Positions 1-64,000 of a stretch of 64,000 bases of DNA are shown piece by piece. A model generated the notes under the pieces. It searched no databases and was not told where the DNA came from. It saw nothing but the letters and a program-made list of their open reading frames with translations. The stretch is from Chloroflexota bacterium. GTDB lineage: Bacteria > Chloroflexota > Anaerolineae > Anaerolineales > Villigracilaceae. The stretch spans positions 1 through 64,000 of the forward strand of contig JACRBL010000051.1 in NCBI GenBank assembly GCA_016234485.1, given 5' to 3'. The position numbers and the translations under genes were made by a program. Position 1 is the first letter of the stretch, and every line of letters starts with the position of its first letter.

Positions 1-1
1 A

Positions 2-127
2 GAATTGGCTTGCGCAAACAAACTGCACGACTCGATGGATGAGGTACTGGCTTCTGCCGAATACATGCTGGCACAACAGAATAAACCAACCAGCACTTTC
101 CATTTGTCGTTTTCTAAACTTCTATGA
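2..127 (+). CDS. C-terminal fragment of an unrecognised protein (cut by window start)
   Basis: An open frame runs from the window edge to a TGA at 125-127 and gives 41 residues, ending ...STFHLSFSKLL. The stretch looks helical (LHDSMDEVLASAEYMLAQQ). I do not recognise a family. No terminator-like hairpin follows before the next gene. It could be a real C-terminus or a chance frame, because only the last 41 codons are visible. Confidence 0.35.
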   Translation, partial: ELACANKLHDSMDEVLASAEYMLAQQNKPTSTFHLSFSKLL

Positions 128-185
128 ACGACTACTTAAAAAGCGTAATTTTTGACCGAGTGCGGTATAAAGGTTTCGTGGCGGG

Positions 186-191
186 TATAAT
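186..191 (+). promoter_or_regulatory. -10 box TATAAT for a leaderless start
   Basis: TATAAT lies 6 nt upstream of the ATG at 198, so transcription would begin at or next to the start codon. No Shine-Dalgarno sequence and no convincing -35 is visible. The same arrangement occurs before the genes at 1579, 11336 and 48951 (minus strand). Confidence 0.55.
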
Positions 192-197
192 CCTCTC

Positions 198-425
198 ATG
201 CTTGCAGAACTGCAACTGAACGACACTGTCCGCATGAGGAAGGCGCATCCGTGCGGATCGTTCGAGTGGAAGGTGACGCGTCTCGGCGCGGACATTGGGC
301 TGGAGTGCCTCGCCTGTGGCCGCCGCGTCATGCTGACGCGCCGCGAGCTGATGCGCCGCGCCAAGTCCATCGTCCCCGTGAAGCCCACAGAAGGTTCAGA
401 AAAAGAAGCGAATCCCACATCATGA
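198..425 (+). CDS. DUF951 family small protein
   Basis: This 75-residue protein has the DUF951 pattern: KAHPCGSFEWKVTRLGADIGLECLACGRRVMLTRRE covers the conserved HPCG...W...R.G.DI...C..C.R.vml.R.E core. Two Cys pairs (PCG and CLACG) suggest a small zinc-ribbon-like or nucleic-acid-binding fold. The family function is not established. Its stop overlaps the next start (ATGA at 422-425), so it is translationally coupled to the glycosyltransferase. Translation is probably leaderless from 198. Confidence 0.85.
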   Translation: MLAELQLNDTVRMRKAHPCGSFEWKVTRLGADIGLECLACGRRVMLTRRELMRRAKSIVPVKPTEGSEKEANPTS

Positions 426-1570
426 AGAAACCACACGTCCTCGTCCTTTTTTCCGACACAGGGGGAGGTCATCGCTCCGCCAGCGAGGCCATCATCGAAG
501 CGCTCACGCTCGAGTTCGGCGATTCCATCAGTTCCGAAATGGTGGACTTTTTCAAAGAGTACGCGCCCATCCCGTTCAACAAAATGCCGGAAATTTATCC
601 GCAACTGGTGAAAGCGCCGCACTTGTGGGGCGCGGGATTTTACGCCACCGACGGACGGGCGCGGGCGCGCGCGCTAACCACCGCGTTCCGTCCGTATGCC
701 GCCCGCGCCGCAAAAAAACTGCTGACCAATCATCCCAGCGACGTGGTCGTCACCACGCATCTGGCCGCGACTTCATCGGGTCTGTGGGCGCTGGGGAAGA
801 ATCGCACTCGCCGATTCATCTCCGTCGTCACCGACCCCGTCACCACGCACGCGCTCTGGTTCGATAGCCGCGCCGACCTGATCCTCGTCCCCACCGAATA
901 TGCGCGTGAGCGCGCCTTGGCCTATCACATGCCGCCTGAAAAAATTTTTGTGGTCGGGCAACCCGTCTCGGATCGTTACTGCACGCCGCCCGGCGATAAA
1001 CCCGCCCTGCGCCAAAAACTGGGCTGGCCGCAAGATAAGTTGATTGCCCTGCTCATCGGCGGCGGAGATGGGATGGGTCCACTGGCTGCCAACGCCGAAG
1101 CCATAGACGAATCGGGGCTGGACCTTGGGCTGGCCATCGTGGCGGGGCGCAATGAAAAGCTGAAAGCCAAACTGGAGGCGCGCAAGTGGCGCGTCCCCAC
1201 GCGCATTTACGGCTTCACGCGCGAACTGCCCGACTTCATGCGCGCCGCCGACGCCATCGTGACAAAGGCTGGCCCCGGAACCATCGCCGAAGCGCTGATC
1301 GCGGGCCTGCCCATCATCTTGAACGCGCGCCTGCCCGGGCAGGAGGACGGCAACGTCACCTACGTCCAAAAGGAACGCGTGGGCGTGTGGGCGCCGCGCA
1401 GTGAACGCGTGGTGCAAACTTTAAAGAAGTGGCTGGAAACCCCCAACGATCGCGAACGCTTCTCCGAAAACTGCCGCCGCGCCGCCCGCCCCGAATCGGC
1501 GCGCATCATCGCGCGCTTCATCGGCTCGCAGGTGGGGCTGTGCGCGGAGCCTGAATTGGGAGAGGTATAA
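422..1570 (+). CDS. GT28 glycolipid glycosyltransferase (MGDG synthase / diacylglycerol glucosyltransferase-like)
   Basis: The product is 382 residues. The N-terminus VLFSDTGGGHRSASEAI is the acceptor-side signature of the MGDG synthase/UgtP branch of GT28. The C-terminal half carries the nucleotide-sugar loop VTKAGPGTIAEALIAGLP followed by PGQEDGNVTYV, both diagnostic of this branch rather than of MurG. Members transfer a hexose from a UDP-sugar to diacylglycerol at the membrane face, making glycolipids. ATG 422 is preferred because it overlaps the DUF951 stop and begins the conserved domain. A longer in-frame extension to 251 has no family support. The stop lies inside the -10 box of tsaE. 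Confidence 0.85.
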   Translation: MKKPHVLVLFSDTGGGHRSASEAIIEALTLEFGDSISSEMVDFFKEYAPIPFNKMPEIYPQLVKAPHLWGAGFYATDGRARARALTTAFRPYAARAAKKLLTNHPSDVVVTTHLAATSSGLWALGKNRTRRFISVVTDPVTTHALWFDSRADLILVPTEYARERALAYHMPPEKIFVVGQPVSDRYCTPPGDKPALRQKLGWPQDKLIALLIGGGDGMGPLAANAEAIDESGLDLGLAIVAGRNEKLKAKLEARKWRVPTRIYGFTRELPDFMRAADAIVTKAGPGTIAEALIAGLPIILNARLPGQEDGNVTYVQKERVGVWAPRSERVVQTLKKWLETPNDRERFSENCRRAARPESARIIARFIGSQVGLCAEPELGEV

Positions 1571-1571
1571 T
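1566..1571 (+). promoter_or_regulatory. -10 box TATAAT for leaderless tsaE
   Basis: TATAAT overlaps the stop codon of the preceding glycosyltransferase and sits 7 nt before the tsaE ATG at 1579. No Shine-Dalgarno is present. It implies a separate, leaderless transcript for tsaE-tsaB-rimI. Confidence 0.5.
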
Positions 1572-1578
1572 CCCCTCC

Positions 1579-2073
1579 ATGCCCATCCTCGACGAACACA
1601 CCCTCGACTTCGTGAGCAAAAGCCCCGAACAGACTCGGCGGATTGGGATTCGTTTGGGCGGGCTACTCAAACCGGGCGACCTCATCTGTCTGCAAGGCGA
1701 CCTGGGCGCGGGCAAAACCACCCTCGTGCAGGGCATGGCGCAGGGCTGGGGCGCGCTCGATTCGGTCTCCAGCCCAACCTTCGTCATCGTCAATGCCTAT
1801 CGCCGCGCGGACGAAACGCAATTCTTCCACATGGACGCCTACCGCGTCGACTCCGCCTCCGAGGGCGCACAACTCGATCTCGATGCCATGCTCGATGCGG
1901 GGCCGCTCCTCATTGAGTGGGCCGAGCGCATCCAAACCATCCTCCCTGCCGAGCGCTTGTGGATCTCGCTCGAACACGTCAGCGAGGAACATCGTCAAAT
2001 GCGGTTCGCGGCGCACGGCAAACGCTATGACGCCCTGCTCGCCGACCTGCGTCAATCCATGTTTGGAGTCTGA
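1579..2073 (+). CDS. tsaE: tRNA t6A biosynthesis ATPase TsaE
   Basis: This 164-residue protein has the Walker A motif GDLGAGKTTLVQG (about 40-52), the family block SSPTFVIVNAY (about 68-78), HMDAYRV and a C-terminal LLIEWAERI. These are TsaE hallmarks. TsaE works with TsaB and TsaD to make threonylcarbamoyl-adenosine at position 37 of ANN-decoding tRNAs. tsaB follows with a TGATG overlap at 2071-2075 and rimI after that, a common bacterial order. tsaD and tsaC are not in this window. Confidence 0.95.
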   Translation: MPILDEHTLDFVSKSPEQTRRIGIRLGGLLKPGDLICLQGDLGAGKTTLVQGMAQGWGALDSVSSPTFVIVNAYRRADETQFFHMDAYRVDSASEGAQLDLDAMLDAGPLLIEWAERIQTILPAERLWISLEHVSEEHRQMRFAAHGKRYDALLADLRQSMFGV

Positions 2074-2741
2074 TGCTACTCGCTGTTGACACCTCCACCG
2101 CCCAATTGGGACTCGCGCTTTACGACGGCGCGACCGTGGCCGCCGAATTGACGTGGACTTCGCGCGCCCGTCATACCGTGGAATTAGCCCCCGCTCTTTC
2201 TGGACTGTTGGGCCGCGTCGGGCTTTCGATGAGCGGCCTCTCTGCTTTGGCGGTGGCCCTCGGCCCCGGCTCGTTCACCAGCCTGCGCGTGGGACTCGCG
2301 TTTGTGAAGGGGCTCGCGCTCGCGCGCAAACTGCCCATCATCGGCGTCCCCACGCTCGACGCGGTGGCCGCGTCGCTTCCAGTACAGGAGGAGATACCGC
2401 TGGCGGCGGTGTTGCAGGCCGGGCGCGGACGAATCGCCGTCGGCTGGTATCGCGCGTCCGAAAACGGGTGGGCCGCCGAAGGTCCGAGCGAGGCGACCAC
2501 GGCCGATAAACTGGCGGAGGCCATCCATCATCCCACATTGGTGGTCGGCGAGCTGAGCGCGGAGGAACGTCAGAGATTATCGCGCAAACGAAAGAATATT
2601 TTGCTGGCCTCGCCCGCGCAGTCGGTGCGGCGTCCCGCTCTGCTGGCCGAACTGGCGTGGGATCGCTGGCAGGCGGGAAAAACTGACGAGGCCGCGTCGC
2701 TCGCGCCCATCTACCTGCACGTCGAAGGAGGCCCGGCATGA
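2073..2741 (+). CDS. tsaB: tRNA t6A biosynthesis protein TsaB
   Basis: The protein has 222 residues. The N-terminal ASKHA-fold signature MLLAVDTSTAQLGLALYDG is clear, as is ALGPGSFTSLRVGLAFVKGLA (about 69-89), the TsaB hallmark. TsaB is a catalytically inactive Kae1 paralogue that scaffolds TsaD and TsaE. The start overlaps the tsaE stop and the stop overlaps the rimI start (ATGA at 2738-2741), so the three are translationally coupled. Confidence 0.95.
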   Translation: MLLAVDTSTAQLGLALYDGATVAAELTWTSRARHTVELAPALSGLLGRVGLSMSGLSALAVALGPGSFTSLRVGLAFVKGLALARKLPIIGVPTLDAVAASLPVQEEIPLAAVLQAGRGRIAVGWYRASENGWAAEGPSEATTADKLAEAIHHPTLVVGELSAEERQRLSRKRKNILLASPAQSVRRPALLAELAWDRWQAGKTDEAASLAPIYLHVEGGPA

Positions 2742-3208
2742 TCGAGATCCGCACGATGAAGGTGGAAGACATCGCCGAAGTAGTGGAGATCGATCGCAGT
2801 TCGTTCACCCTGCCGTGGACGGAACGCTCCTTCAAATACGAGGTGACAGAAAACGGCGCGTCGCGTTGCTGGGTGACCGAAGTGGACGGGCAGGTGGCCG
2901 CCATGCTGGTGTTGTGGGTGATCGTGGACGAGGCGCACATTGCCACGATTGCCACGCATCCCAAGTTCCGCCGCCGCGGCTTCGCGAAGAAGATGCTGAT
3001 CCATGCGCTGGTAGCAGCGCGCGCGGAAGGCGTGAAAAAGGCTCTGCTCGAAGTGCGCGCCCGTCACGTGATCGCGCAAAAAATTTATTGCGACATTGGT
3101 TTTGCCGACGTTGGCCGCCGCCCGATGTATTATCGCGATAACGGTGAAGACGCCGTTTTGATGACGATGGACGATCTCGCTGGGTTGAAGATCGCCGATA
3201 CGGTATGA
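2738..3208 (+). CDS. rimI: Ribosomal protein N-acetyltransferase RimI-like (GNAT)
   Basis: This 156-residue GNAT protein has the N-terminal IRTMKVEDIAEVVEIDRSSF and WTERSFKYE blocks typical of RimI. The acetyl-CoA loop is ATHPKFRRRGFAKKML (about 72-87), followed by LLEVRARHVIAQKIY. RimI acetylates the N-terminus of ribosomal protein S18 and sometimes other proteins. It is coupled to tsaB by a 4-nt overlap, as in many bacteria. Substrate assignment rests on family and context only. Confidence 0.9.
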   Translation: MIEIRTMKVEDIAEVVEIDRSSFTLPWTERSFKYEVTENGASRCWVTEVDGQVAAMLVLWVIVDEAHIATIATHPKFRRRGFAKKMLIHALVAARAEGVKKALLEVRARHVIAQKIYCDIGFADVGRRPMYYRDNGEDAVLMTMDDLAGLKIADTV

Positions 3209-3250
3209 ACGCGGCACATTGGCCGCACTGAAAGACCATTGAGCCTGCTT

Positions 3251-3280
3251 TCCCCTCCCCTCTCCATTGGGGAAGGGAGA
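3251..3280. repeat. Imperfect C/G-rich hairpin between rimI and the polysaccharide locus
   Basis: A pyrimidine run (CCCCTCTCC), an ATT loop and GGGGAAGGG can pair imperfectly. There is no U-tract, so terminator function is doubtful. It separates the tsaE-rimI run from the nucleotide-sugar dehydrogenase, whose Shine-Dalgarno (AAGGA) follows. Confidence 0.35.
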
Positions 3281-3300
3281 ACAGGAAAAGGAAGGAAAGT

Positions 3301-4620
3301 ATGACCACAAAAGATTCTCTGATCCAAAAACTGCAAGATAAAACCGCCGAGATCGCCATCCTGGGTCTCGGCTACGTTGGCCTGCCTCTCGCCGTTGTGT
3401 TTGGCGAGGCGGGATTCAAAGTGACGGGCATTGACCCCGACACGCGCAAAGTGGATTTGCTCAACAAGGGCGAGTCGTACATCCCCGACGTGAAGACCGA
3501 GACCGTGGCCGCGCTGGTGAAATCGGGACACCTCAAGGCCACCTCCGATTTCTCCGTGTTGAAAGACATGGACGCCGTCAGCATTTGTGTGCCGACGCCT
3601 CTCCGCAAGACCGGAGACCCCGACCTGTCGTTCATCGTCTCTGCCACGGAGGGACTGGCTCCGTACGCGCATCCCGGCATGGTGGTGGTGTTGGAATCCA
3701 GCACGTATCCCGGCACCACGCGCGAGATGGTTCTGCCGCGCCTGGAAGGAAATGGCCTGAAGGTCGGCGAGAATTTATTCATTGCCTTTTCGCCAGAACG
3801 AGTTGACCCTGGCCGCGAAGATTGGACGACAAAGAACACCCCCAAAGTAGTCGGCGGTATCACCGAGGATTGCTCTGACGTGGCGACCGCCTGGTATGAG
3901 CAGGCGCTGGATACGGTCATTCGCGTTTCAACGTCGGAAGCGGCGGAGATGGCGAAACTGCTTGAGAACACCTTCCGCATGATCAATATCGGCCTCGTCA
4001 ATGAACTGGCGATCATGTGCGAGCGCCTCGGGGTGGACGTGTGGGAGGTGATCGACGCGGCCGCCAGCAAGCCCTTTGGCTTTATGAAGTTCACGCCAGG
4101 GCCGGGGCTGGGCGGGCATTGCATCCCCATTGATCCGCTTTACCTTTCGTGGAAGATGAAGGCCTTCAATTACAACGCGCGCTTCATCGAGCTCGCGTCT
4201 GAGATCAACACCAACATGCCGCGCTATGTCGTCCACCGCATGTTGGAAGCGATGAACGATCGCGGCATTTTGCTCAAAGGGAGCAAGGTTCTCGTCCTCG
4301 GCGCGGCCTACAAACCCGACATTGACGACGTGCGCGAATCCCCCGCGCTGGACGTGATCGGCCTGCTCCGCAAGAAAGGCGCGCAGGTGGAGTATCACGA
4401 CCCGTACATCCCGCACATCCATCACGAGTATGACGGCTGGAAGATGGACAGTGTGAAGGATATGCTTCAATCCGTCCGTGAAGCGGACGCGGTGATCATC
4501 GTCACCAACCACAAGGACTACGATTACGCCGCAGTCGTCCGCGATGCGAAATTCGTCTTTGACACGCGCAACGCGACGGGTAAGTTCGCGAAGGGGAATG
4601 AGAAGGTTGTGAGGCTTTAA
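3301..4620 (+). CDS. UDP-N-acetyl-hexosamine 6-dehydrogenase (WbpA/WecC-type nucleotide-sugar dehydrogenase)
   Basis: The product is 439 residues with an N-terminal NAD Rossmann motif GLGYVGLPLAVVFGEAGFKV (about 21-40). The mid-domain has the family motif LLENTFRMINIGLVNEL. The catalytic Cys lies in GPGLGGHCIPIDPLYLSWK, and the C-terminal UDP-binding domain contains AAYKPDIDDVRESPALDV. The enzyme oxidises C6 of a UDP-sugar to the uronic acid in two NAD-dependent steps. The GGHCIPIDPLYLSWK block resembles UDP-GlcNAc/ManNAc dehydrogenases more than UDP-glucose dehydrogenase. It opens the polysaccharide locus, so an acidic sugar in the polymer is likely. Confidence 0.9.
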   Translation: MTTKDSLIQKLQDKTAEIAILGLGYVGLPLAVVFGEAGFKVTGIDPDTRKVDLLNKGESYIPDVKTETVAALVKSGHLKATSDFSVLKDMDAVSICVPTPLRKTGDPDLSFIVSATEGLAPYAHPGMVVVLESSTYPGTTREMVLPRLEGNGLKVGENLFIAFSPERVDPGREDWTTKNTPKVVGGITEDCSDVATAWYEQALDTVIRVSTSEAAEMAKLLENTFRMINIGLVNELAIMCERLGVDVWEVIDAAASKPFGFMKFTPGPGLGGHCIPIDPLYLSWKMKAFNYNARFIELASEINTNMPRYVVHRMLEAMNDRGILLKGSKVLVLGAAYKPDIDDVRESPALDVIGLLRKKGAQVEYHDPYIPHIHHEYDGWKMDSVKDMLQSVREADAVIIVTNHKDYDYAAVVRDAKFVFDTRNATGKFAKGNEKVVRL

Positions 4621-4621
4621 A

Positions 4622-4662
4622 TACGCAATACGCAGTACGTACTACGTAATACGTACTGCGTA
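4622..4662. repeat. Palindromic mini-repeat, TACGCAATACGCA family
   Basis: The exact 13-mer TACGCAATACGCA is at 4622-4634. A perfect inverted repeat follows, with 13-bp arms at 4629-4641 and 4650-4662 and an 8-nt loop. It fills most of the gap between the dehydrogenase and the epimerase. There is no U-tract. Confidence 0.85.
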
Positions 4663-4684
4663 ACCCCTTACCATAGAGGCGAAA

Positions 4685-5665
4685 ATGTCACACTATCTCG
4701 TCACCGGCGCGGCTGGATTCATCGGCGCGCGGACCTCGTCCATCCTCATCGAGCAGGGACACACCGTCGTCGGCGTGGACAACATGAACGACGCGTACGA
4801 CGTCCGCATCAAGGAATTTCGCCTGCGGAATTTGCAGAAGTTGAGCGGCTTTGAATTTGTCCGCGATGATATTTCCGACCGCGAGATCCTCAATCGTAGA
4901 TCGGCGATCGTAAATCGTAAATTCGACGCGGTCATCAACCTGGCGGCGCGCGCGGGCGTGCGTTACAGCGTGAGCGACCCGTGGGTTTTCCTTAACTCCA
5001 ACGTGATGGGGACGCTCAACATGCTGGAACTCTGCCGTCAGACAGGATGCCCCAAATTCCTGCTGGCGTCCACTTCCAGCATCTACGGCGCGAACCCGCC
5101 CTACCCGACGCCCGAAACGGCCTCGAGCAGTGAGCCGCTCCAGCCCTACGCGGCCAGCAAAAAGGGCGCGGAAGTCCTCGCGCATTCCTATCGCTACCTC
5201 CACAATATTGACGTGAGCATCGTCCGTTATTTCACCGTCTTCGGTCCCGCGGGACGTCCTGACCTGGCGATCTTCCGCTTCGTGCAACGCATCACCGAGG
5301 GACAGCCCATCCGCGTCAACGGGGACGGCGAGCAGTCGCGCGGCTTCACCTACATTGACGATATCGCTCGCGGCAGTATCGCCGCGCTGAAACCGCTCGG
5401 CTACGAGATCATCAACCTGGGTGGCCACGAGACCATCACCATCAATAACCTCATCAAACTGACCGAGGAGATCGTCGGCAAAAAGGCCATCGTGGAATAC
5501 GGCCCGCCCGATCTCGCGGACATGCGCTCCAATTGGGCGGATGTCTCGAAGGCGCGCGCCATGCTCGGCTGGGAACCGCGGGTCGGTCTGCGCGAGGGCA
5601 TTACGCACCTCTTCGAGTGGTATCGCGCCGAGAGGGAGTGGGCGAAGGATATTGTGACTTCGTAG
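4685..5665 (+). CDS. NAD-dependent sugar epimerase (UDP-glucuronate 4-epimerase-like SDR)
   Basis: This extended SDR protein has 326 residues. It carries the NAD loop VTGAAGFIGARTSSIL (about 6-21), the DNMNDAYDVRIKEFRL block typical of UDP-glucuronate/UDP-hexosamine 4-epimerases, the catalytic Ser in STSSIYGAN, and the YAASK pair. It would epimerise C4 of the uronic acid made by the preceding dehydrogenase. Residues around ILNRRSAIVNRKFD are encoded by a GATCG/AATCGTAAAT repeat-like stretch (4890-4924). Substrate is inferred. A UDP-GlcNAc epimerase role is possible. Confidence 0.88.
   Translation: MSHYLVTGAAGFIGARTSSILIEQGHTVVGVDNMNDAYDVRIKEFRLRNLQKLSGFEFVRDDISDREILNRRSAIVNRKFDAVINLAARAGVRYSVSDPWVFLNSNVMGTLNMLELCRQTGCPKFLLASTSSIYGANPPYPTPETASSSEPLQPYAASKKGAEVLAHSYRYLHNIDVSIVRYFTVFGPAGRPDLAIFRFVQRITEGQPIRVNGDGEQSRGFTYIDDIARGSIAALKPLGYEIINLGGHETITINNLIKLTEEIVGKKAIVEYGPPDLADMRSNWADVSKARAMLGWEPRVGLREGITHLFEWYRAEREWAKDIVTS
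4890..4924. repeat. Repeat-like insert inside the epimerase gene
   Basis: The stretch contains GATCGGCGATC and two CGTAAAT units. It resembles the intergenic AATCGTAAATTTACAATTG motif near 33167-33190. It is read in frame as NRRSAIVNRKFD, between the SDR D-loop and the conserved NLAARAGVRYS block. Confidence 0.4.
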
Positions 5666-5668
5666 TTC

Positions 5669-5722
5669 GTATTGCGTAATGCACAATTGACTCGTTACGC
5701 ACTACGCATTACGCAATACGCA
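5669..5722. repeat. Palindromic mini-repeat, TACGCAATACGCA family
   Basis: Perfect 14-bp arms lie at 5669-5682 (GTATTGCGTAATGC) and 5706-5719, with a 23-nt loop. The exact 13-mer TACGCAATACGCA is at 5710-5722. The repeat ends 9 nt before the flippase start and creates a spurious in-frame upstream extension. Confidence 0.85.
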
Positions 5723-5731
5723 ATATTTTCC

Positions 5732-7042
5732 ATGTCATCCCTGAAACAAGACACCCTTTTCAAACGCGTCCTCCGCAACAGCGGATTCCTCTTCTCGTCC
5801 TCCTTCGTCTCGGCCGCGTTGGGATTCGTGCAGGGGATTCTGATCGTCCGCTTGCTGGGAATTGAAACTTTCGGAGCGTTGACCGCCGTCACATTATTCG
5901 CGTCAAACGTGAACCGTCTGCTGTCGTTCCGCATGAGCGAGGTGACGGCCAAATATCTGGTGGAGGCGCTGACGCACGACGATCACGCCCGCGCCGCCGC
6001 GCTCGCCAAGTGGATCGGACTCGCCGAAGCGCTCACATCCGTTTTGGCGTACCTCGTTCTTTTCTTCCTTTCGGCGTGGTACGCAGGCGACGCGGCCCTC
6101 GCTGGCATCTACCGTTTCTTCGGACTCTTCCTGCTCGCCAATCTCGTCTACGAAACGTCCACGGGGATTTTGCAGGCCACCGACAAGTTCAAGCGCGTGG
6201 CCTTCGCCAATCTTTTGCAAAGCATCCTAACCTTCCTGCTCATTGGCCTCGCATTTTTAATGCGCTGGGGCATGTTCGAGATTCTGGTCGCGTACCTGGT
6301 CGGCAAGACGCTGGCCGCGCTGGTCGTGACCTTCTCCGCCTTCGCCGAGTTGACGCGTCGCCTGGGCGCGGGCTGGACGCGCGCCCCGTTCGCGGCGCTC
6401 CCCGATTGGAAGTCCATCGCGCGTTTCGCCCTCAACACAAACATCAATGGCACGGTGAACTTGTTCACACGCGATAATATTCCGCTCTACATCAAATACT
6501 TCGTCTCCGATACCGCGCTGGGATATTTCAAAATTGCGTTAACCCTCATCAACCTTGTCATGCTTCCCATCGAGCCGTTCATCTGGCCGACGTATACCGA
6601 GATCACCAAGACCATCGCGCAGAAACAATGGGACGCTACTCGCCGCCTGCTAAAACAAGTCAGCATGATCGGCGCCGTTTGGACTCTGATCGCGGGCAGT
6701 GGGGTGGCTGTATTGGGCTGGCGCTTTATCCCTTTTGTGTATAAAAACGTTGCGGCCGCGCCTGTCATCGTCTGTGTGTTGATCCTGCTCATCGGTTACG
6801 GCGTGGCGAACACCGCCAACTGGAATCGTCCGCTCCTGCTGGCGTTGGGTCGTTCCAATGACCCGCTCATCGTCGCGGCGGTGACGGGCGCAATTGAAAT
6901 CCTCCTCATCTTTTTGCTCGTCCCTTCTGGCGGATATTTGGTCGCGACCGCCATCTTCTCCGCGTATCTCGCCTCGTCCATCCTCATCAACGTCGCGCAC
7001 GGACTCTCCGAGATCAAACGCCAATCGCAAATAAATCCTTGA
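5732..7042 (+). CDS. Polysaccharide flippase (Wzx/MATE-like membrane protein)
   Basis: The 436-residue protein is almost entirely hydrophobic, with about 12-14 membrane segments. The N-terminus NSGFLFSSSFVSAALGFVQGILIVRLLG is typical of O-antigen/polysaccharide exporter family flippases. It would move lipid-linked glycan units across the membrane. ATG 5732 is preferred. The in-frame extension to 5672 is encoded by the palindromic repeat (RNAQLTRYALRITQYAIF) and lacks family character. It lies directly after the epimerase. Confidence 0.85.
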   Translation: MSSLKQDTLFKRVLRNSGFLFSSSFVSAALGFVQGILIVRLLGIETFGALTAVTLFASNVNRLLSFRMSEVTAKYLVEALTHDDHARAAALAKWIGLAEALTSVLAYLVLFFLSAWYAGDAALAGIYRFFGLFLLANLVYETSTGILQATDKFKRVAFANLLQSILTFLLIGLAFLMRWGMFEILVAYLVGKTLAALVVTFSAFAELTRRLGAGWTRAPFAALPDWKSIARFALNTNINGTVNLFTRDNIPLYIKYFVSDTALGYFKIALTLINLVMLPIEPFIWPTYTEITKTIAQKQWDATRRLLKQVSMIGAVWTLIAGSGVAVLGWRFIPFVYKNVAAAPVIVCVLILLIGYGVANTANWNRPLLLALGRSNDPLIVAAVTGAIEILLIFLLVPSGGYLVATAIFSAYLASSILINVAHGLSEIKRQSQINP

Positions 7043-7046
7043 ACAT

Positions 7047-7160
7047 CGTCATTGCGAGGAGGGTCGAGTAGCCCGTGATCTTCGGGCGTATCGAGACCCG
7101 ACGAAGCAATCGCCTCATCGTGGAGGGGATTGCTTCGGGAAGAACACCCTCGCAATGACG
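7047..7160. repeat. CATTGCGAG-type palindromic element, copy 1, with nested palindrome
   Basis: Outer arms are CGTCATTGCGAG (7047-7058) and CTCGCAATGACG (7149-7160). A second inverted pair GAAGCAATC / GATTGCTTC lies at 7103-7111 and 7128-7136. A different palindrome, GGGTCGAGTAG...TATCGAGACCC, is nested at 7061-7099. No U-tract is present. It fills the gap between the flippase and the next glycosyltransferase. Confidence 0.9.
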
Positions 7161-7176
7161 GGAGTTGTAGACCAAA

Positions 7177-8310
7177 ATGAAAATCGTTGCCATCGCAGGC
7201 TCCACTATTCCCTCCGACACGGCCAACAGCATTCAGGTGATGAAGGCATGTAGCGCGCTCGTGCAACTCGGCCATGACATCACCCTCATCGTTCCTGAAA
7301 CGAACGTTGAACGTTTAACATTAAACGTTCAACGGCATTACGGCATTGAAACTACTTTTCCGATTGAGTGGTTGACTAGTTCATCCCGCCGACTTTTTAC
7401 TTTCAATTCCGTCCGACGCGCGCTCAAACTCAAGCCCGACCTGATTTACACCTGGTTCCCGCAATCCGCAGTTTTCAGTTTGCTTGCGGGACTTCCCACC
7501 ATTTTTGAAGCGCATCTCCAACCCACGGGTCGCTTCGGTCCCGCCTGGCATCGCGCCTTCGCGGCTCTGCGTGGAAAAAAGCGCGCGGCCTGCATCACGG
7601 ACGCGCTGCACAAAACGCTAGACCATGACTTCGGAATGCATCTCCGCGCGGACGAATTTGTCATCGCGCCAAACGGAGTCGAGCTCGAATGCTTCACATC
7701 ATTACCTGACCCTGAGCGGGCGCGCCAAACCCTCGGCCTGCGCGAAGCCCCGACTGTGCTGTGCGCGGGTCATCTCTACGCGGGCCGCGGCGTGGACTTG
7801 TTCCTCGCGCTCGCCGAAGCGCTGCCCGATGAGCGCTTCGTCTGGGTGGGCGGACGCGCCTCCGACGTCGAAGAATGGACGCGGAAGGCCGCGGGGGCGC
7901 GCAATGTCAGTTTCGTCGGTTTCGTCCCGAATGTCGAAGTGCCGCGCTATCTCGCCGCGGCGGACGTCCTGCTGATGCCCTACGCGCGTTCCATCCTCGG
8001 CTCCAGCGGGGACGCGTCGTCGGCTTCGGTGGCCAGCCCGATGAAGATGTTCGAGTACATGGCCGCGGGCCGCGCCATCTTGACGAGCGACCTGCCCGTG
8101 ATCCGCGAGGTGTTGGACGATTCGTCCGCCGCCTTCGCCCCGCCCGAAGACGCCCCCGCGTGGATCGCCGCGCTGACATCCCTGCTCGCCGATCCCGCCC
8201 GCCGCGCCGCGCTCGCCTCCACTGCCCGCCGCAACGTGGAGAAATACACCTGGCTGGCGCGGGCGGAGAAGATTTTGGATGGGATGCAAAAAGTAGTTCC
8301 GTCATTGTAA
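7177..8310 (+). CDS. Glycosyltransferase family 4 (GT-B fold)
   Basis: The product is 377 residues. The N-terminal domain begins MKIVAIAGSTIPSDTANSIQVMKACSALVQLGH, an acceptor-binding start common in GT4. The C-terminal nucleotide-sugar domain has VLCAGHLYAGRGVDLFLALAEAL, the block FVPNVEVPRYLAAADVLLMPY and the GT4 E-x7-E region SPMKMFEYMAAGRAILTSDLPVIREV. It would add one sugar to the glycan repeat unit, but donor and acceptor are unknown. A perfect 14-bp-arm palindrome at 7305-7334 is read in frame as NVERLTLNVQR. Confidence 0.88.
   Translation: MKIVAIAGSTIPSDTANSIQVMKACSALVQLGHDITLIVPETNVERLTLNVQRHYGIETTFPIEWLTSSSRRLFTFNSVRRALKLKPDLIYTWFPQSAVFSLLAGLPTIFEAHLQPTGRFGPAWHRAFAALRGKKRAACITDALHKTLDHDFGMHLRADEFVIAPNGVELECFTSLPDPERARQTLGLREAPTVLCAGHLYAGRGVDLFLALAEALPDERFVWVGGRASDVEEWTRKAAGARNVSFVGFVPNVEVPRYLAAADVLLMPYARSILGSSGDASSASVASPMKMFEYMAAGRAILTSDLPVIREVLDDSSAAFAPPEDAPAWIAALTSLLADPARRAALASTARRNVEKYTWLARAEKILDGMQKVVPSL
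7305..7334. repeat. Perfect palindrome inside a glycosyltransferase coding sequence
   Basis: Arms CGTTGAACGTTTAA (7305-7318) and TTAAACGTTCAACG (7321-7334) flank a 2-nt CA loop. It is A/T-richer than the surrounding gene and encodes NVERLTLNVQR in the N-terminal domain. Confidence 0.85.
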
Positions 8311-8437
8311 GTCGCATGTATGTCCCGACGAGCAATCTCATCTGTTTTTGCCGCGGGGCAAATCCATAATTCAAATGGCGGATTTTGTGCTAAAGTTGGG
8401 ACATTGGCAAACAACATCACAAACGGGAACAAAAATC

Positions 8438-11305
8438 ATGTCTGACAATCTTTTCTCTCGGTTTGCAGAAAAAATCATCAGATCCATCCATGTTGAATTC
8501 AAGATTCCTTTTATCTTTGGGGAGATCAAGTTGGATGCAACTGACGCAACAAAAGAATGGTGGGGTGGTGAGCAAAAACAAAACGACATCGAATTTGCCA
8601 TAAAAGAAGCAGAGGCAAATTTTTACCGAGAAAACCGAGATGATAAGGTTGCTCAAATACTCCACGATTTCTCTTTAGCGCCTGATGCAGAATTTCAGAA
8701 GGTAATAGCGGGGTTAACAAAAAATATAAATGAGGAAAAAGTCACTTGGTTGGCAGAAATTAAAATTGAGCGTTGGTGGGATGAAAGAATCACTGAAGAT
8801 GAAGTTCGCAATGGCTTAGGGCTGTTTTTACCCTATTTGCGTCGCGAGTTGATCAAGATCAATGAGTTTCGAGATGTGATTTCTGCCCTGAGGCTTGAAA
8901 GAATTGAGGAGCTGAACGAGAAGACTTACGCGGGTGTTAGACGGATTGAGACTAGCTTAGAAAAGATTTTTGAATCGCGAGAAAGGAGAAAAGAAGAGGA
9001 AGAACCTGATTTCTGGTACTTTCCACATACCTATGGAATGCAAGCAAACTTCACTGGGCGCAAGGCGGAATTCAAAATGCTCGATGAATGGCTTGCAAAT
9101 GACAAACACAGGTTGCTTGTTCTTCGTGCATTAGGTGGATTTGGCAAAAGCGCTCTTGCGTGGCAGTGGGTAAATGTTCATGTTAATCCAAAAGAATATC
9201 CAAAGCTCATTTGGTGGTCTTTTTATGAAAGCGATGCCAGCTTTGATAATTTCCTTACGGACACGCTCAAATATCTGAATGTCGATATTCCACAAGGTCA
9301 ACGGAACCAAGTGGATGAAATACTGAAAGCCATGCAGGGACAGAAAATTTTATTCATATTGGATGGTTTCGAACGAATTCTACGCGCTTATAGCAGCACG
9401 AACGCGTCTTATCAGGGGTTGGAAGAACCAAAACGAACGGCAAACGATAGCGACTGCGTAAATCCAAATGCTGAAATCCTTTTGAAAAATATGTGTGTAA
9501 CGCAAGGCATTAAGAGCAAAGCCTTGATGACCACCCGCATGACGCCGCGATTTGTAGAACCACAAGATACACAATTCATCCAAGGTTGCGTGGAAACAGA
9601 ACTCAATGAGATAAAGGAAGATGATGCTGTTGTGTTTTTACGAGCGCAGGGTGTTCGCCAAGGAACCAATCGCGAAATTAATGAGGCCTGTAAAACGTAT
9701 GGCTATCATCCACTAAGTTTGCGACTTCTGGCGGGGCGAATAGCCAATGACTTTGACAACCCTGGAGATATTATTGTTGCGCAAACAATCAGGATAGATG
9801 GCGATCTTATACAAAGACAGCATCATGTCTTGCAAGTTTCATACGATATATTGCCTGCAAACGAGCAAAAACTACTCAGCACGATTGCATGTTTTAGATC
9901 CGCAATAACACACGATACATTGAAAGCAATCGCTGAAAATAAAGATGCCTTAGATATTGAGTTGCATGGCTTGGTTGAACGTGGATTACTTTTTCACGAC
10001 AAACGAACCAAAAAGTTCGATTTACACCCAATCGTAAGACATTATGCATATGATCGATTTACAGACTCCGAACGCAAGAAAACCCACATGAATCTTGCGT
10101 TTCATTTCATTGATATCATGCCCGTGACGAACAGGAACGTGAAAACGCTCGAAGACCTCATGCCCGTCATCGAACTGTATCATCACACCGTCAGGGCGGG
10201 AAAGTTGGATGATGCAATGGTTTTATTCCGTGACCGTTTGGCGAATACTTTGTATTTTCAACTTGGCGCTTACCAACTCATTGTTGAACTTTTACGCGCT
10301 TTATTTCTTGACGGCGAGAACAAACCGCCGCGCTTGAAAGATGAAAGTGCCCAAGCATGGACGCTCAACACGCTTGCCAGCGCGTACGGTCATATTGGAC
10401 AGCCGCACCGCGCCGTTCCGCTGTTTGAAATGGTAAATGGGTTGTTGGAAAAAGCGGGCGACAAGGGAAATCTCGTCACAGGGCTGGGGAACGTGGCGCA
10501 AGTTCAATTGGTCATAGGCGCACTGAAAGCCGCGGAGCGCAACTTGCGCCGTAGCATTGACCTGTGCCTCGAGATTGCTGATGAAGAGTGGGAAGGTGTT
10601 GGTCATTCTGAATTGGGTAATGTTTTAATACATCTCGAACAATGGAATAATTCGGAAATGGAATTATCCATGGGTTTATCGATTTTTGAAAAAATAAATC
10701 ACTTTCAAGGTCAAGGATATACTTGGGCATACTGCGCCCTGCGTTTCCTGTTCATGGCAAGGAAAGAAGTGATACTCGATACTCGAAAGTCGAATAACGA
10801 ATATCGAATATCGGCAATCGAATCCGCCCAACGTGCCCTTGAATTGGCGGAAGAACGACACAAGAATATAAGTCGCCCTAATGTTCGAGATTACATTCGC
10901 GCTTACTGGTTGCTCGGCACAGCGTATCGCACGAATAACGAGTTGGAGAAAGCGGAAGAAAACCTGGCCAAAGCGCTCAATCTCTGTCGGCAAATCAATT
11001 TAGTTGAAGTGGAAGCCGACATCCTGCTTGAACTTGCGCGGTTGTCATACGCGCAAAAAGATTTCAAGGACGCGCAGGAAAAAGCGTCCGAGGCGCTGAT
11101 GATCACCGAGCGCAGCGGCTACGTTCTGCAAGGCGCGGATGTGAATTTGTTTCTCGCACAATACGCGCTGGAACAGGAGAACGACAAAACCAAGGCAAAG
11201 CAATATGCTGAGGAAGCCAAGAAACTCGCTTATTGCGATGGCGGGGAGTATAAGTACAAGGTCGCGTATGAGGAGGCGGAGAGGTTGTTGGAGAGGTTGA
11301 AGTAA
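8438..11305 (+). CDS. STAND NTPase (NB-ARC-like) with C-terminal TPR repeats; possible defence or signalling protein
   Basis: This protein has about 955 residues. The N-terminal ~200 residues are an unrecognised, mostly helical domain. The NTPase core begins at FTGRKAEFKMLDEWL, with P-loop LRALGGFGKSALAWQW (about 230-245), Walker B KILFILDGFERIL, sensor ALMTTRMTPRF and the GxP-type motif YGYHPLSLRLLAGRI. TPR-like helical repeats fill the C-terminal ~350 residues. STAND proteins sense a ligand through the repeats and oligomerise on NTP binding. Many act in antiphage defence. The gene is visibly more A/T-rich than its neighbours and interrupts a glycan locus, suggesting transfer. ATG 8438 is a choice, since in-frame codons extend to 8348. 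Confidence 0.8.
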   Translation: MSDNLFSRFAEKIIRSIHVEFKIPFIFGEIKLDATDATKEWWGGEQKQNDIEFAIKEAEANFYRENRDDKVAQILHDFSLAPDAEFQKVIAGLTKNINEEKVTWLAEIKIERWWDERITEDEVRNGLGLFLPYLRRELIKINEFRDVISALRLERIEELNEKTYAGVRRIETSLEKIFESRERRKEEEEPDFWYFPHTYGMQANFTGRKAEFKMLDEWLANDKHRLLVLRALGGFGKSALAWQWVNVHVNPKEYPKLIWWSFYESDASFDNFLTDTLKYLNVDIPQGQRNQVDEILKAMQGQKILFILDGFERILRAYSSTNASYQGLEEPKRTANDSDCVNPNAEILLKNMCVTQGIKSKALMTTRMTPRFVEPQDTQFIQGCVETELNEIKEDDAVVFLRAQGVRQGTNREINEACKTYGYHPLSLRLLAGRIANDFDNPGDIIVAQTIRIDGDLIQRQHHVLQVSYDILPANEQKLLSTIACFRSAITHDTLKAIAENKDALDIELHGLVERGLLFHDKRTKKFDLHPIVRHYAYDRFTDSERKKTHMNLAFHFIDIMPVTNRNVKTLEDLMPVIELYHHTVRAGKLDDAMVLFRDRLANTLYFQLGAYQLIVELLRALFLDGENKPPRLKDESAQAWTLNTLASAYGHIGQPHRAVPLFEMVNGLLEKAGDKGNLVTGLGNVAQVQLVIGALKAAERNLRRSIDLCLEIADEEWEGVGHSELGNVLIHLEQWNNSEMELSMGLSIFEKINHFQGQGYTWAYCALRFLFMARKEVILDTRKSNNEYRISAIESAQRALELAEERHKNISRPNVRDYIRAYWLLGTAYRTNNELEKAEENLAKALNLCRQINLVEVEADILLELARLSYAQKDFKDAQEKASEALMITERSGYVLQGADVNLFLAQYALEQENDKTKAKQYAEEAKKLAYCDGGEYKYKVAYEEAERLLERLK
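10772..10834. repeat. Repeat-like insert inside the STAND gene
   Basis: Short units ACTCGATACTCGAAAGTCG and ACGAATATCGAATATCGG recur. They resemble the A/T-rich palindromic units found elsewhere in the window. They are read in frame as LDTRKSNNEYRISAIES between two TPR-like helices. Confidence 0.4.
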
Positions 11306-11322
11306 GCCATCCCAAACCGCGT

Positions 11323-11328
11323 TACAAT
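11323..11328 (+). promoter_or_regulatory. -10 box TACAAT for a leaderless start
   Basis: TACAAT lies 7 nt upstream of the ATG at 11336, with no Shine-Dalgarno between. The arrangement is the same as before 198, 1579 and 48951. Confidence 0.45.
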
Positions 11329-11335
11329 TCCCTCC

Positions 11336-12961
11336 ATGAAATTCCACCTCCTCGCCCTCTCTTCCAGCCTGCTCCTCGGCGCGGGACTCTCCGCCATTCA
11401 GCCAGGGAATTTTTTCATCGGCTGGCTTCTCTTCTCTTTCCTCTTTCTTCTTACGCAATACGCAATACGCAGTACGGGAATACACACGTACACAGGTACA
11501 CAAGTACATACGGAACGCAAAACACTGATTACTGATCACCGATCACTGATTACTGTCATCACCCTCGCCTTCCTCCTCCGCCTCGCCCTCGGCGTTGCGC
11601 TCTACGTCTTCCTCCCCACAGGTGGATATGAAAATGCACAGAACCAGGCTGGATATGTTTTCTACGACTCGTTTCGACGTGACGCCCAAGCCTGGGAACT
11701 GGCGCAATCCGACGCGCCGATCCTTTCGGCTTTCAACAAGAATTTCTACTCCGATCAATATGGCGGATTGCTGGCGTTCAGCGCCGCGGCCTACCGCTTC
11801 CTCTCGCCCGATGCGCATCGTCCACTGCTCCCTGTCTTCTTCGGCGCGTTGACGTCCGCGCTGGGGCTGGCTTTCTTGTGGATGGCCGTCGCGCGTCAAT
11901 GGGATGCAAAGGTCGCGACCACCGCGGCCTGGATCTACGCGCTCTTTCCCGAATCCATTTTGATGGGCAGTTCGCAGATGCGCGAACCCTTCCTGATGGC
12001 ATTTGTCGCGATGGCGTTGTGGGGATTTGTTAAATGGCAAACCGCTGGTCGAGTAGGGTCGAGTAGCGAAGCGTACCGAGACCCGTATCGAGACCAGCAA
12101 CTCGCCTGGCTTTGGCTCATCCTCTCCTTCGCGGGCATGCTCCTCGTCTCGCCCGTCGTCGCGTTGCTCACCCTCATCATCCTCGCGGGTTGGACGTGGG
12201 TGACGCGCGAGCATGGACGCGTCTCGTGGATCACGCTCGCCGCGATGGGCATCGTCTTCCTCGCAGGTCTCTACCTCCTCGCCTGGGGCTTGGAGCGCGA
12301 TCAACCCTTCGGTACGTCTCCCTTCGGCATCGTGATGAACTGGTTCCGCGAGGCCATCAAATGGGACGTGCATCAACTTGAGCGCGGCTCAGGCTGGATC
12401 CAAAAACTCTTCCGCGAAATGCCCGAATGGTTGCGTCCGCTCTTCGTGATGGTCTACGGCATCACCCAACCCGTCCTGCCCGCGACCTTCATCGAGCCGA
12501 CCACGCCGCTCTTCCGCGCGCTGTACATTTTCCGTTCGATTGGATGGTACGCGCTCGTGCCTCTTCTTTTCTACGCGCCGTTCGCCATCGTTCGGCGGGA
12601 GACTGGCTCCACGCGTCGCCTCCTCCTCTGGCTGACAGCGGCCTCGTGGACCTGGATCATCATCTCCGCCCTGCGCGGCGGCGCGGACAGTTGGGACAAT
12701 CCACGTTACCGCGTCATGCTGATCGCGGTGCAGGCCATCGTGGCCGCGTACGCCTGGGTCGGCCGCGACCGCTGGCTCGTCCGCTGGCTGATCGTGGAGG
12801 GGATTTTCGTCCTCGTTTTCACGCAGTGGTACGTCAGCCGCTATTTCAAGATCGGCGGGCAACTTCCGTTCGGCATCATGATCGCGCTCATCCTCGTCCT
12901 CGCCGCGTTGGTCATGGCCTTCGGCTGGTGGCAGGATCGAAAGAGAAACTCGCTGCCCTGA
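11336..12961 (+). CDS. Multi-pass membrane protein, probable GT-C glycosyltransferase
   Basis: The product is 541 residues with about 10-12 membrane segments. The first large loop (GYVFYDSFRRDAQAWELA, then the FPESILMGSSQMREPFLMAFVAM segment) has the look of GT-C enzymes that use polyprenyl-phosphate sugars, but I cannot assign a named family. Two stretches look inserted: 11452-11560 (in frame QYAIRSTGIHTYTGTQVHTE and following) and 12045-12097 (GRVGSSSEAYRDPYRDQQ). Both are made of repeat sequence found elsewhere in the window. The stop codon lies inside a third repeat (12957-13081). It ends before gmd. Confidence 0.7.
   Translation: MKFHLLALSSSLLLGAGLSAIQPGNFFIGWLLFSFLFLLTQYAIRSTGIHTYTGTQVHTERKTLITDHRSLITVITLAFLLRLALGVALYVFLPTGGYENAQNQAGYVFYDSFRRDAQAWELAQSDAPILSAFNKNFYSDQYGGLLAFSAAAYRFLSPDAHRPLLPVFFGALTSALGLAFLWMAVARQWDAKVATTAAWIYALFPESILMGSSQMREPFLMAFVAMALWGFVKWQTAGRVGSSSEAYRDPYRDQQLAWLWLILSFAGMLLVSPVVALLTLIILAGWTWVTREHGRVSWITLAAMGIVFLAGLYLLAWGLERDQPFGTSPFGIVMNWFREAIKWDVHQLERGSGWIQKLFREMPEWLRPLFVMVYGITQPVLPATFIEPTTPLFRALYIFRSIGWYALVPLLFYAPFAIVRRETGSTRRLLLWLTAASWTWIIISALRGGADSWDNPRYRVMLIAVQAIVAAYAWVGRDRWLVRWLIVEGIFVLVFTQWYVSRYFKIGGQLPFGIMIALILVLAALVMAFGWWQDRKRNSLP
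11452..11560. repeat. Low-complexity repeat insert inside the GT-C gene
   Basis: It starts with the exact 13-mer TACGCAATACGCA (11452-11464). ACAC/GTAC-rich tandem units follow, then repeated CTGATTACTGATCACCGATC-like units to about 11560. It is read in frame between the first hydrophobic segments. Confidence 0.7.
12045..12097. repeat. GTCGAGTAG...CGAGACC palindrome inside the GT-C gene
   Basis: CTGGTCGAGTAGGGTCGAG at the left pairs imperfectly with the CGAGACCCGTATCGAGACCAG-type right arm. It is the same unit as the nested palindrome at 7061-7099. It is in frame and encodes RVGSSSEAYRDPYRDQ. Confidence 0.75.
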
Positions 12962-13081
12962 GCGGAGAGACGAGCGAAGCGAGGAACGTAGTCGAAGGGC
13001 ATGGGTGGGGAACAGGAACCACTGATGTTTTGCTTATCCGTCCTTCGACTGCGGGACAAAGAACATGTCCCTCCGCTCAGG
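12957..13081. repeat. CCTGAGCGGAG palindromic element overlapping a stop codon
   Basis: Perfect 11-bp terminal arms CCTGAGCGGAG (12957-12967) and CTCCGCTCAGG (13071-13081) enclose an inner pair GTCGAAGG / CCTTCGAC (12991-12998 and 13042-13049). The TGA of the GT-C gene (12959-12961) is part of the left arm. A shorter copy of this unit is nested at 14171-14202. Confidence 0.8.
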
Positions 13082-13098
13082 ACTGTGAATTTTCACGG

Positions 13099-13119
13099 TA
13101 TAATTCAGTCACTGAATTA
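13099..13119 (+). promoter_or_regulatory. -10 box TATAAT with overlapping palindrome upstream of gmd
   Basis: TATAAT at 13099-13104 overlaps the inverted repeat TAATTCAG-TCA-CTGAATTA (13101-13119). It would give gmd a leader of about 65-70 nt. The palindrome could be an operator or another mini-repeat. Confidence 0.4.
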
Positions 13120-13178
13120 TGAAATTGTAGCGACTACTGAACCACTAAACTATCTAACTACTAAACTACGGAGTACAC

Positions 13179-14147
13179 ATGCCAACTGCTATCATCACGG
13201 GAATCACAGGCCAGGACGGATCCTACCTTGCCGAACTTCTGCTTTCCAAAGGATACAAGGTCGTCGGCGTGGCGCGCCGCGCCAGCACCGTCACCTACGA
13301 ACGCATCGAACACCTGCTGGATAAGATCACGGTCGTGCAAGGCGACCTGACCGACCAGGGTTCGCTAATCGCGTTGCTCGAAGAACACAAACCCACCGAG
13401 GTCTACAACCTGGCCGCACAATCCTTCGTGCCCACCTCGTGGAATCAGCCCGCGCTGACCGGCGACGTGACCGCCCTCGGCGTGACCCGTCTGCTCGAAG
13501 CCATCCGCTACGTGAACCCGAAGATTCGCTTCTACCAGGCCTCGTCCAGCGAGATGTTCGGCAAGGTGCTGGAAGTTCCCCAGCGCGAGGATACGCCTTT
13601 TTATCCGCGCAGTCCGTACGGGGTCGCGAAAGTATATGGACACTTTATCGCAGTCAACTACCGCGAGTCGTTCAACATCTTTGCCACTTCGGGCATCCTC
13701 TTCAATCACGAGTCCCCGCGCCGCGGTTTGGAATTTGTGACGCGTAAGATCACAGACGGCGTGGCCAAGATCAAACTCGGTATGTCCAAGGAACTGCGCC
13801 TCGGCAACCTCGAATCCCAGCGCGACTGGGGCTTCGCGGGCGATTACGTGGACGCCATGTGGCGCATGTTGCAACAGGACGAACCCGATAACTACGTGGT
13901 CGGCACGGGCGAGACTCATTCCGTGCAGGAATTTTGCGAGATCGCCTTCGGCCGTGTTGACCTGGACTACAAAAAGCACGTCATCGTGGACGAGCGCTAC
14001 TACCGTCCCGCCGAAGTGGACTTGCTGATCTCCGATCCGTCGAAGGCCGCCAAAGTCCTCGGCTGGGAACCGAAGGTGACCTTCAAGCAACTCGTCGAAA
14101 TGATGGTCGACTCAGACATGAAACGCCTGAGCGCGAAAGCCGCGTAA
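13179..14147 (+). CDS. gmd: GDP-mannose 4,6-dehydratase
   Basis: This SDR enzyme has 322 residues. The N-terminus [20 protein letters not shown] is diagnostic for GMD. The catalytic Thr/Ser-Glu region [18 protein letters not shown] (YxxxK), [20 protein letters not shown] and the C-terminal [15 protein letters not shown] are all present. It converts GDP-mannose to GDP-4-keto-6-deoxymannose, precursor of rhamnose, fucose or perosamine sugars. No downstream reductase or epimerase is visible here, so the final sugar is unknown. Confidence 0.95.
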
Positions 14148-14152
14148 CTTTT

Positions 14153-14272
14153 CGTCATTGCGAGACCAATGCCCTGAGCGGAGCGTAGCGAAGTCGAAGG
14201 GCATTGGTCGAAGCAATCTCCTGCTAACGCGGGGATTGCTTCGTCGGGGAGAGCTCCCTCCTCGCAATGACG
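14153..14272. repeat. CATTGCGAG-type palindromic element, copy 2, with nested palindrome
   Basis: Outer arms are CGTCATTGCGAG (14153-14164) and CTCGCAATGACG (14261-14272). A nested palindrome ACCAATGCCCT / AGGGCATTGGT spans 14165-14208 and contains the GAGCGGAG...GTCGAAGG unit seen at 12957-13081. It fills the gmd-GT2 gap. Confidence 0.9.
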
Positions 14273-14285
14273 GCGAGACAATCCC

Positions 14286-15239
14286 ATGCCCGAACTCTCC
14301 CTCGTCGTCCCTGTTTACAACGAAGAACAAAACCTGCCTCTCCTCTTCGACGCGATCGCGAAATCGCTCGAACCATTGGGGCGCGCCTGGGAAGTCATCT
14401 TCGTGGACGATGGCTCGCGCGACGGAACCGTCAGCGTGCTGCAAAGCCTGTTTACGCGCGACCCGCTCCACGTGCGCGTGATCGAGTTCCGCCGCAACTT
14501 CGGCCAGACCGCCGCCATCGCCGCGGGCATTGACCACGCGCGCGGCGACATCATCATCCTGCTCGACGCGGATCTGCAAAACGATCCCGCGGACATCCCG
14601 ATGATGCTCGCGAAGTTAGATGAAGGCCACGACCTCGTCAGCGGCTGGCGGCGCAATCGAAAAGACAACGCGCTCACGCGCAACCTGCCATCGCATCTCG
14701 CCAACGGACTCATCTCGGCGGTCACGGGCGTGCGGCTCCACGATTACGGTTGCACGCTCAAAGCCTATCGCCGCGGCGCGCTCGAAGGCTTTAAGCTCTA
14801 CGGCGAAATGCACCGCTTCATCCCCGTCTTCGCGCATTCGGTCGGCGCTCGCATCGCCGAAGTGGAAGTTCATCATCACGCCCGCAAATTTGGCAAAGCC
14901 AAGTACGGCCTCGAGCGCACGCTCAAAGTTTTGCTCGATCTTTTCACCGTAAAATTTTTACTCGATTATTCCAGCAAGCCCATTTATCTTTTCGGCGGCG
15001 CGGGGCTGGCGCTCATGTTCCTCGGCCTCGCCGATTTGCTCTATCTTTTCATCCGCCGCTTCTGGGGCATTCCTGCCGCCACCTCTCCGCTTCTGCTCGT
15101 GGGCGTCATGTTCGCCATCATGGGCTTTCAATCCATCCTCATGGGGCTGATCGCCGAACTGCTCGTCCGCACCTATCACGAGTCGCAGAGCAAACCCACC
15201 TATCGCATCCGCGCGATCCTTGAATCAAAGAATGGGTAG
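14286..15239 (+). CDS. Polyisoprenyl-phosphate glycosyltransferase (GT2, GtrB/ArnC-like)
   Basis: The product is 317 residues. The GT2 domain begins LSLVVPVYNEEQNLPLL, with VIFVDDGSRDGT and the metal-binding LLDADLQNDPADIP (DxD region at about 92-105). Two C-terminal membrane segments (about 230-255 and 268-292) are typical of enzymes that charge undecaprenyl phosphate with a sugar for GT-C enzymes. The GT-C candidate at 11336 is a plausible user. Sugar identity cannot be read from sequence. Confidence 0.85.
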   Translation: MPELSLVVPVYNEEQNLPLLFDAIAKSLEPLGRAWEVIFVDDGSRDGTVSVLQSLFTRDPLHVRVIEFRRNFGQTAAIAAGIDHARGDIIILLDADLQNDPADIPMMLAKLDEGHDLVSGWRRNRKDNALTRNLPSHLANGLISAVTGVRLHDYGCTLKAYRRGALEGFKLYGEMHRFIPVFAHSVGARIAEVEVHHHARKFGKAKYGLERTLKVLLDLFTVKFLLDYSSKPIYLFGGAGLALMFLGLADLLYLFIRRFWGIPAATSPLLLVGVMFAIMGFQSILMGLIAELLVRTYHESQSKPTYRIRAILESKNG

Positions 15240-15260
15240 TTTTTATCTCCTGCTCCTGCT

Positions 15261-15341
15261 GTCATTACGAGCGCAGCGAAGCAATCTCCCCCACGGGCGC
15301 GGGGATTGCTTCGTCGGGAAGAGCGCCCTCCTCGCAATGAC
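15261..15341. repeat. CATTGCGAG-type palindromic element, copy 3
   Basis: Arms are GTCATTACGAG (15261-15271) and CTCGCAATGAC (15331-15341), with the internal GAAGCAATC / GATTGCTTC pair. There is no nested unit. It fills the gap before the next GT4 gene. Confidence 0.9.
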
Positions 15342-15361
15342 AGGGACAAGCGGCTACTAAC

Positions 15362-16510
15362 ATGCGCGTCCTCGTCGTCATCTACGAATATCCGCCCATC
15401 GGCGGAGGGGGCGGCGCCGCGGCGCGCGATATCTGCCGCGGCCTCGCGAAACGCGGACACGACGTCAAGATCCTGACCGCGCACTTCAAAGGACTCCCCC
15501 GCCGCGAACAAGACGAAGGCGTGGACGTGATCCGACTCCCCTCGCTCAGGCGACAACTTTACCGCGCAGGCCTCCCCGAAATGGGCGGCTTCGTTCTCGC
15601 CTCCCTTTGGGCCGGACTCCACCTCGCGCGCGTTTTCCCCGCGGACGTCATCCACACCCACTTTGCCGTCCCCTCGGGTCTCTCCGCCTGGGCGCTCTCG
15701 CGTCTGACAAAGATTCCCTACCTGCTCACCGCCCACCTCGGCGACGTGCCAGGCGGCGTGCCAGACAAAACAGGGAAATGGTTCCGCTGGGTCAAGCCGT
15801 TCACGAATCCCATCTGGCGCGACGCGGCGCGCGTGGTGGCGGTCAGTAATTACACGCGCGAACTCGCGCGCAAACATTATCCAGTCTCGATTCAAGTCAT
15901 CCCCAACGGCGTGGACGCGTCTGCGCTCGCGCCGCGCGCGCTCAAAGTCAATGACCCGCCGCGTCTCGTCTTCGCGGGACGCTTCGTCAGGCAGAAGAAT
16001 CCGCTCATGGTGCCGCGCGTCCTCGCCACGCTGAAAGACCTGCGCTGGGAATGTGTCATGCTCGGAAACGGAGCCCTGCTCGATGAGACTCGCGCCGAAG
16101 CCGAACGTCTCGGACTCGCGGAGAGATTCCACTTTCCAGGCTGGGTTGAAACGAGCGACGTGTTAAATGAATTTTCCCGCTCCGATATTCTCTTCATGCC
16201 CTCCCGCGTCGAAGGATTACCCGTCGTCGGCGTGCAGGCTTTAGCCTGCGGACTCGCCCTTGTCGTTGGTCAAGCGGGCGGCTTCGCGGATTTGGTCGCG
16301 GATGGCGAAAACGGCTTCCTCCACGACGCCGATGACGCGAACGGACTATCATCCAGTCTCCGCTCTCTGCTCTCTAACCCTTCCGCGCTCCTCTCCACCC
16401 GCCAAAAAAGCCTCACCCTCGCCCGATCCTTCGACATCGAACGCGTCGTGGATGAATACGAAAAAACACTCCTCAGCATTGTGGAATCCCGAAGTTCTAC
16501 TTCGGAATAA
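15362..16510 (+). CDS. Glycosyltransferase family 4 (GT-B fold)
   Basis: The product is 382 residues. The N-terminus MRVLVVIYEYPPIGGGGGAAARDICRGLAKRGHDV is the GT4 acceptor-domain signature. The C-terminal domain has LVFAGRFVRQKNPLMVPRVL and the E-x7-E region SRVEGLPVVGVQALACGLALVVG. It would add a sugar to the growing glycan. The last residues (VESRSSTSE) and the stop codon come from a palindromic repeat at 16483-16535. Confidence 0.88.
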   Translation: MRVLVVIYEYPPIGGGGGAAARDICRGLAKRGHDVKILTAHFKGLPRREQDEGVDVIRLPSLRRQLYRAGLPEMGGFVLASLWAGLHLARVFPADVIHTHFAVPSGLSAWALSRLTKIPYLLTAHLGDVPGGVPDKTGKWFRWVKPFTNPIWRDAARVVAVSNYTRELARKHYPVSIQVIPNGVDASALAPRALKVNDPPRLVFAGRFVRQKNPLMVPRVLATLKDLRWECVMLGNGALLDETRAEAERLGLAERFHFPGWVETSDVLNEFSRSDILFMPSRVEGLPVVGVQALACGLALVVGQAGGFADLVADGENGFLHDADDANGLSSSLRSLLSNPSALLSTRQKSLTLARSFDIERVVDEYEKTLLSIVESRSSTSE

Positions 16511-16535
16511 TCCGAAAGTAAAACTTTCGGATTCC
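16483..16535. repeat. GGAATCC-GAAGTTCTACTTC palindrome, copy 1, supplying a gene's 3' end
   Basis: Two adjacent hairpins, CCGAAGT-TCT-ACTTCGG (16489-16505) and TCCGAAAGT-AAA-ACTTTCGGA (16511-16531), are enclosed by GGAATCC / GGATTCC (16483-16489 and 16529-16535). The GT4 stop TAA (16508-16510) lies between them. Related copies are at 18560-18629 and 51940-51970. Confidence 0.85.
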
Positions 16536-16547
16536 AATAACGAAAAA

Positions 16548-17789
16548 ATGAAACCCATCCTCCCTCGCGTCATCTACGGCAACCTCGGCGACCTCGCCAG
16601 CCGCTGGGGAGTTTTGCGCGCCCTCCATCAACTCGGCGTGGACGATGTGACCGTCTTTCGCAATCTCGAAATTGACGTGCCCGCGCTCCCCTTTCGCGCG
16701 CTCAACTATCGTCCCCTCCGCAACCTCCGCCTCGATCGCGAAGCGCGTGACGCCTTCCGCCGCGCCGATACCGTCCTCTGGGCAGTCGGCCTCGACATGC
16801 AGGACGACTCCAGCCTCGTGCGGATGATGTACCTCTGGGTTGCGTTCCGTCTCTATCGCGCCCTCGGCCTGAAAATCGTCTGCCTCTTCCAGGGCGCGGG
16901 ACCCGTCACCACCCGCACGGGACGCGTCGTCGCCCCCGCCGTCCTCTCGCAGGTGGATACCTTCGTCGCCCGCGATCCCGGCACGTTTGCACTCATCGAA
17001 AAACTGAACCCCCGCACGAAACGCGTCCTCGCCCACGATGCCATCTTCCTGCCAGGTTTTGAAGAAGATCTTGTTAACGATGTGGCGCGGAATGGCATTC
17101 CGCATGACCAGAATTTAGCGGGATACCATCCCGCTCCACAAGATCAACTCGATCCCTTTTTTAAAACCGATGGCCGCCCCATCATCGGCATTAACATCCG
17201 CCAATGGTTCCACTTCGCCTCGTCCATCCTGCCCTACCAATTCTCGCGCGAGAAATATCGTCAACGCTCCGAAGCGAAGATGCAGGAATTGATCCGCTCG
17301 ACGACGGAACTCATCGCCTCGCTCCGCGCTCGACAACAGGCGCGCGTCCTCCTGATCTCCGCCTACCAGAAAGATGTCCTGCCGTGGGAAGATGACCTGC
17401 CCTGGCTGGCGCGCGTCAAAGCCAGCTTCGCCGCCGATGATGAAGTGCAACTGGTCAACATGGCGGCGACCATGCCCGAGTACTACAACCTCATGTCCCG
17501 TCTCGACCTGATGATCGGGATGCGTCTGCACTCCTCGCTGGTGGCTCTGCGCTTTGGCGTCCCGTCCATCAATTTGAGTTACACCCTCAAAGGCGGAGAT
17601 ATCCTCCGCCACCTTGGCCTGCCCGATTCCGTGGCGGATCTCAAAGGCTTCATCGAATCGCCCAAGGACGTTTTAGCCCGCGCCGAGTTCATGCTCGCGA
17701 ATCGCGAGGCCGAAGCCGCCAAAGTCCGCGCGGCGGTGGCAAAAGCAATTGAAGTGAATATGGATGTGTTGAAGGAATTATTGTTCTGA
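16548..17789 (+). CDS. Polysaccharide pyruvyl transferase family protein (CsaB-like)
   Basis: The product is 413 residues. It shows the polysaccharide pyruvyl-transferase pattern: NLGDLASRWGVLRALHQLG at the N-terminus, VCLFQGAGPVTTRTGRVVAP, then PIIGINIRQW and the C-terminal MPEYYNLMSRLDLMIGMRLHSSLVALRFGVPSINLSY. Members add a pyruvate ketal from phosphoenolpyruvate to cell-wall or exopolysaccharide sugars, adding negative charge. ATG 16548 is chosen because upstream in-frame codons belong to the repeat and to the preceding gene. Two hairpins (17087-17135) are embedded in frame between the halves (ARNGIPHDQNLAGYHPAP). Confidence 0.85.
   Translation: MKPILPRVIYGNLGDLASRWGVLRALHQLGVDDVTVFRNLEIDVPALPFRALNYRPLRNLRLDREARDAFRRADTVLWAVGLDMQDDSSLVRMMYLWVAFRLYRALGLKIVCLFQGAGPVTTRTGRVVAPAVLSQVDTFVARDPGTFALIEKLNPRTKRVLAHDAIFLPGFEEDLVNDVARNGIPHDQNLAGYHPAPQDQLDPFFKTDGRPIIGINIRQWFHFASSILPYQFSREKYRQRSEAKMQELIRSTTELIASLRARQQARVLLISAYQKDVLPWEDDLPWLARVKASFAADDEVQLVNMAATMPEYYNLMSRLDLMIGMRLHSSLVALRFGVPSINLSYTLKGGDILRHLGLPDSVADLKGFIESPKDVLARAEFMLANREAEAAKVRAAVAKAIEVNMDVLKELLF
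17087..17135. repeat. Two small perfect hairpins inside the pyruvyl transferase gene
   Basis: GCGGAATG-G-CATTCCGC (17087-17103) and AGCGGGAT-ACC-ATCCCGCT (17117-17135) lie 13 nt apart. They encode ARNGIPHDQNLAGYHPA in a likely interdomain linker. Confidence 0.75.
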
Positions 17790-17806
17790 TATAAACAACT
17801 TATCTC

Positions 17807-17886
17807 CGTCATTGCGAGGGCGATCTTCCCGAAGCAATCTCATCCACGGCGCGGAGATCGCTTCGCGACGAACGCTCGCAATGACG
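17807..17886. repeat. CATTGCGAG-type palindromic element, copy 4
   Basis: Arms are CGTCATTGCGAG (17807-17818) and CTCGCAATGACG (17875-17886), with an inner GAAGCAATC / GATCGCTTC pair. It fills the gap before the methyltransferase gene. Confidence 0.9.
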
Positions 17887-17900
17887 GGCGGAAAGAATCA

Positions 17901-18554
17901 ATGAATCAAAAAGAAACCTACTGGCACGACGAAGCCCCCAAATATCACTGGGCGCACTCGCGCCTTAAACTCATCGCCGAGACGATCCGCGGCGACGCGT
18001 CGGTGACGTCCGTTCTCGACGTTGGCGCGGGGTCGGGGACGCTGGCGCACCTGCTCGGACGCGGCGTCCGCTACCTCGGCCTTGACATCACGGGACGCAA
18101 AGAACCCGTTGACGCCTGGCCGCCCATCCGCTTCTGCGATTTCGACGACGCCGAATCGTTTTCGTCCCTGCTCGACCAGCCATTCGACGCGGTGGTCATC
18201 TCTGGCGTGTTGGAATACCTGCAAGACTGGCGCGGCATCCTGCGCCTTGCCGCGACGAAGGCCGTGAAGCCAAACGGACTCTTCCTCGTCAGCGCCATCT
18301 ACGATCCCTTCTACGCGACCTTTCCCATGAAGCGCCACCCCGCGTGGATCAACCGCTTCGTCCCTGCTGATATCCGCGCCGCGCTCGCCGAGAACAACCT
18401 GCGCCTCGACGCTACCTACCCCATGTGGGCGGGCGGCTACCCGTGGACGGCCTCGCTCTCCCGCGCGCTGGCGGGGCGTGGCAATTCCGTGCATCCGCGT
18501 TGGATGCATTGGCTGGGCGTGAATCAGTTTTTGTTTGTTTGTCATCGCAATTGA
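17901..18554 (+). CDS. Class I SAM-dependent methyltransferase
   Basis: The product is 217 residues with the SAM motif I VTSVLDVGAGSGTLAHLLG (about 34-52), an acidic residue after YLGLDITG, and motif VVISGVLEYLQDWRGILRLA, typical of class I Rossmann methyltransferases. The N-terminus (YWHDEAPKYHWAHSRLKLI) is like those of methyltransferases in glycan loci. A sugar or lipid acceptor is likely from context. The acceptor is not known. Confidence 0.8.
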   Translation: MNQKETYWHDEAPKYHWAHSRLKLIAETIRGDASVTSVLDVGAGSGTLAHLLGRGVRYLGLDITGRKEPVDAWPPIRFCDFDDAESFSSLLDQPFDAVVISGVLEYLQDWRGILRLAATKAVKPNGLFLVSAIYDPFYATFPMKRHPAWINRFVPADIRAALAENNLRLDATYPMWAGGYPWTASLSRALAGRGNSVHPRWMHWLGVNQFLFVCHRN

Positions 18555-18559
18555 AAAAA

Positions 18560-18629
18560 GGAATCCGAAAGTTCTACTTTAAGTTCTACTTTCGGAATGC
18601 CGAGCCTCGAAGTAGAACTTCGGGATTCC
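18560..18629. repeat. GGAATCC-GAAGTTCTACTTC palindrome, copy 2
   Basis: Outer arms are GGAATCC (18560-18566) and GGATTCC (18623-18629). Internal GAAAGTTCTACTTT and GAAGTAGAACTTC units resemble the copy at 16483-16535. It lies just upstream of the next gene and creates a spurious in-frame extension to 18597. Confidence 0.8.
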
Positions 18630-18653
18630 AAACTCACCGACACAAAAGGTCAA

Positions 18654-19562
18654 ATGGAAGAAAAACGCGTGCCCAACAAATGGTGGACACTCCTCCGCTG
18701 GCTCGTCCCGCTGGGACTGATCGGATTCATGCTGAGTCAGGTTAACTGGGACGCGATCCTGCCTCTGCTCGCGCGCGTCTCGTGGACGAGTTTGCTCGCG
18801 TCCGCGTCGGCGTTCCTGCTCTCGCAATTCATCATCGCGATCCGCTGGCAGTATCTTTTGCGCGTGCAGGATGTTCGCATCTCGCTAACGCGTCTGACTT
18901 GGCTCGTGCTGGTCGGCGCGTTCGCGTCGAACTTTTTGCCGACCACCGTGGGCGGAGACGTGGTCAAGATGGCGGCCGTGGCGCAGGGACAGGCCAAACG
19001 CGCGGCGGCGGTCGCGTCGGTGGCGGCGGATCGTCTCTTCAACCTGACAGCCATGTTCTTCTGGCTACCGTCCGCGCTGACGCTCGCAGGCTGGCATCCG
19101 CTCGCCGAAGCGGGAGCCGCCTCCACGTCCGCGCTGATGCGAGCGCCGTTCGTCGAGAAGATGTGGGGGCGCGTCAAACGCGTCTTCGAGGCGGGCCGCG
19201 TCTGGTTTATGTCTCCGCGCACGGTGATGGTCGCGCTGGCGCTCTCGTGGCTGTCCATCGGCGCGTCGTTCGTCTCGTTTTGGATCGTCACGCTGGCGCT
19301 GGGGATCACCGTCTCGTTTTGGCAGGCGGCGGGCGTGGCGGCGCTCTCGTATTTCGCGGCGTTGTTACCGATCTCGGTGAATGGATTTGGGTTGCTCGAA
19401 GGTAGCGTGACCGCGCTGTTGGTCGCGCAAGGCGCGTCACTCGAGCAGGGCGTGGCCGCGGCGGTGTTGATCCGATTCGTCACGCTAGCGGTGAGTCTGC
19501 TTGGCGGAGCGCGGTTGTTAAGTCAGCGCGAGTTGTTGGATGCGGCGCGCGATGCGAAGTGA
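18654..19562 (+). CDS. Lysylphosphatidylglycerol synthase TM region / flippase-like membrane protein
   Basis: The product is 302 residues with about 8 membrane segments. The blocks FLLSQFIIAIRWQYLLRVQ, FASNFLPTTVGGDVVKMAAVA and AVASVAADRLFNL are the signature of the LPG-synthase TM / AglD-type (UPF0104) family. The soluble catalytic domain of MprF is absent. Such proteins are thought to flip or handle lipid-linked substrates and occur in glycan loci. ATG 18654 is chosen because the upstream in-frame stretch is repeat sequence. Confidence 0.82.
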   Translation: MEEKRVPNKWWTLLRWLVPLGLIGFMLSQVNWDAILPLLARVSWTSLLASASAFLLSQFIIAIRWQYLLRVQDVRISLTRLTWLVLVGAFASNFLPTTVGGDVVKMAAVAQGQAKRAAAVASVAADRLFNLTAMFFWLPSALTLAGWHPLAEAGAASTSALMRAPFVEKMWGRVKRVFEAGRVWFMSPRTVMVALALSWLSIGASFVSFWIVTLALGITVSFWQAAGVAALSYFAALLPISVNGFGLLEGSVTALLVAQGASLEQGVAAAVLIRFVTLAVSLLGGARLLSQRELLDAARDAK

Positions 19563-19602
19563 AATTCTGATACACTTGAAAAAAATAAAACAGGAGAAAG
19601 TC

Positions 19603-20313
19603 ATGACCGACAAAAAATCTGAAAGCGGCGAATATTGGGACAAGCACGTTGTTTCGTGGGAAGCCGCCACGTATTACACCGACAAAAATATGCCGAAGCC
19701 CGGTCTGTGGGATCGGTTTTCCATTTTCTTCCGCGGCGCTTCGTTGTATGAACGCATGACCATCGCCATCGAGATGCTCAAGCCCCACCTTAACGGTTTG
19801 ACTGTGCTGGACGTGGGTTGCGCTTCAGGACGCTTCGCGAACATGTTGCTCGAAGCAGGCGCGGCGCGCGTCATCGGCGTGGACATTTCGGAGGACATTA
19901 TCAAGATCGCCAACGAGAGGCGGCTCGCGGGTCCGAACAAGGATCGGCTGGAATTCTTCGCGGCGGACCTTGCCAAGCCCATCAACCTTCCGCAGGTGGA
20001 TTTGGTCACCAGCCTGGGCGTGATCGAATATTTCGACCACAACGACATGATGACCTTCCTAAAGAACACGAAGGCGAAATATTTCTTCCACGATTTTCCC
20101 GATGTGGCGCGCACGACCAACTGGCTGTTGTGGTGGATGCGACAGGTGTATATCCGCGTCAACAAATGCCCTGGCGTGTATCTCTACAAGCGCGATGAGT
20201 TCACCGATCTGGTGAAACAGGCTGGCTTTGAAGGCGATATCTGGTATGTGCGGCGCTCAATCTTCCACTACGCGTCCAATTTGCCGCGCGATCCGTTGCA
20301 GATTAAGAAGTAG
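19603..20313 (+). CDS. Class I SAM-dependent methyltransferase
   Basis: The product is 236 residues with motif I GLTVLDVGCASGRFANMLLEAGAARVIGVDIS (from about residue 64) and motif FEYFD-like VTSLGVIEYFDHNDMMTFL. AGGAGAAAGTC before ATG 19603 is a good ribosome site. The in-frame extension to 19540 overlaps the preceding gene and is unlikely. It ends the polysaccharide locus before a bidirectional terminator. The substrate is unknown. Confidence 0.8.
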   Translation: MTDKKSESGEYWDKHVVSWEAATYYTDKNMPKPGLWDRFSIFFRGASLYERMTIAIEMLKPHLNGLTVLDVGCASGRFANMLLEAGAARVIGVDISEDIIKIANERRLAGPNKDRLEFFAADLAKPINLPQVDLVTSLGVIEYFDHNDMMTFLKNTKAKYFFHDFPDVARTTNWLLWWMRQVYIRVNKCPGVYLYKRDEFTDLVKQAGFEGDIWYVRRSIFHYASNLPRDPLQIKK

Positions 20314-20327
20314 TTCTTATTAATCAA

Positions 20328-20356
20328 AACGGCCTCCAAATTTCTCGGAGGCCGTT
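20328..20356. terminator. Bidirectional terminator
   Basis: The 10-bp stem AACGGCCTCC / GGAGGCCGTT has a 9-nt loop, between the convergent methyltransferase and cytochrome b genes. A/T-rich flanks lie on both sides. Confidence 0.75.
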
Positions 20357-20374
20357 CACTTTCTACCTATCTAC

Positions 20375-21286
20375 TTAAATCACATCCCACGGGACAACCG
20401 AACTGGGCGTGGGAATCGGCGTGGGCGTTTGTGGCACGAACGGCTCCACCTTTTCGGGCTGGGGAGGGATGGTCTCGAGGGCGGTCTCTTCGGTGGCGAC
20501 AAAGATATAAACGCCGACCAGCATCGCAACGGTCAGGACAGCCGCGATGGGGAAGTAGATGCGCTGACGCTTGCGCAGGGTTGCCGCGTCCACGGGATGT
20601 TCGGTCGCGCCCGCTTTGATGTCCGCGAGTTCGAGCGGGTGTTCGTGGAGCATTTCCTCTTCCGTCATGCGTCCTGTCCACATGGCTTTGTTGAAGTGTT
20701 TGAGATGCACGCCGTAAAAATGCCAGAGCAGAATGGCGAGAACGGCCAGCACGGCTTCTCCGCCATGCGCGGCCTTCGCGGCGGGGATGAACTCACCCGG
20801 TAGGAAGGTCGCGGCGGTGACGGGGTTCCACATCAAAAAGCCCGTCACGCCCATGACCACCGTCCCCCACACGAAGGCCCAATATTCGGCTTTTTCCTCG
20901 AAGGTGTAGCGTCCCATTTGCGGACGGGACTTTCGCAGGCCGATGTTGTAGAGCAGGGCGAAGAGCGCGTCTTTGGCATCCTGGAAGACGGGCAGCATGG
21001 ACATGCGCTGGCGCTCCACGAAAACTTTGTAGCCAGCCGATAGGATGTGATACATCGTGCCAAACATCATCACGATGGCGGCCACGTGATGGATGGCGCG
21101 CAGGTTTTCGATTCCGCCGAGCAGGTTGACGAATGTAATCGCCAGCGAATGTGCGGCGTATTTTTGCGAAAGTCCAGTGAGGCCGAGCGTGGTGAACGAA
21201 AGAAGCATGGTGACATGCTCCACGCGTTGCGCCAGCGAGAAACGGACGTAGGTGCGTTGCGTTTCCTGTTTGGTTTTAGCGGCCAT
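20375..21286 (-). CDS. Membrane cytochrome b (formate dehydrogenase gamma / Ni-Fe hydrogenase b-type-like)
   Basis: The product is 303 residues with about five membrane segments. Histidines suited to haem b ligation lie in RVEHVTMLLSF, LRAIHHVAAIVMMFGTMYH and AHGGEAVLAVLAILLWHFYGVHLKHF. The pattern fits di-haem cytochromes b that connect the quinone pool to periplasmic partners. A C-terminal membrane segment is followed by a short Pro/Thr tail. It is translationally coupled (TAATG) to the upstream nonahaem cytochrome c, so the pair is probably a quinone-linked electron-transfer module. The partner reductase is not identified. Confidence 0.8.
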   Translation of the reverse strand: MAAKTKQETQRTYVRFSLAQRVEHVTMLLSFTTLGLTGLSQKYAAHSLAITFVNLLGGIENLRAIHHVAAIVMMFGTMYHILSAGYKVFVERQRMSMLPVFQDAKDALFALLYNIGLRKSRPQMGRYTFEEKAEYWAFVWGTVVMGVTGFLMWNPVTAATFLPGEFIPAAKAAHGGEAVLAVLAILLWHFYGVHLKHFNKAMWTGRMTEEEMLHEHPLELADIKAGATEHPVDAATLRKRQRIYFPIAAVLTVAMLVGVYIFVATEETALETIPPQPEKVEPFVPQTPTPIPTPSSVVPWDVI

Positions 21287-22464
21287 TAGTGACCTCCCTT
21301 CATGCGGTTGATCAAGCGTCGGATGAAGTCAGTGACAACAAAGACCGCCATGCCGCCCAGCACGGCGGGGATGAAGAATTGGTAGAAGAGATTCACGTAA
21401 TACACCAATGGATGTTTTTCAGGGCTGGCATCGTAGTGACTCATCCACGCGTCGGGGAAGTTGGCGGTGGCGGCGGGATGGCAACGCTGGCATTTTCCGA
21501 GCAGGTTTTCCTTGAGCGCGATGCCTGTCTGCGGATTGTCGGTCTTGGAGATGTTGTGCGTGCCGTGACAATCCACGCAGACGGGCTTGTTGGTGGGCAG
21601 GTCGGGAGAGTTCTGCTCGAAGAGAGTCACGGTCGTGCCGTGATAATCGGCCACGTAGGTATCGAGGACGTTCGTGGAGATCTCGTACTTGTCCATGATC
21701 GAAGCGTCGGTGTGGCATTTGGCGCACAACAACGGGATGTTGTTGCGGAATTCCACCGTGCGCGGATCGCCGATGTTGTGGTTGCCGTGACAGACGATGC
21801 AGTTCGGTACGTCTTGGTTGGCTTCAGATAGCAAAGCCTCGCCGTGGACGCTTTCCTTGTACATGGCGGCAATGTCGCTATGGCAACGGGCGCACACGTC
21901 TGCCACTTCCGCGCGCTCGGCGGCGCCTTCGTTGTAGTGCGGGTTATGGCAGTCAGCGCACATGGCTGCGTTGTGGTTGCCCTCGCCCAGCGTCATTTCA
22001 TGGACGCCCGTCATGGCGTTTTTGGCTTCTTCCTCGTGGCAATTTTTGCAGGCGTTTTGCGTGGCCTGGTACAGCGCGAAATTAAATTCGCGCAGTCCCG
22101 TCTTGGCGTAGTCGGGATGCGGGAAGGTGGTGATGTCCGCGTGACAGGTGTCGCAGGAAACCTCTTCCTGTCCATGCACAGATTGGTTGAAGGCCGCTTC
22201 GTTGATCGTCAACAACACTTGCGCGTCGCCAACATTCATGATCTTATCGGCTTCCCCGTGGCAGAACAGACACTGATCGTTGGGGATCGCGTTTCCCGTC
22301 GGCGAGGGAGACGCGGCCGAAACGGAGGCCGCTAAAGGCATGCCCAGAGCGACGTCGAAGGGTCTTGCGAGAGACGCGAAGGCCGCCGCGAGGAGCGCCA
22401 GTCCCACGCTCCAGAGCAGGAGGCGGAGTCGGGCGCGTCCATTTGATTTGAACAATCTTCTCAT
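21286..22464 (-). CDS. Nonahaem membrane-anchored cytochrome c
   Basis: The product is about 392 residues with nine CXXCH sites (CLFCH, CDTCH, CKNCH, CADCH, CARCH, CIVCH, CAKCH, CVDCH, CQRCH), an N-terminal signal segment and a C-terminal membrane helix (FYQFFIPAVLGGMAVFVVTDF). ATG 22464 is preferred over 22470. The AGGAG site lies only 1 nt from the first ATG but about 7 nt from the second. It probably exchanges electrons between cytochrome b and an external acceptor or donor. The family resembles cytochrome c3/c554-like multihaem proteins, with exact function unknown. Confidence 0.85.
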   Translation of the reverse strand: MRRLFKSNGRARLRLLLWSVGLALLAAAFASLARPFDVALGMPLAASVSAASPSPTGNAIPNDQCLFCHGEADKIMNVGDAQVLLTINEAAFNQSVHGQEEVSCDTCHADITTFPHPDYAKTGLREFNFALYQATQNACKNCHEEEAKNAMTGVHEMTLGEGNHNAAMCADCHNPHYNEGAAERAEVADVCARCHSDIAAMYKESVHGEALLSEANQDVPNCIVCHGNHNIGDPRTVEFRNNIPLLCAKCHTDASIMDKYEISTNVLDTYVADYHGTTVTLFEQNSPDLPTNKPVCVDCHGTHNISKTDNPQTGIALKENLLGKCQRCHPAATANFPDAWMSHYDASPEKHPLVYYVNLFYQFFIPAVLGGMAVFVVTDFIRRLINRMKGGH

Positions 22465-22676
22465 TAACATTCTCCTGATATCAGGATTACAAGTGGGGTA
22501 TTTGCCCCATTCTATACGTTTGTGTCCGATTTGAGAATGTGCTTTATATCATGGAAATTGAGTGATTTACGAAAAGCAGGCTCGCAAGCGGGGATGAAAG
22601 TCACACAAGCAAGGTGATGGTTGCTACAAAGGTTTGCGAAAGCCTTTGTTGTACAATACCCAATGGAGGCAGTCGA

Positions 22677-24137
22677 ATGAATTTCGACCAAAGCCTATTC
22701 TTCATCTTCTTCATATATGGGCTGGCCTTTTTTGGCATGGGGCTGGCAATGGCAATGGAGGCGGGACGGCCTTCGGCGTTGGGAGAGGCGCGCCTGCTCT
22801 GGCCGCTGGCGGGGTTTGGATTGATTCACGGAACCCACGAGTGGCTTGAATCCTATGTTTTGCAGGCGGCCTCGCTTGGCGCGCTTGTGCCGCTGTGGAT
22901 GCCGTGGTTGAGGTTGGGGTTATTGATCGGCTCGTTCTCTTCGCTAAGTTTATTCGCGTTCCAGGCCTTGCGATTTACCAAACGCCCGTTGCGGCGCAAT
23001 CATCGCATCATGTTGGGCGCGCTGGTTGGCTACTTCCTCCTCATTCCATTCAGCGCAATCCTCACCTATCGCCACACCGACATTCCCTGGGTCAACGTGG
23101 TGGATGCGCTGGCGCGTTACCTGCTGGCCGTGCCCGCCTCGGCTCTCGCGGCCATGGGACTGCGGGCGCGCAGTTTGCGAACGCGGGACGAAAACCCGCG
23201 TCTCGGCCTGAACTTGAACTGGGCCGCGCTGGCCTTTGCCTTTTACACACTGACGCAGTTATTCGTCCACCCGATCGAGATGTTCCCCGCCAAATATCTC
23301 AACGAAGAATCTTTCATCGCCATGGCCGGCTTCCCCATTCAACTGGCGCGGACGGTGGCGGCGGCGATCATCACCGTCGGTCTGTTGCGCGCCACCCAGG
23401 CCGCGGACGAGATTCGCCAGAGCGAATTATTCGCGGCGCAACAGGCGCGCCTCCACGCGCTGGAGGAACGGGAATCGCTGCGGCGCGAGTTGTTGCAACA
23501 CACCGTCCGCGCCCAGGAAGACGAGCGCGCCCGCATCGCGCGGGAACTGCACGACGAAACCGCCCAAACCCTTTCCGCGTTCACGCTCGAACTGGCGGCC
23601 ATGCAAAACGACAAATTGAAAAAGCCCGAAAGAAAACAAATCGAGGAACGCCTGCAAGATTTAAGCGCCGATATGTCGCGCGGCATCTATCGCATGATGC
23701 GCGACCTGCGCCCCTCGCAACTCGACGACCTGGGGCTGATCCCTGCCTTGCGATTTTTATGCGAAGAGAAATGCCGCAAGTTCAACCTGAATCTGCAATT
23801 TGAAACGAGTGGCCCCCCGCGTCGGCTGGACTCTTTGCTCGAGACAGCCATCTTCCGCGTCGGCCAGGAAGCGCTCAAGAATCTCGCGCACCACGCCCAG
23901 GTCAAAGAGGGACGCGTGGAAATCGTCTACGCGGAGAATGAGATTGTTTTACGAGTCGTGGATCACGGGCGCGGGTTCGATCCCGCGCAGAATTTCCATC
24001 CGCCGCATGGCTGGGGGCTGGCGGGGATGAAGGAGCGCGTCGAATCGATCGGCGGCGTTTTGAACATTATCAGCGCGCCCGGAGCAGGGACGATCATCGA
24101 AGTCCGCGCGCCGTTGAATAGCAAGGAGCCGAAATGA
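22677..24137 (+). CDS. NarL-type sensor histidine kinase with multi-pass membrane sensor
   Basis: The product is about 486 residues. Seven or so membrane helices fill residues 1-250. The HisKA_3 dimerisation segment follows (QEDERARIARELHDETAQTLSAFTLEL, phospho-acceptor His in ELHDE). The HATPase_c domain has VGQEALKNLAHHAQ (N box), VVDHGRGFDP and GWGLAGMKERVESIGG. It phosphorylates the response regulator encoded next, with a 4-nt ATGA overlap. ATG 22677 has GGAGG upstream. It is divergent from the cytochrome b/c operon, which may be a target. Confidence 0.9.
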   Translation: MNFDQSLFFIFFIYGLAFFGMGLAMAMEAGRPSALGEARLLWPLAGFGLIHGTHEWLESYVLQAASLGALVPLWMPWLRLGLLIGSFSSLSLFAFQALRFTKRPLRRNHRIMLGALVGYFLLIPFSAILTYRHTDIPWVNVVDALARYLLAVPASALAAMGLRARSLRTRDENPRLGLNLNWAALAFAFYTLTQLFVHPIEMFPAKYLNEESFIAMAGFPIQLARTVAAAIITVGLLRATQAADEIRQSELFAAQQARLHALEERESLRRELLQHTVRAQEDERARIARELHDETAQTLSAFTLELAAMQNDKLKKPERKQIEERLQDLSADMSRGIYRMMRDLRPSQLDDLGLIPALRFLCEEKCRKFNLNLQFETSGPPRRLDSLLETAIFRVGQEALKNLAHHAQVKEGRVEIVYAENEIVLRVVDHGRGFDPAQNFHPPHGWGLAGMKERVESIGGVLNIISAPGAGTIIEVRAPLNSKEPK

Positions 24138-24823
24138 ATCCCATCAAAATTCTTCTCGTGGACGATCACGACGTCGTGCGGACGGGTCTGCGTTCGTTCC
24201 TGGGCGGTCAGGCCGACGTGCTGGTAACTGCCGAAGCGCGCAACGGCGAAGAGGCGCTTTTACGCGCGGAAGAGTTGAAGCCCGACCTGGTCATCATGGA
24301 TATCACCATGCCTGGCATGGACGGGCTGGAAGCCACGCGCAAGCTCAAGGCACGCCAGCCTGAATGTTTGGCGCTGGCCCTGACCGTACACGAGGATAAA
24401 CAATATTTCATGGAGATGCTCGCGGCGGGCGCTTCGGGTTACATCACCAAGCAGGCTGCCGCGGACGATTTGATGGCGGCCATCCGCTCCGTCGCGGCGG
24501 GACAGGTGTACCTGCAACCCGCGCTGGCGCGCTGGTTGTTGGAAGATTACCAGCGCCTTGCCAAGCAGGAAGAGACGCAGGCGCACACCCGTCCCGCGGA
24601 AAACGGCGAACATGCGGTGGGGCTGGATATTCTCAGCCAGCGCGAGCGCGAAGTGTTGGAACTGGTGGGGCAGGGATTGAATAACCAGCAGATCGGCAAG
24701 CAACTCGGCCTTAGCCCGAAGACGATCGCGCGGCATCGCGAGCGCATTATGAACAAACTCAATATGCACTCGCGCACCGAGTTGGTGAAATTCGCGATAC
24801 GGACGGGGTTGATCGCGGCGTGA
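24134..24823 (+). CDS. NarL/FixJ-family response regulator
   Basis: The product is 229 residues. The receiver domain has ILLVDDHDVV, the phospho-acceptor Asp in PDLVIMDITMPGMDGLEA and the Lys in GYITKQAAADDL. The LuxR-type helix-turn-helix spans LSQREREVLELVGQGLNNQQIGKQLGLSPKTIARHRERIMNKL at the C-terminus. It overlaps the kinase gene by 4 nt. Both cytochrome clusters and the Ccm operon nearby are plausible targets, but no binding site is identified. Confidence 0.92.
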   Translation: MNPIKILLVDDHDVVRTGLRSFLGGQADVLVTAEARNGEEALLRAEELKPDLVIMDITMPGMDGLEATRKLKARQPECLALALTVHEDKQYFMEMLAAGASGYITKQAAADDLMAAIRSVAAGQVYLQPALARWLLEDYQRLAKQEETQAHTRPAENGEHAVGLDILSQREREVLELVGQGLNNQQIGKQLGLSPKTIARHRERIMNKLNMHSRTELVKFAIRTGLIAA

Positions 24824-24887
24824 GGAATGGAACCACGATTTATTAGCTGATGCTACACAATTCTCTTCCTCACCCCCTGCCCTCAAA

Positions 24888-24923
24888 CCCGAAGGTAGAA
24901 GGGAATTCCCTTCTACCTTCGGG
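24888..24923. repeat. Perfect 36-bp loopless palindrome
   Basis: The left arm CCCGAAGGTAGAAGGGAA (24888-24905) is followed directly by its exact reverse complement (24906-24923). It has CTCACCCCCTGCCC on the left and AAAGGGTTAGGACGAGGGG on the right, which also partly pair. It lies in the 258-bp gap between the response regulator and ccmE. The rest of that gap shows no gene. Confidence 0.9.
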
Positions 24924-25081
24924 AAAGGGTTAGGACGAGGGGCGTAGATAAGTTAATAGGACAAATTCGGGGATGATTCGTGACATCCGTCCAAGCCCCT
25001 TCTCACCACAATTTAACCTCCGCATGTAAAATCAAAGCGCATCAGTAGTTCACTCGTTACTTCATTATTGGAGGCACTAAC

Positions 25082-25564
25082 ATGGGACGTTCCAAATTTA
25101 TCCTCGGCGGTCTGTTCATCCTCGCCGCGGTGGTTTACCTCATCTTCTCGTCCACGCAATCGAGCGCTGAATATTTCCTGACCGTGGATGAGATCAAAGC
25201 CAAAGGCGATACCGTTATTGACAAAAGCCTGCGACTTTCGGGCGCGGTGATCGGCGATTCGATCCAATACGACCCACAGACGTTGACGCTGACCTTCGAG
25301 GTCGCGCACGTCCCGGGTGATAACGCCGAGATCGAAGCCCAGGGCGGCCTGGCCGAAGTGTTGCGCGCCGCGGCCGCAGACCTGACGCGCCAGCGCATCA
25401 CCGTCGTCTACGTCGGCCCCAAGCCCGACCTGCTCCGCTCAGAAGCGCAGGCCATTATGACAGGTCATCTCGGCACGGACGGAATCTTCTACGCCGAAGA
25501 ACTCCTGCTCAAATGCCCCACCAAATATGAAGAGGCCGTGCCAGAGCAGGCTTCTGGTAATTAG
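25082..25564 (+). CDS. ccmE: Cytochrome c maturation haem chaperone CcmE, CxxxY variant
   Basis: The product is 160 residues with an N-terminal membrane anchor (FILGGLFILAAVVYLIFSS) and the OB-fold core EYFLTVDEIKAKG, LRLSGAVIGDSIQYD and ITVVYVGPKPDLLRSEAQAIMTGHLGTDGIFYAEELLLKC. The haem-attaching residue is Cys in CPTKY (CxxxY), not the His of the classical HxxxY motif. This is the variant CcmE known from archaea and some bacteria. It takes haem from CcmABCD and hands it to CcmF. It heads the Ccm operon. Confidence 0.9.
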   Translation: MGRSKFILGGLFILAAVVYLIFSSTQSSAEYFLTVDEIKAKGDTVIDKSLRLSGAVIGDSIQYDPQTLTLTFEVAHVPGDNAEIEAQGGLAEVLRAAAADLTRQRITVVYVGPKPDLLRSEAQAIMTGHLGTDGIFYAEELLLKCPTKYEEAVPEQASGN

Positions 25565-25581
25565 GTATTGGTAATTTCACG

Positions 25582-25612
25582 AACCCTAAAGATTTAAAAG
25601 GTCTTTAGGGTT
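25582..25612 (+). terminator. Hairpin after ccmE (weak terminator or attenuator)
   Basis: The stem AACCCTAAAGA / TCTTTAGGGTT has 11 bp and a 9-nt loop, starting 18 nt after the ccmE stop. The U-tract is poor (TTTCGTTG), so it may only reduce transcription into ccmF. Confidence 0.5.
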
Positions 25613-25620
25613 TCGTTGTC

Positions 25621-25677
25621 CAGCGTTACAACTGCCCTGGTACGGCTTAAGCCGCACGTTGCCAGGGGAGAACGCTG
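25621..25677. repeat. CCCTGGTACGGCTTAAGCCG palindrome, copy 1
   Basis: The inner unit runs from CCCTGGTACGGCTTAAGCCG (from 25635) to GCCAGGG (25661-25667). It is enclosed by CAGCGTT / AACGCTG (25621-25627 and 25671-25677). Related units are nested in the elements at 28530-28598 and 57580-57612. Confidence 0.8.
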
Positions 25678-25692
25678 ATTACGCCCGCTCAA

Positions 25693-25806
25693 GGTTCGCG
25701 AGCAGTTGAACTGCGAGCCGTCAGCAGTCCAATTGCGAAGCATCCTTTAGGACTGCTGACGAAACACTCTAACGCCGATGCGATGGATTACGACGGCTCG
25801 CAAACA
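25693..25806. repeat. GCAGTTGAACTGC-containing compound inverted repeat
   Basis: The core GCAGTTGAACTGC lies at 25702-25714. Two further perfect pairs are CGTCAGCAGTCC / GGACTGCTGACG (25719-25730 and 25750-25761) and TGCGAGCCGTC / GACGGCTCGCA (25712-25722 and 25792-25802), so alternative folds compete. Its first 40 bp closely match 33911-33957. It occupies the leader of ccmF. Confidence 0.8.
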
Positions 25807-25838
25807 CTCTCTACCGCCGTCATTTCCAAGGAGTCCTC

Positions 25839-27902
25839 ATGCTTGCTCAGTTTGGTTATGGAATTTTAGTGGTGACTTTCGTGGTCGCGCTTTACAGCGT
25901 GACCGCGGCTGTTTTTGGCTACTTCAACAAATCAGCCTCGCTGGTGGAATCAGCGCGGCGCTCGATGTTGCTGACCTTTCCCCTGCTTTCGGTGGCGGCG
26001 CTTTCGCTGATCATTTTGCTCGTGCAGGGCGATTTCGGCGTGCAATTCGTCTACGAAGTGACCAGCAAGTCCATGCCCACCTATCTTAAGGTCACCGCCT
26101 GGTGGGGCGGACAGGCCGGCTCGCTTCTCTTCTGGTCGTGGCTGATGTCGGCCTTTGCGTCGCTGGCCACCCTCCGCAAATGGGACCGCGACCGCGAGTT
26201 CCTGCCGTGGGTGATCGTCGTCGCCAATGTGACCCTGGCCTTCTTCGTGGCGCTCAACATCTTCTTCGAGAATCCGTTTGCGCGTCTCTACCAGACCTTC
26301 GACGGGAACATCGCGGCCTACACCTTCGCGCCCGCCAACTCGATGCCCTTCGCCCCCGCGGATGGACGCGGCCTCAACCCGCTTCTGCGCCACCCGGGCA
26401 TGGTCATCCACCCGCCCATGCTCTACCTCGGCTTCGTAGCCTATGTGGTTCCCTTCGCCTTCGCCATTGCCGCCCTCGTCACGGGCCGCACTGACGATCG
26501 CTGGATCCGCATCACCCGCCGCTGGTCTCTCTGGGCCTGGCTCTTCCTCTCCTTCGGCCTCGTTCTAGGCGGACGCTGGGCCTACGACGTGCTGGGCTGG
26601 GGCGGCTACTGGGGCTGGGACCCCGTGGAGATCGCGGCCTTCATGCCCTGGCTCACAGGCACGGCCTTCCTTCATTCCGTAATGATCCAGGAAAAGCGCG
26701 GAATGTTGAAACAGTGGAACATGATCCTCATCATCCTGACCTACGCGCTGGTCATCTTCGGCACATTCCTGACGCGATCGGGCGTGCTCTCCTCTGTCCA
26801 TGCCTTCGCCCAAAGCGCCATCGGCCCCTCGTTTTTCATCTTCATCGGCTTCACCTTTGTTACATCTGTCGGCCTGCTCATCTACCGTTGGGCCGATCTG
26901 AAAGCCGAAGCCGAGATGAAGTCCATGCTCTCGCGCGAGGCGCTCTTCCTGCTTAACAATCTGCTCTTTATGAGCGTTCTCGTGGTCTGCTTCTGGGGCG
27001 TCATCTTCCCGCTCATCTCGGAACTCGCGACGGGCCAAAAAGTGACCGTCGGTCCGCCGTTTTATGAGCGCGCCAACTCGCCTCTTTTCGCGGCCCTGAT
27101 GCTCCTCATGGGAATTGCGCCGCTCTCCGCTTGGGGACATTCCACAGTGGCTACCCTCGGTCGCGCCATCTGGAAGCCGGGCGTCTTCGCAGTGGGCATC
27201 ACCCTGCTGGCCTATGCCACCTACACCCACAACGTCATCGCGTTGATCGGCTTCTTCCTGGTCGCGCTGGTGATCCTCGTCACGCTCTATGAATTCTGGC
27301 GCGGCGCCCGCGCGAGACAGAAGACTCAGGGCGAGAGCTTCTTCGCCGCGCTCGCGCGCCTCACGGGCAGGAACCGCCGCCGCTATGGCGGATATTTCAT
27401 CCACATCAGCATGATGTTGATGGCAGTCGGCATCCTCGGCATCGAACTCTTCCAGAAGGAAACGCAAGGGACGGTGCAGGCGGGCGGGACGATGGAGTTG
27501 CATGGGTACACGCTTGTCTACAAAGACATCGCCCAATGGGACGATTTCGCCTCGGGCGTGAACTACACCCGCGCGGTCGTCCAGGTTTACAAAGGCGACC
27601 AACTGCTGACCGAGTTGCACCCGCGCACCGATTACTACTACGAATCCCAGCAGAACATGACTATCCCCGGCGTGCGCTCCACGATTGCGGACGATGTCTA
27701 CGTACTGCTCGTGGATTGGGAACCCGCATCGGCCATCGGCGCGACCTTCAAGGTTTACGTCAACCCGCTGGTCAACTGGCTGTGGGTTGGCTCTTTGCTC
27801 TTTCTCATGGGCGTTATCATCGCGGCCTGGCCCGAAGAGGAACGCGAACCCTCGGCTGTCCGCGCCAAGCAGAACGCGCACCAAACCAGCGCGGCGGATT
27901 AA
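25839..27902 (+). CDS. ccmF: Cytochrome c haem lyase CcmF
   Basis: The product is 687 residues with about 14-15 membrane segments. The tryptophan-rich WWD region is LGWGGYWGWDPVEIAAFMPWLTGTAFLHS (about 250-278). The periplasmic domain near the C-terminus (QGTVQAGGTMELHGYTLVYKDI) is typical of CcmF. It attaches haem from CcmE to CXXCH of apocytochromes with CcmH. AAGGAG precedes ATG 25839 by 5 nt. Confidence 0.95.
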   Translation: MLAQFGYGILVVTFVVALYSVTAAVFGYFNKSASLVESARRSMLLTFPLLSVAALSLIILLVQGDFGVQFVYEVTSKSMPTYLKVTAWWGGQAGSLLFWSWLMSAFASLATLRKWDRDREFLPWVIVVANVTLAFFVALNIFFENPFARLYQTFDGNIAAYTFAPANSMPFAPADGRGLNPLLRHPGMVIHPPMLYLGFVAYVVPFAFAIAALVTGRTDDRWIRITRRWSLWAWLFLSFGLVLGGRWAYDVLGWGGYWGWDPVEIAAFMPWLTGTAFLHSVMIQEKRGMLKQWNMILIILTYALVIFGTFLTRSGVLSSVHAFAQSAIGPSFFIFIGFTFVTSVGLLIYRWADLKAEAEMKSMLSREALFLLNNLLFMSVLVVCFWGVIFPLISELATGQKVTVGPPFYERANSPLFAALMLLMGIAPLSAWGHSTVATLGRAIWKPGVFAVGITLLAYATYTHNVIALIGFFLVALVILVTLYEFWRGARARQKTQGESFFAALARLTGRNRRRYGGYFIHISMMLMAVGILGIELFQKETQGTVQAGGTMELHGYTLVYKDIAQWDDFASGVNYTRAVVQVYKGDQLLTELHPRTDYYYESQQNMTIPGVRSTIADDVYVLLVDWEPASAIGATFKVYVNPLVNWLWVGSLLFLMGVIIAAWPEEEREPSAVRAKQNAHQTSAAD

Positions 27903-27975
27903 TCGATTCGAAAGTCGCAAGTTGAAGGTCAGGCGACTTTTGACCTTTGACTTGCGACCAGTTTCGGAGAACCAC

Positions 27976-28470
27976 ATGAACCGCACGTTACGTAATACGC
28001 AGTACGCAATACTACTTATCCTGATCCTTGCCGCGCTTCTTGCAATTCCTGTCGCGGCGCAAGGGACGAATCCTCCCACCGACGATGACGTGAATGCCGT
28101 CGCAAAGCAGTTGTATTGTCCCGTCTGTGAGAACACGCCACTGGACGTTTGCCCGACGCAGGCCTGCGCACAGTGGCGCGACCTCATCCGCTTGAAGCTC
28201 TCGCAGGGTGAAAGCGAAGCGGAGATCAAACAATACTTCGTGGATAACGACGGCGCGAGCGTGTTGAAAGAGCCGCCCCGCGAGGGACTCAACTGGCTGG
28301 CGTACATTATCCCGCCGCTGGCGATTTTGGCGGGAGCCGCCTTCCTCTTCGGGGCTTTTCGGCGCATGAAAAAGCCCGCGCTGGCCGCGTCTGCCCAAAG
28401 TCCGGAAGTGGATGCGAGCGCGGATGAGTACGTCTCGCGCTTGGAAGCGGAAGTCAAGAAACAGAGATAA
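27976..28470 (+). CDS. ccmH: Cytochrome c maturation protein CcmH
   Basis: The product is 164 residues. After a signal segment, the domain AVAKQLYCPVCENTPLDVC, then RDLIRLKLSQGESEAEIKQYFVDNDGASVLKEPP, matches CcmH with its CPVC redox pair. A membrane helix follows (LAYIIPPLAILAGAAFLFG). CcmH reduces apocytochrome thiols for haem ligation. The n-region of the signal segment (NRTLRNTQYAIL) is encoded by a TACGCAGTACGCA repeat. It co-occurs with a CxxxY CcmE, whereas systems with that CcmE were described as usually lacking CcmH. Confidence 0.92.
   Translation: MNRTLRNTQYAILLILILAALLAIPVAAQGTNPPTDDDVNAVAKQLYCPVCENTPLDVCPTQACAQWRDLIRLKLSQGESEAEIKQYFVDNDGASVLKEPPREGLNWLAYIIPPLAILAGAAFLFGAFRRMKKPALAASAQSPEVDASADEYVSRLEAEVKKQR
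27984..28014. repeat. TACGCAGTACGCA repeat inside ccmH
   Basis: The units TACGTAATACGCAGTACGCA match the family at 4622, 5710, 11452, 29756 and 32077. They are read in frame as the start of the CcmH signal segment. Confidence 0.7.
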
Positions 28471-28481
28471 AGTCGTTCTTC

Positions 28482-28628
28482 CGTCATTGCGAGGGTGTTC
28501 TTCCCGAAGCAATCTCCTAATCGATTGCTCCCTGGCGCTGTGCGGCTTACACCTGCACTGCACCAAACGCAGTGCGGTGCAAGTGAGCCGTACCAGGGCA
28601 AGTGTCGCAACGAACGCTCGCAATGACG
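28482..28628. repeat. CATTGCGAG-type palindromic element, copy 5, with nested palindrome
   Basis: Outer arms are CGTCATTGCGAG (28482-28493) and CTCGCAATGACG (28617-28628). A second palindrome starting CCCTGG and ending CCAGGG (28530-28598) is nested inside, related to 25635-25667. It fills the ccmH-thioredoxin gap. Confidence 0.9.
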
Positions 28629-28648
28629 AGGAACAAGTGGAGAATTAT

Positions 28649-29224
28649 ATGACAGAAACAATGGAAGCACCTGTCCGCCGCGGAGCGCCGCTGTGGGCGC
28701 AGATCGTGATCTGGATGGTTTTGCTGGCTTTGCTGGCGCTGGTGGGCGTGACGCTCAACAAACGCAAGCAGGGAACCGTGCAACCTGGCGACGTGATCCC
28801 CGATTTCACCCTGCCGCTCTTTGACGGCTATCAATACGATGGCAAGAGCGAAGTGAAACTTTCCGATTTGCGCGGCAAGGTGGTGGTGTTGAATTTCTGG
28901 GCCTCGTGGTGCAAACCCTGCGAGCAGGAAGCCGCCGAGTTGCAGGAGGCCTGGGAATTTTACGAGCCGACGGGAGAGGTGATCTTCCTCGGCGCGGATT
29001 ATGTGGACACCGAGCCTGAGGCGCGTGTGTACTTGCAAAAATATGGCATCACCTTTCTGAACGGCCCCGATATGGGAACGCGCATTTCGCAGTTGTTCCG
29101 CATCAAGGGCGTGCCTGAGACTTACTTCATTGATAAGACCGGCGTGATGCGCTACGTGCAGGTGGGGCCGTTCTCTTCGCTGGCGCAAATTCAACAGCAG
29201 ATAGACATCCTTTTGGCAGAATAG
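28649..29224 (+). CDS. Thiol-disulfide oxidoreductase (ResA/DsbE/CcmG-like)
   Basis: The product is 191 residues with an N-terminal membrane anchor (LWAQIVIWMVLLALLALVGVTL) and a TlpA-like thioredoxin domain. It has VIPDFTLPLFDGYQ, the active site NFWASWCKPCEQEAAEL (WCKPC), VIFLGADYVDTEPEARVYL and the cis-Pro region KGVPETYFIDKTG. It keeps apocytochrome or CcmH thiols reduced outside the membrane. GTGGAG before ATG 28649 serves as ribosome site. The short gap to the next gene indicates one operon. Confidence 0.9.
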   Translation: MTETMEAPVRRGAPLWAQIVIWMVLLALLALVGVTLNKRKQGTVQPGDVIPDFTLPLFDGYQYDGKSEVKLSDLRGKVVVLNFWASWCKPCEQEAAELQEAWEFYEPTGEVIFLGADYVDTEPEARVYLQKYGITFLNGPDMGTRISQLFRIKGVPETYFIDKTGVMRYVQVGPFSSLAQIQQQIDILLAE

Positions 29225-29232
29225 AGAGTTTC

Positions 29233-29748
29233 ATGGAACTTGGCTCATTCTTTCTCGCGCTGGCGGTCTTTTTGGCCGTCGGCTTGTATGTGGGGCAACC
29301 TTTCTTTGAACGGGGCGGCAGACGTCGCTCCTCCGCGGAGGCGCACGAAGTCTCCGCGTTGATGGCCGAACGTGACCGCGTGGTGAACGCCTTGCAGGAA
29401 CTCGATTTCGATTTCCAACTCAACAAGATTCCCGCCGAAGATTATCCCGCTCAACGCGCGGAATTATTGAAGAAGGGCGCAGATGTTCTCAAGCAACTCG
29501 ACGCCCTCGCACCCGCGACCACGAACGGAAAAGCCACCGTTGACCGCATCGAATCCGCCGTCGCGGCGCGGCGCGCAGACCTATCCAACGCGCCGATCGC
29601 CGTCCGCACCGACGACGATGTGGAAGCGCTGATCGCCACGCGTCGCAAAGCACGCAAAGACAAATCGGGCGGCTTCTGTCCGCGCTGTGGCAAACCCGCG
29701 CTGGCCTCCGATCGCTTCTGCCCACATTGTGGGAAATCTATTGCGTAA
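29233..29748 (+). CDS. CcmI-like membrane protein with C-terminal zinc ribbon
   Basis: The product is 171 residues. An N-terminal helix (FFLALAVFLAVGLYVG) is followed by a coiled segment ERDRVVNALQELDFDFQLNKIPAEDYPAQRAELLKKG, the pattern of CcmI/CycH N-terminal regions. The TPR part of CcmI is absent. Instead the protein ends in a double-CxxC zinc ribbon (FCPRCGKPALASDRFCPHCGKSI). Its place between thioredoxin and cytochrome genes suggests a role in apocytochrome handling. That role is inferred. Confidence 0.7.
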   Translation: MELGSFFLALAVFLAVGLYVGQPFFERGGRRRSSAEAHEVSALMAERDRVVNALQELDFDFQLNKIPAEDYPAQRAELLKKGADVLKQLDALAPATTNGKATVDRIESAVAARRADLSNAPIAVRTDDDVEALIATRRKARKDKSGGFCPRCGKPALASDRFCPHCGKSIA

Positions 29749-29755
29749 AACGCAC

Positions 29756-29802
29756 TGCGTATTGCGTATCTTTCGCATCGCTTAATACGAAGTACGCAAT
29801 AC
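29756..29802. repeat. Palindromic mini-repeat, TACGCAATACGCA family
   Basis: TGCGTATTGCGTA (29756-29768) is the reverse complement of the family 13-mer. TACGCAATAC at 29793-29802 pairs with GTATTGCGTA at 29759-29768. It fills the gap before the cytochrome gene. Confidence 0.8.
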
Positions 29803-29826
29803 GTAATACACACATGGAATAATTCA

Positions 29827-31689
29827 ATGAAATTTCGTTACCTCATCGTCACGCTTTTTGTACTCCTTTTCTCCGCCTGCAACTTCTCGCTTGCCGAGGA
29901 TATTACGCCCCCGCCCAATTATGTGCCGCCCACGCCGATGCCCACGCTGGGTCCGCTCTTTCCCGCCGAAGCGCCCGATATTGAAAACGGCGCGGCCATT
30001 TACGCCGAGAAGTGCGTGGAATGTCACGGCCCGGCGGGCATGGGCGACGGCGACAAGGGCAAGCAACTGCCCGTCACCGTGGCGGGGCTGGGTCTGCCGA
30101 ACGTGGGCCGGGTTGCCAAGCCATCCGATTGGTTCACAATGGTTTCGCGCGGCAACATCGAGCGTTTCATGCCGCCCTTCATCAGCCTCACCGAACAGGA
30201 ACGCTGGAACGTGGTGGCCTACGCGCTCACGTTGCACTCCTCCGCCGAACAGATCGAACGCGGAAAATCCGTATTTGAAACCAATTGCGCGGGATGTTCG
30301 CTCGATTTCTTCAAGAACCAGTCTGAGATGGCCGCGTTGAGCGATGCCGATCTGGGGCTTCTGCTCAAAAATGGAAGCGACAACGTGACCGCCCTCAGCG
30401 GCGACCTCAGCGATGACGACTTATACGCGGCCGCGGCCTACCTGCGGACTCTGTCCTTCGCCGCGCCCACCCCGACGCCTGAGCCGGCCTCGCCCACCCC
30501 AACCGTCGCGGCCACCGAAGCGACTCCCTCCGCGCCCACGACTCCGGGCGTTGAAACCGGGACGCCCGCGGTAGAGACAACGCCCCTCGCGACAGAGACC
30601 GCTGTCCCTGTCACGCCGGAAGCGATTGTCAACAAGGTGACAGGCTCGGTCAGCGGAGAAAACGTCGCGGGCATGAACGTCATCCTGCACGGGTTCGATC
30701 ACGCCTCCGATGGGACGAGCGGCCCGCAGGAAATCGTCACGCTCGAAACCGTCAGCGACGCGGATGGGAATTTCATCTTTGAAAATGTCGAGATGCCCGA
30801 AGGCCGCATCTTCTACGCCGACGCCGCCTACGAGGGCGTGACGTATAACTCCGACTTCGCCACTGTAACGGCGGGCGTCACCGAGTTGAGCATCCCCGCT
30901 TTTAGAATCTACCCGACCACGAACGATTATTCCAAACTGGTCTTCGATCAGGTGCATTACTTTGTGGAAATTGCCGATGGCGCGGCGCAGGTGATCGGCG
31001 TGTACACGTTCTCGAACGCCAGCGAAGCGACCATCGTGATCGACTCGCCCTCCGAAGTGCCGTTCATCAAGTTCCCCGCGGGCGCGCAGAACATCGGCTA
31101 CGAGCGCACGCAGGATAGCGCGCCGCTCTTCGCCGCCGAGACGGGCTTTGCCATTCCGCCGAGCGAAACGCCTTATGGACTGGTGGCCTTCTACAGCCTG
31201 CCCTACGAAAACAAACTGGAGATCGCCCAGCCGTTCTCGCAATCGGCCTTGTCGGTTTTGTTGCTTGTGCCAGAAGGCATGAAAGTGAAAAGCGCGCAAT
31301 TGACCGAGGGCGAACTGCAAAACTTCCAGGGCGCGAACTATCGCGAATTTAACGGCGCCCCGATGCAAGCCAATGATATGCTCACCTTCACCCTGAGCGG
31401 ATCGCCCAAGACCGCGGGCGCTGAATCCAACGCGCAACAGAATATTCTGATCGGCGTCGGCGCGCTGGGCGGCGTGTTGATTTTGGCGGGCGCGTGGATG
31501 TACCTGCGCGACCGCAACCGCGTGGTGGAAGAAGAGGAAGACGAGGAAGAGGAAGAAGAGGCGATTGAATCCGAAGAGGAAACCCTCGACGCCATCATCG
31601 CCCTCGACGACCTGCACCGCGCGGGCAAGATCAATGATGAAGCGTATCAGACGCGTCGCGAAGAGCTTAAGGCGCGCCTGAAGAATTAA
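29827..31689 (+). CDS. Membrane-anchored cytochrome c with second, altered CxxCS site
   Basis: The product is 620 residues. A lipoprotein-type N-terminus (VLLFSACNFSLAED) precedes a class I cytochrome c domain with CVECHGPAGMGDG (about 60-72) and M in ERFMPPFISLT. A second cytochrome-like stretch has CAGCSLDF, where Ser replaces the haem His, so it may not bind haem. A Pro/Thr-rich linker, a beta domain starting NKVTGSVSGENVAGMNVILHGFD, a membrane helix, an acidic stretch and a SHOCT-like tail (LDAIIALDDLHRAGKINDEAYQTRREELKARLKN) follow. It sits inside the Ccm operon. Its partner is unknown. Confidence 0.75.
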   Translation: MKFRYLIVTLFVLLFSACNFSLAEDITPPPNYVPPTPMPTLGPLFPAEAPDIENGAAIYAEKCVECHGPAGMGDGDKGKQLPVTVAGLGLPNVGRVAKPSDWFTMVSRGNIERFMPPFISLTEQERWNVVAYALTLHSSAEQIERGKSVFETNCAGCSLDFFKNQSEMAALSDADLGLLLKNGSDNVTALSGDLSDDDLYAAAAYLRTLSFAAPTPTPEPASPTPTVAATEATPSAPTTPGVETGTPAVETTPLATETAVPVTPEAIVNKVTGSVSGENVAGMNVILHGFDHASDGTSGPQEIVTLETVSDADGNFIFENVEMPEGRIFYADAAYEGVTYNSDFATVTAGVTELSIPAFRIYPTTNDYSKLVFDQVHYFVEIADGAAQVIGVYTFSNASEATIVIDSPSEVPFIKFPAGAQNIGYERTQDSAPLFAAETGFAIPPSETPYGLVAFYSLPYENKLEIAQPFSQSALSVLLLVPEGMKVKSAQLTEGELQNFQGANYREFNGAPMQANDMLTFTLSGSPKTAGAESNAQQNILIGVGALGGVLILAGAWMYLRDRNRVVEEEEDEEEEEEAIESEEETLDAIIALDDLHRAGKINDEAYQTRREELKARLKN

Positions 31690-31692
31690 TAC

Positions 31693-31745
31693 TGCGTGTT
31701 GCGTACTGCGTATCTCGTAACGAGATACGCAGTACGCAACACGCA
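31693..31745. repeat. 53-bp near-perfect palindrome upstream of ccmA
   Basis: Perfect 26-bp arms at 31693-31718 and 31720-31745 flank a 1-nt centre. They are built from TACGCAGTACGCAACACGCA-type units. It starts 4 nt after the cytochrome stop and ends 13 nt before ccmA. No U-tract follows. Confidence 0.92.
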
Positions 31746-31758
31746 ATACGGAATCCCC

Positions 31759-32456
<698 letters not shown>

Positions 32457-32457
<1 letters not shown>

Positions 32458-33131
32458 TGACAAACTTCCTCCAAGCCACCTTCGCGGTCTTCCGCAAAGA
32501 CATCACCGCTGAACTCCGCTCGCGTGAGATCATCTTCGCCATGATGGTATTTTCCATGCTGGTGATTGTCATCTTCAACTTCGCGCTGGAATTGGATCCC
32601 GCCACGCGCAAGGAAGTGACCTCGGGCGTGCTGTGGGCCACCTTCGCCTTCGCGGGGACGCTCGGCCTCAACCGCTCAATGGCCGTGGAAAAAGACCGCG
32701 GCTGTCTCGATGGCCTCCTGCTCGCGCCCGTGGATCGCTCCGCCATTTATTTTGGCAAGGTCCTCAGCAACCTGGCCTTCATGTTCATCGTCGAGGCTTT
32801 CGTCCTCCCTCTTTATTCCGCGCTTTACAACGTCAACCTGTTCAACCCTGGGCTTCTGCTTGTCATCCTGCTCGGCTCGATTGGCTACACCGCGGTCGGG
32901 ACCTTGCTCGCCAGCATGGCCGTCCAAGCGCGGACGCGTGACGTGCTCCTCCCCATTTTGCTCTTCCCCATCGCCATCCCTGTTTTGCTCTCCGCCGTTA
33001 AAGCCAGCACAGGATTTTTGAACGGCGTTGAAATGGCCGAGATCTGGCCCTCGCTCAACTTGCTCATCGTCTACGATGTCATCTTCACCGCCGTCGCGTT
33101 TATGGTGTTTGACGCGGTGGTGGAGGAATAG
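32457..33131 (+). CDS. ccmB: Haem exporter permease CcmB
   Basis: The product is 224 residues with six membrane segments. The N-terminal FRKDITAELRSREIIFAMMVFSMLV, then LWATFAFAGTLGLNRSMAVEKDRGCLDGLLLAPVDRSAIYFGKV, and the C-terminal LPILLFPIAIPVLLSAVKA are typical of CcmB. It pairs with CcmA. Its start overlaps the ccmA stop. Confidence 0.93.
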
Positions 33132-33195
33132 TCTGCTGGTCTATTGGTCGCCTGGTCTGCTAGTCGGCAATCGTAAATTTACAATTGTAAATCGA
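33132..33195. repeat. GGTC-rich short repeat and AATCGTAAATT palindrome before ccmC
   Basis: Units CTGCTGGTCTATTGGTCGCC and CTGGTCTGCTAGTCGG recur here and in reverse orientation at 49053-49085, with a looser copy at 51893-51927. The motif ATCGTAAATTTACAATTGTA follows, with AAATT/AATTT symmetry. AAGGAG of ccmC comes after. Confidence 0.55.
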
Positions 33196-33215
33196 AAATC
33201 TTGCAAGGAGTTTAT

Positions 33216-33908
33216 ATGACCCCCAAACCCACCTTACTGAAAGTTCTCGATTACCTCTCTGTCATCGTCCTCATCATCGCCGCCTATCTGGCGCTCGTTT
33301 ACGCGCCGACGGAACAGATCATGGGCGACGTCCAGCGCGTGTTCTACTTCCACATTGGCACCGCCTGGGTTGGACTGCTCGGCTTCGTGCTGTCGGCCAT
33401 CCTCGGCATCGCCTATCTCGTCACCAAAGACATGAAATGGGACATCATCGAAGTGGCCGCGATCGAGATCAGCGTGGTGTTCTTCTTCATCACCATCGTA
33501 CTCGGCTCGGTCTGGGCGCGCCCCGCCTGGAACACCTGGTGGACATGGGACCCGCGCCTCACCACCGCCGCCATCACCGAGCTGGTCTACGTGGCCTACT
33601 TCATGCTCCGCGCCGGCGTGGAAGACCCCGAACGCCGCGCCCGCTTCGGCGCCGTCTATGCCCTGTTCGGCGGACTCAGCGCCCCCATCACGTTCATGGC
33701 GATTCGCCTGTTCCGCTCCATCCATCCCGTTGTCATCGGCGCGGCCAATCAGAATCAGGAAAAAATGAACATGTCTGGCGATATGCGCGTGGCCTTCTTC
33801 TTCGCCCTCTTCGCCTTCACCGTCATCTTCATTGACCTGTTCTGGAACCGCATCCGCCTCGGCCAGTTGGAATCCAAAGTCGAGCAACTCAAATTGAAGG
33901 TTATGTAA
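33216..33908 (+). CDS. ccmC: Haem delivery protein CcmC
   Basis: The product is 230 residues with six membrane helices. The WWD-type region is SVWARPAWNTWWTWDPRLTTAAI (about 105-127). Conserved histidines lie in VFYFHIGTAWVGL and IHPVVIGAA. CcmC loads haem onto CcmE. AAGGAG lies 5 nt before ATG 33216, so this start is preferred over the in-frame codon at 33201. Confidence 0.94.
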   Translation: MTPKPTLLKVLDYLSVIVLIIAAYLALVYAPTEQIMGDVQRVFYFHIGTAWVGLLGFVLSAILGIAYLVTKDMKWDIIEVAAIEISVVFFFITIVLGSVWARPAWNTWWTWDPRLTTAAITELVYVAYFMLRAGVEDPERRARFGAVYALFGGLSAPITFMAIRLFRSIHPVVIGAANQNQEKMNMSGDMRVAFFFALFAFTVIFIDLFWNRIRLGQLESKVEQLKLKVM

Positions 33909-33910
33909 CG

Positions 33911-33957
33911 AAGGTTCGCGAGCAGTTAAACTGCGAGCCGTCAGCAGTGCAACTGCT
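33911..33957. repeat. GCAGTTAAACTGC-containing repeat before ccmD
   Basis: The cores GCAGTTAAACTGC (33922-33934) and GCAGTGCAACTGC (33944-33956) lie in a context nearly identical to 25693-25730. It fills the ccmC-ccmD gap. Confidence 0.8.
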
Positions 33958-34017
33958 GGCAAAACAAGGAACCTCAATTCATAACAGGCGCTCTCTAGCG
34001 TCCTAAAAGGAGAAATT

Positions 34018-34170
34018 ATGGAACCCACCCCCGATACCAGCGCCTACATGATCGCAGGCTACGCGGTCTTCTTCATCGTCAGCGCCATCTACGTCGCGAG
34101 CCTCTTCATCCGCAATCGCAGTCTCCAACGCGACCTCGAAACCCTCGAAGATTTAGACGCCAAAAAATAG
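34018..34170 (+). CDS. ccmD: CcmD-like small membrane protein
   Basis: This 50-residue protein has one membrane helix (YMIAGYAVFFIVSAIYVASLFI) followed by a charged tail (RNRSLQRDLETLEDLDAKK). That size, topology and position directly after ccmC are those of CcmD, which holds the CcmABC-CcmE complex together. AAGGAG lies 7 nt upstream of ATG 34018. Sequence conservation of CcmD is low, so the call leans on context. Confidence 0.8.
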   Translation: MEPTPDTSAYMIAGYAVFFIVSAIYVASLFIRNRSLQRDLETLEDLDAKK

Positions 34171-34185
34171 CCCGCCAAACCGCCT

Positions 34186-34214
34186 CAGAGTCCGCTATAA
34201 TCAAGCGGACTCTG
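34186..34214 (+). terminator. Terminator of the Ccm operon, with a -10-like loop
   Basis: The 11-bp stem CAGAGTCCGCT / AGCGGACTCTG with a 7-nt loop is followed by TTTATT. The loop region contains TATAAT (34196-34201), which could act as -10 of the next gene, starting 24 nt downstream. Confidence 0.7.
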
Positions 34215-34225
34215 TTTATTCATAG

Positions 34226-35860
34226 ATGAAAACCTCCCCAGCGCGGACTCCCCTCTTCTGGCCGATCAGCCTCCTGGTCGCGTTCGTTGCGCTTCTCGCG
34301 GCGACCTCGAGCGGATTCGCCGCGCCCGCGCCCCCTCCTGGCCCCGACCGTTTCAAGGCTATCGTCGTCAACTACACTTCCAACACGTGGTTTCTAGCCA
34401 CCTTCCGCGCCAATCACATCGTCTGCAAGATCGTGGTGGAACATGAGGGCATCCCCAGCCTCGAAGACGTCTACGCCTCCTGCGGCGAAGATATTACCAA
34501 TGAGTGGATCGCGCAACCCATCTGCAAAAACGTGGATAGGCCGAATCATTGCAAGGGCTATTACATCTTCCTCGTTGAAAGTGTGCCCGGTCAGCGCGAT
34601 GTCGCCGTCGAACTGCCCCCCCCCGCTGTCTGGGTGAACGTGACCGACTGCCTGGCCGTCTCCTCGCTGGCAACCAGCGTCTGCGAATACATCCCCAAGT
34701 TAATGCTTACAGGCGAAGAGCCTTTACCCGAATACGACGTCTCACGCGTCGAGGGGACGCTCAACGGGCAAAGTTTCTCCTGCGAAGGCGAAACCTGCGC
34801 GGTGGAACTCCAACCCACCGGCGAAGAGGGCGTGTTGATGGAGTTCTGGGCCTACTCCACCTACGGCGATAGCAGTAAAAAATTCACTGCGCAGGTGCGC
34901 GTCACCCAGGCCACCTTCGGCAACCCCGACGCCCCCTCCTGGTTTGTGGACGTGCGCTCCAGCCAGTGGAGAGGCGTGCCGCTCGCCAGTTGCGCCGAAA
35001 CCTGGCAGATCTTTCCTCCCGTGGGTGGGCCTCCGCAATGGCTCGCCACGCCCAACCATGTGAGCGGACTCTCCAGCACGGTTCCCTACGCCTATCTGGC
35101 GGCCAACCTCATCAAGCATGGACAGGTGGACGCGAGCGCCTGCGCGGATGGCGGCCTCACCCCTGATGGACGCGCCGCCAACGAGTGCGGTCTGGCCGCG
35201 GCCAGCGACGGAGTCAACGCCTGGCAAAACCGATTCGACACCCTGATCCTTGAGATCGCGCACGAAACAGGCGTCCCCGCGCAATTGCTCAAAAACCTGT
35301 TCGCCCGCGAGAGCCAATTCTGGCCTGGCACGGTCTTGCCCGGCGGAGATACGGGCCTCGGCCAAATCACGCAAAACGGCGCCGACACCACCCTTTTGTG
35401 GAATCCATCCTTCTACAACGCGTTCTGTCCGCTGGCGCTTTCGCAGGAAGCCTGCGAATCTGGCTACATGAAGCTCGAACCCGAAGCGCAGGAATTGTTG
35501 CGACATGCCCTCGTCAATAGCGTAAACGCCACCTGCGCGACCTGTCCGCTCGGCATTGACCTCGACCGCGCCGATTACAGCGTTTCGGTCTTCGCGCATA
35601 CATTGACGGCCAACTGCCAGCAAGCCACCCAGGTGATCTGGAATTACTCCGACAAACAAATGCCCGGGCAATTGGACATCACCTACGAAGACATGTGGAA
35701 GTTCACCCTCATCAATTACAACGCCGGGGGCGGGTGTCTCGCCGACGCGTTGCAACAAGCCTACGACAAAGACGAGGCGTTGATTTGGGATAATGTATCC
35801 AAATATCTCGCGCCTGCCTGCCGCGCCGCGATTGGGTACGTGGAAGATATCAGCCGATAG
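34226..35860 (+). CDS. Secreted protein with lytic-transglycosylase-like C-terminal domain
   Basis: The product is 544 residues. After a signal peptide (LLVAFVALLAATSSGFAAPA) comes a ~300-residue Cys-containing region I do not recognise. The C-terminal part has SLT-like features: ETGVPAQLLKNLFARESQFWPGT (catalytic-type Glu in ARES), GDTGLGQITQNG, and later FTLINYNAGGGCLADAL (NYNAGG). It would act on peptidoglycan outside the membrane. The first ~300 residues may be a targeting or binding part. It ends at a bidirectional terminator. Confidence 0.72.
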   Translation: MKTSPARTPLFWPISLLVAFVALLAATSSGFAAPAPPPGPDRFKAIVVNYTSNTWFLATFRANHIVCKIVVEHEGIPSLEDVYASCGEDITNEWIAQPICKNVDRPNHCKGYYIFLVESVPGQRDVAVELPPPAVWVNVTDCLAVSSLATSVCEYIPKLMLTGEEPLPEYDVSRVEGTLNGQSFSCEGETCAVELQPTGEEGVLMEFWAYSTYGDSSKKFTAQVRVTQATFGNPDAPSWFVDVRSSQWRGVPLASCAETWQIFPPVGGPPQWLATPNHVSGLSSTVPYAYLAANLIKHGQVDASACADGGLTPDGRAANECGLAAASDGVNAWQNRFDTLILEIAHETGVPAQLLKNLFARESQFWPGTVLPGGDTGLGQITQNGADTTLLWNPSFYNAFCPLALSQEACESGYMKLEPEAQELLRHALVNSVNATCATCPLGIDLDRADYSVSVFAHTLTANCQQATQVIWNYSDKQMPGQLDITYEDMWKFTLINYNAGGGCLADALQQAYDKDEALIWDNVSKYLAPACRAAIGYVEDISR

Positions 35861-35878
35861 ATTTTTCACACAGAAATG

Positions 35879-35914
35879 AAAGAGCCGCCAACAAAATGGC
35901 GGCTCTTTTTTTTT
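35879..35914. terminator. Bidirectional terminator
   Basis: The 12-bp stem AAAGAGCCGCCA / TGGCGGCTCTTT with a 6-nt loop is followed by nine T. It lies between the convergent transglycosylase and NrfD genes. Confidence 0.9.
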
Positions 35915-35926
35915 AGAGGGAAACGC

Positions 35927-37042
35927 TCATTCTTCTTCCAATGGTAAATTCTTCATGGCAAACCCAAAGGCGAGAATGCCCGCAGAAAACACCCCGACTG
36001 TCACTGCCACTTCCAGCAACTGCGGGAAATACGGCTCGCCCGCCATGCCGACCAAACCAATATTGAGACGATAGAGGATCAAGCCCAGCACGGTCAACAA
36101 CGCCGCGCGGAAGATCCAGGCGGTGTTCGTCCGTAATGACGGGGTAAGGAGAATCGCGATTGGCAGGATGATTCCGATCAAGTTTTCGAGCAGGAACATA
36201 AAACTCTGAAAACTGCCATCGAAGACCAATCCCATCTCGCCCGCCGCAATCAAGTCCGCGAGTTTGATGAGCAGAAGAACGCTCAAGGCGATCAACATAC
36301 CCCTGGAAAGTCCCTCGAAAATGTCCTTACGGATGTGACCGCCCAGGAAGCGATGCGAAAGCGCACACTCGAAGATCACCATCCCAAAGCCAACACTGAT
36401 GGCCGAAACCAGGAAGATCAACGGCAACAGTGGCGTGTACCAAAGCGGGTACATCTTCAACGGGACGATCAGGAAGAGCGATCCCAGCGAGGATTGATGC
36501 ATGGTGGAAAGCGTCACGCCCAAAATGACGACGGGAATGGAAATCTTTTTCAAGAATCCAAGCAGGCCGGTCCAACCCAGTTTTTCCAAAATGGGCGGAC
36601 TGAATTCAATCAACAACACCGCGGTGTAGGTCATCACGCACATGCCCACTTCAAACAACGGCGAATGAAGATTCCAATAGATGAGCATGTGCCAGATTCT
36701 CTGCGGCTGGCCCAAATCCACCATTAGGGCCAGGATCACCATGAGGTAGCCGAGGAAACCCGTCAACAGGGCGGGGCGCAAAATGGGACGATACTTTTCG
36801 ATGTGGAAGATGTGGACCGTGGCCGCCAGAATGAACGCGCCCGCCGAAATGGGCACGCCCACCAAAAGGTCAAAACTGATCCAAATGCCCCACGGACGCG
36901 AATCGCTCAGGCTCGAAACCTGGTCGAACCCATCCACCCAGCGGAAGAGGGCCGCAAACGCGCCGAGCGCGGCAAGCGCCAGCAGGACGAGAGTCCCGAT
37001 GGATGCCTGTTTTTTAATGATCGGGAGGGTGATGCTGGTCAT
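35927..37042 (-). CDS. NrfD/PsrC-like quinone-interacting membrane subunit
   Basis: The product is 371 residues with about nine to ten membrane segments. It has the NrfD pattern: RPWGIWISFDLLVGVPISAGAFILAATVHIF, MVILALMVDLGQPQRIWHMLIYWNLHSPLFEVGMCVM, and STMHQSSLGSLFLIVP. NrfD subunits exchange electrons with quinones for a peripheral Fe-S protein. It overlaps the Fe-S gene by 4 nt, so the pair forms one complex. The catalytic partner is not visible, and the octahaem cytochrome is the likely terminal component. Confidence 0.9.
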   Translation of the reverse strand: MTSITLPIIKKQASIGTLVLLALAALGAFAALFRWVDGFDQVSSLSDSRPWGIWISFDLLVGVPISAGAFILAATVHIFHIEKYRPILRPALLTGFLGYLMVILALMVDLGQPQRIWHMLIYWNLHSPLFEVGMCVMTYTAVLLIEFSPPILEKLGWTGLLGFLKKISIPVVILGVTLSTMHQSSLGSLFLIVPLKMYPLWYTPLLPLIFLVSAISVGFGMVIFECALSHRFLGGHIRKDIFEGLSRGMLIALSVLLLIKLADLIAAGEMGLVFDGSFQSFMFLLENLIGIILPIAILLTPSLRTNTAWIFRAALLTVLGLILYRLNIGLVGMAGEPYFPQLLEVAVTVGVFSAGILAFGFAMKNLPLEEE

Positions 37043-37914
37043 GCTTTTTTCTCCTCCGCTTCTTTATCTGATTTTTTTGAACTGCGGTACACCGCGGCCA
37101 TCGCGCCGCCGACGCCGAAGAAAATGGCGGGGACAATATTGAGCGCCCAACGCGTCCGATCGGGGAGCGGTTTGGGGTCGAGCGCGGGCAGGCCGATGGC
37201 TTCAAACGGGACCGCAGACAGGATCAGGATGGACGTGCCGCCTCCCTCGAATTCTCCGTAGACGCGATCTTCAAAATACTTGCCAGCGTTCACCGCGATG
37301 CGCGCCTTGGCGATCTCGATCAGGTCGCCGCGCTTGCCAAACATCAGCGCCTGCTTGGGACAAATCTCCGCGCAGGCGGGACCATTCTCGCGGTGATAGC
37401 ACATCTCGCACTTGCGGATGAGCGGATACGCCAGCGACCAATCGTAGCGCGGCGCTCCGAACGCGCAGGCCTGCATGCAATAACGACAACCGATGCACTT
37501 GTACGAGTCGTAAATGACAGGGCCGTTCTCGATCTTGTGCAACGCGCTCACAGGGCAGGATGCCGCGCAGGCAGGTTCCACGCAGTGCATACATTGAAAT
37601 TTGCGGAACGATTTCTGCGAGCCGTCTTCCGACTGATACAGTTTGATGAGCGTGAACGTGTTGCCGCTCAGGTCATCCACATCCTCTTCGGACAGTTTGT
37701 TGTAGCTTTTACAGGCCACTTCGCACTCGCGACAACCACTGCATTTGGTGGCGTCGTAAAGCATGGCCCAATGCTCTTCGGGCGGCAGTTCCTCTCCCGA
37801 CGATGCGAAGGATGGATTCGCCGTCGCGGCGGCCATGAGCAAGCCGCTCGCGGCCGCGCCGATCAACTTCAAAAACTCGCGACGCGATAACTTTTGGGTG
37901 TGTTCGTTTTCCAT
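37039..37914 (-). CDS. Tat-exported 4x[4Fe-4S] ferredoxin-like electron-transfer subunit (NrfC/DmsB-like)
   Basis: The product is 291 residues. A twin-arginine-type leader LSRREFLKLIGAAASGLLM points to export. Four cluster motifs follow: CSGCRECEVACKS, CMHCVEPACAASCPV, CIGCRYCMQACAFGAPR and CEMCYHRENGPACAEICP. A C-terminal membrane helix (LNIVPAIFFGVGGAMAAVY) anchors it. It wires NrfD to the cytochrome. ATG 37914 is chosen because upstream in-frame sequence overlaps the cytochrome gene. It starts 4 nt after that gene's stop. Confidence 0.92.
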   Translation of the reverse strand: MENEHTQKLSRREFLKLIGAAASGLLMAAATANPSFASSGEELPPEEHWAMLYDATKCSGCRECEVACKSYNKLSEEDVDDLSGNTFTLIKLYQSEDGSQKSFRKFQCMHCVEPACAASCPVSALHKIENGPVIYDSYKCIGCRYCMQACAFGAPRYDWSLAYPLIRKCEMCYHRENGPACAEICPKQALMFGKRGDLIEIAKARIAVNAGKYFEDRVYGEFEGGGTSILILSAVPFEAIGLPALDPKPLPDRTRWALNIVPAIFFGVGGAMAAVYRSSKKSDKEAEEKKA

Positions 37915-37918
37915 GACG

Positions 37919-39133
37919 TTATTCCTCATCCTCGCGTTTCTTCTCTTCGTCCTTCTTTCCGCTCGATCGTTTGCGGAAGATGGAAGACAGCGCTTCCTTG
38001 AAACTGACCTGTGGACGGCCATCCAACCTGCGCGTGACCGTGAACTCAAAAATTCCGAAGATCGCAAGGAGAGCCAGAGTCCAAAAAACCCAGTTCCAAT
38101 TCCGTTTTGGCGTGGCGACCAGTTTGTTTATTTCGTTTTCGGTCAGGGCTGGAAAATCCCGCGCTTCCCACGCTAACTGATCCACCTCTTCGAGCGAATA
38201 GCCCAGCGCCATGAAATCGGCGCGCACCTTCTCATCCATCAGGTGACAGTCCGCGCACTGCGGCGCCGACTCGAGCCGCGAAACGCGATGCACGACCGGC
38301 CAATTCATCTGGTCTTCCACGTAACTGCCGAGCGCCTCGTGACTCGTCCCCGCGCGGCTGGCTACACTGAAAGCGATCTCGGATGTGCAATCGAAACCTT
38401 TGAAAAACTTCGAAGTGTCCTCGTGCTGAAAATTGAACGTGAATGTGTGCGGCACATCAAGCATATGACAGTCAGCGCAGGCGATGTTCTCCTGCAAATG
38501 GATCTCGCTGAGGGTCGCGTCCATTGCGCTTAGATCCTCGGTGTGACAATCTTTGCACATATCATCGGGATTCTCGAATAAAACCTTCTGGCTGTGCGGA
38601 TCATGACAATTAACACAGCGCACTTCATTCTCGGTGGAGTGCCCCGAAAGGCGCGCCTCGCCCAACGTGGCGGGGTGGCATCGTCCGCAATATTCCTCGT
38701 CGGAGCGGGCGGGGATTTCGGCGGGGGGATGCTCCGCGCCATCCGCCCCGTGGCAGGTCTCGCATGAAACGCCGATGGCCGCGTATTCGCCGCTCTCCGC
38801 GTTGTAAGTCGCCTCATGGCACAAGAGACAATCCTCAGGCCGCTCCATGTTGTCCCAGCCTTCGAGGAAAACGGGATCATCCGCCGAATGCGCGTGCGGA
38901 CTGCCCATCAACGCATCCCGTTTATCGAGATGACACTCCACGCAAGCCTTCGCTTCCGCCTCTTCGGTTGGGGTGGGCGCGGCCAATTCGGACGGGGTGG
39001 CCGTGGTCTGCGCGAGCGGCGACGGATTCGATCCCGCGCTGACAGAGCCTGCGATCAACAGCAGGCCGATCAAACCAAACAACAACCCAGCCAGGATGAT
39101 CTTGTTCTTCTTCGACGTGCGGCGATTGTTCAT
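37919..39133 (-). CDS. Octahaem membrane-anchored cytochrome c
   Basis: The product is 404 residues with eight CXXCH sites (CVECH, CLLCH, CETCH, CGRCH, CVNCH, CKDCH, CADCH, CADCH). It has an N-terminal signal/anchor (IILAGLLFGLIGLLLIAGSVSAG), a C-terminal membrane helix (WNWVFWTLALLAIFGIFEF) and a charged tail. It is the first gene of the operon with the Fe-S and NrfD subunits. Its layout parallels the nonahaem protein at 21286. It probably carries electrons between NrfD-FeS and an outside partner. The acceptor is unknown. Confidence 0.88.
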   Translation of the reverse strand: MNNRRTSKKNKIILAGLLFGLIGLLLIAGSVSAGSNPSPLAQTTATPSELAAPTPTEEAEAKACVECHLDKRDALMGSPHAHSADDPVFLEGWDNMERPEDCLLCHEATYNAESGEYAAIGVSCETCHGADGAEHPPAEIPARSDEEYCGRCHPATLGEARLSGHSTENEVRCVNCHDPHSQKVLFENPDDMCKDCHTEDLSAMDATLSEIHLQENIACADCHMLDVPHTFTFNFQHEDTSKFFKGFDCTSEIAFSVASRAGTSHEALGSYVEDQMNWPVVHRVSRLESAPQCADCHLMDEKVRADFMALGYSLEEVDQLAWEARDFPALTENEINKLVATPKRNWNWVFWTLALLAIFGIFEFTVTRRLDGRPQVSFKEALSSIFRKRSSGKKDEEKKREDEE

Positions 39134-39169
39134 GGGCGATGCCTCAAAAATAGAAACGCGTTTTGTTTT

Positions 39170-39208
39170 GGATGCAGTTGGACTGCATCCTGTTCGCAGT
39201 CCAACTGC
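39170..39208. repeat. GCAGTTGGACTGC / GCAGTCCAACTGC palindrome pair
   Basis: GGATGCAGT-TGG-ACTGCATCC (39170-39190) is a 9-bp-arm hairpin. GCAGTCCAACTGC (39196-39208) is the reverse complement of the core GCAGTTGGACTGC (39174-39186). It lies between the LysR gene and the cytochrome operon. Confidence 0.8.
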
Positions 39209-39234
39209 TCACAAACAGAAAATTTGTGCGCGCC

Positions 39235-40164
39235 TCATTCGACTTTCGTTTTTACTTGCTCTTCCATTGGATTTGCGCCAGCCGCCAGAAAATTCCAAAA
39301 GGCGGATTGCGCGTTGGTGGCGGGACGACGATCGTTGTGTCCCACAAAGATTTGACGGCAAATGTTCATGCCGCGAATTTTTATCTCGGCCACTTTATCT
39401 TTGCATAGACGTTCCACTACCATCTTGGAAACAAACCCGACGCCAATCCCCTCCTGCACCGCGAGCGCGATGGCTTCGGCATTGCCGAGGGTAATGAGGA
39501 TTCGCAAATCCTTGATGGGAATATTCTTTTCCGCCAGCGCGTCGCGAATGGCGTTGTAAGTTCCTGAGCTGATTTCGCGCAAGATGAATTCGCCGTCGAG
39601 CAGTTCCTGCGGTTCGATCTCGCCGCGTTCCGCCCAGGGGTGGTCGAGCGGCGCGATCAGGATGATCGGGTCGCAAAGGAACGGCAGAGATTCCACATCG
39701 GAATAATGATCGGACTTCATGCTAAAGAGGGCGAAATGCGCCTCGCCTTCGGCCACGCTGCGGAGGGCGTCGGTCTGCGCCACGACCTGGCAGGTGACGC
39801 GTACCTGCGGGTGGCTGCGATGGAAATTGGCAAGCAGGTTGGGCAGGATGTATTTGCCCGGCGTGGTACTGCAACAAACGATCAAGTGGCCGTAAATGCT
39901 TCCCTTTAGCGAGACCATCATCTCGTCCATGCGGATCGAGAGGGAGACTGCCTCGCGCGCCAGCGGCAGGAGGGCGAGTCCCGCGTCAGTCAGCTCAATG
40001 TTGCGTCCGGTGCGGATGAAGAGTTCCGTGTCGAAGTGACGTTCCAGATATTGGATGTGCTGGCTGACGCTGGGTTGGGTCATGTGTAATTGTTGGGCGG
40101 TTTTCGTGAAGTTGAGGGTTTCAGCCGCAACCAAAAATACGTTGAGTTGATGAATATCGAGCAT
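39235..40164 (-). CDS. LysR-family transcriptional regulator
   Basis: The product is 309 residues. The N-terminal winged helix has LNVFLVAAETLNFTKTAQQLHMTQPSVSQHIQYLERHFDTELFIRTGRNIELTDAG. The C-terminal effector domain starts at GHLIVCCSTTPGKYILPNLL and has a CysB/CbbR-like layout. AAGGAG lies upstream of ATG 40164. It is upstream of, and on the same strand as, the octahaem-FeS-NrfD operon and divergent from the twelve-haem cytochrome, so it probably controls one or both. The co-inducer is unknown. Confidence 0.92.
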   Translation of the reverse strand: MLDIHQLNVFLVAAETLNFTKTAQQLHMTQPSVSQHIQYLERHFDTELFIRTGRNIELTDAGLALLPLAREAVSLSIRMDEMMVSLKGSIYGHLIVCCSTTPGKYILPNLLANFHRSHPQVRVTCQVVAQTDALRSVAEGEAHFALFSMKSDHYSDVESLPFLCDPIILIAPLDHPWAERGEIEPQELLDGEFILREISSGTYNAIRDALAEKNIPIKDLRILITLGNAEAIALAVQEGIGVGFVSKMVVERLCKDKVAEIKIRGMNICRQIFVGHNDRRPATNAQSAFWNFLAAGANPMEEQVKTKVE

Positions 40165-40188
40165 TGCCGAATCTCCTTTGTGAATAAT

Positions 40189-40226
40189 AGCACATAAGCC
40201 ATAAATATCTCAAGGGTTTATGTGCT
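40189..40226. promoter_or_regulatory. Candidate LysR operator (inverted repeat)
   Basis: Perfect 9-bp arms AGCACATAA (40189-40197) and TTATGTGCT (40218-40226) flank a 20-nt A/T-rich centre. The repeat lies 24 nt upstream of the LysR start and inside the divergent promoter region. LysR sites are often T-N11-A inverted repeats near the regulator gene. Confidence 0.5.
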
Positions 40227-40293
40227 TTTTACAATAGTTTATGCTTATGATTATAAATAAGAAAGTCCTATAAGTAAATATTATCAAAAACCC

Positions 40294-40321
40294 TTGCTTA
40301 GGTTAGTAATTATTATATAAT
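40294..40321 (+). promoter_or_regulatory. Promoter of the twelve-haem cytochrome gene
   Basis: -35 TTGCTT (40294-40299) and -10 TATAAT (40316-40321) are 16 nt apart. Transcription would start near 40328, which favours ATG 40361 over ATG 40331 as start. Confidence 0.55.
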
Positions 40322-40360
40322 ACTTGTGAAATGATACACAAACTAACCCGAGCAAATACC

Positions 40361-41800
40361 ATGCCAAACTTCAAAAAATGGTTCGTTTTCTTTGCGGTAA
40401 GCGCGATGGCGCTTTCCAGTTGCCAGCCTGCCGAAACGGCAAATGCTGGCGCACCCAAGGTCGTGCGCGAAATTCCCCTGCTCTTCCAATCGGTAGTGAA
40501 GGGCGCGCAGGAGGAAGCGCCGAATGAATGTTTGAAATGCCATTCGGACAAGGAACGCCTGATCGAAACCGCCGACCCCGTGGAGGCGATTGCCGAAAGC
40601 GAATCCAAGGGAGTTGGCTGAGGGGGCGAGGTGGCTCCGTTGGAGCCATGGGAAAAAGTTTTAGTAGACGGAAAGAAATTCCCCGAAGAAGTGCATGGGC
40701 ATCTTGACTGCACGGAATGTCACGCGGGGACGCAATCAGCGGACAAGGAAACCGCACACACTGACCTGGTTGCCCGCCCAAGCGAAGGCGACCCGAACGC
40801 CTGCACCGCATGTCACGAGGATGTGACTACCACCTACTCCACTAGTCTCCATTCCAATTTGCAGGGATATTGGACGGCATTGGACACGCGCAGCGTCCCC
40901 GAAAATCACGCCACGCTGGAGACGGCTTTTGGAAATCATTGCGCGAAGTGCCATGCCTCCTGCGGCGATTGTCACGTGGCGCAACCTGCCAGCGTGGGCG
41001 GAGGGTTGTTCGAGGGACATGTATTCACCCAACAGCCGCCGATGACGCGCTCGTGCACGGCCTGTCACGGAAGCCGCGTGGGCAATGAATATCTTGGCAA
41101 GAACGAGGGCTTCGCGGGCGACGTCCACTTCCGCGAGGGACGCATGAACTGCGTGGATTGCCATAGCAACCACGAACTCCACGGCCAGCCCATCAACTGC
41201 CAGGAATGTCACACTGCGCCCGAAGATATGACCATGACGCCCGCCGACCATCGTTACGCGGGACTGCAAACGCCCACCTGCGAATCGTGCCATCCGAACA
41301 CGATCACGGGCAAGGACAACATTGAGATGCACACCGTCCACGGCGCGGATCTTTCGTGCCAGGTCTGCCACTCGGTCACCTACACCAATTGCGACGGTTG
41401 TCACGTAGCGATCAGCGAGAAATCGGGCAAGCCATTCTTCGAGACCGAGAAAACGTATTTCACTTTCCTGATCGGCTTGAATCCGCAACGGAGTTACACG
41501 CGTCCTTATAAGTTCGTGCCGTTGCGTCACGTGCCTGTGAGCGCCAATAGTTTCTCGTTCTATGGCGACAACCTGCTCCCCAATTACAACATGATGTCCA
41601 CGTGGGTCTATGCCACGCCGCACAACATTCAACTCAACACGCCGCAGACGGAATCGTGCAACGCCTGTCACGGCAACGAAAGTCTTTTCCTGACTATTGA
41701 CAAGGTCAACCCTGAGGAGGCGGATGCCAATTCCAATGTAATCGTCGAAGAAGTTCCCGCTCCTGTTGAGGAAACAGAAGAAGAAACTGGAACGCCTTAA
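40361..41800 (+). CDS. Twelve-haem lipoprotein cytochrome c with in-frame UGA (candidate selenoprotein)
   Basis: Two same-frame segments, 40361-40618 and 40622-41800, are separated only by TGA at 40619-40621. Read through, the product is 479 residues with the UGA at position 87 (SKGVG-x-GGEVAPLEPWEKV). The first part has a lipoprotein signal (FAVSAMALSSCQP) and one CXXCH. The second has eleven more: CTECH, CTACH, CAKCH, CGDCH, CTACH, CVDCH, CQECH, CESCH, CQVCH, CDGCH, CNACH. A restart at GTG 40631 would lack any export signal, so haem attachment would fail. A hairpin fitting the bacterial SECIS pattern follows the UGA. The alternative is a recent nonsense mutation. No selA, selB or selC is in the window. 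Confidence 0.75.
40619..40648 (+). promoter_or_regulatory. Candidate bacterial SECIS element (UGA plus hairpin)
   Basis: TGA is followed after 10 nt by a 7-bp stem TGGCTCC / GGAGCCA (40632-40638 and 40642-40648) with apical loop GTT (40639-40641). The loop starts 17 nt after the UGA and has G first. This fits the general bacterial SECIS rules as I recall them (loop 16-37 nt downstream, G in the first two loop positions). The 3-nt loop is at the lower limit. Confidence 0.55.
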
Positions 41801-41810
41801 AAAACAAAAG

Positions 41811-41905
41811 AGACCCTAAAGGTTTTTCCTGCAAACCAAAACCTGGGATTGCAAAGAACCGCCGCGAAACGATCGTCTTTGTCAGCGAAGAAAACCTTTA
41901 GGTCT
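41811..41905 (+). repeat. Long-range inverted repeat between cytochrome and rhodanese genes
   Basis: AGACCCTAAAGGTTTT (41811-41826) pairs with AAAACCTTTAGGTCT (41891-41905) with one bulged base and a 64-nt loop. It resembles the CCCTAAAGA hairpin after ccmE. It fills the 147-bp gap and could act as a weak terminator or mRNA end. Confidence 0.5.
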
Positions 41906-41947
41906 GATTTTCAAACTCTAACCAATCAATCAAAAGGAGATTGAGAA

Positions 41948-43663
41948 ATGACTAAGAAACTGCACCTGTTCGTTGTCCTCATGCTGGCTCTCAGCATGAT
42001 CCTCAGCGCCTGCGGCGCGCCCGCCGTAGCGACTGAACCGCCCGTCGTCGCGACCGAACCGCCGGTAGTCGTCACCGAACCGCCCGTCGTCGCGCCCGAT
42101 GCGCAAGCATTGTTCACCGACCTCGCCGCCACGTTGACCTCCGACAACGGCTATGGCTCCGTGCCCGCCGCCAAGTTCAGCGAAGAGATGGTGGATAAGC
42201 CCGCCTACCTGCTGGATGTGCGCGAAGTGTCCGAGATCGAAGCGGATGGCTTCATTGAAGGCGCGGTCAGCATCCCCGTGCGCGAAGTCCTCAACAACCT
42301 GGACAAACTGCCCGGACTCGATGAACCGATCGTCATCTACTGCGCCTCTGGTCACCGCGGCGCGATGGTGATGTCCTCGCTCAAACTGCTGGGCTACACC
42401 AATGTCCGCAACCTGGGCGGCGGCCTCGGCGGTTGGAAGAAAGCCAACTTGCCCGTCGTCACTGGCTCCCTGCCCGCGGCTCCCACCATCTTGAACAGCG
42501 CCGCGATCGTGGAAGATCAGGCCTTGTATGACATGCTCAACGGCTTCCTGAGCGGACTGCCCGAAGGCTTCCTCACCGTCAAATCTGACAAACTCGCTGA
42601 AGAACTCGCGAGCGCGGCTCCCGTGCTGATTGACGTCCGCTCCACTGGCGAGTGGGACAAAGACGGCTACATCGAAGGCGCGATCAATATCCCGTTCAAC
42701 GATTTCTTCGCCAGCCTCGATAAACTCCCCGCCAAAGACGCGAACATCGTCATCTACTGCGGCTCTGGTCACCGCGGCGCCATCCTCCTGATGGCAATGA
42801 AGTTGATGGGTTACGAGAACGTCCGCAACCTAGGCGGCGGCCTCGGCGCCTGGAAAGCCGCCAAGATGCCCGTCACTGGCTGGATTGACTGGTCTGCCAA
42901 GTGGCCGGAATACATCGCCGCCCTGCCCGCGGGCTACGGCACGATCAAAGCCCCCGACCTCAACACCGCCCTGGCTGGCTCTCCCGTCCCCTTCCTGCTC
43001 GATGTGCGCGAAGCCGCTGAAATCACCAATGACGGATTCATCGCGGGCGCGGTCAACATCCCCGTACGCGAAGTCCTCAACAGCCTCGATAAACTTCCCG
43101 CCAAAGACCAGCCCATCATCGTCTACTGCGCTTCGGGCGCGCGCGGCGCCATGATCATGGCCTCGCTCCAGATGCTCGGCTACACCGACGTGAAAAACCT
43201 CGCGGGCGGACTCAACGGCTGGAAGAAAGCCGAACTCCCCGTAGAGACCGCCACCGCTCCCGCCGCCCCCGTAGCGGGTACCGTTCCCGAAGTGGACGCG
43301 ACCCTCTTCCGCGACCTGAACGGCTTCGTCTCCACCCTGCCCGAAGGCTTCTACACCGTGAAGGCCGCCGACCTGAATACCGAGCTGGCCTCTGCCACCA
43401 AGCCCTTCATCGTGGACGTCCGCACGGCTGAAGAACTCGCCAACGGCTACATCGAAGGCGCGGCCCTCATCACCCTGACCGATTTTGCCGCGAACCTCGC
43501 GCAACTTCCCGCCAAGGATCAGCCCATCGTGGTGTTGTGCCAGTCTGGTCACCGCGGCGCGATCGTGATGATGTACCTGCGCATGATCGGCTACACCAAC
43601 GTCCGCAACCTGGCCGGCGGCATGAACGCCTGGGCCGCGGCGGAACTGCCCGTTGTGAAGTAA
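41948..43663 (+). CDS. Lipoprotein with four tandem rhodanese domains
   Basis: The product is 571 residues. The lipoprotein signal LALSMILSACGAP and a short repeated TEPPVV linker precede four rhodanese domains. Each has a catalytic Cys in a CxSGxRGA loop: Cys132 (YCASGHRGA), Cys271 (YCGSGHRGA), Cys394 (YCASGARGA) and Cys531 (LCQSGHRGA). Repeated blocks such as AGAVNIPVREVLNSLDKLP and YTNVRNLGGGLGGWK show internal duplication. Rhodaneses carry persulfide sulfur, so an outer-face sulfur-transfer role is plausible. AAGGAG precedes ATG 41948. It follows the twelve-haem cytochrome and precedes the HdrD-like gene. Confidence 0.92.
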   Translation: MTKKLHLFVVLMLALSMILSACGAPAVATEPPVVATEPPVVVTEPPVVAPDAQALFTDLAATLTSDNGYGSVPAAKFSEEMVDKPAYLLDVREVSEIEADGFIEGAVSIPVREVLNNLDKLPGLDEPIVIYCASGHRGAMVMSSLKLLGYTNVRNLGGGLGGWKKANLPVVTGSLPAAPTILNSAAIVEDQALYDMLNGFLSGLPEGFLTVKSDKLAEELASAAPVLIDVRSTGEWDKDGYIEGAINIPFNDFFASLDKLPAKDANIVIYCGSGHRGAILLMAMKLMGYENVRNLGGGLGAWKAAKMPVTGWIDWSAKWPEYIAALPAGYGTIKAPDLNTALAGSPVPFLLDVREAAEITNDGFIAGAVNIPVREVLNSLDKLPAKDQPIIVYCASGARGAMIMASLQMLGYTDVKNLAGGLNGWKKAELPVETATAPAAPVAGTVPEVDATLFRDLNGFVSTLPEGFYTVKAADLNTELASATKPFIVDVRTAEELANGYIEGAALITLTDFAANLAQLPAKDQPIVVLCQSGHRGAIVMMYLRMIGYTNVRNLAGGMNAWAAAELPVVK

Positions 43664-43668
43664 TAGGC

Positions 43669-43755
43669 CGTCACTGCGAGGAGGGCGATTTTCCCGACGA
43701 AGCAGTCTCCCCGTCATTGGAAGGGATTGCTTCGCAACAAACGCTCGCAATGACG
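43669..43755. repeat. CATTGCGAG-type palindromic element, copy 6
   Basis: Arms are CGTCACTGCGAG (43669-43680) and CTCGCAATGACG (43744-43755), with inner GAAGCAGTC / GATTGCTTC. It lies just after the rhodanese gene and before its terminator. Confidence 0.88.
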
Positions 43756-43767
43756 AGATAAAAAACT

Positions 43768-43800
43768 ACTGCCCGCGAATAAGTCGCGGGCAGTTTTTTT
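43768..43800 (+). terminator. Terminator of the rhodanese gene
   Basis: The 10-bp stem ACTGCCCGCG / CGCGGGCAGT with a 7-nt loop is followed by six T. Confidence 0.9.
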
Positions 43801-43803
43801 GTA

Positions 43804-43824
43804 GGTCGGATTGCCAATCCGACC
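43804..43824. repeat. GGTCGGATT palindrome
   Basis: Perfect 9-bp arms GGTCGGATT / AATCCGACC flank a 3-nt GCC loop, directly after the terminator. Confidence 0.75.
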
Positions 43825-43848
43825 CACGCCCCTTCTGGTGAATTTTGA

Positions 43849-43854
43849 TACAAT
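43849..43854 (+). promoter_or_regulatory. -10-like TACAAT upstream of the Fe-S oxidoreductase
   Basis: TACAAT follows a stretch without genes after a terminator. No clear -35 is seen. A start near 43861 would put the 37-bp hairpin at 43903-43939 into the leader. Confidence 0.35.
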
Positions 43855-43902
43855 CAATTGAAGTTATGCTAAACTAAAACCATCCCTCACCCCCAGCCCC
43901 CT

Positions 43903-43939
43903 CCAGTTCAGCCAGCAGTTGAACTGCTGGCTGAACTGG
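43903..43939. repeat. 37-bp hairpin with GCAGTTGAACTGC core
   Basis: Perfect 18-bp arms CCAGTTCAGCCAGCAGTT (43903-43920) and their complement (43922-43939) flank a 1-nt centre. The repeat at 49013-49049 has the same geometry, with arms changed on both sides so that pairing is kept. It lies 18 nt before the start of the Fe-S oxidoreductase gene. Confidence 0.92.
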
Positions 43940-43957
43940 AAATTCTACGGAGGAACC

Positions 43958-45943
43958 ATGCTTACACTCGCCGAGAAAGTCCTCTTCGTCCTCGCGACCC
44001 TCGCGTCGCTTTATTACACCTATCGCGGCGCGAAACGCATCGTCGGCCACATCGCCAGCGGACAGGGCAAGGTCACCTGGTCGTTCATCTGGAAACGGAT
44101 TGGAGAACTCATCGTCAAGGTGGGATTGTTCCAACCCGTTTTTCGTTTCCGCTTCTGGCCGAGCCTCATGCACGGACTGATCGGCTGGGGCTTCCTCTCC
44201 TTCCTGCTCATCAACCTCGCAGACTTGATCTACGCCTACACTGGATGGAAACTGCTCGATCACGCGGGACTTTTTGGCGACATCTACCGCCTGATCGCGG
44301 ACGTGGCGAACGTGGCGATCCTCGTCGGCATCCTGTACATGATCGTCCGCCGCTTCCTCCTTCGACCTGCCACCTTGTCCACGCGCGGGACGACTCTCCT
44401 GCATCCGAAAGCGCGCTTCGGCATCCTGCGCGACTCGGCCATCGTGGCCACGTTCATCTTCATGCACAACTCCATGCGCCTGCTGGGAGAATCTTTCTAT
44501 ATCGCGTTGCAGGGTCACGCCGACCCGTGGCAACCGACCATTTCCGCCGCGGCCCGCCTCTGGTCAGGCATGAGCGAGGGCGCGTTGATCGCGGGCGAGC
44601 ACATCGCGTTCTGGCTGTCCATTGGCGCGGTGGTCGCGTTCCTTCCGTATTTCCCGTACAGCAAACATATCCACTTATTCTTTGCTCCGATCAATTTCGC
44701 GTTGAAACCTGAGCGCAAATCCATCGGACAGTTGAGCTACATCAATCTCGATGACCAGACCATCGAGCAATTCGGCGCGGCGAAGATGAAAGACTTGGGC
44801 TGGGAGCAGATCATGGACAGTTATGCCTGTATCATGTGCTTCCGTTGTCAGGAGGTTTGTCCCGCGTATAACACTGGGAAACTTTTGTCGCCTGCCGCGC
44901 TGGAGATCAACAAACGCTATCACCTGAATGGCGGCGGCGCGACGGATGTTGAATTGAAGGAACTGATCTCGGACGAGGCGGTTTGGGCGTGTACCTCGTG
45001 CGGCGCGTGCGTGGACATTTGTCCCGTTGGCAACGAGCCGATGCGCGACATTCTCGACATTCGCAGGAATCTTTCGATGATGGAAAGCGCCTTTCCAAAA
45101 CAGTTGGAGTCGGCGTTCAAGGGCATGGAACGCAACATGAACCCGTGGAATGTTTCGCAAGCAGACAGAATGAATTGGGCGCAGGGACAGAATGTGCCGA
45201 CCATCGAGCAGAATCCCGATCCCGACATTTTGTGGTGGGTGGGGTGCGCTCCCGCGACCGACGTCCGCGCGCAGAAGACCGCGCAGGCCTTCGCGAAAAT
45301 TTTGAACGCGGCGGGGATCAACTTTGCCGTGCTCGGCAAGAACGAACAATGCACAGGCGATTCGGCGCGACGCGCGGGACGCGAGGATATTTTCTTCGGG
45401 CTGGCATCGGCCAATGTGGAGATCCTGAATGAGGTGAAACCCAAGCGCATCGTCACCACTTGTCCGCATTGCCTGCACACGATCAAAAATGAGTATCCCG
45501 CGTTCGGCGGCAATTACGAAGTGATTCATCACACGCAACTCATCAACGAATTGGTCGGCTCGGGCAAGGTGCGGCTGGACATCAGCAAGGAATTGGTTTC
45601 CGTCACCTTCCACGATCCGTGCTATCTCGGACGGCACAACCAGGAGTTCAACGCGGCGCGCTCCACGCTGACCGCAACGGGCTCGCTCACCATCGAGATG
45701 CCGCGGCACGGAGCCAAGTCCTTCTGCTGTGGCGCGGGCGGCGCGCAGATGTGGAAGGAAGAAGAAGCAGGCTCAGATCGAGTGAACGAAGCGAGGTTCG
45801 CGGAAGCCAAAAAGACAGGCGCGGACGTGCTCGCGGTCGGCTGTCCGTTCTGCCTGACGATGATGAACGACGCGTCAAAAGCGGATGGGGATTCAATGAA
45901 GGTAAAAGATGTAGCGGAAATCGTGGCCGAAAAGATGATGTGA
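43958..45943 (+). CDS. Membrane Fe-S oxidoreductase (HdrD/GlpC-like, NarI-like N-terminus, two CCG domains)
   Basis: The product is 661 residues. About five membrane helices at the N-terminus resemble NarI/HdrE-type cytochrome b modules. Two [4Fe-4S] motifs follow: CIMCFRCQEVCPAYNTG and CTSCGACVDICPVGNEPM. Two CCG-type domains follow: CAPATDVRAQKTAQAF, then TTCPHCLHTIKNEYP and DPCYLGRHN, CCGAGGAQMW, VGCPFCLTMM. Such proteins link quinones to thiol/disulfide or organic acid redox reactions. GGAGG before ATG 43958 supports this start. With the rhodanese protein next door, sulfur-linked electron transfer is a reasonable guess, not shown. Confidence 0.88.
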   Translation: MLTLAEKVLFVLATLASLYYTYRGAKRIVGHIASGQGKVTWSFIWKRIGELIVKVGLFQPVFRFRFWPSLMHGLIGWGFLSFLLINLADLIYAYTGWKLLDHAGLFGDIYRLIADVANVAILVGILYMIVRRFLLRPATLSTRGTTLLHPKARFGILRDSAIVATFIFMHNSMRLLGESFYIALQGHADPWQPTISAAARLWSGMSEGALIAGEHIAFWLSIGAVVAFLPYFPYSKHIHLFFAPINFALKPERKSIGQLSYINLDDQTIEQFGAAKMKDLGWEQIMDSYACIMCFRCQEVCPAYNTGKLLSPAALEINKRYHLNGGGATDVELKELISDEAVWACTSCGACVDICPVGNEPMRDILDIRRNLSMMESAFPKQLESAFKGMERNMNPWNVSQADRMNWAQGQNVPTIEQNPDPDILWWVGCAPATDVRAQKTAQAFAKILNAAGINFAVLGKNEQCTGDSARRAGREDIFFGLASANVEILNEVKPKRIVTTCPHCLHTIKNEYPAFGGNYEVIHHTQLINELVGSGKVRLDISKELVSVTFHDPCYLGRHNQEFNAARSTLTATGSLTIEMPRHGAKSFCCGAGGAQMWKEEEAGSDRVNEARFAEAKKTGADVLAVGCPFCLTMMNDASKADGDSMKVKDVAEIVAEKMM

Positions 45944-45971
45944 TTCGGTTATCAGCTAAAAGGAGGCTGAG

Positions 45972-46574
45972 ATGAAACGATTTTTATTGTTAGCCATTCT
46001 GGTATTGACGGCTTGCATCCCCCAACCCGCCACGCCATCGGGACCGAGCGCGGCGGAGATCGAGGCGATGATCGGCACGTCGGTCGCGTTGACCGTCACC
46101 GCACACGCGCAGACGAAGGCCGCGATCCCCTCGCCGACGCCGACTGCTTCGCAAACCGAGACCCCATCCCCCACCGTCACCGTCACGGCGAGCCCATTCC
46201 CCACGTTGACGCCGTTCTCCACGTCCACGAAATTTCCGACCAGCGCTCCCGCCGATTACGCCTGCGCGGTGGTCAACAAATCGCCAGGCGATAATTCCAT
46301 CTTCAAGCCCAACAAGGATTTTGATATCAAGTTCTGGCTGAGGAACGTCGGTACGCACAAATGGGACAAGGGCGCGGACCTGTCATATCACGATGGGACG
46401 AAGATGATCGTGGGCAACACCGTGTATGAACTGCCCGAAGTGAAGCCAGGCCAACAGGTGGGGCCGTTCATCTTCGATGCAAAATCTCCAAAGAAGATCG
46501 GCGATTTTGTGATGCGGCTCAAGATGCAGGGAGGATTTTGCTATCCGTACATCAAGATTTTGGTGAGAAAGTAA
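45972..46574 (+). CDS. Lipoprotein with Nbr1 FW-type Ig-like domain
   Basis: The product is 200 residues. A lipoprotein signal (LLAILVLTACIPQP) is followed by a Ser/Thr/Pro-rich linker and a C-terminal domain DNSIFKPNKDFDIKFWLRNVGTHKWDKGADLSYHDG. That domain matches the Nbr1_FW (four-tryptophan) Ig-like fold. Such domains are common in surface proteins of Chloroflexota. The likely role is binding at the cell surface, with unknown ligand. GGAGG lies upstream of ATG 45972. Confidence 0.85.
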   Translation: MKRFLLLAILVLTACIPQPATPSGPSAAEIEAMIGTSVALTVTAHAQTKAAIPSPTPTASQTETPSPTVTVTASPFPTLTPFSTSTKFPTSAPADYACAVVNKSPGDNSIFKPNKDFDIKFWLRNVGTHKWDKGADLSYHDGTKMIVGNTVYELPEVKPGQQVGPFIFDAKSPKKIGDFVMRLKMQGGFCYPYIKILVRK

Positions 46575-46590
46575 AATATCTCGTCAATAA

Positions 46591-46623
46591 AAAACGCGGC
46601 TGTCATTTTGACAACCGCGTTTT
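46591..46623. terminator. Bidirectional terminator
   Basis: AAAACGCGGCTGTC pairs with GACAACCGCGTTTT with one mismatch in 14 bp and a 5-nt loop, between the convergent Nbr1 and TPR genes. Confidence 0.85.
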
Positions 46624-46638
46624 GGTTTTAAGAAGTCG

Positions 46639-48951
46639 CTATCTCCCGCTCACCTGTGCCAGCAGCTTGCGATAGGCATCGGCGTTGGGCGGGTTCATCA
46701 TCAGGATTTGGTTGATGGCCAAGATAGCGCCGTCCTTATCGCCTTTGCCGAGCAGGGACTCGCCCACCGCGTCCAACTGCGCGATGGCGTCGGCGGCGCG
46801 GCCCGCCTGCTGGTAGAGCGAAGCGAGGGCGCGTCGGAGCGCGGGCTGGTCGCCATGTTCGGCGATGAGTTCCTCAAGGAAGGGAATCGCGTCCACGCCT
46901 TTGCGTTGACCTTCGAGATAAGTGAGATAGTTTTCCAACTCGGCCAACGCCTGGTCGGTGCGCGCCATGCGGAGATTGAGCTCGATGATATTTTTACGCA
47001 CGCCCTGGTCTTCGGGACGGAGGGTACGGATCTGCTCGAAGACGCGCAGGGCCTGTTTCCAGTCCAGCCGTTGCATGTCAATATCGGCCATGCGTTGCAG
47101 GATGTGGACGTTCCACGAACGGTCCGCTCCCGCCTGCTGGACGAGGCGCAACGCGGTGGTGTAGGTCTTGCGCGACATGTCCAGTTCGGCGAGGCGATAA
47201 TAAATATCGGCCAGGTCGAGATATTCGTTGATCGCGTCGTTGACTTGTCCGCGCGCGACGAGTTGCTCGATCAGACGCGAGCGCGCCGCCAGATCCATCG
47301 GCGCAAGTTGGATGACGCGCCGTAAAAGCTTGGTGGCCTGATTCGGTTCGCCGCGCACGCTGTAGGCCTGCGCCACGGTGGTGAACTTGGCGATGGCGTC
47401 TGGCACACGCGCCTCCTGCACGAGCAGGTCGCCCATCAACGTGTGGAGCGGGAGGTATTGCGGTGCGAAGGCCAGCGCTTCAAAGGCCGCGTCCATCGCG
47501 GAGCGCAGACGCCCACTGCGCGCCAGCACGTGAATGTGATTGATGCTTTCCAGCACCTGACTGCTCTGTGCCTGGATCACGATCTCCGCCAGCGGCAGTG
47601 GCACTTCGCCCTCAGACTTGGGCATTTGTTCGCGCGCTTTCACGAGCGTCTCGCGCCAATCGGGGCGCATCAACATTTTATGGATGTTATCGCAGATAAC
47701 TTTGAGCGCGGCCTCGTCCTTTTGAACGGACTGCGCTTCGATGATCGGTTCATACAGCAGGCGCACCTCGTCCGAAAGGTCGGCGGCGACCACGTACGAA
47801 TCGGCCAGTTTCAGCGCCTCGAGGTATTCCACCGCCGCTTCGTTGACGCGTCCCATCTTGAGCATGATCTGTCCAAGCAGGATGCGCGAACCCAATGCGA
47901 AATCAGCGTGCTTGACGGCGTGTTGCAAATTTCGCAGCGCGCTTTCAAGGCGGTCGCTTTTGAAACGCAACAGGCCAAGATCGAAATACACGGAGGGATG
48001 TTTGAAGCCCGCTTCGAGCGCCTTTTCCAAATCTTCGGCGGCTTGCAATTCCTGGTTCTTCGTCTGCGAATCAATGGCCTGGCCGAGATGTAAAACCACC
48101 ATGGTCTGCTCGGATTGTTGCAGGGAAAGTTGTCCCGTGCCGCGCATGATGGCTTGCAGGCCGCGTCGTTCCTGGGCCGCGGGGCTTTCGTCGTTGTATT
48201 CGAACAGGGCCTCCGCCAGACGCGTCAGCGCTTTTTGGCGCGCCTCCGCCACAGGGTCCAGCCCGCTCGAAACGGGTTGGCGCGGCGCCTCCAACTGCTT
48301 AATCTGCGCCATGGCGATGGGACCCGTCCCGCCTTTTTGTCGCACTGGTTTCGGAAGTAATTGTCCCGATTTGAAAAGCGACTGCGCCTGGCGCGCTTCG
48401 ATGCTTTCGGGCAGAAGCGCCATGGCCTTGTTGATCAACTCGGCGGTTTTTTCCATGTTGCCCGCGCGCTGCAACAAACTCGCCACCGCTAAAAATTCAG
48501 TGACGGCGGGACGCGTATGCCCCAGCCGCTCGTGGATCAACGCCAGGCGCGAGTGGGCCTGCATGTGATCGGGATTCAACGTGGTGACGCGCACCCAGTT
48601 TTCGATGGCCTTGTCCACGTCGCGCTGATTGATGAAGGCATCGGCCGCGCGCATGGCCGCCTCCACCGCCGCGCGCAAGTCGCCGAGGCGTTCCGAAAGT
48701 TGGGCGATGCGCTCCAACGGCACGGGGTCTTCGCGCGAGAGTTGCGCCACGCGCTTGTAGATCTCCAACGCCTCGTCGAAGCGGGAGAGTTGATGCAGGG
48801 CCAGCCCCAGGTTATTCAGCGCCTTCGGATTATCGGGAAACTCCTCGAGCGCCGCCCGATACGAGACCGCCGCTTTTTCCCAGCGTTGATCCCAGGCGGC
48901 CGAGTGGCCTTCGTTCATGAATTTTTGAAAAATATCTTCGCGTCCAGGCAT
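46639..48951 (-). CDS. Large TPR-repeat protein
   Basis: The product is about 770 residues made almost wholly of tetratricopeptide-like helices. Clear units occur at the N-terminus (WDQRWEKAAVSYRAALEEFPDNPKALNNLGLALHQLSRFDEALEIYKRVAQ) and through the C-terminal half. No catalytic domain or signal peptide is seen, so it is probably a cytoplasmic scaffold. ATG 48951 is chosen because TACAAT lies 6 nt upstream (leaderless pattern). The longer in-frame start at 48993 has no family support. Confidence 0.8.
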   Translation of the reverse strand: MPGREDIFQKFMNEGHSAAWDQRWEKAAVSYRAALEEFPDNPKALNNLGLALHQLSRFDEALEIYKRVAQLSREDPVPLERIAQLSERLGDLRAAVEAAMRAADAFINQRDVDKAIENWVRVTTLNPDHMQAHSRLALIHERLGHTRPAVTEFLAVASLLQRAGNMEKTAELINKAMALLPESIEARQAQSLFKSGQLLPKPVRQKGGTGPIAMAQIKQLEAPRQPVSSGLDPVAEARQKALTRLAEALFEYNDESPAAQERRGLQAIMRGTGQLSLQQSEQTMVVLHLGQAIDSQTKNQELQAAEDLEKALEAGFKHPSVYFDLGLLRFKSDRLESALRNLQHAVKHADFALGSRILLGQIMLKMGRVNEAAVEYLEALKLADSYVVAADLSDEVRLLYEPIIEAQSVQKDEAALKVICDNIHKMLMRPDWRETLVKAREQMPKSEGEVPLPLAEIVIQAQSSQVLESINHIHVLARSGRLRSAMDAAFEALAFAPQYLPLHTLMGDLLVQEARVPDAIAKFTTVAQAYSVRGEPNQATKLLRRVIQLAPMDLAARSRLIEQLVARGQVNDAINEYLDLADIYYRLAELDMSRKTYTTALRLVQQAGADRSWNVHILQRMADIDMQRLDWKQALRVFEQIRTLRPEDQGVRKNIIELNLRMARTDQALAELENYLTYLEGQRKGVDAIPFLEELIAEHGDQPALRRALASLYQQAGRAADAIAQLDAVGESLLGKGDKDGAILAINQILMMNPPNADAYRKLLAQVSGR

Positions 48952-48957
48952 GGCTGT

Positions 48958-48963
48958 ATTGTA
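48958..48963 (-). promoter_or_regulatory. -10 box TACAAT for the leaderless TPR gene
   Basis: On the minus strand TACAAT lies 6 nt before ATG 48951. No Shine-Dalgarno is present. Confidence 0.5.
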
Positions 48964-49012
48964 CCCTGTTGTGATTGCGCGACAAATTACCAATTCGTAC
49001 TACTTTTTTCAT

Positions 49013-49049
49013 CTCGTTCATCCCGCAGTTCAACTGCGGGATGAACGAG
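49013..49049. repeat. 37-bp hairpin with GCAGTTCAACTGC core
   Basis: Perfect 18-bp arms CTCGTTCATCCCGCAGTT (49013-49030) and their complement (49032-49049) flank a 1-nt centre. It has the same layout as 43903-43939. It lies in the gap between TPR and polA genes, next to GGTC-rich units (49053-49085). Confidence 0.92.
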
Positions 49050-49082
49050 ACCATTTGACCATCCGACTATGCGACCAGCAGA

Positions 49083-51881
49083 CTACCCAACCACCTTCAT
49101 CTCGCCCCAACTCGACCCCGCGCGGGCCTCTGTTTCGAGGGGGATGTCCAACCGATAGGCGGACTCCATCACATCCTTGACGACGCGCACCGTCTTCTCC
49201 AACTCGCCTTTCGGACATTCCAGCACCAACTCGTCGTGCACCTGCAACAGCATCTGCGCGGACAGTTTCGCGGCTTTCAGCGCGGAGGGAATCTTCAACA
49301 TGGCGAGCTTCATGATGTCCGCCGCCGTTCCCTGAATGGGCGCGTTGATGGCTTCGCGTTCCTCGCGGTTGCGCAGGTTGCGATTCATCTGTCCCTTCAA
49401 CGCGGGGAAGTAGCGGCGGCGTCCGAGCAAGGTCTCCACATAGCCCGTCTCCGTGGCAAACTTGCGAATGCCATCGAGATATTTTTTAATGCCAGGGAAC
49501 TCGCGGAAATATTCGGCCACGAAATCTTCGGCCTCCGCGAGAGTCAACTCGGTGGAGCGCGTGAGACCAAACGCGGACATGCCGTAGATCAACCCGAAGT
49601 TGATGGCCTTCGCGTGGCGGCGCTGATCCTTCGTCACCTGCTCGAGCGGGATGTTGTAAATCGCGGCCGCGGTCGTGGCGTGGATGTCCTGTCCTGCGCG
49701 GAAGGCCGCCAGCATCCCCGCGTCCTGCGCCATGTGTGCGACGATTCTCAATTCAATTTGCGAGTAATCCACCGAAAGAAGCGCTTTGCCCTTCTCGGCG
49801 ATAAACCCATTTCGCACACGGCGTCCGAGTTCACTGCGAATCGGAATGTTCTGCAAATTTGGATTATTTGACGAGAGTCGTCCCGTCACCGCGCCGATTT
49901 GGCTGTAGGAGGTGTGCACGCGTCCCGTCTTTGAATCCACGGCGAGCGGCAATGCGTCCACGTAGGTGGATTTTAATTTCGAGAGTTCGCGCTGTTCGAG
50001 AACAAGATCAACTACAGGATGCTGTCCGCTCAAAGTCTCCAACACTTCCGCGTTGGTGGAATAAAATCCGCTGGCGGTTTTCCACGAGGCGTCGGCTTTC
50101 AAGCCAAGTTTGTTGAACAGCACATCCGAAAGTTGTTGCGTCGAATTAATGTTAAACGGCTTGCCGACCGACGCGTAAACGTCCTTTTCAATTTCAGCCA
50201 GTCGCTTTGTCAACTCGCCCGACATTTTTTCAAAGAACGGCAGGTCGAGCAACACGCCAATCATTTCCATTTCAGCCAGCACAGCGGTCAGCGGCAGGTC
50301 AATTTCATCCATCAACTTCTCGCCGCCCACGCGCTTCACATCGGCCTGCATCACGGGCAACAGCCGCAGAGTCGACTCCGCGTCCGCGGCCGCGTACGGC
50401 GCCACCGCATCCACCGAAACATCCGCCATGCTGATCTGCTTCTTGCCTTTGCCGATCAACGCTTCGATGTGCGTCATCTCCACGCCCAGCCGCGCGAAGG
50501 CGAGATTCTTCAATCCCATGTTGCGCGACGAAGGGTCAACGATAAACTCGGCCAGCATCGTGTCATACGTCAACGGCTCCACGCGCAGTCCGTGCCGCGC
50601 CAGCACGATAAAATCATACTTGGCATGATGCGCCACCTTGCCGATCTTCGGGTTGGTCATCGGCGCACGCAATGATTCGATCACCTCTTCGAGCGGCAGG
50701 TTCTGTCCAATGCGATGGCCAACAGGAATGTAGATTCCTTCCCCGTCCTTGATCGCCAGCGAGATGCCAACCAACTCCGCCTGCATCTCTTCGGTAGACG
50801 TGGTCTCGGTGTCGAACGCGATCACCTTGGCCTTGTTCAACTCTTTAACCAATTCCGTCAACTTCTCGCGCGTGTCCACCACGCGGACTTCAATATCCGA
50901 CTCAATCTGCGGCGTGACGACAAACGCGGCCGGCGACTCAAACATGGACATCTGTCCCGCCTCGCTTCTTCCCTGACTTTTCGCGGCCGCGCCCGTGGAC
51001 GCGCCCGTCAGCGCCGCGACCTTCGTCACCAGCGTCTTGAATTCCAGCTCGCCGAGCAGAGTCGTCACAGCCGCCGCGTCGAAGTCGTGAGCGCGCGCCC
51101 GCTCGAGGTCCAGCTTGATCGAGAGGTCGGTGCGGATCGTCGCCAGGTCGCGGCTGAGGTAGGCCGAGTCCTTCCCTGCTTCCAGTTTGCCGCGCCAGCG
51201 ATTTTCCACCTCGTCGAGGTGTTTATAAATTTCGTCCAGCGTCTTGAACTTATTCAGCAATCCGAGCGCGGTCTTTTCGCCTACGCCAGGCACGCCAGGG
51301 ATGTTATCGGACGTGTCGCCGACGATGGCTTTGTAATCCACCACCTGCTCGGGGCGGACGCCGAACTTGCTGGCCTGCACGTCTTCGGGTGTGATGTAGG
51401 TTTTGTCGTCGCCCGCGATGTAGACCGCGGTGCGCTCGCCAACGAGTTGGAGCAGGTCGCGGTCGCCCGTGATGATCTTCACGCCGAGTCCCTGCGCGGC
51501 GACTTGACGGGCGATCGTGCCAAGCACGTCGTCCGCTTCGTAACCTTCCATTTCGAGGCGCGGGATGTTGAAGGCATCCACGATCTGGCGGATGCGCTCG
51601 ATCTGCGTACGCAGGTCATCGGGCATTTTTTCGCGCGTGGCTTTGTATTCGGGATACAGTTTGTCGCGGAAAGTTTTGCCCGTGTCGAACGCGACCGCCA
51701 GATATTCGGGCTTTTCCTGCTCGAGAATGCGGACGAGTTCGCGCGCGAAGCCATACGTCCCAGCAGTTGGCTCGCCTTTGGATGTCTGCCAACGCGCACT
51801 TCCCGCGCCGCCCGCAGTGAGGGCGAAATACATGCGGTAGGCAAGGGCGTGACCGTCTATGAGGTAAAGTGTAGGAGGCAT
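49083..51881 (-). CDS. polA: DNA polymerase I
   Basis: The product is 932 residues. The N-terminal 5'-3' exonuclease has LIDGHALAYRMYFAL, GYEADDVLGTIARQ and VGDTSDNIPGVPGVGEKTA. The 3'-5' exonuclease keeps its acidic residues (AFDTETTS, HHAKYDF, YAAADAES). Polymerase motifs are A LLSVDYSQIELRI, B RRHAKAINFGLIYGMSAFGL and C LLQVHDELVLE. It fills gaps and removes RNA primers. All three activities look intact. Confidence 0.97.
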   Translation of the reverse strand: MPPTLYLIDGHALAYRMYFALTAGGAGSARWQTSKGEPTAGTYGFARELVRILEQEKPEYLAVAFDTGKTFRDKLYPEYKATREKMPDDLRTQIERIRQIVDAFNIPRLEMEGYEADDVLGTIARQVAAQGLGVKIITGDRDLLQLVGERTAVYIAGDDKTYITPEDVQASKFGVRPEQVVDYKAIVGDTSDNIPGVPGVGEKTALGLLNKFKTLDEIYKHLDEVENRWRGKLEAGKDSAYLSRDLATIRTDLSIKLDLERARAHDFDAAAVTTLLGELEFKTLVTKVAALTGASTGAAAKSQGRSEAGQMSMFESPAAFVVTPQIESDIEVRVVDTREKLTELVKELNKAKVIAFDTETTSTEEMQAELVGISLAIKDGEGIYIPVGHRIGQNLPLEEVIESLRAPMTNPKIGKVAHHAKYDFIVLARHGLRVEPLTYDTMLAEFIVDPSSRNMGLKNLAFARLGVEMTHIEALIGKGKKQISMADVSVDAVAPYAAADAESTLRLLPVMQADVKRVGGEKLMDEIDLPLTAVLAEMEMIGVLLDLPFFEKMSGELTKRLAEIEKDVYASVGKPFNINSTQQLSDVLFNKLGLKADASWKTASGFYSTNAEVLETLSGQHPVVDLVLEQRELSKLKSTYVDALPLAVDSKTGRVHTSYSQIGAVTGRLSSNNPNLQNIPIRSELGRRVRNGFIAEKGKALLSVDYSQIELRIVAHMAQDAGMLAAFRAGQDIHATTAAAIYNIPLEQVTKDQRRHAKAINFGLIYGMSAFGLTRSTELTLAEAEDFVAEYFREFPGIKKYLDGIRKFATETGYVETLLGRRRYFPALKGQMNRNLRNREEREAINAPIQGTAADIMKLAMLKIPSALKAAKLSAQMLLQVHDELVLECPKGELEKTVRVVKDVMESAYRLDIPLETEARAGSSWGEMKVVG

Positions 51882-51892
51882 GGGGTTAGTCC

Positions 51893-51970
51893 GATGGTCT
51901 GATGATCGAATGGTCTAATGGTTTTGGAGTCATGATACTGGAATCCTGAAGTTCTACTTCAGGCGATTCC
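51893..51970. repeat. GGTC-rich units and GGAATCC-GAAGTTCTACTTC palindrome, copy 3
   Basis: GATGGTCTGATGATCGAATGG-type units lie at 51893-51927. GGAATCC (51940-51946), hairpin CCTGAAGT-TCT-ACTTCAGG (51945-51963) and GATTCC (51965-51970) follow. The family is the same as 16483-16535 and 18560-18629. It lies upstream of polA, in the 170-bp gap before the next gene. Confidence 0.75.
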
Positions 51971-52051
51971 TGCTGGTGAAAACAAAAAACGCAGAGCGCT
52001 GGGAGGCCGTCCTCGCGCCCTGCGCCGCGCACAGGAGGAGCAAAACCGCGT

Positions 52052-53731
52052 CTATGGTCGCGGCTGAGAATCGCCCTGCCGCTGACGCGTCTGTTTGATG
52101 TAGTCCTTCACTAGTTGTTGCGGATGCGGTTGCGTGCCGCCCATGATGAGGTAACCAGGCGCCCAAAAATCGCCCGAGGGGTTTTCCTTTTTCAAGCGCG
52201 GGAAATCCGAAAAAATTCTTTCCGAAGTCTGCTGGCGCATGATGCGCATGAGATAGCCTGGCGACGTGTTGGGCGGCACGCTCACCACCCATTGCATGTA
52301 CTCGGGGCGCACGGCCTGATATTCCAACCGCCAGCCGAAGGCGATGCAAATGCTGGGAAGCCATTCGCTCAAATTTGCGGCCAGGTCGCCCGCGAGATAA
52401 TGGGACGAGAAACGCGGCACGAGCAGGCAGGCATAATTGAGGTGATACAAACCGTTCGAGGAAGGCTCCAAAATTACGCGTCCCGCCACCTCGGTGATCG
52501 AGTGCGGACGCGTCTCGTCCAACTCGCCGGGCTGGGGCGAACGCACGGGCGTGGCAGGCCGCGCGGGATGGGAGGGCGCGGGTCTGGATGGCGCGGTCAC
52601 GTCCAACTCCAGCGCTTCGGTCTTCACGGTCGCGGCCATCTCGTTGGAGATCAGGTCATTCAGGCGCACAGGCGGGGATGATTCGCGGCTCACCACACGC
52701 GTCTCCGCGAGCGGAGCGGAACGGCGCGTTTCCAAAATAGACGGGTCGAGGTCCCGTTTGGGGACGACAGGCTCTTCGACGCGCGGCATCGGTTGCGGTG
52801 CGGGGATCGGCGTGGGGATGTCGTTGATGATGTCCGAAATGGATGGGACGTCGAGATCGTGTTGATCGGTCGGGAACGGTTCGCTCGCGCGTGACTTTGG
52901 GGCGGGCGCGGGAGCGCGTGCAGGCTCTGGCACGAAGGGCGGCACGGGTCCCGTCTTTTCCACGGCCAGCGAATGCGCCAGCGAGTTGGCCTGGGCGCGG
53001 ATGGTGCTGAAGGGCGTCTCGGCATCGAAGACCAGCGCCAGCGCCACGCCTTCCATCAACGCGGTGGCGTAAAGCATGTGTTCGGCGCGCGTGGTTTCGA
53101 GGCGGGCAAAGCGCAACAAGTCGCCGCCCTTTTGCTCGTCCCAATTGCGCGTGACGATGCGGACGAGTTCGTCGGCGGTCTCGCGCGAGAGTCCGCCCGC
53201 GTAGGCCCACAATGTTTTACCGCGCGTGATGAGCGCGGCCTGCGCCGAAGATTCGAGCGTGAGGCGCGTGAGGCGCTGGGCGGCTTTGTTTACGTCCTGC
53301 AACCAAAAAAGATCGTTGTTGGTTTGGGACATTGAGAGGGCGGGGGAGAATTCAATTTCGGGATCGGGCATATCTTCATCCTCGGGCGCGGCGCCAAGCA
53401 TGTCCATCAATTCGGGCAGGTAGAATGGCTTGCGGAGCGCCGTCCACGGGCGGAGCGAGTCGAACGCGGGGGGCAGTTCCTCGTCTGAAACGATGACCAG
53501 CCCAAGGTCCGGGCGAAGCGAGCGGAGGGCGCGTCCAATTTCGTACACGGCCTCCATCCCCAGGTCCACGTCCAGAAAGGCGGTTTCACATTCCTCGGCT
53601 TTGAGTTGAACGAGGGCAGAGGGTTCATCGCTCGCAATATAAACACGAAATTGGCGCGTCTCTTCCAAACTGGAACGAAGCATCGCGCCAAAACTGGGTT
53701 GGGGTGTAATGATAAGCAGGTCGCGAATCAT
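52052..53731 (-). CDS. Receiver-like / roadblock-like / IS200-transposase-like fusion protein
   Basis: The product is about 559 residues. Residues 1-115 are receiver-like (LLIITPQPSFGAMLRSSLEE, Asp in TAFLDVDLG, Lys in LRKPFYLPELMDML), but the acidic pair of the first strand is missing. About 130-250 resembles a roadblock/LC7 domain (LESSAQAALITRGKTLWAYAGGLSRETADELV, then ALMEGVALALVFD). After a Pro-rich linker, the last ~130 residues follow the Y1/IS200 transposase fold: YHLNYACLLVPRF, VVSVPPNTSPGYLMRIMRQQTSERIFSDFPRLKKE, FWAPGYLIM, QLVKDYIKQ. The HUH histidines are replaced (EYMQ where DHVH is usual), while the Tyr region remains. It is likely a non-mobile regulatory protein. GTG 53740 is an alternative start. 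Confidence 0.72.
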   Translation of the reverse strand: MIRDLLIITPQPSFGAMLRSSLEETRQFRVYIASDEPSALVQLKAEECETAFLDVDLGMEAVYEIGRALRSLRPDLGLVIVSDEELPPAFDSLRPWTALRKPFYLPELMDMLGAAPEDEDMPDPEIEFSPALSMSQTNNDLFWLQDVNKAAQRLTRLTLESSAQAALITRGKTLWAYAGGLSRETADELVRIVTRNWDEQKGGDLLRFARLETTRAEHMLYATALMEGVALALVFDAETPFSTIRAQANSLAHSLAVEKTGPVPPFVPEPARAPAPAPKSRASEPFPTDQHDLDVPSISDIINDIPTPIPAPQPMPRVEEPVVPKRDLDPSILETRRSAPLAETRVVSRESSPPVRLNDLISNEMAATVKTEALELDVTAPSRPAPSHPARPATPVRSPQPGELDETRPHSITEVAGRVILEPSSNGLYHLNYACLLVPRFSSHYLAGDLAANLSEWLPSICIAFGWRLEYQAVRPEYMQWVVSVPPNTSPGYLMRIMRQQTSERIFSDFPRLKKENPSGDFWAPGYLIMGGTQPHPQQLVKDYIKQTRQRQGDSQPRP

Positions 53732-53814
53732 TCTGGTCACAGTGTATCACTTTAAATATATGAAGGCAAGTGAGCCAAGGGAAGGGAGAAATTGGCAAAA
53801 ATTGTATAGATGAC

Positions 53815-53843
53815 TTGACTTTATTGTCAGTCCGTGCTATTTA
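53815..53843 (+). promoter_or_regulatory. Promoter of the metallo-hydrolase gene
   Basis: -35 TTGACT (53815-53820), 17-nt spacer, and -10 TATTTA with TGC immediately before it (extended -10). It is one of the few classical promoters in the window. Confidence 0.6.
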
Positions 53844-53870
53844 AAGAAAGACATTTTTCAAGGATGGATT

Positions 53871-54734
53871 ATGCAACGCGAACGAGTATCTGAAAACGTA
53901 TATTGGTTCCAAAGTGACGTCTACGCGCAAGTAACGGCGGGCGTCATTGTGGGACCGCAATGGGCCGTGGTCGTGGACACCCTGGCCCTGCCCGACGAGT
54001 CTCTGGGAATGCGCGATTTCATCGAGCGTGAGTTGAGCGTGCCAGTGCGCTATGTGATCAACACCCACTATCACGCCGACCACGCCTGGGGCAACTGCTT
54101 TTTCCCGGGCGCCACGGTGATCGCCCACGCGCGCTGTCGCGAATTGCTCGAGGAACGCGGCCGTCCATCACTAGAGACCGCGCGCAGACAGAACAACAGC
54201 CTCAAGCAGGTACGCATTGTCCTGCCGCAAATGACCTTCTCCTCCGGCGAGATGACTTTGCGCGTCGGCAAGAAGAACCTGACAATCATATCGGCACAGG
54301 GGCACAGTAACGATGGCATTGCCGTGCTGGTGGAGGAAGACCGCGTACTCTTCGCGGGCGACTCATTCATGCCCTTGCCCTACGTGGTGGACGGCGACCT
54401 GGAAGACATCTCCGCTTCGATCCGCAAGATCGGGCGCATGGGGCTGGAGAACATCATCCAGGGTCATGGCGATATCATCCTGCGCGGCGAAATAGATGCA
54501 GCCGTGAAGGAAAACCTGAACTACCTGACCAACCTCAAGAGAGTGGTGAAGACCGCCATGCGCCGCCGCAACCCCGAGGAGATCCTCGAGGCGGTCACCA
54601 TCGAGGAATGCGGCAAGAGCCGCGTCCACCTGGGCGGGCTGGCCGAGTCTTTGCACCAGCGCAACATGCGCGCGCTCGTCCAGAAATACGCGGCGGAAGA
54701 GGAAAAAGAGGTAAAAGTTAAGAGTAAGAAGTAG
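53871..54734 (+). CDS. Metallo-beta-lactamase-fold hydrolase
   Basis: The product is 287 residues with the metal site NTHYHADHAWGN (HxHxDH), a distal His in AQGHSNDG, Asp in VLFAGDSFMPLPY and a final His in IIQGHGDI. The overall pattern is of the SoxH/glyoxalase II-like branch. The C-terminal ~80 residues are helical and end in Lys-rich sequence. The substrate is unknown. It has its own promoter and precedes ssb. Confidence 0.85.
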   Translation: MQRERVSENVYWFQSDVYAQVTAGVIVGPQWAVVVDTLALPDESLGMRDFIERELSVPVRYVINTHYHADHAWGNCFFPGATVIAHARCRELLEERGRPSLETARRQNNSLKQVRIVLPQMTFSSGEMTLRVGKKNLTIISAQGHSNDGIAVLVEEDRVLFAGDSFMPLPYVVDGDLEDISASIRKIGRMGLENIIQGHGDIILRGEIDAAVKENLNYLTNLKRVVKTAMRRRNPEEILEAVTIEECGKSRVHLGGLAESLHQRNMRALVQKYAAEEEKEVKVKSKK

Positions 54735-54744
54735 GGGGATGGAG

Positions 54745-54750
54745 TACAAT
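54745..54750 (+). promoter_or_regulatory. -10-like TACAAT upstream of ssb
   Basis: TACAAT lies 11 nt after the metallo-hydrolase stop. A start near 54757 would put the hairpin at 54767-54787 in the ssb leader. No clear -35. Confidence 0.4.
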
Positions 54751-54766
54751 GCAAACGTTCGATTGT

Positions 54767-54790
54767 CCCCGCCGTTGAGCGGCGGGGTTT
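54767..54790 (+). terminator. Terminator of the metallo-hydrolase gene or attenuator of ssb
   Basis: The 8-bp G/C stem CCCCGCCG / CGGCGGGG with a 5-nt loop is followed by only three T. It lies 26 nt before ssb and downstream of a -10-like box, so a leader role is possible. Confidence 0.6.
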
Positions 54791-54815
54791 CCCAATTCAC
54801 AAAGGAGAATCCCCC

Positions 54816-55241
54816 ATGTATCACACCTTAATCATCGTCGGCAACGTTGGCAAAGACCCCGAAATGCGTTACACGCCATCGGGTCAGGCCGTCACTTCTT
54901 TTTCCGTTGCCACCAACCGTCAATATACCGGCTCGAATGGAGAGCAGGTTAAGGAAACCATGTGGTTCCGCGTTTCCACCTGGGGCAAGACCGCGGAAGT
55001 CTGCAATCAGTATGTAAAGAAGGGCTCCAAAGTATTGGTAGAAGGAAGATTGACGCCCGATAAAGCCACGGGCGGCCCGCGCATTTGGACCAAGCAAGAT
55101 GGCTCCGCGGGCGCATCTTTTGAAGTAACCGCGAACACCGTGCGCTTCCTCTCATCGCGACAAGAAGGCGAGGGTGGCGGCATGATGCAGGGCGACGCGG
55201 GCGACATGACCATGCCCACCGAGGACAACATCCCGTTCTAA
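54816..55241 (+). CDS. ssb: Single-stranded DNA-binding protein
   Basis: The product is 141 residues with an OB fold: HTLIIVGNVGKDPEMRYTPSGQAVTSFSVATNR, TMWFRVSTWGKTAEVCNQYVKKGSKVLVEGRL, and a Gly-rich linker to the acidic tip EDNIPF. The tip recruits replication and repair partners. AAAGGAG lies upstream of ATG 54816. It heads a compact run with DUF3467 and translin genes. Confidence 0.96.
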   Translation: MYHTLIIVGNVGKDPEMRYTPSGQAVTSFSVATNRQYTGSNGEQVKETMWFRVSTWGKTAEVCNQYVKKGSKVLVEGRLTPDKATGGPRIWTKQDGSAGASFEVTANTVRFLSSRQEGEGGGMMQGDAGDMTMPTEDNIPF

Positions 55242-55253
55242 ACAGGAGGAAAT

Positions 55254-55586
55254 ATGGCTCCCACTCCGCGACCTGCCCCCACCAGCCTCGAAATCCCGCC
55301 TGGGCTGGATATCATCTACGCCAACCTGGCGCGCATCTCGCACTCGCCTGCCGACATCGTGATGGACTTTGCTCATGCCCTGCCGGGCGAGCCCAAAGCG
55401 GTCATCAAGTCGCGCCTGCTCATGTCGCCGTTGAGCGCCAAATTGTTCTACCGCGCCCTCGGCGAAAACCTGGCGCGCTACGAGGCCGCCTTTGGCGAGA
55501 TCTCCGTGCCGGTCAATTCCTCGCTGGCCGAGCATCTCTTCCGTCCGCACCAACCGCCCGAACCTCCCACGGACAAAAAAGAATAA
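55254..55586 (+). CDS. DUF3467 family protein
   Basis: The product is 110 residues. IIYANLARISHSPADIVMDFAHALPG, IKSRLLMSPLSAKLFYRALGENLARYEAAFGEI is the DUF3467 pattern (yaN.....sp.e...dF, R..msP..ak....aL..n...YE..fG.i). The family function is unknown. AGGAGG lies upstream. It starts 12 nt after ssb and ends 1 nt before the translin gene. Confidence 0.88.
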   Translation: MAPTPRPAPTSLEIPPGLDIIYANLARISHSPADIVMDFAHALPGEPKAVIKSRLLMSPLSAKLFYRALGENLARYEAAFGEISVPVNSSLAEHLFRPHQPPEPPTDKKE

Positions 55587-55587
55587 C

Positions 55588-56274
55588 ATGCACAAACTCG
55601 AATCCATCGCGGACCAAATCCGCCGCGATTTCGACCTCCGCACCGCCGCGCGCGACAAGGCTCTGACCACCGCGCGCGGACTGACTCGCGCCTGTTCGCT
55701 CGCCATCCGCGCCGCCCATCGCCTCGAAACCGACGGGCTGGCTGGCCAGCTGACCGAGGCGCGTTCCCTCGCCGACGCGTTGCGCCTCGAACTGCGCGAC
55801 CACCCCGACCTTTTCCACGCGGGTTACACCCAGGACGCGCTCAAAGAATTTGTGGAGGCCAGCGCCACCTGCGCGTTGATCCAAAACCAGCCATTGCCCA
55901 CGCCCGAGGAACTCGGCGTGCATGGCGCGACCTACCTGAACGGCCTGGCCGAAGTGGTGGGCGAGTTGCGCCGCCGCACGCTCGATATCCTCCGCAATGG
56001 ATATTCCGCGGAGGCCGAACGCCTGCTCGGAATCATGGACGATATTTACAGCGTGCTCGTCAGCATGGACTACCCCGACGCGATCACCAGCGGCCTGCGC
56101 CGTCAAACGGACGTGGCGCGCAGTATCATCGAGAAGACGCGCGGCGACATCACCTTCAGCCTGCGCGGGGAACATCTGGAACAGGCGATCGGGCGGCTGA
56201 TCGGCCAATTAAACGGCGACGCGGCCGAGGTCCAGAAAGAAGCGGGGAAGTTCATTGTCAACGAAGAGGAGTGA
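55588..56274 (+). CDS. Translin-family protein
   Basis: The product is 228 residues and all helical. The C-terminal two-thirds matches the prokaryotic translin pattern: PLPTPEELGVHGATYLNGLAEVVGELRRRTLDILRNGYSAEAERLLGIMDDIYSVLVSMDYPDAITSGLRRQTDVARSIIEKTRGDIT. Translins bind single-stranded RNA or DNA as ring-like oligomers, and some with TRAX cut RNA. The acidic metal site typical of TRAX is not evident to me. It lies in a run with ssb and DUF3467, suggesting a link to nucleic-acid handling. Confidence 0.85.
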   Translation: MHKLESIADQIRRDFDLRTAARDKALTTARGLTRACSLAIRAAHRLETDGLAGQLTEARSLADALRLELRDHPDLFHAGYTQDALKEFVEASATCALIQNQPLPTPEELGVHGATYLNGLAEVVGELRRRTLDILRNGYSAEAERLLGIMDDIYSVLVSMDYPDAITSGLRRQTDVARSIIEKTRGDITFSLRGEHLEQAIGRLIGQLNGDAAEVQKEAGKFIVNEEE

Positions 56275-56277
56275 AGC

Positions 56278-56910
56278 ATGACGCGCGGCGGACGCAGGCA
56301 TGGTCTCGTCATTTATCGCGTGATCCTGAATCGCTGGTGGCCTGAAACGCTGGGGATGGGGCTTATCCTGGCTTTGATCGCGTGGAAAACGTATCAAATC
56401 CCGCTGGGACAAAACGAACCCTGGCGCTGGCAAATGCTGGCGGGCTTCGCGGGCGTGACGGTTGTGGCGGGGATCGTCCTGGCGGCGATGCGGGGGATGG
56501 CTTATGTGCAGGTTTTTCCGCAATATGTGAAACTGGCGACGCCCTTCATGCGATTGAATATTTCCTATAAACGCGTCCGCCGCACGACCACCACCGAGAT
56601 GCGGGCGCTTTTTCCGCCTGGGCAGATGCGCGGCTGGAAGCGTGACGTGGTTTCGCCGCTAGGCGGACGCACGGCGGTGGTGCTGGAATTGAATGGCTGG
56701 CCCGCCGACCCGAAGATGATGCGGGTGTTCCTTTCGCATTTTTTCTTTAAAGATAAAACGCCCCATTTTGTAATTTTGGTGGACGATTGGATGAAGTTCA
56801 GCACGGAATTGGAAAGCATGCGCTCGGGCGGGGGAAATACACAACCGCGTGGACCAACACGCGAGGTCAAGCAATCCATTCTCTCGCGCCTGCCCCGCAA
56901 GGATTCATGA
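56278..56910 (+). CDS. Two-helix membrane protein of unknown function
   Basis: The product is 210 residues. Two membrane helices (TLGMGLILALIAWKTY and MLAGFAGVTVVAGIVLAAM) precede a soluble domain starting MAYVQVFPQYVKLATPFMRLNISYKRVRRTTTTEM, which has the look of a small beta-barrel (PH-like) domain. I do not recognise a family. It starts 3 nt after the translin stop and overlaps the next gene by 4 nt, so it is part of the same operon. Confidence 0.7.
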   Translation: MTRGGRRHGLVIYRVILNRWWPETLGMGLILALIAWKTYQIPLGQNEPWRWQMLAGFAGVTVVAGIVLAAMRGMAYVQVFPQYVKLATPFMRLNISYKRVRRTTTTEMRALFPPGQMRGWKRDVVSPLGGRTAVVLELNGWPADPKMMRVFLSHFFFKDKTPHFVILVDDWMKFSTELESMRSGGGNTQPRGPTREVKQSILSRLPRKDS

Positions 56911-57335
56911 ACGTCTATTTTGCCTGCTCCATCACGGGCGGACGCGCCTACGAAGCCGTTTACCAGGCCATTACGCGCGCGCTGACTTCGGACGGCATCG
57001 TGATTCCCACCGCGCATCTGGCCGAGACGGGCGTGGTGGACGAGGAAAAGATCATCGAGCCGCGCGTCGTTTTCGAGCGCGATGTGAATTGGATTCGCGG
57101 CGCGCAGGCCTTGATCGCTGAGGTGAGCGCGCCTTCGCATGGCGTGGGCTATGAAATTGGCCTTGCGCTGGAATTGGGGAAACCCGTTCTCTGCCTGCAC
57201 GAGCAGAGGCGGGCGGTATCCAAGATGATTACGGGCAATCCGCACCCGAAGTTGAGCGTGAAGGCCTACGAAACCCCCGAACAGGCTGTAGAATTGGCGC
57301 GCGAGTTTCTTGCTCAGGTAAAACTTTATTTGTGA
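56907..57335 (+). CDS. Nucleoside 2-deoxyribosyltransferase-like / DNPH1-like N-glycosidase
   Basis: The product is 142 residues. MNVYFACSITGGRAYEAVYQAITRAL, ERDVNWIRGAQALIAEVSAPSHGVGYEIGLALELGKPVLCLHE match the Rcl/DNPH1 branch of nucleoside 2-deoxyribosyltransferases. The Glu in VGYEIG corresponds to the catalytic acid. DNPH1 hydrolyses 2'-deoxynucleoside 5'-phosphates and cleans modified nucleotides from the pool. ATG overlaps the preceding stop (ATGA). Confidence 0.82.
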   Translation: MNVYFACSITGGRAYEAVYQAITRALTSDGIVIPTAHLAETGVVDEEKIIEPRVVFERDVNWIRGAQALIAEVSAPSHGVGYEIGLALELGKPVLCLHEQRRAVSKMITGNPHPKLSVKAYETPEQAVELAREFLAQVKLYL

Positions 57336-57367
57336 CAATTATCACTAACTATCCGTGACATTTAGAA

Positions 57368-57400
57368 TTGCCTGACCGCTGGGTTGTCTGATAATATAAC
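57368..57400 (+). promoter_or_regulatory. Promoter of a candidate small RNA
   Basis: TTGCCT (57368-57373) and the A/T-rich GATAATATAAC (57390-57400) give candidate -35 and -10 boxes at 16-18 nt spacing. They lie 33 nt after the DNPH1-like stop. Confidence 0.4.
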
Positions 57401-57402
57401 GG

Positions 57403-57495
57403 CGGAGACGGAACATAGACACCTCCAACATTGCTCCTCACTGTCTCCTCCTTTGGCGAATGCCTCCGCCGGTTCTCCCCGGCGGAGGCTTTTTT
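57403..57495 (+). ncRNA. Candidate small RNA of about 90 nt
   Basis: A promoter-like sequence is followed by about 60 nt of non-coding sequence and a strong intrinsic terminator. GGCGGAGAC near the 5' end can pair with GTCTCCTCC (one mismatch) further down, making a stem. No gene follows on this strand for almost 3 kb, so it is not an attenuator of a downstream gene. It might instead be the 3' UTR end of the ssb-translin-DNPH1 run. It lies in a 393-bp stretch (57336-57728) with no protein gene. Confidence 0.45.
57462..57495 (+). terminator. Strong intrinsic terminator
   Basis: Perfect 11-bp stem GCCTCCGCCGG / CCGGCGGAGGC with a 6-nt loop, followed by six T. Confidence 0.93.
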
Positions 57496-57519
57496 AAGCG
57501 GAAATTTTGAACAAAAAAA

Positions 57520-57686
57520 TTGGCTCATGTGTAAACAGTGTGCTGTCGTTGCGAGACGGTGTTCTGCCGTCGCCGCTTGCCCTGGTACGGCTTAAGCCGC
57601 ACGGTGCCAGGGAGAGCGCCCTCCTCGCACATCGTCCCGATGTCCGTCGGGAGAAACAAACGGCGCTTGTTTTACATATGAGCCAA
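57520..57686. mobile_element. MITE-like element with terminal inverted repeats, containing a CATTGCGAG-type core
   Basis: The left end TTGGCTCATGTGTAAAC (57520-57536) and right end GTTTTACATATGAGCCAA (57669-57686) are imperfect inverted repeats flanked by A-rich sequence. The interior holds a degenerate GTCGTTGCGAG...CTCGCA pair (57544-57630) with the CCCTGGTACGGC...GCCAGGG palindrome nested at 57580-57612. It has no coding capacity. It fills the second half of the gene-free stretch 57336-57728. Confidence 0.6.
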
Positions 57687-57728
57687 AAAATTATGTTGAG
57701 GATTTGTGCGTAAAGCGGGCTATGTGGG

Positions 57729-59156
57729 TTAGATGTGAGCAGGCAAGACCACGAAGAAGGAACTCCCCTGCCCCAGCGTGGATTCAACCCAAATTCGCCC
57801 CTGGTGGCTGTCTACAATGGATTTGACGATGGCAAGCCCCAGCCCTGAGCCAGCCACGCCCTCTGGCACATTTTCGCCGCGGAAGAATTTTTCGAAGATG
57901 TGAGGCTGGTCGGCTTGCGAGATGCCAGGGCCGTTATCGCTGACTTGCAGAATGACTTGCCCATCCTCGGCAGAGAGTTCAATGGTCACTTCGCCGCCCT
58001 GATGCGAATATTTTATGGCGTTCCCGATCAGGTTATCGAGCATCTGACGCAGGCGCAACGGATTGGCTTTGAGCGCGGGCAAGTTGGGAGCCGCGTGGAA
58101 TTTGACATTCAAGCCGTGAGCGCTGATCTGCCCGCCCAACAAGTCAACCGTATATCCGAGGATATTTTCGAGCTGGATGATTTCGCGGCGGGTGTCGAAT
58201 CCTGCTTCGAGACGTCCCAGGTCGAGCAGGTCATTTACAAGGGCCGTGATGTTTTGGATGCTGGCCTGCAGACGACCCATAAATTCGCGCTGGTGATCGT
58301 TGAGTGGCCCGGTGCGGCCAATCAATTCCGCATAACCCAAAACTGAGGTGAGAGGCGAGCGCAGATCGTGCGAAACGGTGTGGACGAAATCGCTTTTGAG
58401 GTGGTCAAGTTCTTTCAGGTAGGTGATGTCTTGCAAAGTGATAGCCGAGCCGACATTGGGAATGAGGGTATAGTGCGCGTTGAAAACACGTCCATCGTCG
58501 AAGTTGATCTCGTGATATTTCAATCCGTCCTCGGCGGAGCGCCCCAGCATGGATTGAAGATCGGGATGCGGAAAAGCCTGCGTCACTGGCCTGCCGAAGA
58601 CTGATTCGGGCGTTGCGCCAAACGCGTAAGCGGCGGCAGTGTTGATCAACACGATCCGTCCCTGCCTGTCGAGGATGACGACACCGTCGGCGATATTATT
58701 GAAGATGGTGTCGAAATCGTTCACCTGGCGCTGGAGCGAGGCGGTGGTACGTCCCACTTCATTACGCACCCAATCGCCAAGATGACGGGCGCGCGCTAAA
58801 CTGCGTTGAACGGCTGTCACCAAATCGTCGGTGCGGAGGGGCGGGCAAATGTATCCGCTCAGGCCAACGCGTAACACTTCCTTGGCGATGGCGTGCGTAT
58901 CTTTTTCAGCGTAGAGAAGAATCGGAAGGGTGGGAAAACGCTCCAATTGGGCCGCGGCCAGCTCCAGTCCAGATTGGCCGCGCAGGCGTTCGCCAATCAA
59001 CAACAGGCTGGGCGTGGACGCTTGCAACGCGCGCGCCAATCCGTCTGCGTCCTGGGCGATGGCGGTTTCATATCCCACGCTGCGCAAAGCCCGCTTCCCC
59101 AATTCAAGGAATGGAGATTCGTCTAAAGCAAGGAGGATCAAAGTGGGTCGGGTCAT
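57729..59156 (-). CDS. Hybrid sensor histidine kinase (degenerate receiver, PAS, HisKA, HATPase)
   Basis: The product is 475 residues. An N-terminal receiver-like domain (TLILLALDESPFLELG) lacks the phospho-acceptor: PSLLLIGERLRG has Gly where Asp is expected. A PAS domain (DTIFNNIADGVVILDRQGRIVLINTAAAYAFG) follows. Then HisKA (FVHTVSHDLRSPLTSVLGYAELI) and HATPase_c (NLIGNAIKYSHQGG, VSDNGPGIS, GSGLGLAIVKSIV) are intact. It overlaps the upstream receiver-GAF gene by 4 nt. The input is unknown and no classical response regulator sits next to it. Confidence 0.88.
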   Translation of the reverse strand: MTRPTLILLALDESPFLELGKRALRSVGYETAIAQDADGLARALQASTPSLLLIGERLRGQSGLELAAAQLERFPTLPILLYAEKDTHAIAKEVLRVGLSGYICPPLRTDDLVTAVQRSLARARHLGDWVRNEVGRTTASLQRQVNDFDTIFNNIADGVVILDRQGRIVLINTAAAYAFGATPESVFGRPVTQAFPHPDLQSMLGRSAEDGLKYHEINFDDGRVFNAHYTLIPNVGSAITLQDITYLKELDHLKSDFVHTVSHDLRSPLTSVLGYAELIGRTGPLNDHQREFMGRLQASIQNITALVNDLLDLGRLEAGFDTRREIIQLENILGYTVDLLGGQISAHGLNVKFHAAPNLPALKANPLRLRQMLDNLIGNAIKYSHQGGEVTIELSAEDGQVILQVSDNGPGISQADQPHIFEKFFRGENVPEGVAGSGLGLAIVKSIVDSHQGRIWVESTLGQGSSFFVVLPAHI

Positions 59157-60301
59157 GCGCGTCCCTGGCGGTCTTTCAGCGCTTCAGACATGCGTTGCGC
59201 GGCGGCGTTGGCGGAGTTGAGCGCCTTTTTTTGTTCGTCATTCAGGGAGCCGGTCTTGCCGGTCAACACCAGGCTCAAAGGGTAAAGGATTCCATCCAGG
59301 TCTTTTTGCGCTTCGACGCGTAGCGATTCGAGCAGGGCGTTTTTTTGTTTCTCGCCCGCGCTGGCGGCTTCGGCGTTTTGTTGCACCACATGGAAGAGCC
59401 GCTCGTTGACGAGGGAAATGGAGGCGTAATCGCAAATGGCTTCAAGCAGGGTTTGTTCGGTTTGGGCAAATGGTTTCAATGCCTTGCGGACCACCACCAG
59501 CAAGCCGATGACTTCATTGCGGACTTTGATGGGCGACACCGCGGCCGATTTGCCCAACGCGGCCACCTTGAACTTTTGGAGGGCCTCGCCGTGGATGAGC
59601 AAAGACTCGCCCGAAAGCGCCACCAGCGCGCTCACGCCGTCGTCGAGAGGCTGTCCCATTTTCTTGCCCCAGGAATCGGGCAGGCCGCGTTGCGCGGTGA
59701 GAACGTACGTTTTGTCGCGGTCGTCGCGCAAGAGTAGCCAGCCCAAATCGGCTCGCGCCACCTGCAACGATCCCGCCAAGATCCGCTCGAACAAGACGCG
59801 CCGATCGGTAAGGGAGACGACCGCCTTGCCGATGGCAACGATGGAGGTCAACTCGTTCACCTTGCGATGAAGTTCATCGTTGGCGGCTTTCAATTGCTCG
59901 TCCAGGCGCTGGCGGGCGTGAATCTCGCGCACCTGGGTGAGGACGCGGTCCACGGTGGCGACCACTTCGGCGTCGCGAGCGGGCCAGAGCAACACGTCGG
60001 TCGCGCCGAGGCGGAAGGCCTGAATAACATCCTGCTCTTTGCCTTTTTCGGCGATCACGATCAGCGGGGCGCGCGAATGTTGCGAAGTGAGCGCCACGAG
60101 CAGGTCTTTTCCGCTCAAGCCAGGGAGACTCAAATTTGCAACGACCAGGTCGGGGGGAGTCTGAAGCGCACGCTTGAGGGCCGATCCCGCGTCAGCGACG
60201 ATGTCCACTTGATAGCCTAAAGGTTGCAGAGCCTGACGGGCAATCAGGTCGCTGATATCGGGGTCGTTTTCTACAAGCAAAATGCGTTCAATAAGGGGCA
60301 T
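59153..60301 (-). CDS. Degenerate receiver plus GAF domain protein
   Basis: The product is 382 residues. The receiver-like N-terminus has ILLVENDPDISDL and PDLVVANLSLPGLSG, with Asn in place of the phospho-acceptor Asp. A coiled linker (EIHARQRLDEQLKAANDELHRKVNELTSI) leads to a GAF domain (LFERILAGSLQVARADLGWLLLRD to IGLLVVVRK), then a helical tail. No DNA-binding or kinase domain is present. It likely forms one signalling unit with the kinase it overlaps. Confidence 0.8.
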   Translation of the reverse strand: MPLIERILLVENDPDISDLIARQALQPLGYQVDIVADAGSALKRALQTPPDLVVANLSLPGLSGKDLLVALTSQHSRAPLIVIAEKGKEQDVIQAFRLGATDVLLWPARDAEVVATVDRVLTQVREIHARQRLDEQLKAANDELHRKVNELTSIVAIGKAVVSLTDRRVLFERILAGSLQVARADLGWLLLRDDRDKTYVLTAQRGLPDSWGKKMGQPLDDGVSALVALSGESLLIHGEALQKFKVAALGKSAAVSPIKVRNEVIGLLVVVRKALKPFAQTEQTLLEAICDYASISLVNERLFHVVQQNAEAASAGEKQKNALLESLRVEAQKDLDGILYPLSLVLTGKTGSLNDEQKKALNSANAAAQRMSEALKDRQGRA

Positions 60302-60373
60302 ATTTACCGCCAGTATGCACTATTAGGGCAGATATGGCGATTGTAACATTATTGCAGAAAAAAACGGAGATGA

Positions 60374-60379
60374 TATACT
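60374..60379 (+). promoter_or_regulatory. -10 box TATACT upstream of a small gene
   Basis: TATACT lies 12 nt before ATG 60392, divergent from the receiver-GAF gene, so the leader would be very short. No clear -35. Confidence 0.4.
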
Positions 60380-60391
60380 TGCAAAATCCCC

Positions 60392-60565
60392 ATGAAAACG
60401 CCTTCAGCAACCCACATCACCGCATTCGACACCGTACGCGGGCTGGCCGCGCTCACCCATCGCTTCGTCAAAGTCCCGAGCATGGCCTTCGGCGAGTCTC
60501 TGCCCAAACGCTACGCGGACTGGAAGACACACCGCGCCCAATCGCAACCTGTCAGCGGGAAATAG
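60392..60565 (+). CDS. Small protein of unknown function (57 residues)
   Basis: The frame opens at ATG 60392 and ends at TAG 60563-60565. It gives a 57-residue basic protein (ITAFDTVRGLAALTHRFVKV, then MAFGESLPKRYADWKTHRAQ). I do not recognise it. Support is its promoter-like TATACT and its place directly before the GT2 gene. A following 17-codon frame (60568-60621) overlaps the GT2 start and may be a leader or chance. Confidence 0.4.
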   Translation: MKTPSATHITAFDTVRGLAALTHRFVKVPSMAFGESLPKRYADWKTHRAQSQPVSGK

Positions 60566-60620
60566 CCATGTCTGAGCCGCTGTTCGGAATTTCAAATCTC
60601 GCCTTCGCGGAATTGCCGTG

Positions 60621-61538
60621 ATGAAACCTTCGCCCGCGCTGACCGTCATCGTCCCTGTTTACAACGAAGCCGAATCCCTGCCCGAGTTTTTGCCGCGCCT
60701 GCTGGATTTTTGCGCGCGCCACAATTGGGAACTCGTCTTCGTCAACGATGGCTCGCGCGACGACTCAAAGCGGATTCTCGAAAGCCACGCCAACCCGCCC
60801 GCGGTGCGCGTCCTCCTCCACAAGGTCAATCGCGGTTACGGCGGCGCGCTCAAAACGGGGTTGCTCGACGCGTCCACGCCCTACGCGGTGACGATTGACG
60901 GCGACGGCCAGCACGATCCCGAAGACATTCTGCGCGTCTTCCAATTCGCGCTCGAAAACGATGCCGACCTCGTTATCGGCCGCCGCGACCATTCTCACAA
61001 ACCCAATTGGTATCGCGAACTCGGCAAGTCCATCATCCGACGCTTCACGCGCCTGCTCATGCCGCTTCCTATTCAAGACCTCAATTCGGGCTTCAAACTT
61101 TACCGCGCCGAACTCGCGCAGGCCTACCTGCCCGTCTGCCCCGATTCGATGGCCTTCAGCGACGTGATAGCGCTGACCTTCCTCAATCAAAAAGACCTCG
61201 TGCTGGAACACCCGATCCACGTCCACGCCCGCAAAAAGGGGAAAAGTTCCATCAGCGCCTACACCGCCATCGAGACCGTAATGGAGATTCTCAACCTTGT
61301 GATGCTCTTCAACCCGTTGAAGATCTTCCTCAGCCTCTCGGCGGTTTGCTTCGCCTTCGGCATCCTGTGGGGGACGCCCATCCTGCTACTCGACCGCGGC
61401 GTCAGCGTGGGAGCCATGCTCGCCATCGTGAGCGGGCTGATATTCTTCGTTATCGGCCTCGTCGCCAGCCAATTATCGTCCATGCGGCTGGGAGAATTGA
61501 GCGCGCGACGCCAAAAGATTCGGGCGGAGAAAAAATAA
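60621..61538 (+). CDS. Glycosyltransferase family 2 (dolichol-phosphate mannosyltransferase-like)
   Basis: The product is 305 residues: ALTVIVPVYNEAESLPEFLPRLLDF, LVFVNDGSRDDS and the metal motif VTIDGDGQHDPEDI are GT2 signatures. Two C-terminal membrane helices (FLSLSAVCFAFGILWGTPILL and VGAMLAIVSGLIFFVIGLVA) match polyprenyl-phosphate GTs. It probably charges a lipid carrier. ATG 60621 overlaps the preceding short frame, and GTG 60618 is an alternative start. Confidence 0.85.
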   Translation: MKPSPALTVIVPVYNEAESLPEFLPRLLDFCARHNWELVFVNDGSRDDSKRILESHANPPAVRVLLHKVNRGYGGALKTGLLDASTPYAVTIDGDGQHDPEDILRVFQFALENDADLVIGRRDHSHKPNWYRELGKSIIRRFTRLLMPLPIQDLNSGFKLYRAELAQAYLPVCPDSMAFSDVIALTFLNQKDLVLEHPIHVHARKKGKSSISAYTAIETVMEILNLVMLFNPLKIFLSLSAVCFAFGILWGTPILLLDRGVSVGAMLAIVSGLIFFVIGLVASQLSSMRLGELSARRQKIRAEKK

Positions 61539-61664
61539 CCAATCCCGACAAATGCGAGAGATGTCATCCAAAAATCAAGTCACTTGTCAGACCAATTTAT
61601 GACGCGTGTCACTGGCTGAAAAGCCCCCTTTCCCTTAAACTGGAAGTGTAGTCAGGATGTTGAC

Positions 61665-61883
61665 ATGGCGCTGAAAACTTGGCAAATCGAAAAGATCAAG
61701 TACTGCGAACACGTTGGACACGAGATTGCGATGGAAGTGGAAGTGATCTACCCATCCGAACACCTCCCCGATCCACGCCCGCTCGTGGTGGCCCATCGCT
61801 GTTCCAACGCCGTCGCCTGCAACATGTTGGACAAAGCCGTCTGCAAATGGTGCGGCGCCAACCCTGACCACGACCCAATGTAG
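61665..61883 (+). CDS. Small Cys-containing protein of unknown function
   Basis: The product is 72 residues with a C-terminal Cys cluster (HRCSNAVACNMLDKAVCKWCG) suited to metal binding, and one Cys near the N-terminus. AGGA lies about 9 nt upstream of ATG 61665. A terminator follows. The coding look and Cys pattern support a real gene. I do not recognise a family. Confidence 0.6.
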   Translation: MALKTWQIEKIKYCEHVGHEIAMEVEVIYPSEHLPDPRPLVVAHRCSNAVACNMLDKAVCKWCGANPDHDPM

Positions 61884-61936
61884 TGACCAACAGGCCACAA
61901 GCCTGTGGCATCTCTCCTCCCTCTGAGTTGGCTTAA

Positions 61937-61968
61937 GGTAATCCCCGCGTTCTCCCGCGGGGATTACC
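61937..61968. terminator. Bidirectional terminator
   Basis: Perfect 13-bp stem GGTAATCCCCGCG / CGCGGGGATTACC with a 6-nt loop, between the small Cys protein and tupC. Confidence 0.88.
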
Positions 61969-61970
61969 GT

Positions 61971-62693
61971 TTAATACATCTCCTTCAAAAACGCCGCCAC
62001 GTCCAGATCTGCTGGATGCAACTTCACCTGCCGCGGCGTCCCCACCTGTTTCAACTTACCACCCACAATCACTGCCACGCGCTGTCCCACCTGTGCGGCC
62101 TCGCTCAAATTGTGCGTCACAAAAACCGTCGTGCGATGATCCTCCGCCAGCAGGCCAGATAAATCCGACAACAACCCCGCGCGCGTGGGCGGATCGAGCG
62201 CGGCGAACGGCTCATCGAGCAGGATCAACTCTGGATTGAGCGCGAACGCCCGCGCCAAACCGACTCTCTGCGCCTCCCCACCCGACAATTGGCCGGCTCG
62301 CCGCTTCGACAGCGAATCCACGCCGAGGCGCTTCATCCACGCGTGGGCGCGTTCGCGCGCCTCCCCGCGCCCCACGCCGCGGAATTTCAACCCCAGCGAC
62401 ACATTCTCTTCCACCGTCATATCCATCAACAGCGGAGACTGAAACACAAAGGCCAGCCTGCGCCGATATTCCAGGTCATTCCATTCGCCCAGTGGAATCC
62501 CATTCACGCGAATCTCCCCGCGCGCAGGGCGGATGAGATTCGCGAGCGCCAGCAAAAGCGTGCTCTTCCCCGCGCCGTTCGGCCCGACCACCGTCAATGT
62601 CTCCCCGCGCGGAATCGTCAGCGCGTCCACTTCCAACGCCACGCGCTCCTTCCGCTTGATTTGCAGTTCTTTTATCTCGATAAAAAAATTCAT
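61971..62693 (-). CDS. tupC: Tungstate ABC transporter ATP-binding protein
   Basis: The product is 240 residues: Walker A VVGPNGAGKSTLLLALANL, Q-loop FVFQSPLLMDMTVEENVSLGL, signature LSGGEAQRVGLARAFALNPELILLDEPFAALD and switch TTVFVTHNLSEAAQ. With tupB and a clear tupA upstream in the same direction, it powers high-affinity tungstate uptake, supplying tungsten to molybdopterin-type enzymes. A repeat element separates it from tupB. Confidence 0.9.
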   Translation of the reverse strand: MNFFIEIKELQIKRKERVALEVDALTIPRGETLTVVGPNGAGKSTLLLALANLIRPARGEIRVNGIPLGEWNDLEYRRRLAFVFQSPLLMDMTVEENVSLGLKFRGVGRGEARERAHAWMKRLGVDSLSKRRAGQLSGGEAQRVGLARAFALNPELILLDEPFAALDPPTRAGLLSDLSGLLAEDHRTTVFVTHNLSEAAQVGQRVAVIVGGKLKQVGTPRQVKLHPADLDVAAFLKEMY

Positions 62694-62706
62694 CCTTCAC
62701 TCCGTT

Positions 62707-62820
62707 CGTCGTTGCGAGGAAGGTGGTTTTCCCGACGAAGCAATCCCCTGTCCGTGGGGAGAGATTGCTTCGCTTGGCCTCGATATAAAAAGAGTCCTGC
62801 GCAACCCGCTCGCAAAGACG
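62707..62820. repeat. CATTGCGAG-type palindromic element, copy 7 (diverged)
   Basis: Arms are CGTCGTTGCGAG (62707-62718) and CTCGCAAAGACG (62809-62820), with inner GAAGCAATC / GATTGCTTC. It fills the tupB-tupC gap without an evident promoter. Confidence 0.82.
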
Positions 62821-62850
62821 GATAAAGTGTTGGGGCATTAAAGAATTTTT

Positions 62851-63495
62851 TCATCGTCGCGCCCCCTTCTGTTGTACCCACGTTAACGCTAGATTGATGA
62901 GATACGTGATCGCCAGCAATAACGCGCTCAACGCCAGCGCGCGCTCAAATTCTCCCTTGCTTGTTTCCAAAACAATGGCGGTCGTCAGCACGCGCGTCTG
63001 TCCCCTGATATTTCCGCCCACCATCATGGATGCGCCGACTTCCGATATGACGGAACCGAATCCCGCCATGAGCGCGGCCAAAAGCGGAAGCCGCGCCTCG
63101 CGCCACAGCGTCCAGACCATTTGTCCGCGTGAGGCGCCGAGGCCCAACAATTGCAGAGAAAGGCGCGGGTCGAGCGAGGCCAGCGCGGCCGCGGTCAGTC
63201 CCGTCACCACGGGCGCGGCGATCACCGTCTGCGCGATGATGATCGCCCAGGGTGTGTAGATCAGACGAAAGTCCCCGAGCGGACCCGAGCGCCAAAGCGT
63301 CATCGCGACCACGAGACCGACCACCACAGGCGGCAACGCCATCCCCGTGTTAACGATGCTCAGGATGAAGGCGCGTCCGCGAAACTCGCCCAATGCCAGC
63401 CATGTGCCAAGAGGCAATCCAATCAACAGGCTGACAATCGTGGCAAGCGCCGAGACTTGAAGGGAGAGGAGGGTGATTTCAAAAATATCGGGCAT
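62851..63495 (-). CDS. tupB: Tungstate ABC transporter permease
   Basis: The product is 214 residues with five or six membrane helices. It has the permease loop LGLGASRGQMVWTLWREARLPLLAALMAGFGSVISEVGASMMVGGNI (EAA-like) and an N-terminal ITLLSLQVSALATIVSLLIGLPLG. It forms the channel with TupC. Identity follows from the adjacent tupA. Confidence 0.9.
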   Translation of the reverse strand: MPDIFEITLLSLQVSALATIVSLLIGLPLGTWLALGEFRGRAFILSIVNTGMALPPVVVGLVVAMTLWRSGPLGDFRLIYTPWAIIIAQTVIAAPVVTGLTAAALASLDPRLSLQLLGLGASRGQMVWTLWREARLPLLAALMAGFGSVISEVGASMMVGGNIRGQTRVLTTAIVLETSKGEFERALALSALLLAITYLINLALTWVQQKGARR

Positions 63496-63507
63496 GAGAT
63501 AAAAACA

Positions 63508-63541
63508 TAATGCGTAAAATGCAATTACGTTTTACGCATTA
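63508..63541. repeat. Palindromic mini-repeat TAATGCGTAAAA
   Basis: Perfect 12-bp arms TAATGCGTAAAA (63508-63519) and TTTTACGCATTA (63530-63541) flank a 10-nt loop between tupA and tupB. It is related in composition to the TACGCAATACGCA family. Confidence 0.8.
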
Positions 63542-63563
63542 CGGATGAATTACACAGTCGTGA

Positions 63564-64000
63564 TTACAGTCCCAAATCCGCGTCCGTCTTATCCGCGTCG
63601 GGATAGAAGAGCGGCTGGCCGAATTTTTCGAGTCCAAACTCGCCAATGATTTTCTGCGTGGCTTCGGCAATCATAAATTTGGCGAACGCCAGCGCGCCCT
63701 TGTAATTCGCCTTCGGCCATTTATCGGGGCTGACGGTGATGACGTGGTACACGTTGAGCAAAGAAGTATCGCCTTCCACAAGAATCTCCAATTGCAAGTT
63801 GTCTTTGTTAGCGAGATAAGTGGCGCGGTCGGCGAGGATGTAAGCGCTTTTTTCATTTGCAATCGTCAACGAAGCGCCCATGCCCTGCCCCGTTTCGAGA
63901 TACCAGGCCCGCCCAGCGGGATCCATCGCGGCGGATTTCCACAGCGCGAGTTCTTTCTTGTGCGTGCCAGAGTCATCGCCGCGGGTGATGAATTGCGCGC
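63564..64000 (-). CDS. tupA: Tungstate-binding protein TupA, C-terminal part (cut by window end)
   Basis: The visible 144 residues begin at the window edge: FITRGDDSGTHKKELALWKSAA is the diagnostic TupA motif. YLETGQGMGASLTIANEKSAYILADRATYL and VNVYHVITVSPDKWP-like VYHVITVSPDKWPKANYKGALAFAKFMI follow. TupA captures tungstate outside the membrane and passes it to TupB. The N-terminus, signal peptide and promoter lie beyond the window. Confidence 0.94.
   Translation of the reverse strand, partial: AQFITRGDDSGTHKKELALWKSAAMDPAGRAWYLETGQGMGASLTIANEKSAYILADRATYLANKDNLQLEILVEGDTSLLNVYHVITVSPDKWPKANYKGALAFAKFMIAEATQKIIGEFGLEKFGQPLFYPDADKTDADLGL

Follow-up and report, generated by a model that had tools for sequence, protein, structure and literature searches.

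A putative selenocysteine-containing twelve-haem cytochrome of Anaerolineae and its rhodanese neighbour

A multihaem cytochrome gene in the window (the whole stretch of 64,000 nucleotides analysed here) is almost certainly a single cistron in which UGA 40619-40621 is decoded as selenocysteine (Sec). Taken as one package of evidence, with the chemistry left out, Sec decoding and a tie of this cytochrome to the neighbouring rhodanese appear likely. The features that carry this finding are the following.

40361..41800, plus strand: gene of the putative Sec-containing 12-haem lipoprotein cytochrome (479 aa with U87), from read-through translation and homologues
40619..40621, plus strand: in-frame TGA, probably read as Sec, motif GxGU[G/A], the same codon in 62/62 distinct Sec-site stretches read
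40632..40648, plus strand: candidate SECIS hairpin with a 7 bp stem and the apical loop GUU at 40639-40641, from folding, covariation and codon lock
41948..43663, plus strand: lipoprotein with four rhodanese domains (PF00581, four stretches), predicted partner from adjacency at homologous loci

The frame 40361-41800 is interrupted only by TGA 40619-40621, at residue 87 of the read-through translation, and is terminated by TAA 41798-41800. Its N-terminus is a lipoprotein-type start, MPNFKKWFVFFAVSAMALSSC, in which the lipobox LSSC can be read. The translation contains 12 CXXCH motifs, one before the TGA and 11 after it, and 11 of the 12 are family-wide in the family alignment. Its sequence combines multiple CXXCH motifs with an export signal, the defining features of a multihaem c-type cytochrome, and the protein would be exported and lipid-anchored. 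The ORF downstream of the TGA has its first start at GTG 40631 and no signal peptide. These observations agree with the earlier note, which had described a lipoprotein cytochrome gene interrupted by a single TGA, one haem site before it and eleven after, and a second part that would lack an export signal on its own. No NCBIfam model matched the cytochrome over its cut-off. A sequence search of the PDB gave weak generic cytochrome matches alone, mostly NrfA, and an AlphaFold2 model built from 7 sequences (pLDDT 30.5) was unusable.

In a first homologue search, 72 of 298 Anaerolineae genomes had the family, and most strong matches contain one TGA. A profile search of 396 Anaerolineae genomes gave 77 strong matches in 75 genomes, with a TGA in 70/77; the sampled genomes are mostly drafts. 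Position and motif of the TGA are identical in all 62 distinct stretches, and TGA forms are also found in two genomes from other classes of Chloroflexota. A sequencing error at codon 40619-40621 is implausible because the same TGA is conserved in dozens of species. The earlier note had proposed an alignment to see whether residue 87 is Cys or Sec in homologues; it is Sec in the TGA forms and Cys in none of the 77 strong matches from the 396 genomes. Cys homologues at the Sec site are common among selenoproteins and are not required, though their total absence is unusual. The residues found instead are Trp in L043/L089 (TGG), Leu in L040/L090 and His in L086. The site is lost in L082, in the second copy of L083 and apparently in L084, and the L085 contig is too short to cover it. 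Locus L083 (2582-8600) has two copies about 2.4 kb apart, the first with Sec and a nearby rhodanese, the second with neither Sec nor an adjacent rhodanese. At L089 (genome G062), TGG stands for TGA, the hairpin is intact and the rhodanese gene is missing from the locus, while two congeneric species keep the TGA. With its stem still intact, this Trp form seems to have lost Sec recently.

Downstream of the TGA, after a 10-nt spacer, the arms TGGCTCC (40632-40638) and GGAGCCA (40642-40648) enclose the loop GTT (40639-40641), with a minimum free energy of -12.9 to -13.7 kcal/mol. Sequence and folding thus bear out the 7-bp hairpin with a G-first loop reported before, and the further check of this stretch as a SECIS element was passed strongly on covariation and codon lock. 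Among 56 distinct stretches, 95.2% of cells in the seven-pair stem form a pair. Both sides have changed in 23 cells, compared with 5.1 in shuffles that ignore relatedness (0/500 as high), and slid registers, which retain relatedness, are 41-54% paired. RNAalifold recovers the same stem. Pairs are swapped among homologues (GGCTCC/GGAGCC, GCCTCC/GGAGGC and CCCTCC/GGAGGG), which explains the protein-level swap between APLEP and PPLEA. Codons +5 to +8 (CCT, CCG, TTG and GAG) are held to a single synonymous codon at 0.96-1.00; the 145 other conserved columns all lie below, reaching 0.91 at most. The Leu and His forms have a disrupted stem. No SECIS family of Rfam matched this stretch of the window.

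A genome without Sec machinery would have spoken against this reading, but selA, selB, selC and selD are all present in the window's genome (4.46 Mb, 94% complete). The tRNA-Sec scores 69.3 bits against a cut-off of 47, and SelA (558.3 bits), SelB (343.5 bits) and SelD (353.9 bits) each exceed their cut-offs. The SelD gene itself (G000:C8:234851-235783, L049) has an in-frame TGA and a hairpin with a G-first GUU apical loop, as in the cytochrome, yet this hairpin lies farther from its UGA, with the loop about 33 nt downstream. A tRNA-Sec over cut-off is found in 254/298 Anaerolineae genomes and is so common in the class that its presence there is uninformative. Nine cytochrome-carrier genomes, all fragmented drafts, give weak tRNA-Sec matches (E above 1e-9). 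A conserved in-frame UGA, a downstream SECIS hairpin and the four sel genes, by which selenoproteins are recognised, are all found here; a Cys homologue is not. Sec insertion at the cytochrome UGA is very likely on these grounds.

Two other readings of the codon can be weighed against this evidence. UGA might be read as Trp or by non-specific read-through, in keeping with the TGG at the Sec codon of one homologue (L043/L089). However, many ordinary genes in the window end in TGA, so the codon is not reassigned wholesale, and elsewhere Leu or His stands in for Sec or the site is lost; together with the covarying hairpin, the codon lock and the full Sec machinery, this makes such decoding very improbable. 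Even less credible is a true stop at UGA, with two genes or a pseudogene. An ORF from GTG 40631 does exist mechanically, but the codons from UGA to GTG show conservation at the protein level, homologues do not retain GTG as a start, the second part would have no export signal of its own and dozens of species share the TGA. Both readings are rejected in view of the hairpin covariation, the Sec machinery and the recurrent TGA.

The rhodanese and cytochrome genes are neighbours on one strand; the rhodanese follows the cytochrome in the window's relatives and precedes it in other clades. An adjacent rhodanese is present at 54/54 Sec loci with enough flank (fused in one) and at 0/7 non-Sec loci; loci with a contig end too near the cytochrome were excluded by hand from this count. 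On a tree of 72 rows the Sec label must change at least five times, and the Sec and rhodanese labels agree in 5/5 independent pairs (sign test p=0.0625, the minimum attainable with five). At L060:3349-5551, on the minus strand, a single frame encodes a rhodanese domain ahead of the Sec cytochrome, and this predicted fusion is a natural link between the two. Where Sec relatives, e.g. L062, have the rhodanese, the Trp and Leu loci instead have a directly abutting gene for a 13-haem cytochrome. Genome context makes a functional tie between Sec cytochrome and rhodanese likely, and the two proteins may also be physical partners.

Further genes at the locus could connect the cytochrome to regulation and to the membrane.

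39235..40164, minus strand: divergent LysR regulator, closest in NCBIfam to the selenium metabolism-associated family NF040786 (209.5 bits, cut-off 250)
43919..45943, plus strand: HdrD-like iron-sulfur protein carrying CCG cysteine-rich domains, predicted to link electron flow to the membrane
37919..39133, minus strand: 8-haem c-type cytochrome of the adjacent module
37039..38067, minus strand: ferredoxin-type iron-sulfur subunit, HmcB/HybA-like, family scores below cut-offs
35927..37042, minus strand: NrfD-type membrane subunit, HybB/HmcC-like

The divergent LysR gene is found at many homologous loci. Orthologues score 229, 241 and 254 bits against NF040786 (LysR_Sec_metab, cut-off 250 bits), over the cut-off in L108. 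An HdrD-like gene near the cytochrome cluster also occurs in L009, L096 and L097, and at many relatives' loci NrfD and HmcB/HybA-like genes with another cytochrome accompany the Sec cytochrome. Elsewhere in the window, a lipoprotein, probably exported and bearing an NBR1-like Ig domain (45972-46574), follows the HdrD-like gene, and a second cytochrome module lies at 20375-22470, with a 9-haem cytochrome beside a cytochrome b561-type gene.

Based on these observations, we propose, with a probability of roughly one in three, a respiratory enzyme that depends on Sec: an exported rhodanese would hand sulfane sulfur (or selenium) to a haem-wired selenolate. UGA 40619-40621 is very probably decoded by SelB and tRNA-Sec, directed by the hairpin immediately downstream. 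Sec, positioned between haems 1 and 2 of the predicted exported 12-haem cytochrome, would lie in a Gly-rich loop. Thiosulfate, polysulfide or a similar compound would supply the sulfane-sulfur (or selenium) atom that the exported rhodanese loads, and the Sec selenolate would take or cleave the rhodanese persulfide. Such persulfide chemistry at Sec with rhodanese-borne sulfur is a tentative suggestion, though the one we favour. The haems would relay electrons to or from the membrane via the HdrD-like and NrfD/HmcB-like proteins, a path that the neighbouring genes may provide. No dsrA was found in six cytochrome carriers, which has no bearing on the use of sulfane sulfur.

The function of the Sec could be different. 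In Geobacter, the extHIJKL cluster comprises a Sec cytochrome, a rhodanese lipoprotein, a divergent LysR and a porin gene, and deletion of extI impairs selenite/tellurite reduction (PMC6148476, PMC5877670). By analogy the window cytochrome might reduce selenite, tellurite or metals, with the rhodanese handling selenium or protecting the system and no sulfur respiration involved; the nearness of the window LysR to a selenium-associated family fits this role, but no porin (ExtI) gene is seen beside the window cytochrome, the ExtKL model does not match it and the Sec of ExtKL lies after the haems, so that we regard this role as somewhat unlikely. Sec could also act as the distal ligand (His/Sec) tuning one haem without handling any substrate. 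The family alignment has 11 conserved CXXCH motifs against 10 clearly conserved free His, while a second, smaller alignment offers 11 candidate free His; it is this count of 10 (or 11) His for 11 haem motifs that gives the ligand role a place. The haem motifs are, however, kept in the Trp, Leu and His forms, and we consider the ligand role distinctly unlikely. If the proposed Sec-dependent respiratory enzyme exists, a rhodanese-fed, haem-wired selenolate would be a new route, widespread in Anaerolineae, by which sulfur or selenium compounds are reduced or oxidised.

The Sec cytochrome family is present in about a fifth of the sampled Anaerolineae (75/396). Selenoprotein genes are easy to mis-annotate as truncated or split. 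As no NCBIfam model reaches its cut-off and Cys homologues were not seen, searches for Sec/Cys pairs could miss this family. The repeated joint absence of Sec and rhodanese provides a direct, testable hypothesis for the role of selenium in a multihaem cytochrome, and the same question stands for Geobacter ExtKL.

A comparison with known selenoproteins corrects one statement of the earlier note, that multihaem cytochromes are rarely considered as selenoproteins: ExtKL and a GenBank-annotated octahaem entry are known, and what stands is that the window's family is absent from the list. A 2026 review counts 119 prokaryotic selenoprotein families, including ExtKL and an octahaem cytochrome, and none of its entries fits the window family (PMC13188914); no description of this family was found in the open-access literature. 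The tetrathionate reductase family octahaem cytochrome (TIGR04315), in its GenBank-annotated Sec form, is likewise multihaem with one Sec, but the window Sec cytochrome is unmatched by this model even at E=10, and the weak match is solely to the separate cytochrome 37919-39133. The DmsE, HmcA and GSU2203 multihaem cytochromes, which are not listed as Sec families, match weakly and far below cut-offs, probably via CXXCH spacing. ExtKL (NF040886) shares with the window a Sec multihaem c-type cytochrome and a cluster with rhodanese lipoprotein and divergent LysR. ExtKL is pentahaem, its Sec follows the haems and a porin is adjacent (PMC6148476, PMC5877670), whereas the window cytochrome has Sec between the first and second of its 12 haems and no porin in sight. 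NF040886, at its cut-off of 250 bits, matches neither the window cytochrome nor anything else in the window's genome, and ExtKL membership is rejected despite the rhodanese and divergent LysR layout. Geobacter extHIJKL is thus the nearest known system, similar in layout and distinct by this membership test, and the window protein very probably represents a new Sec-cytochrome family conserved across Anaerolineae.
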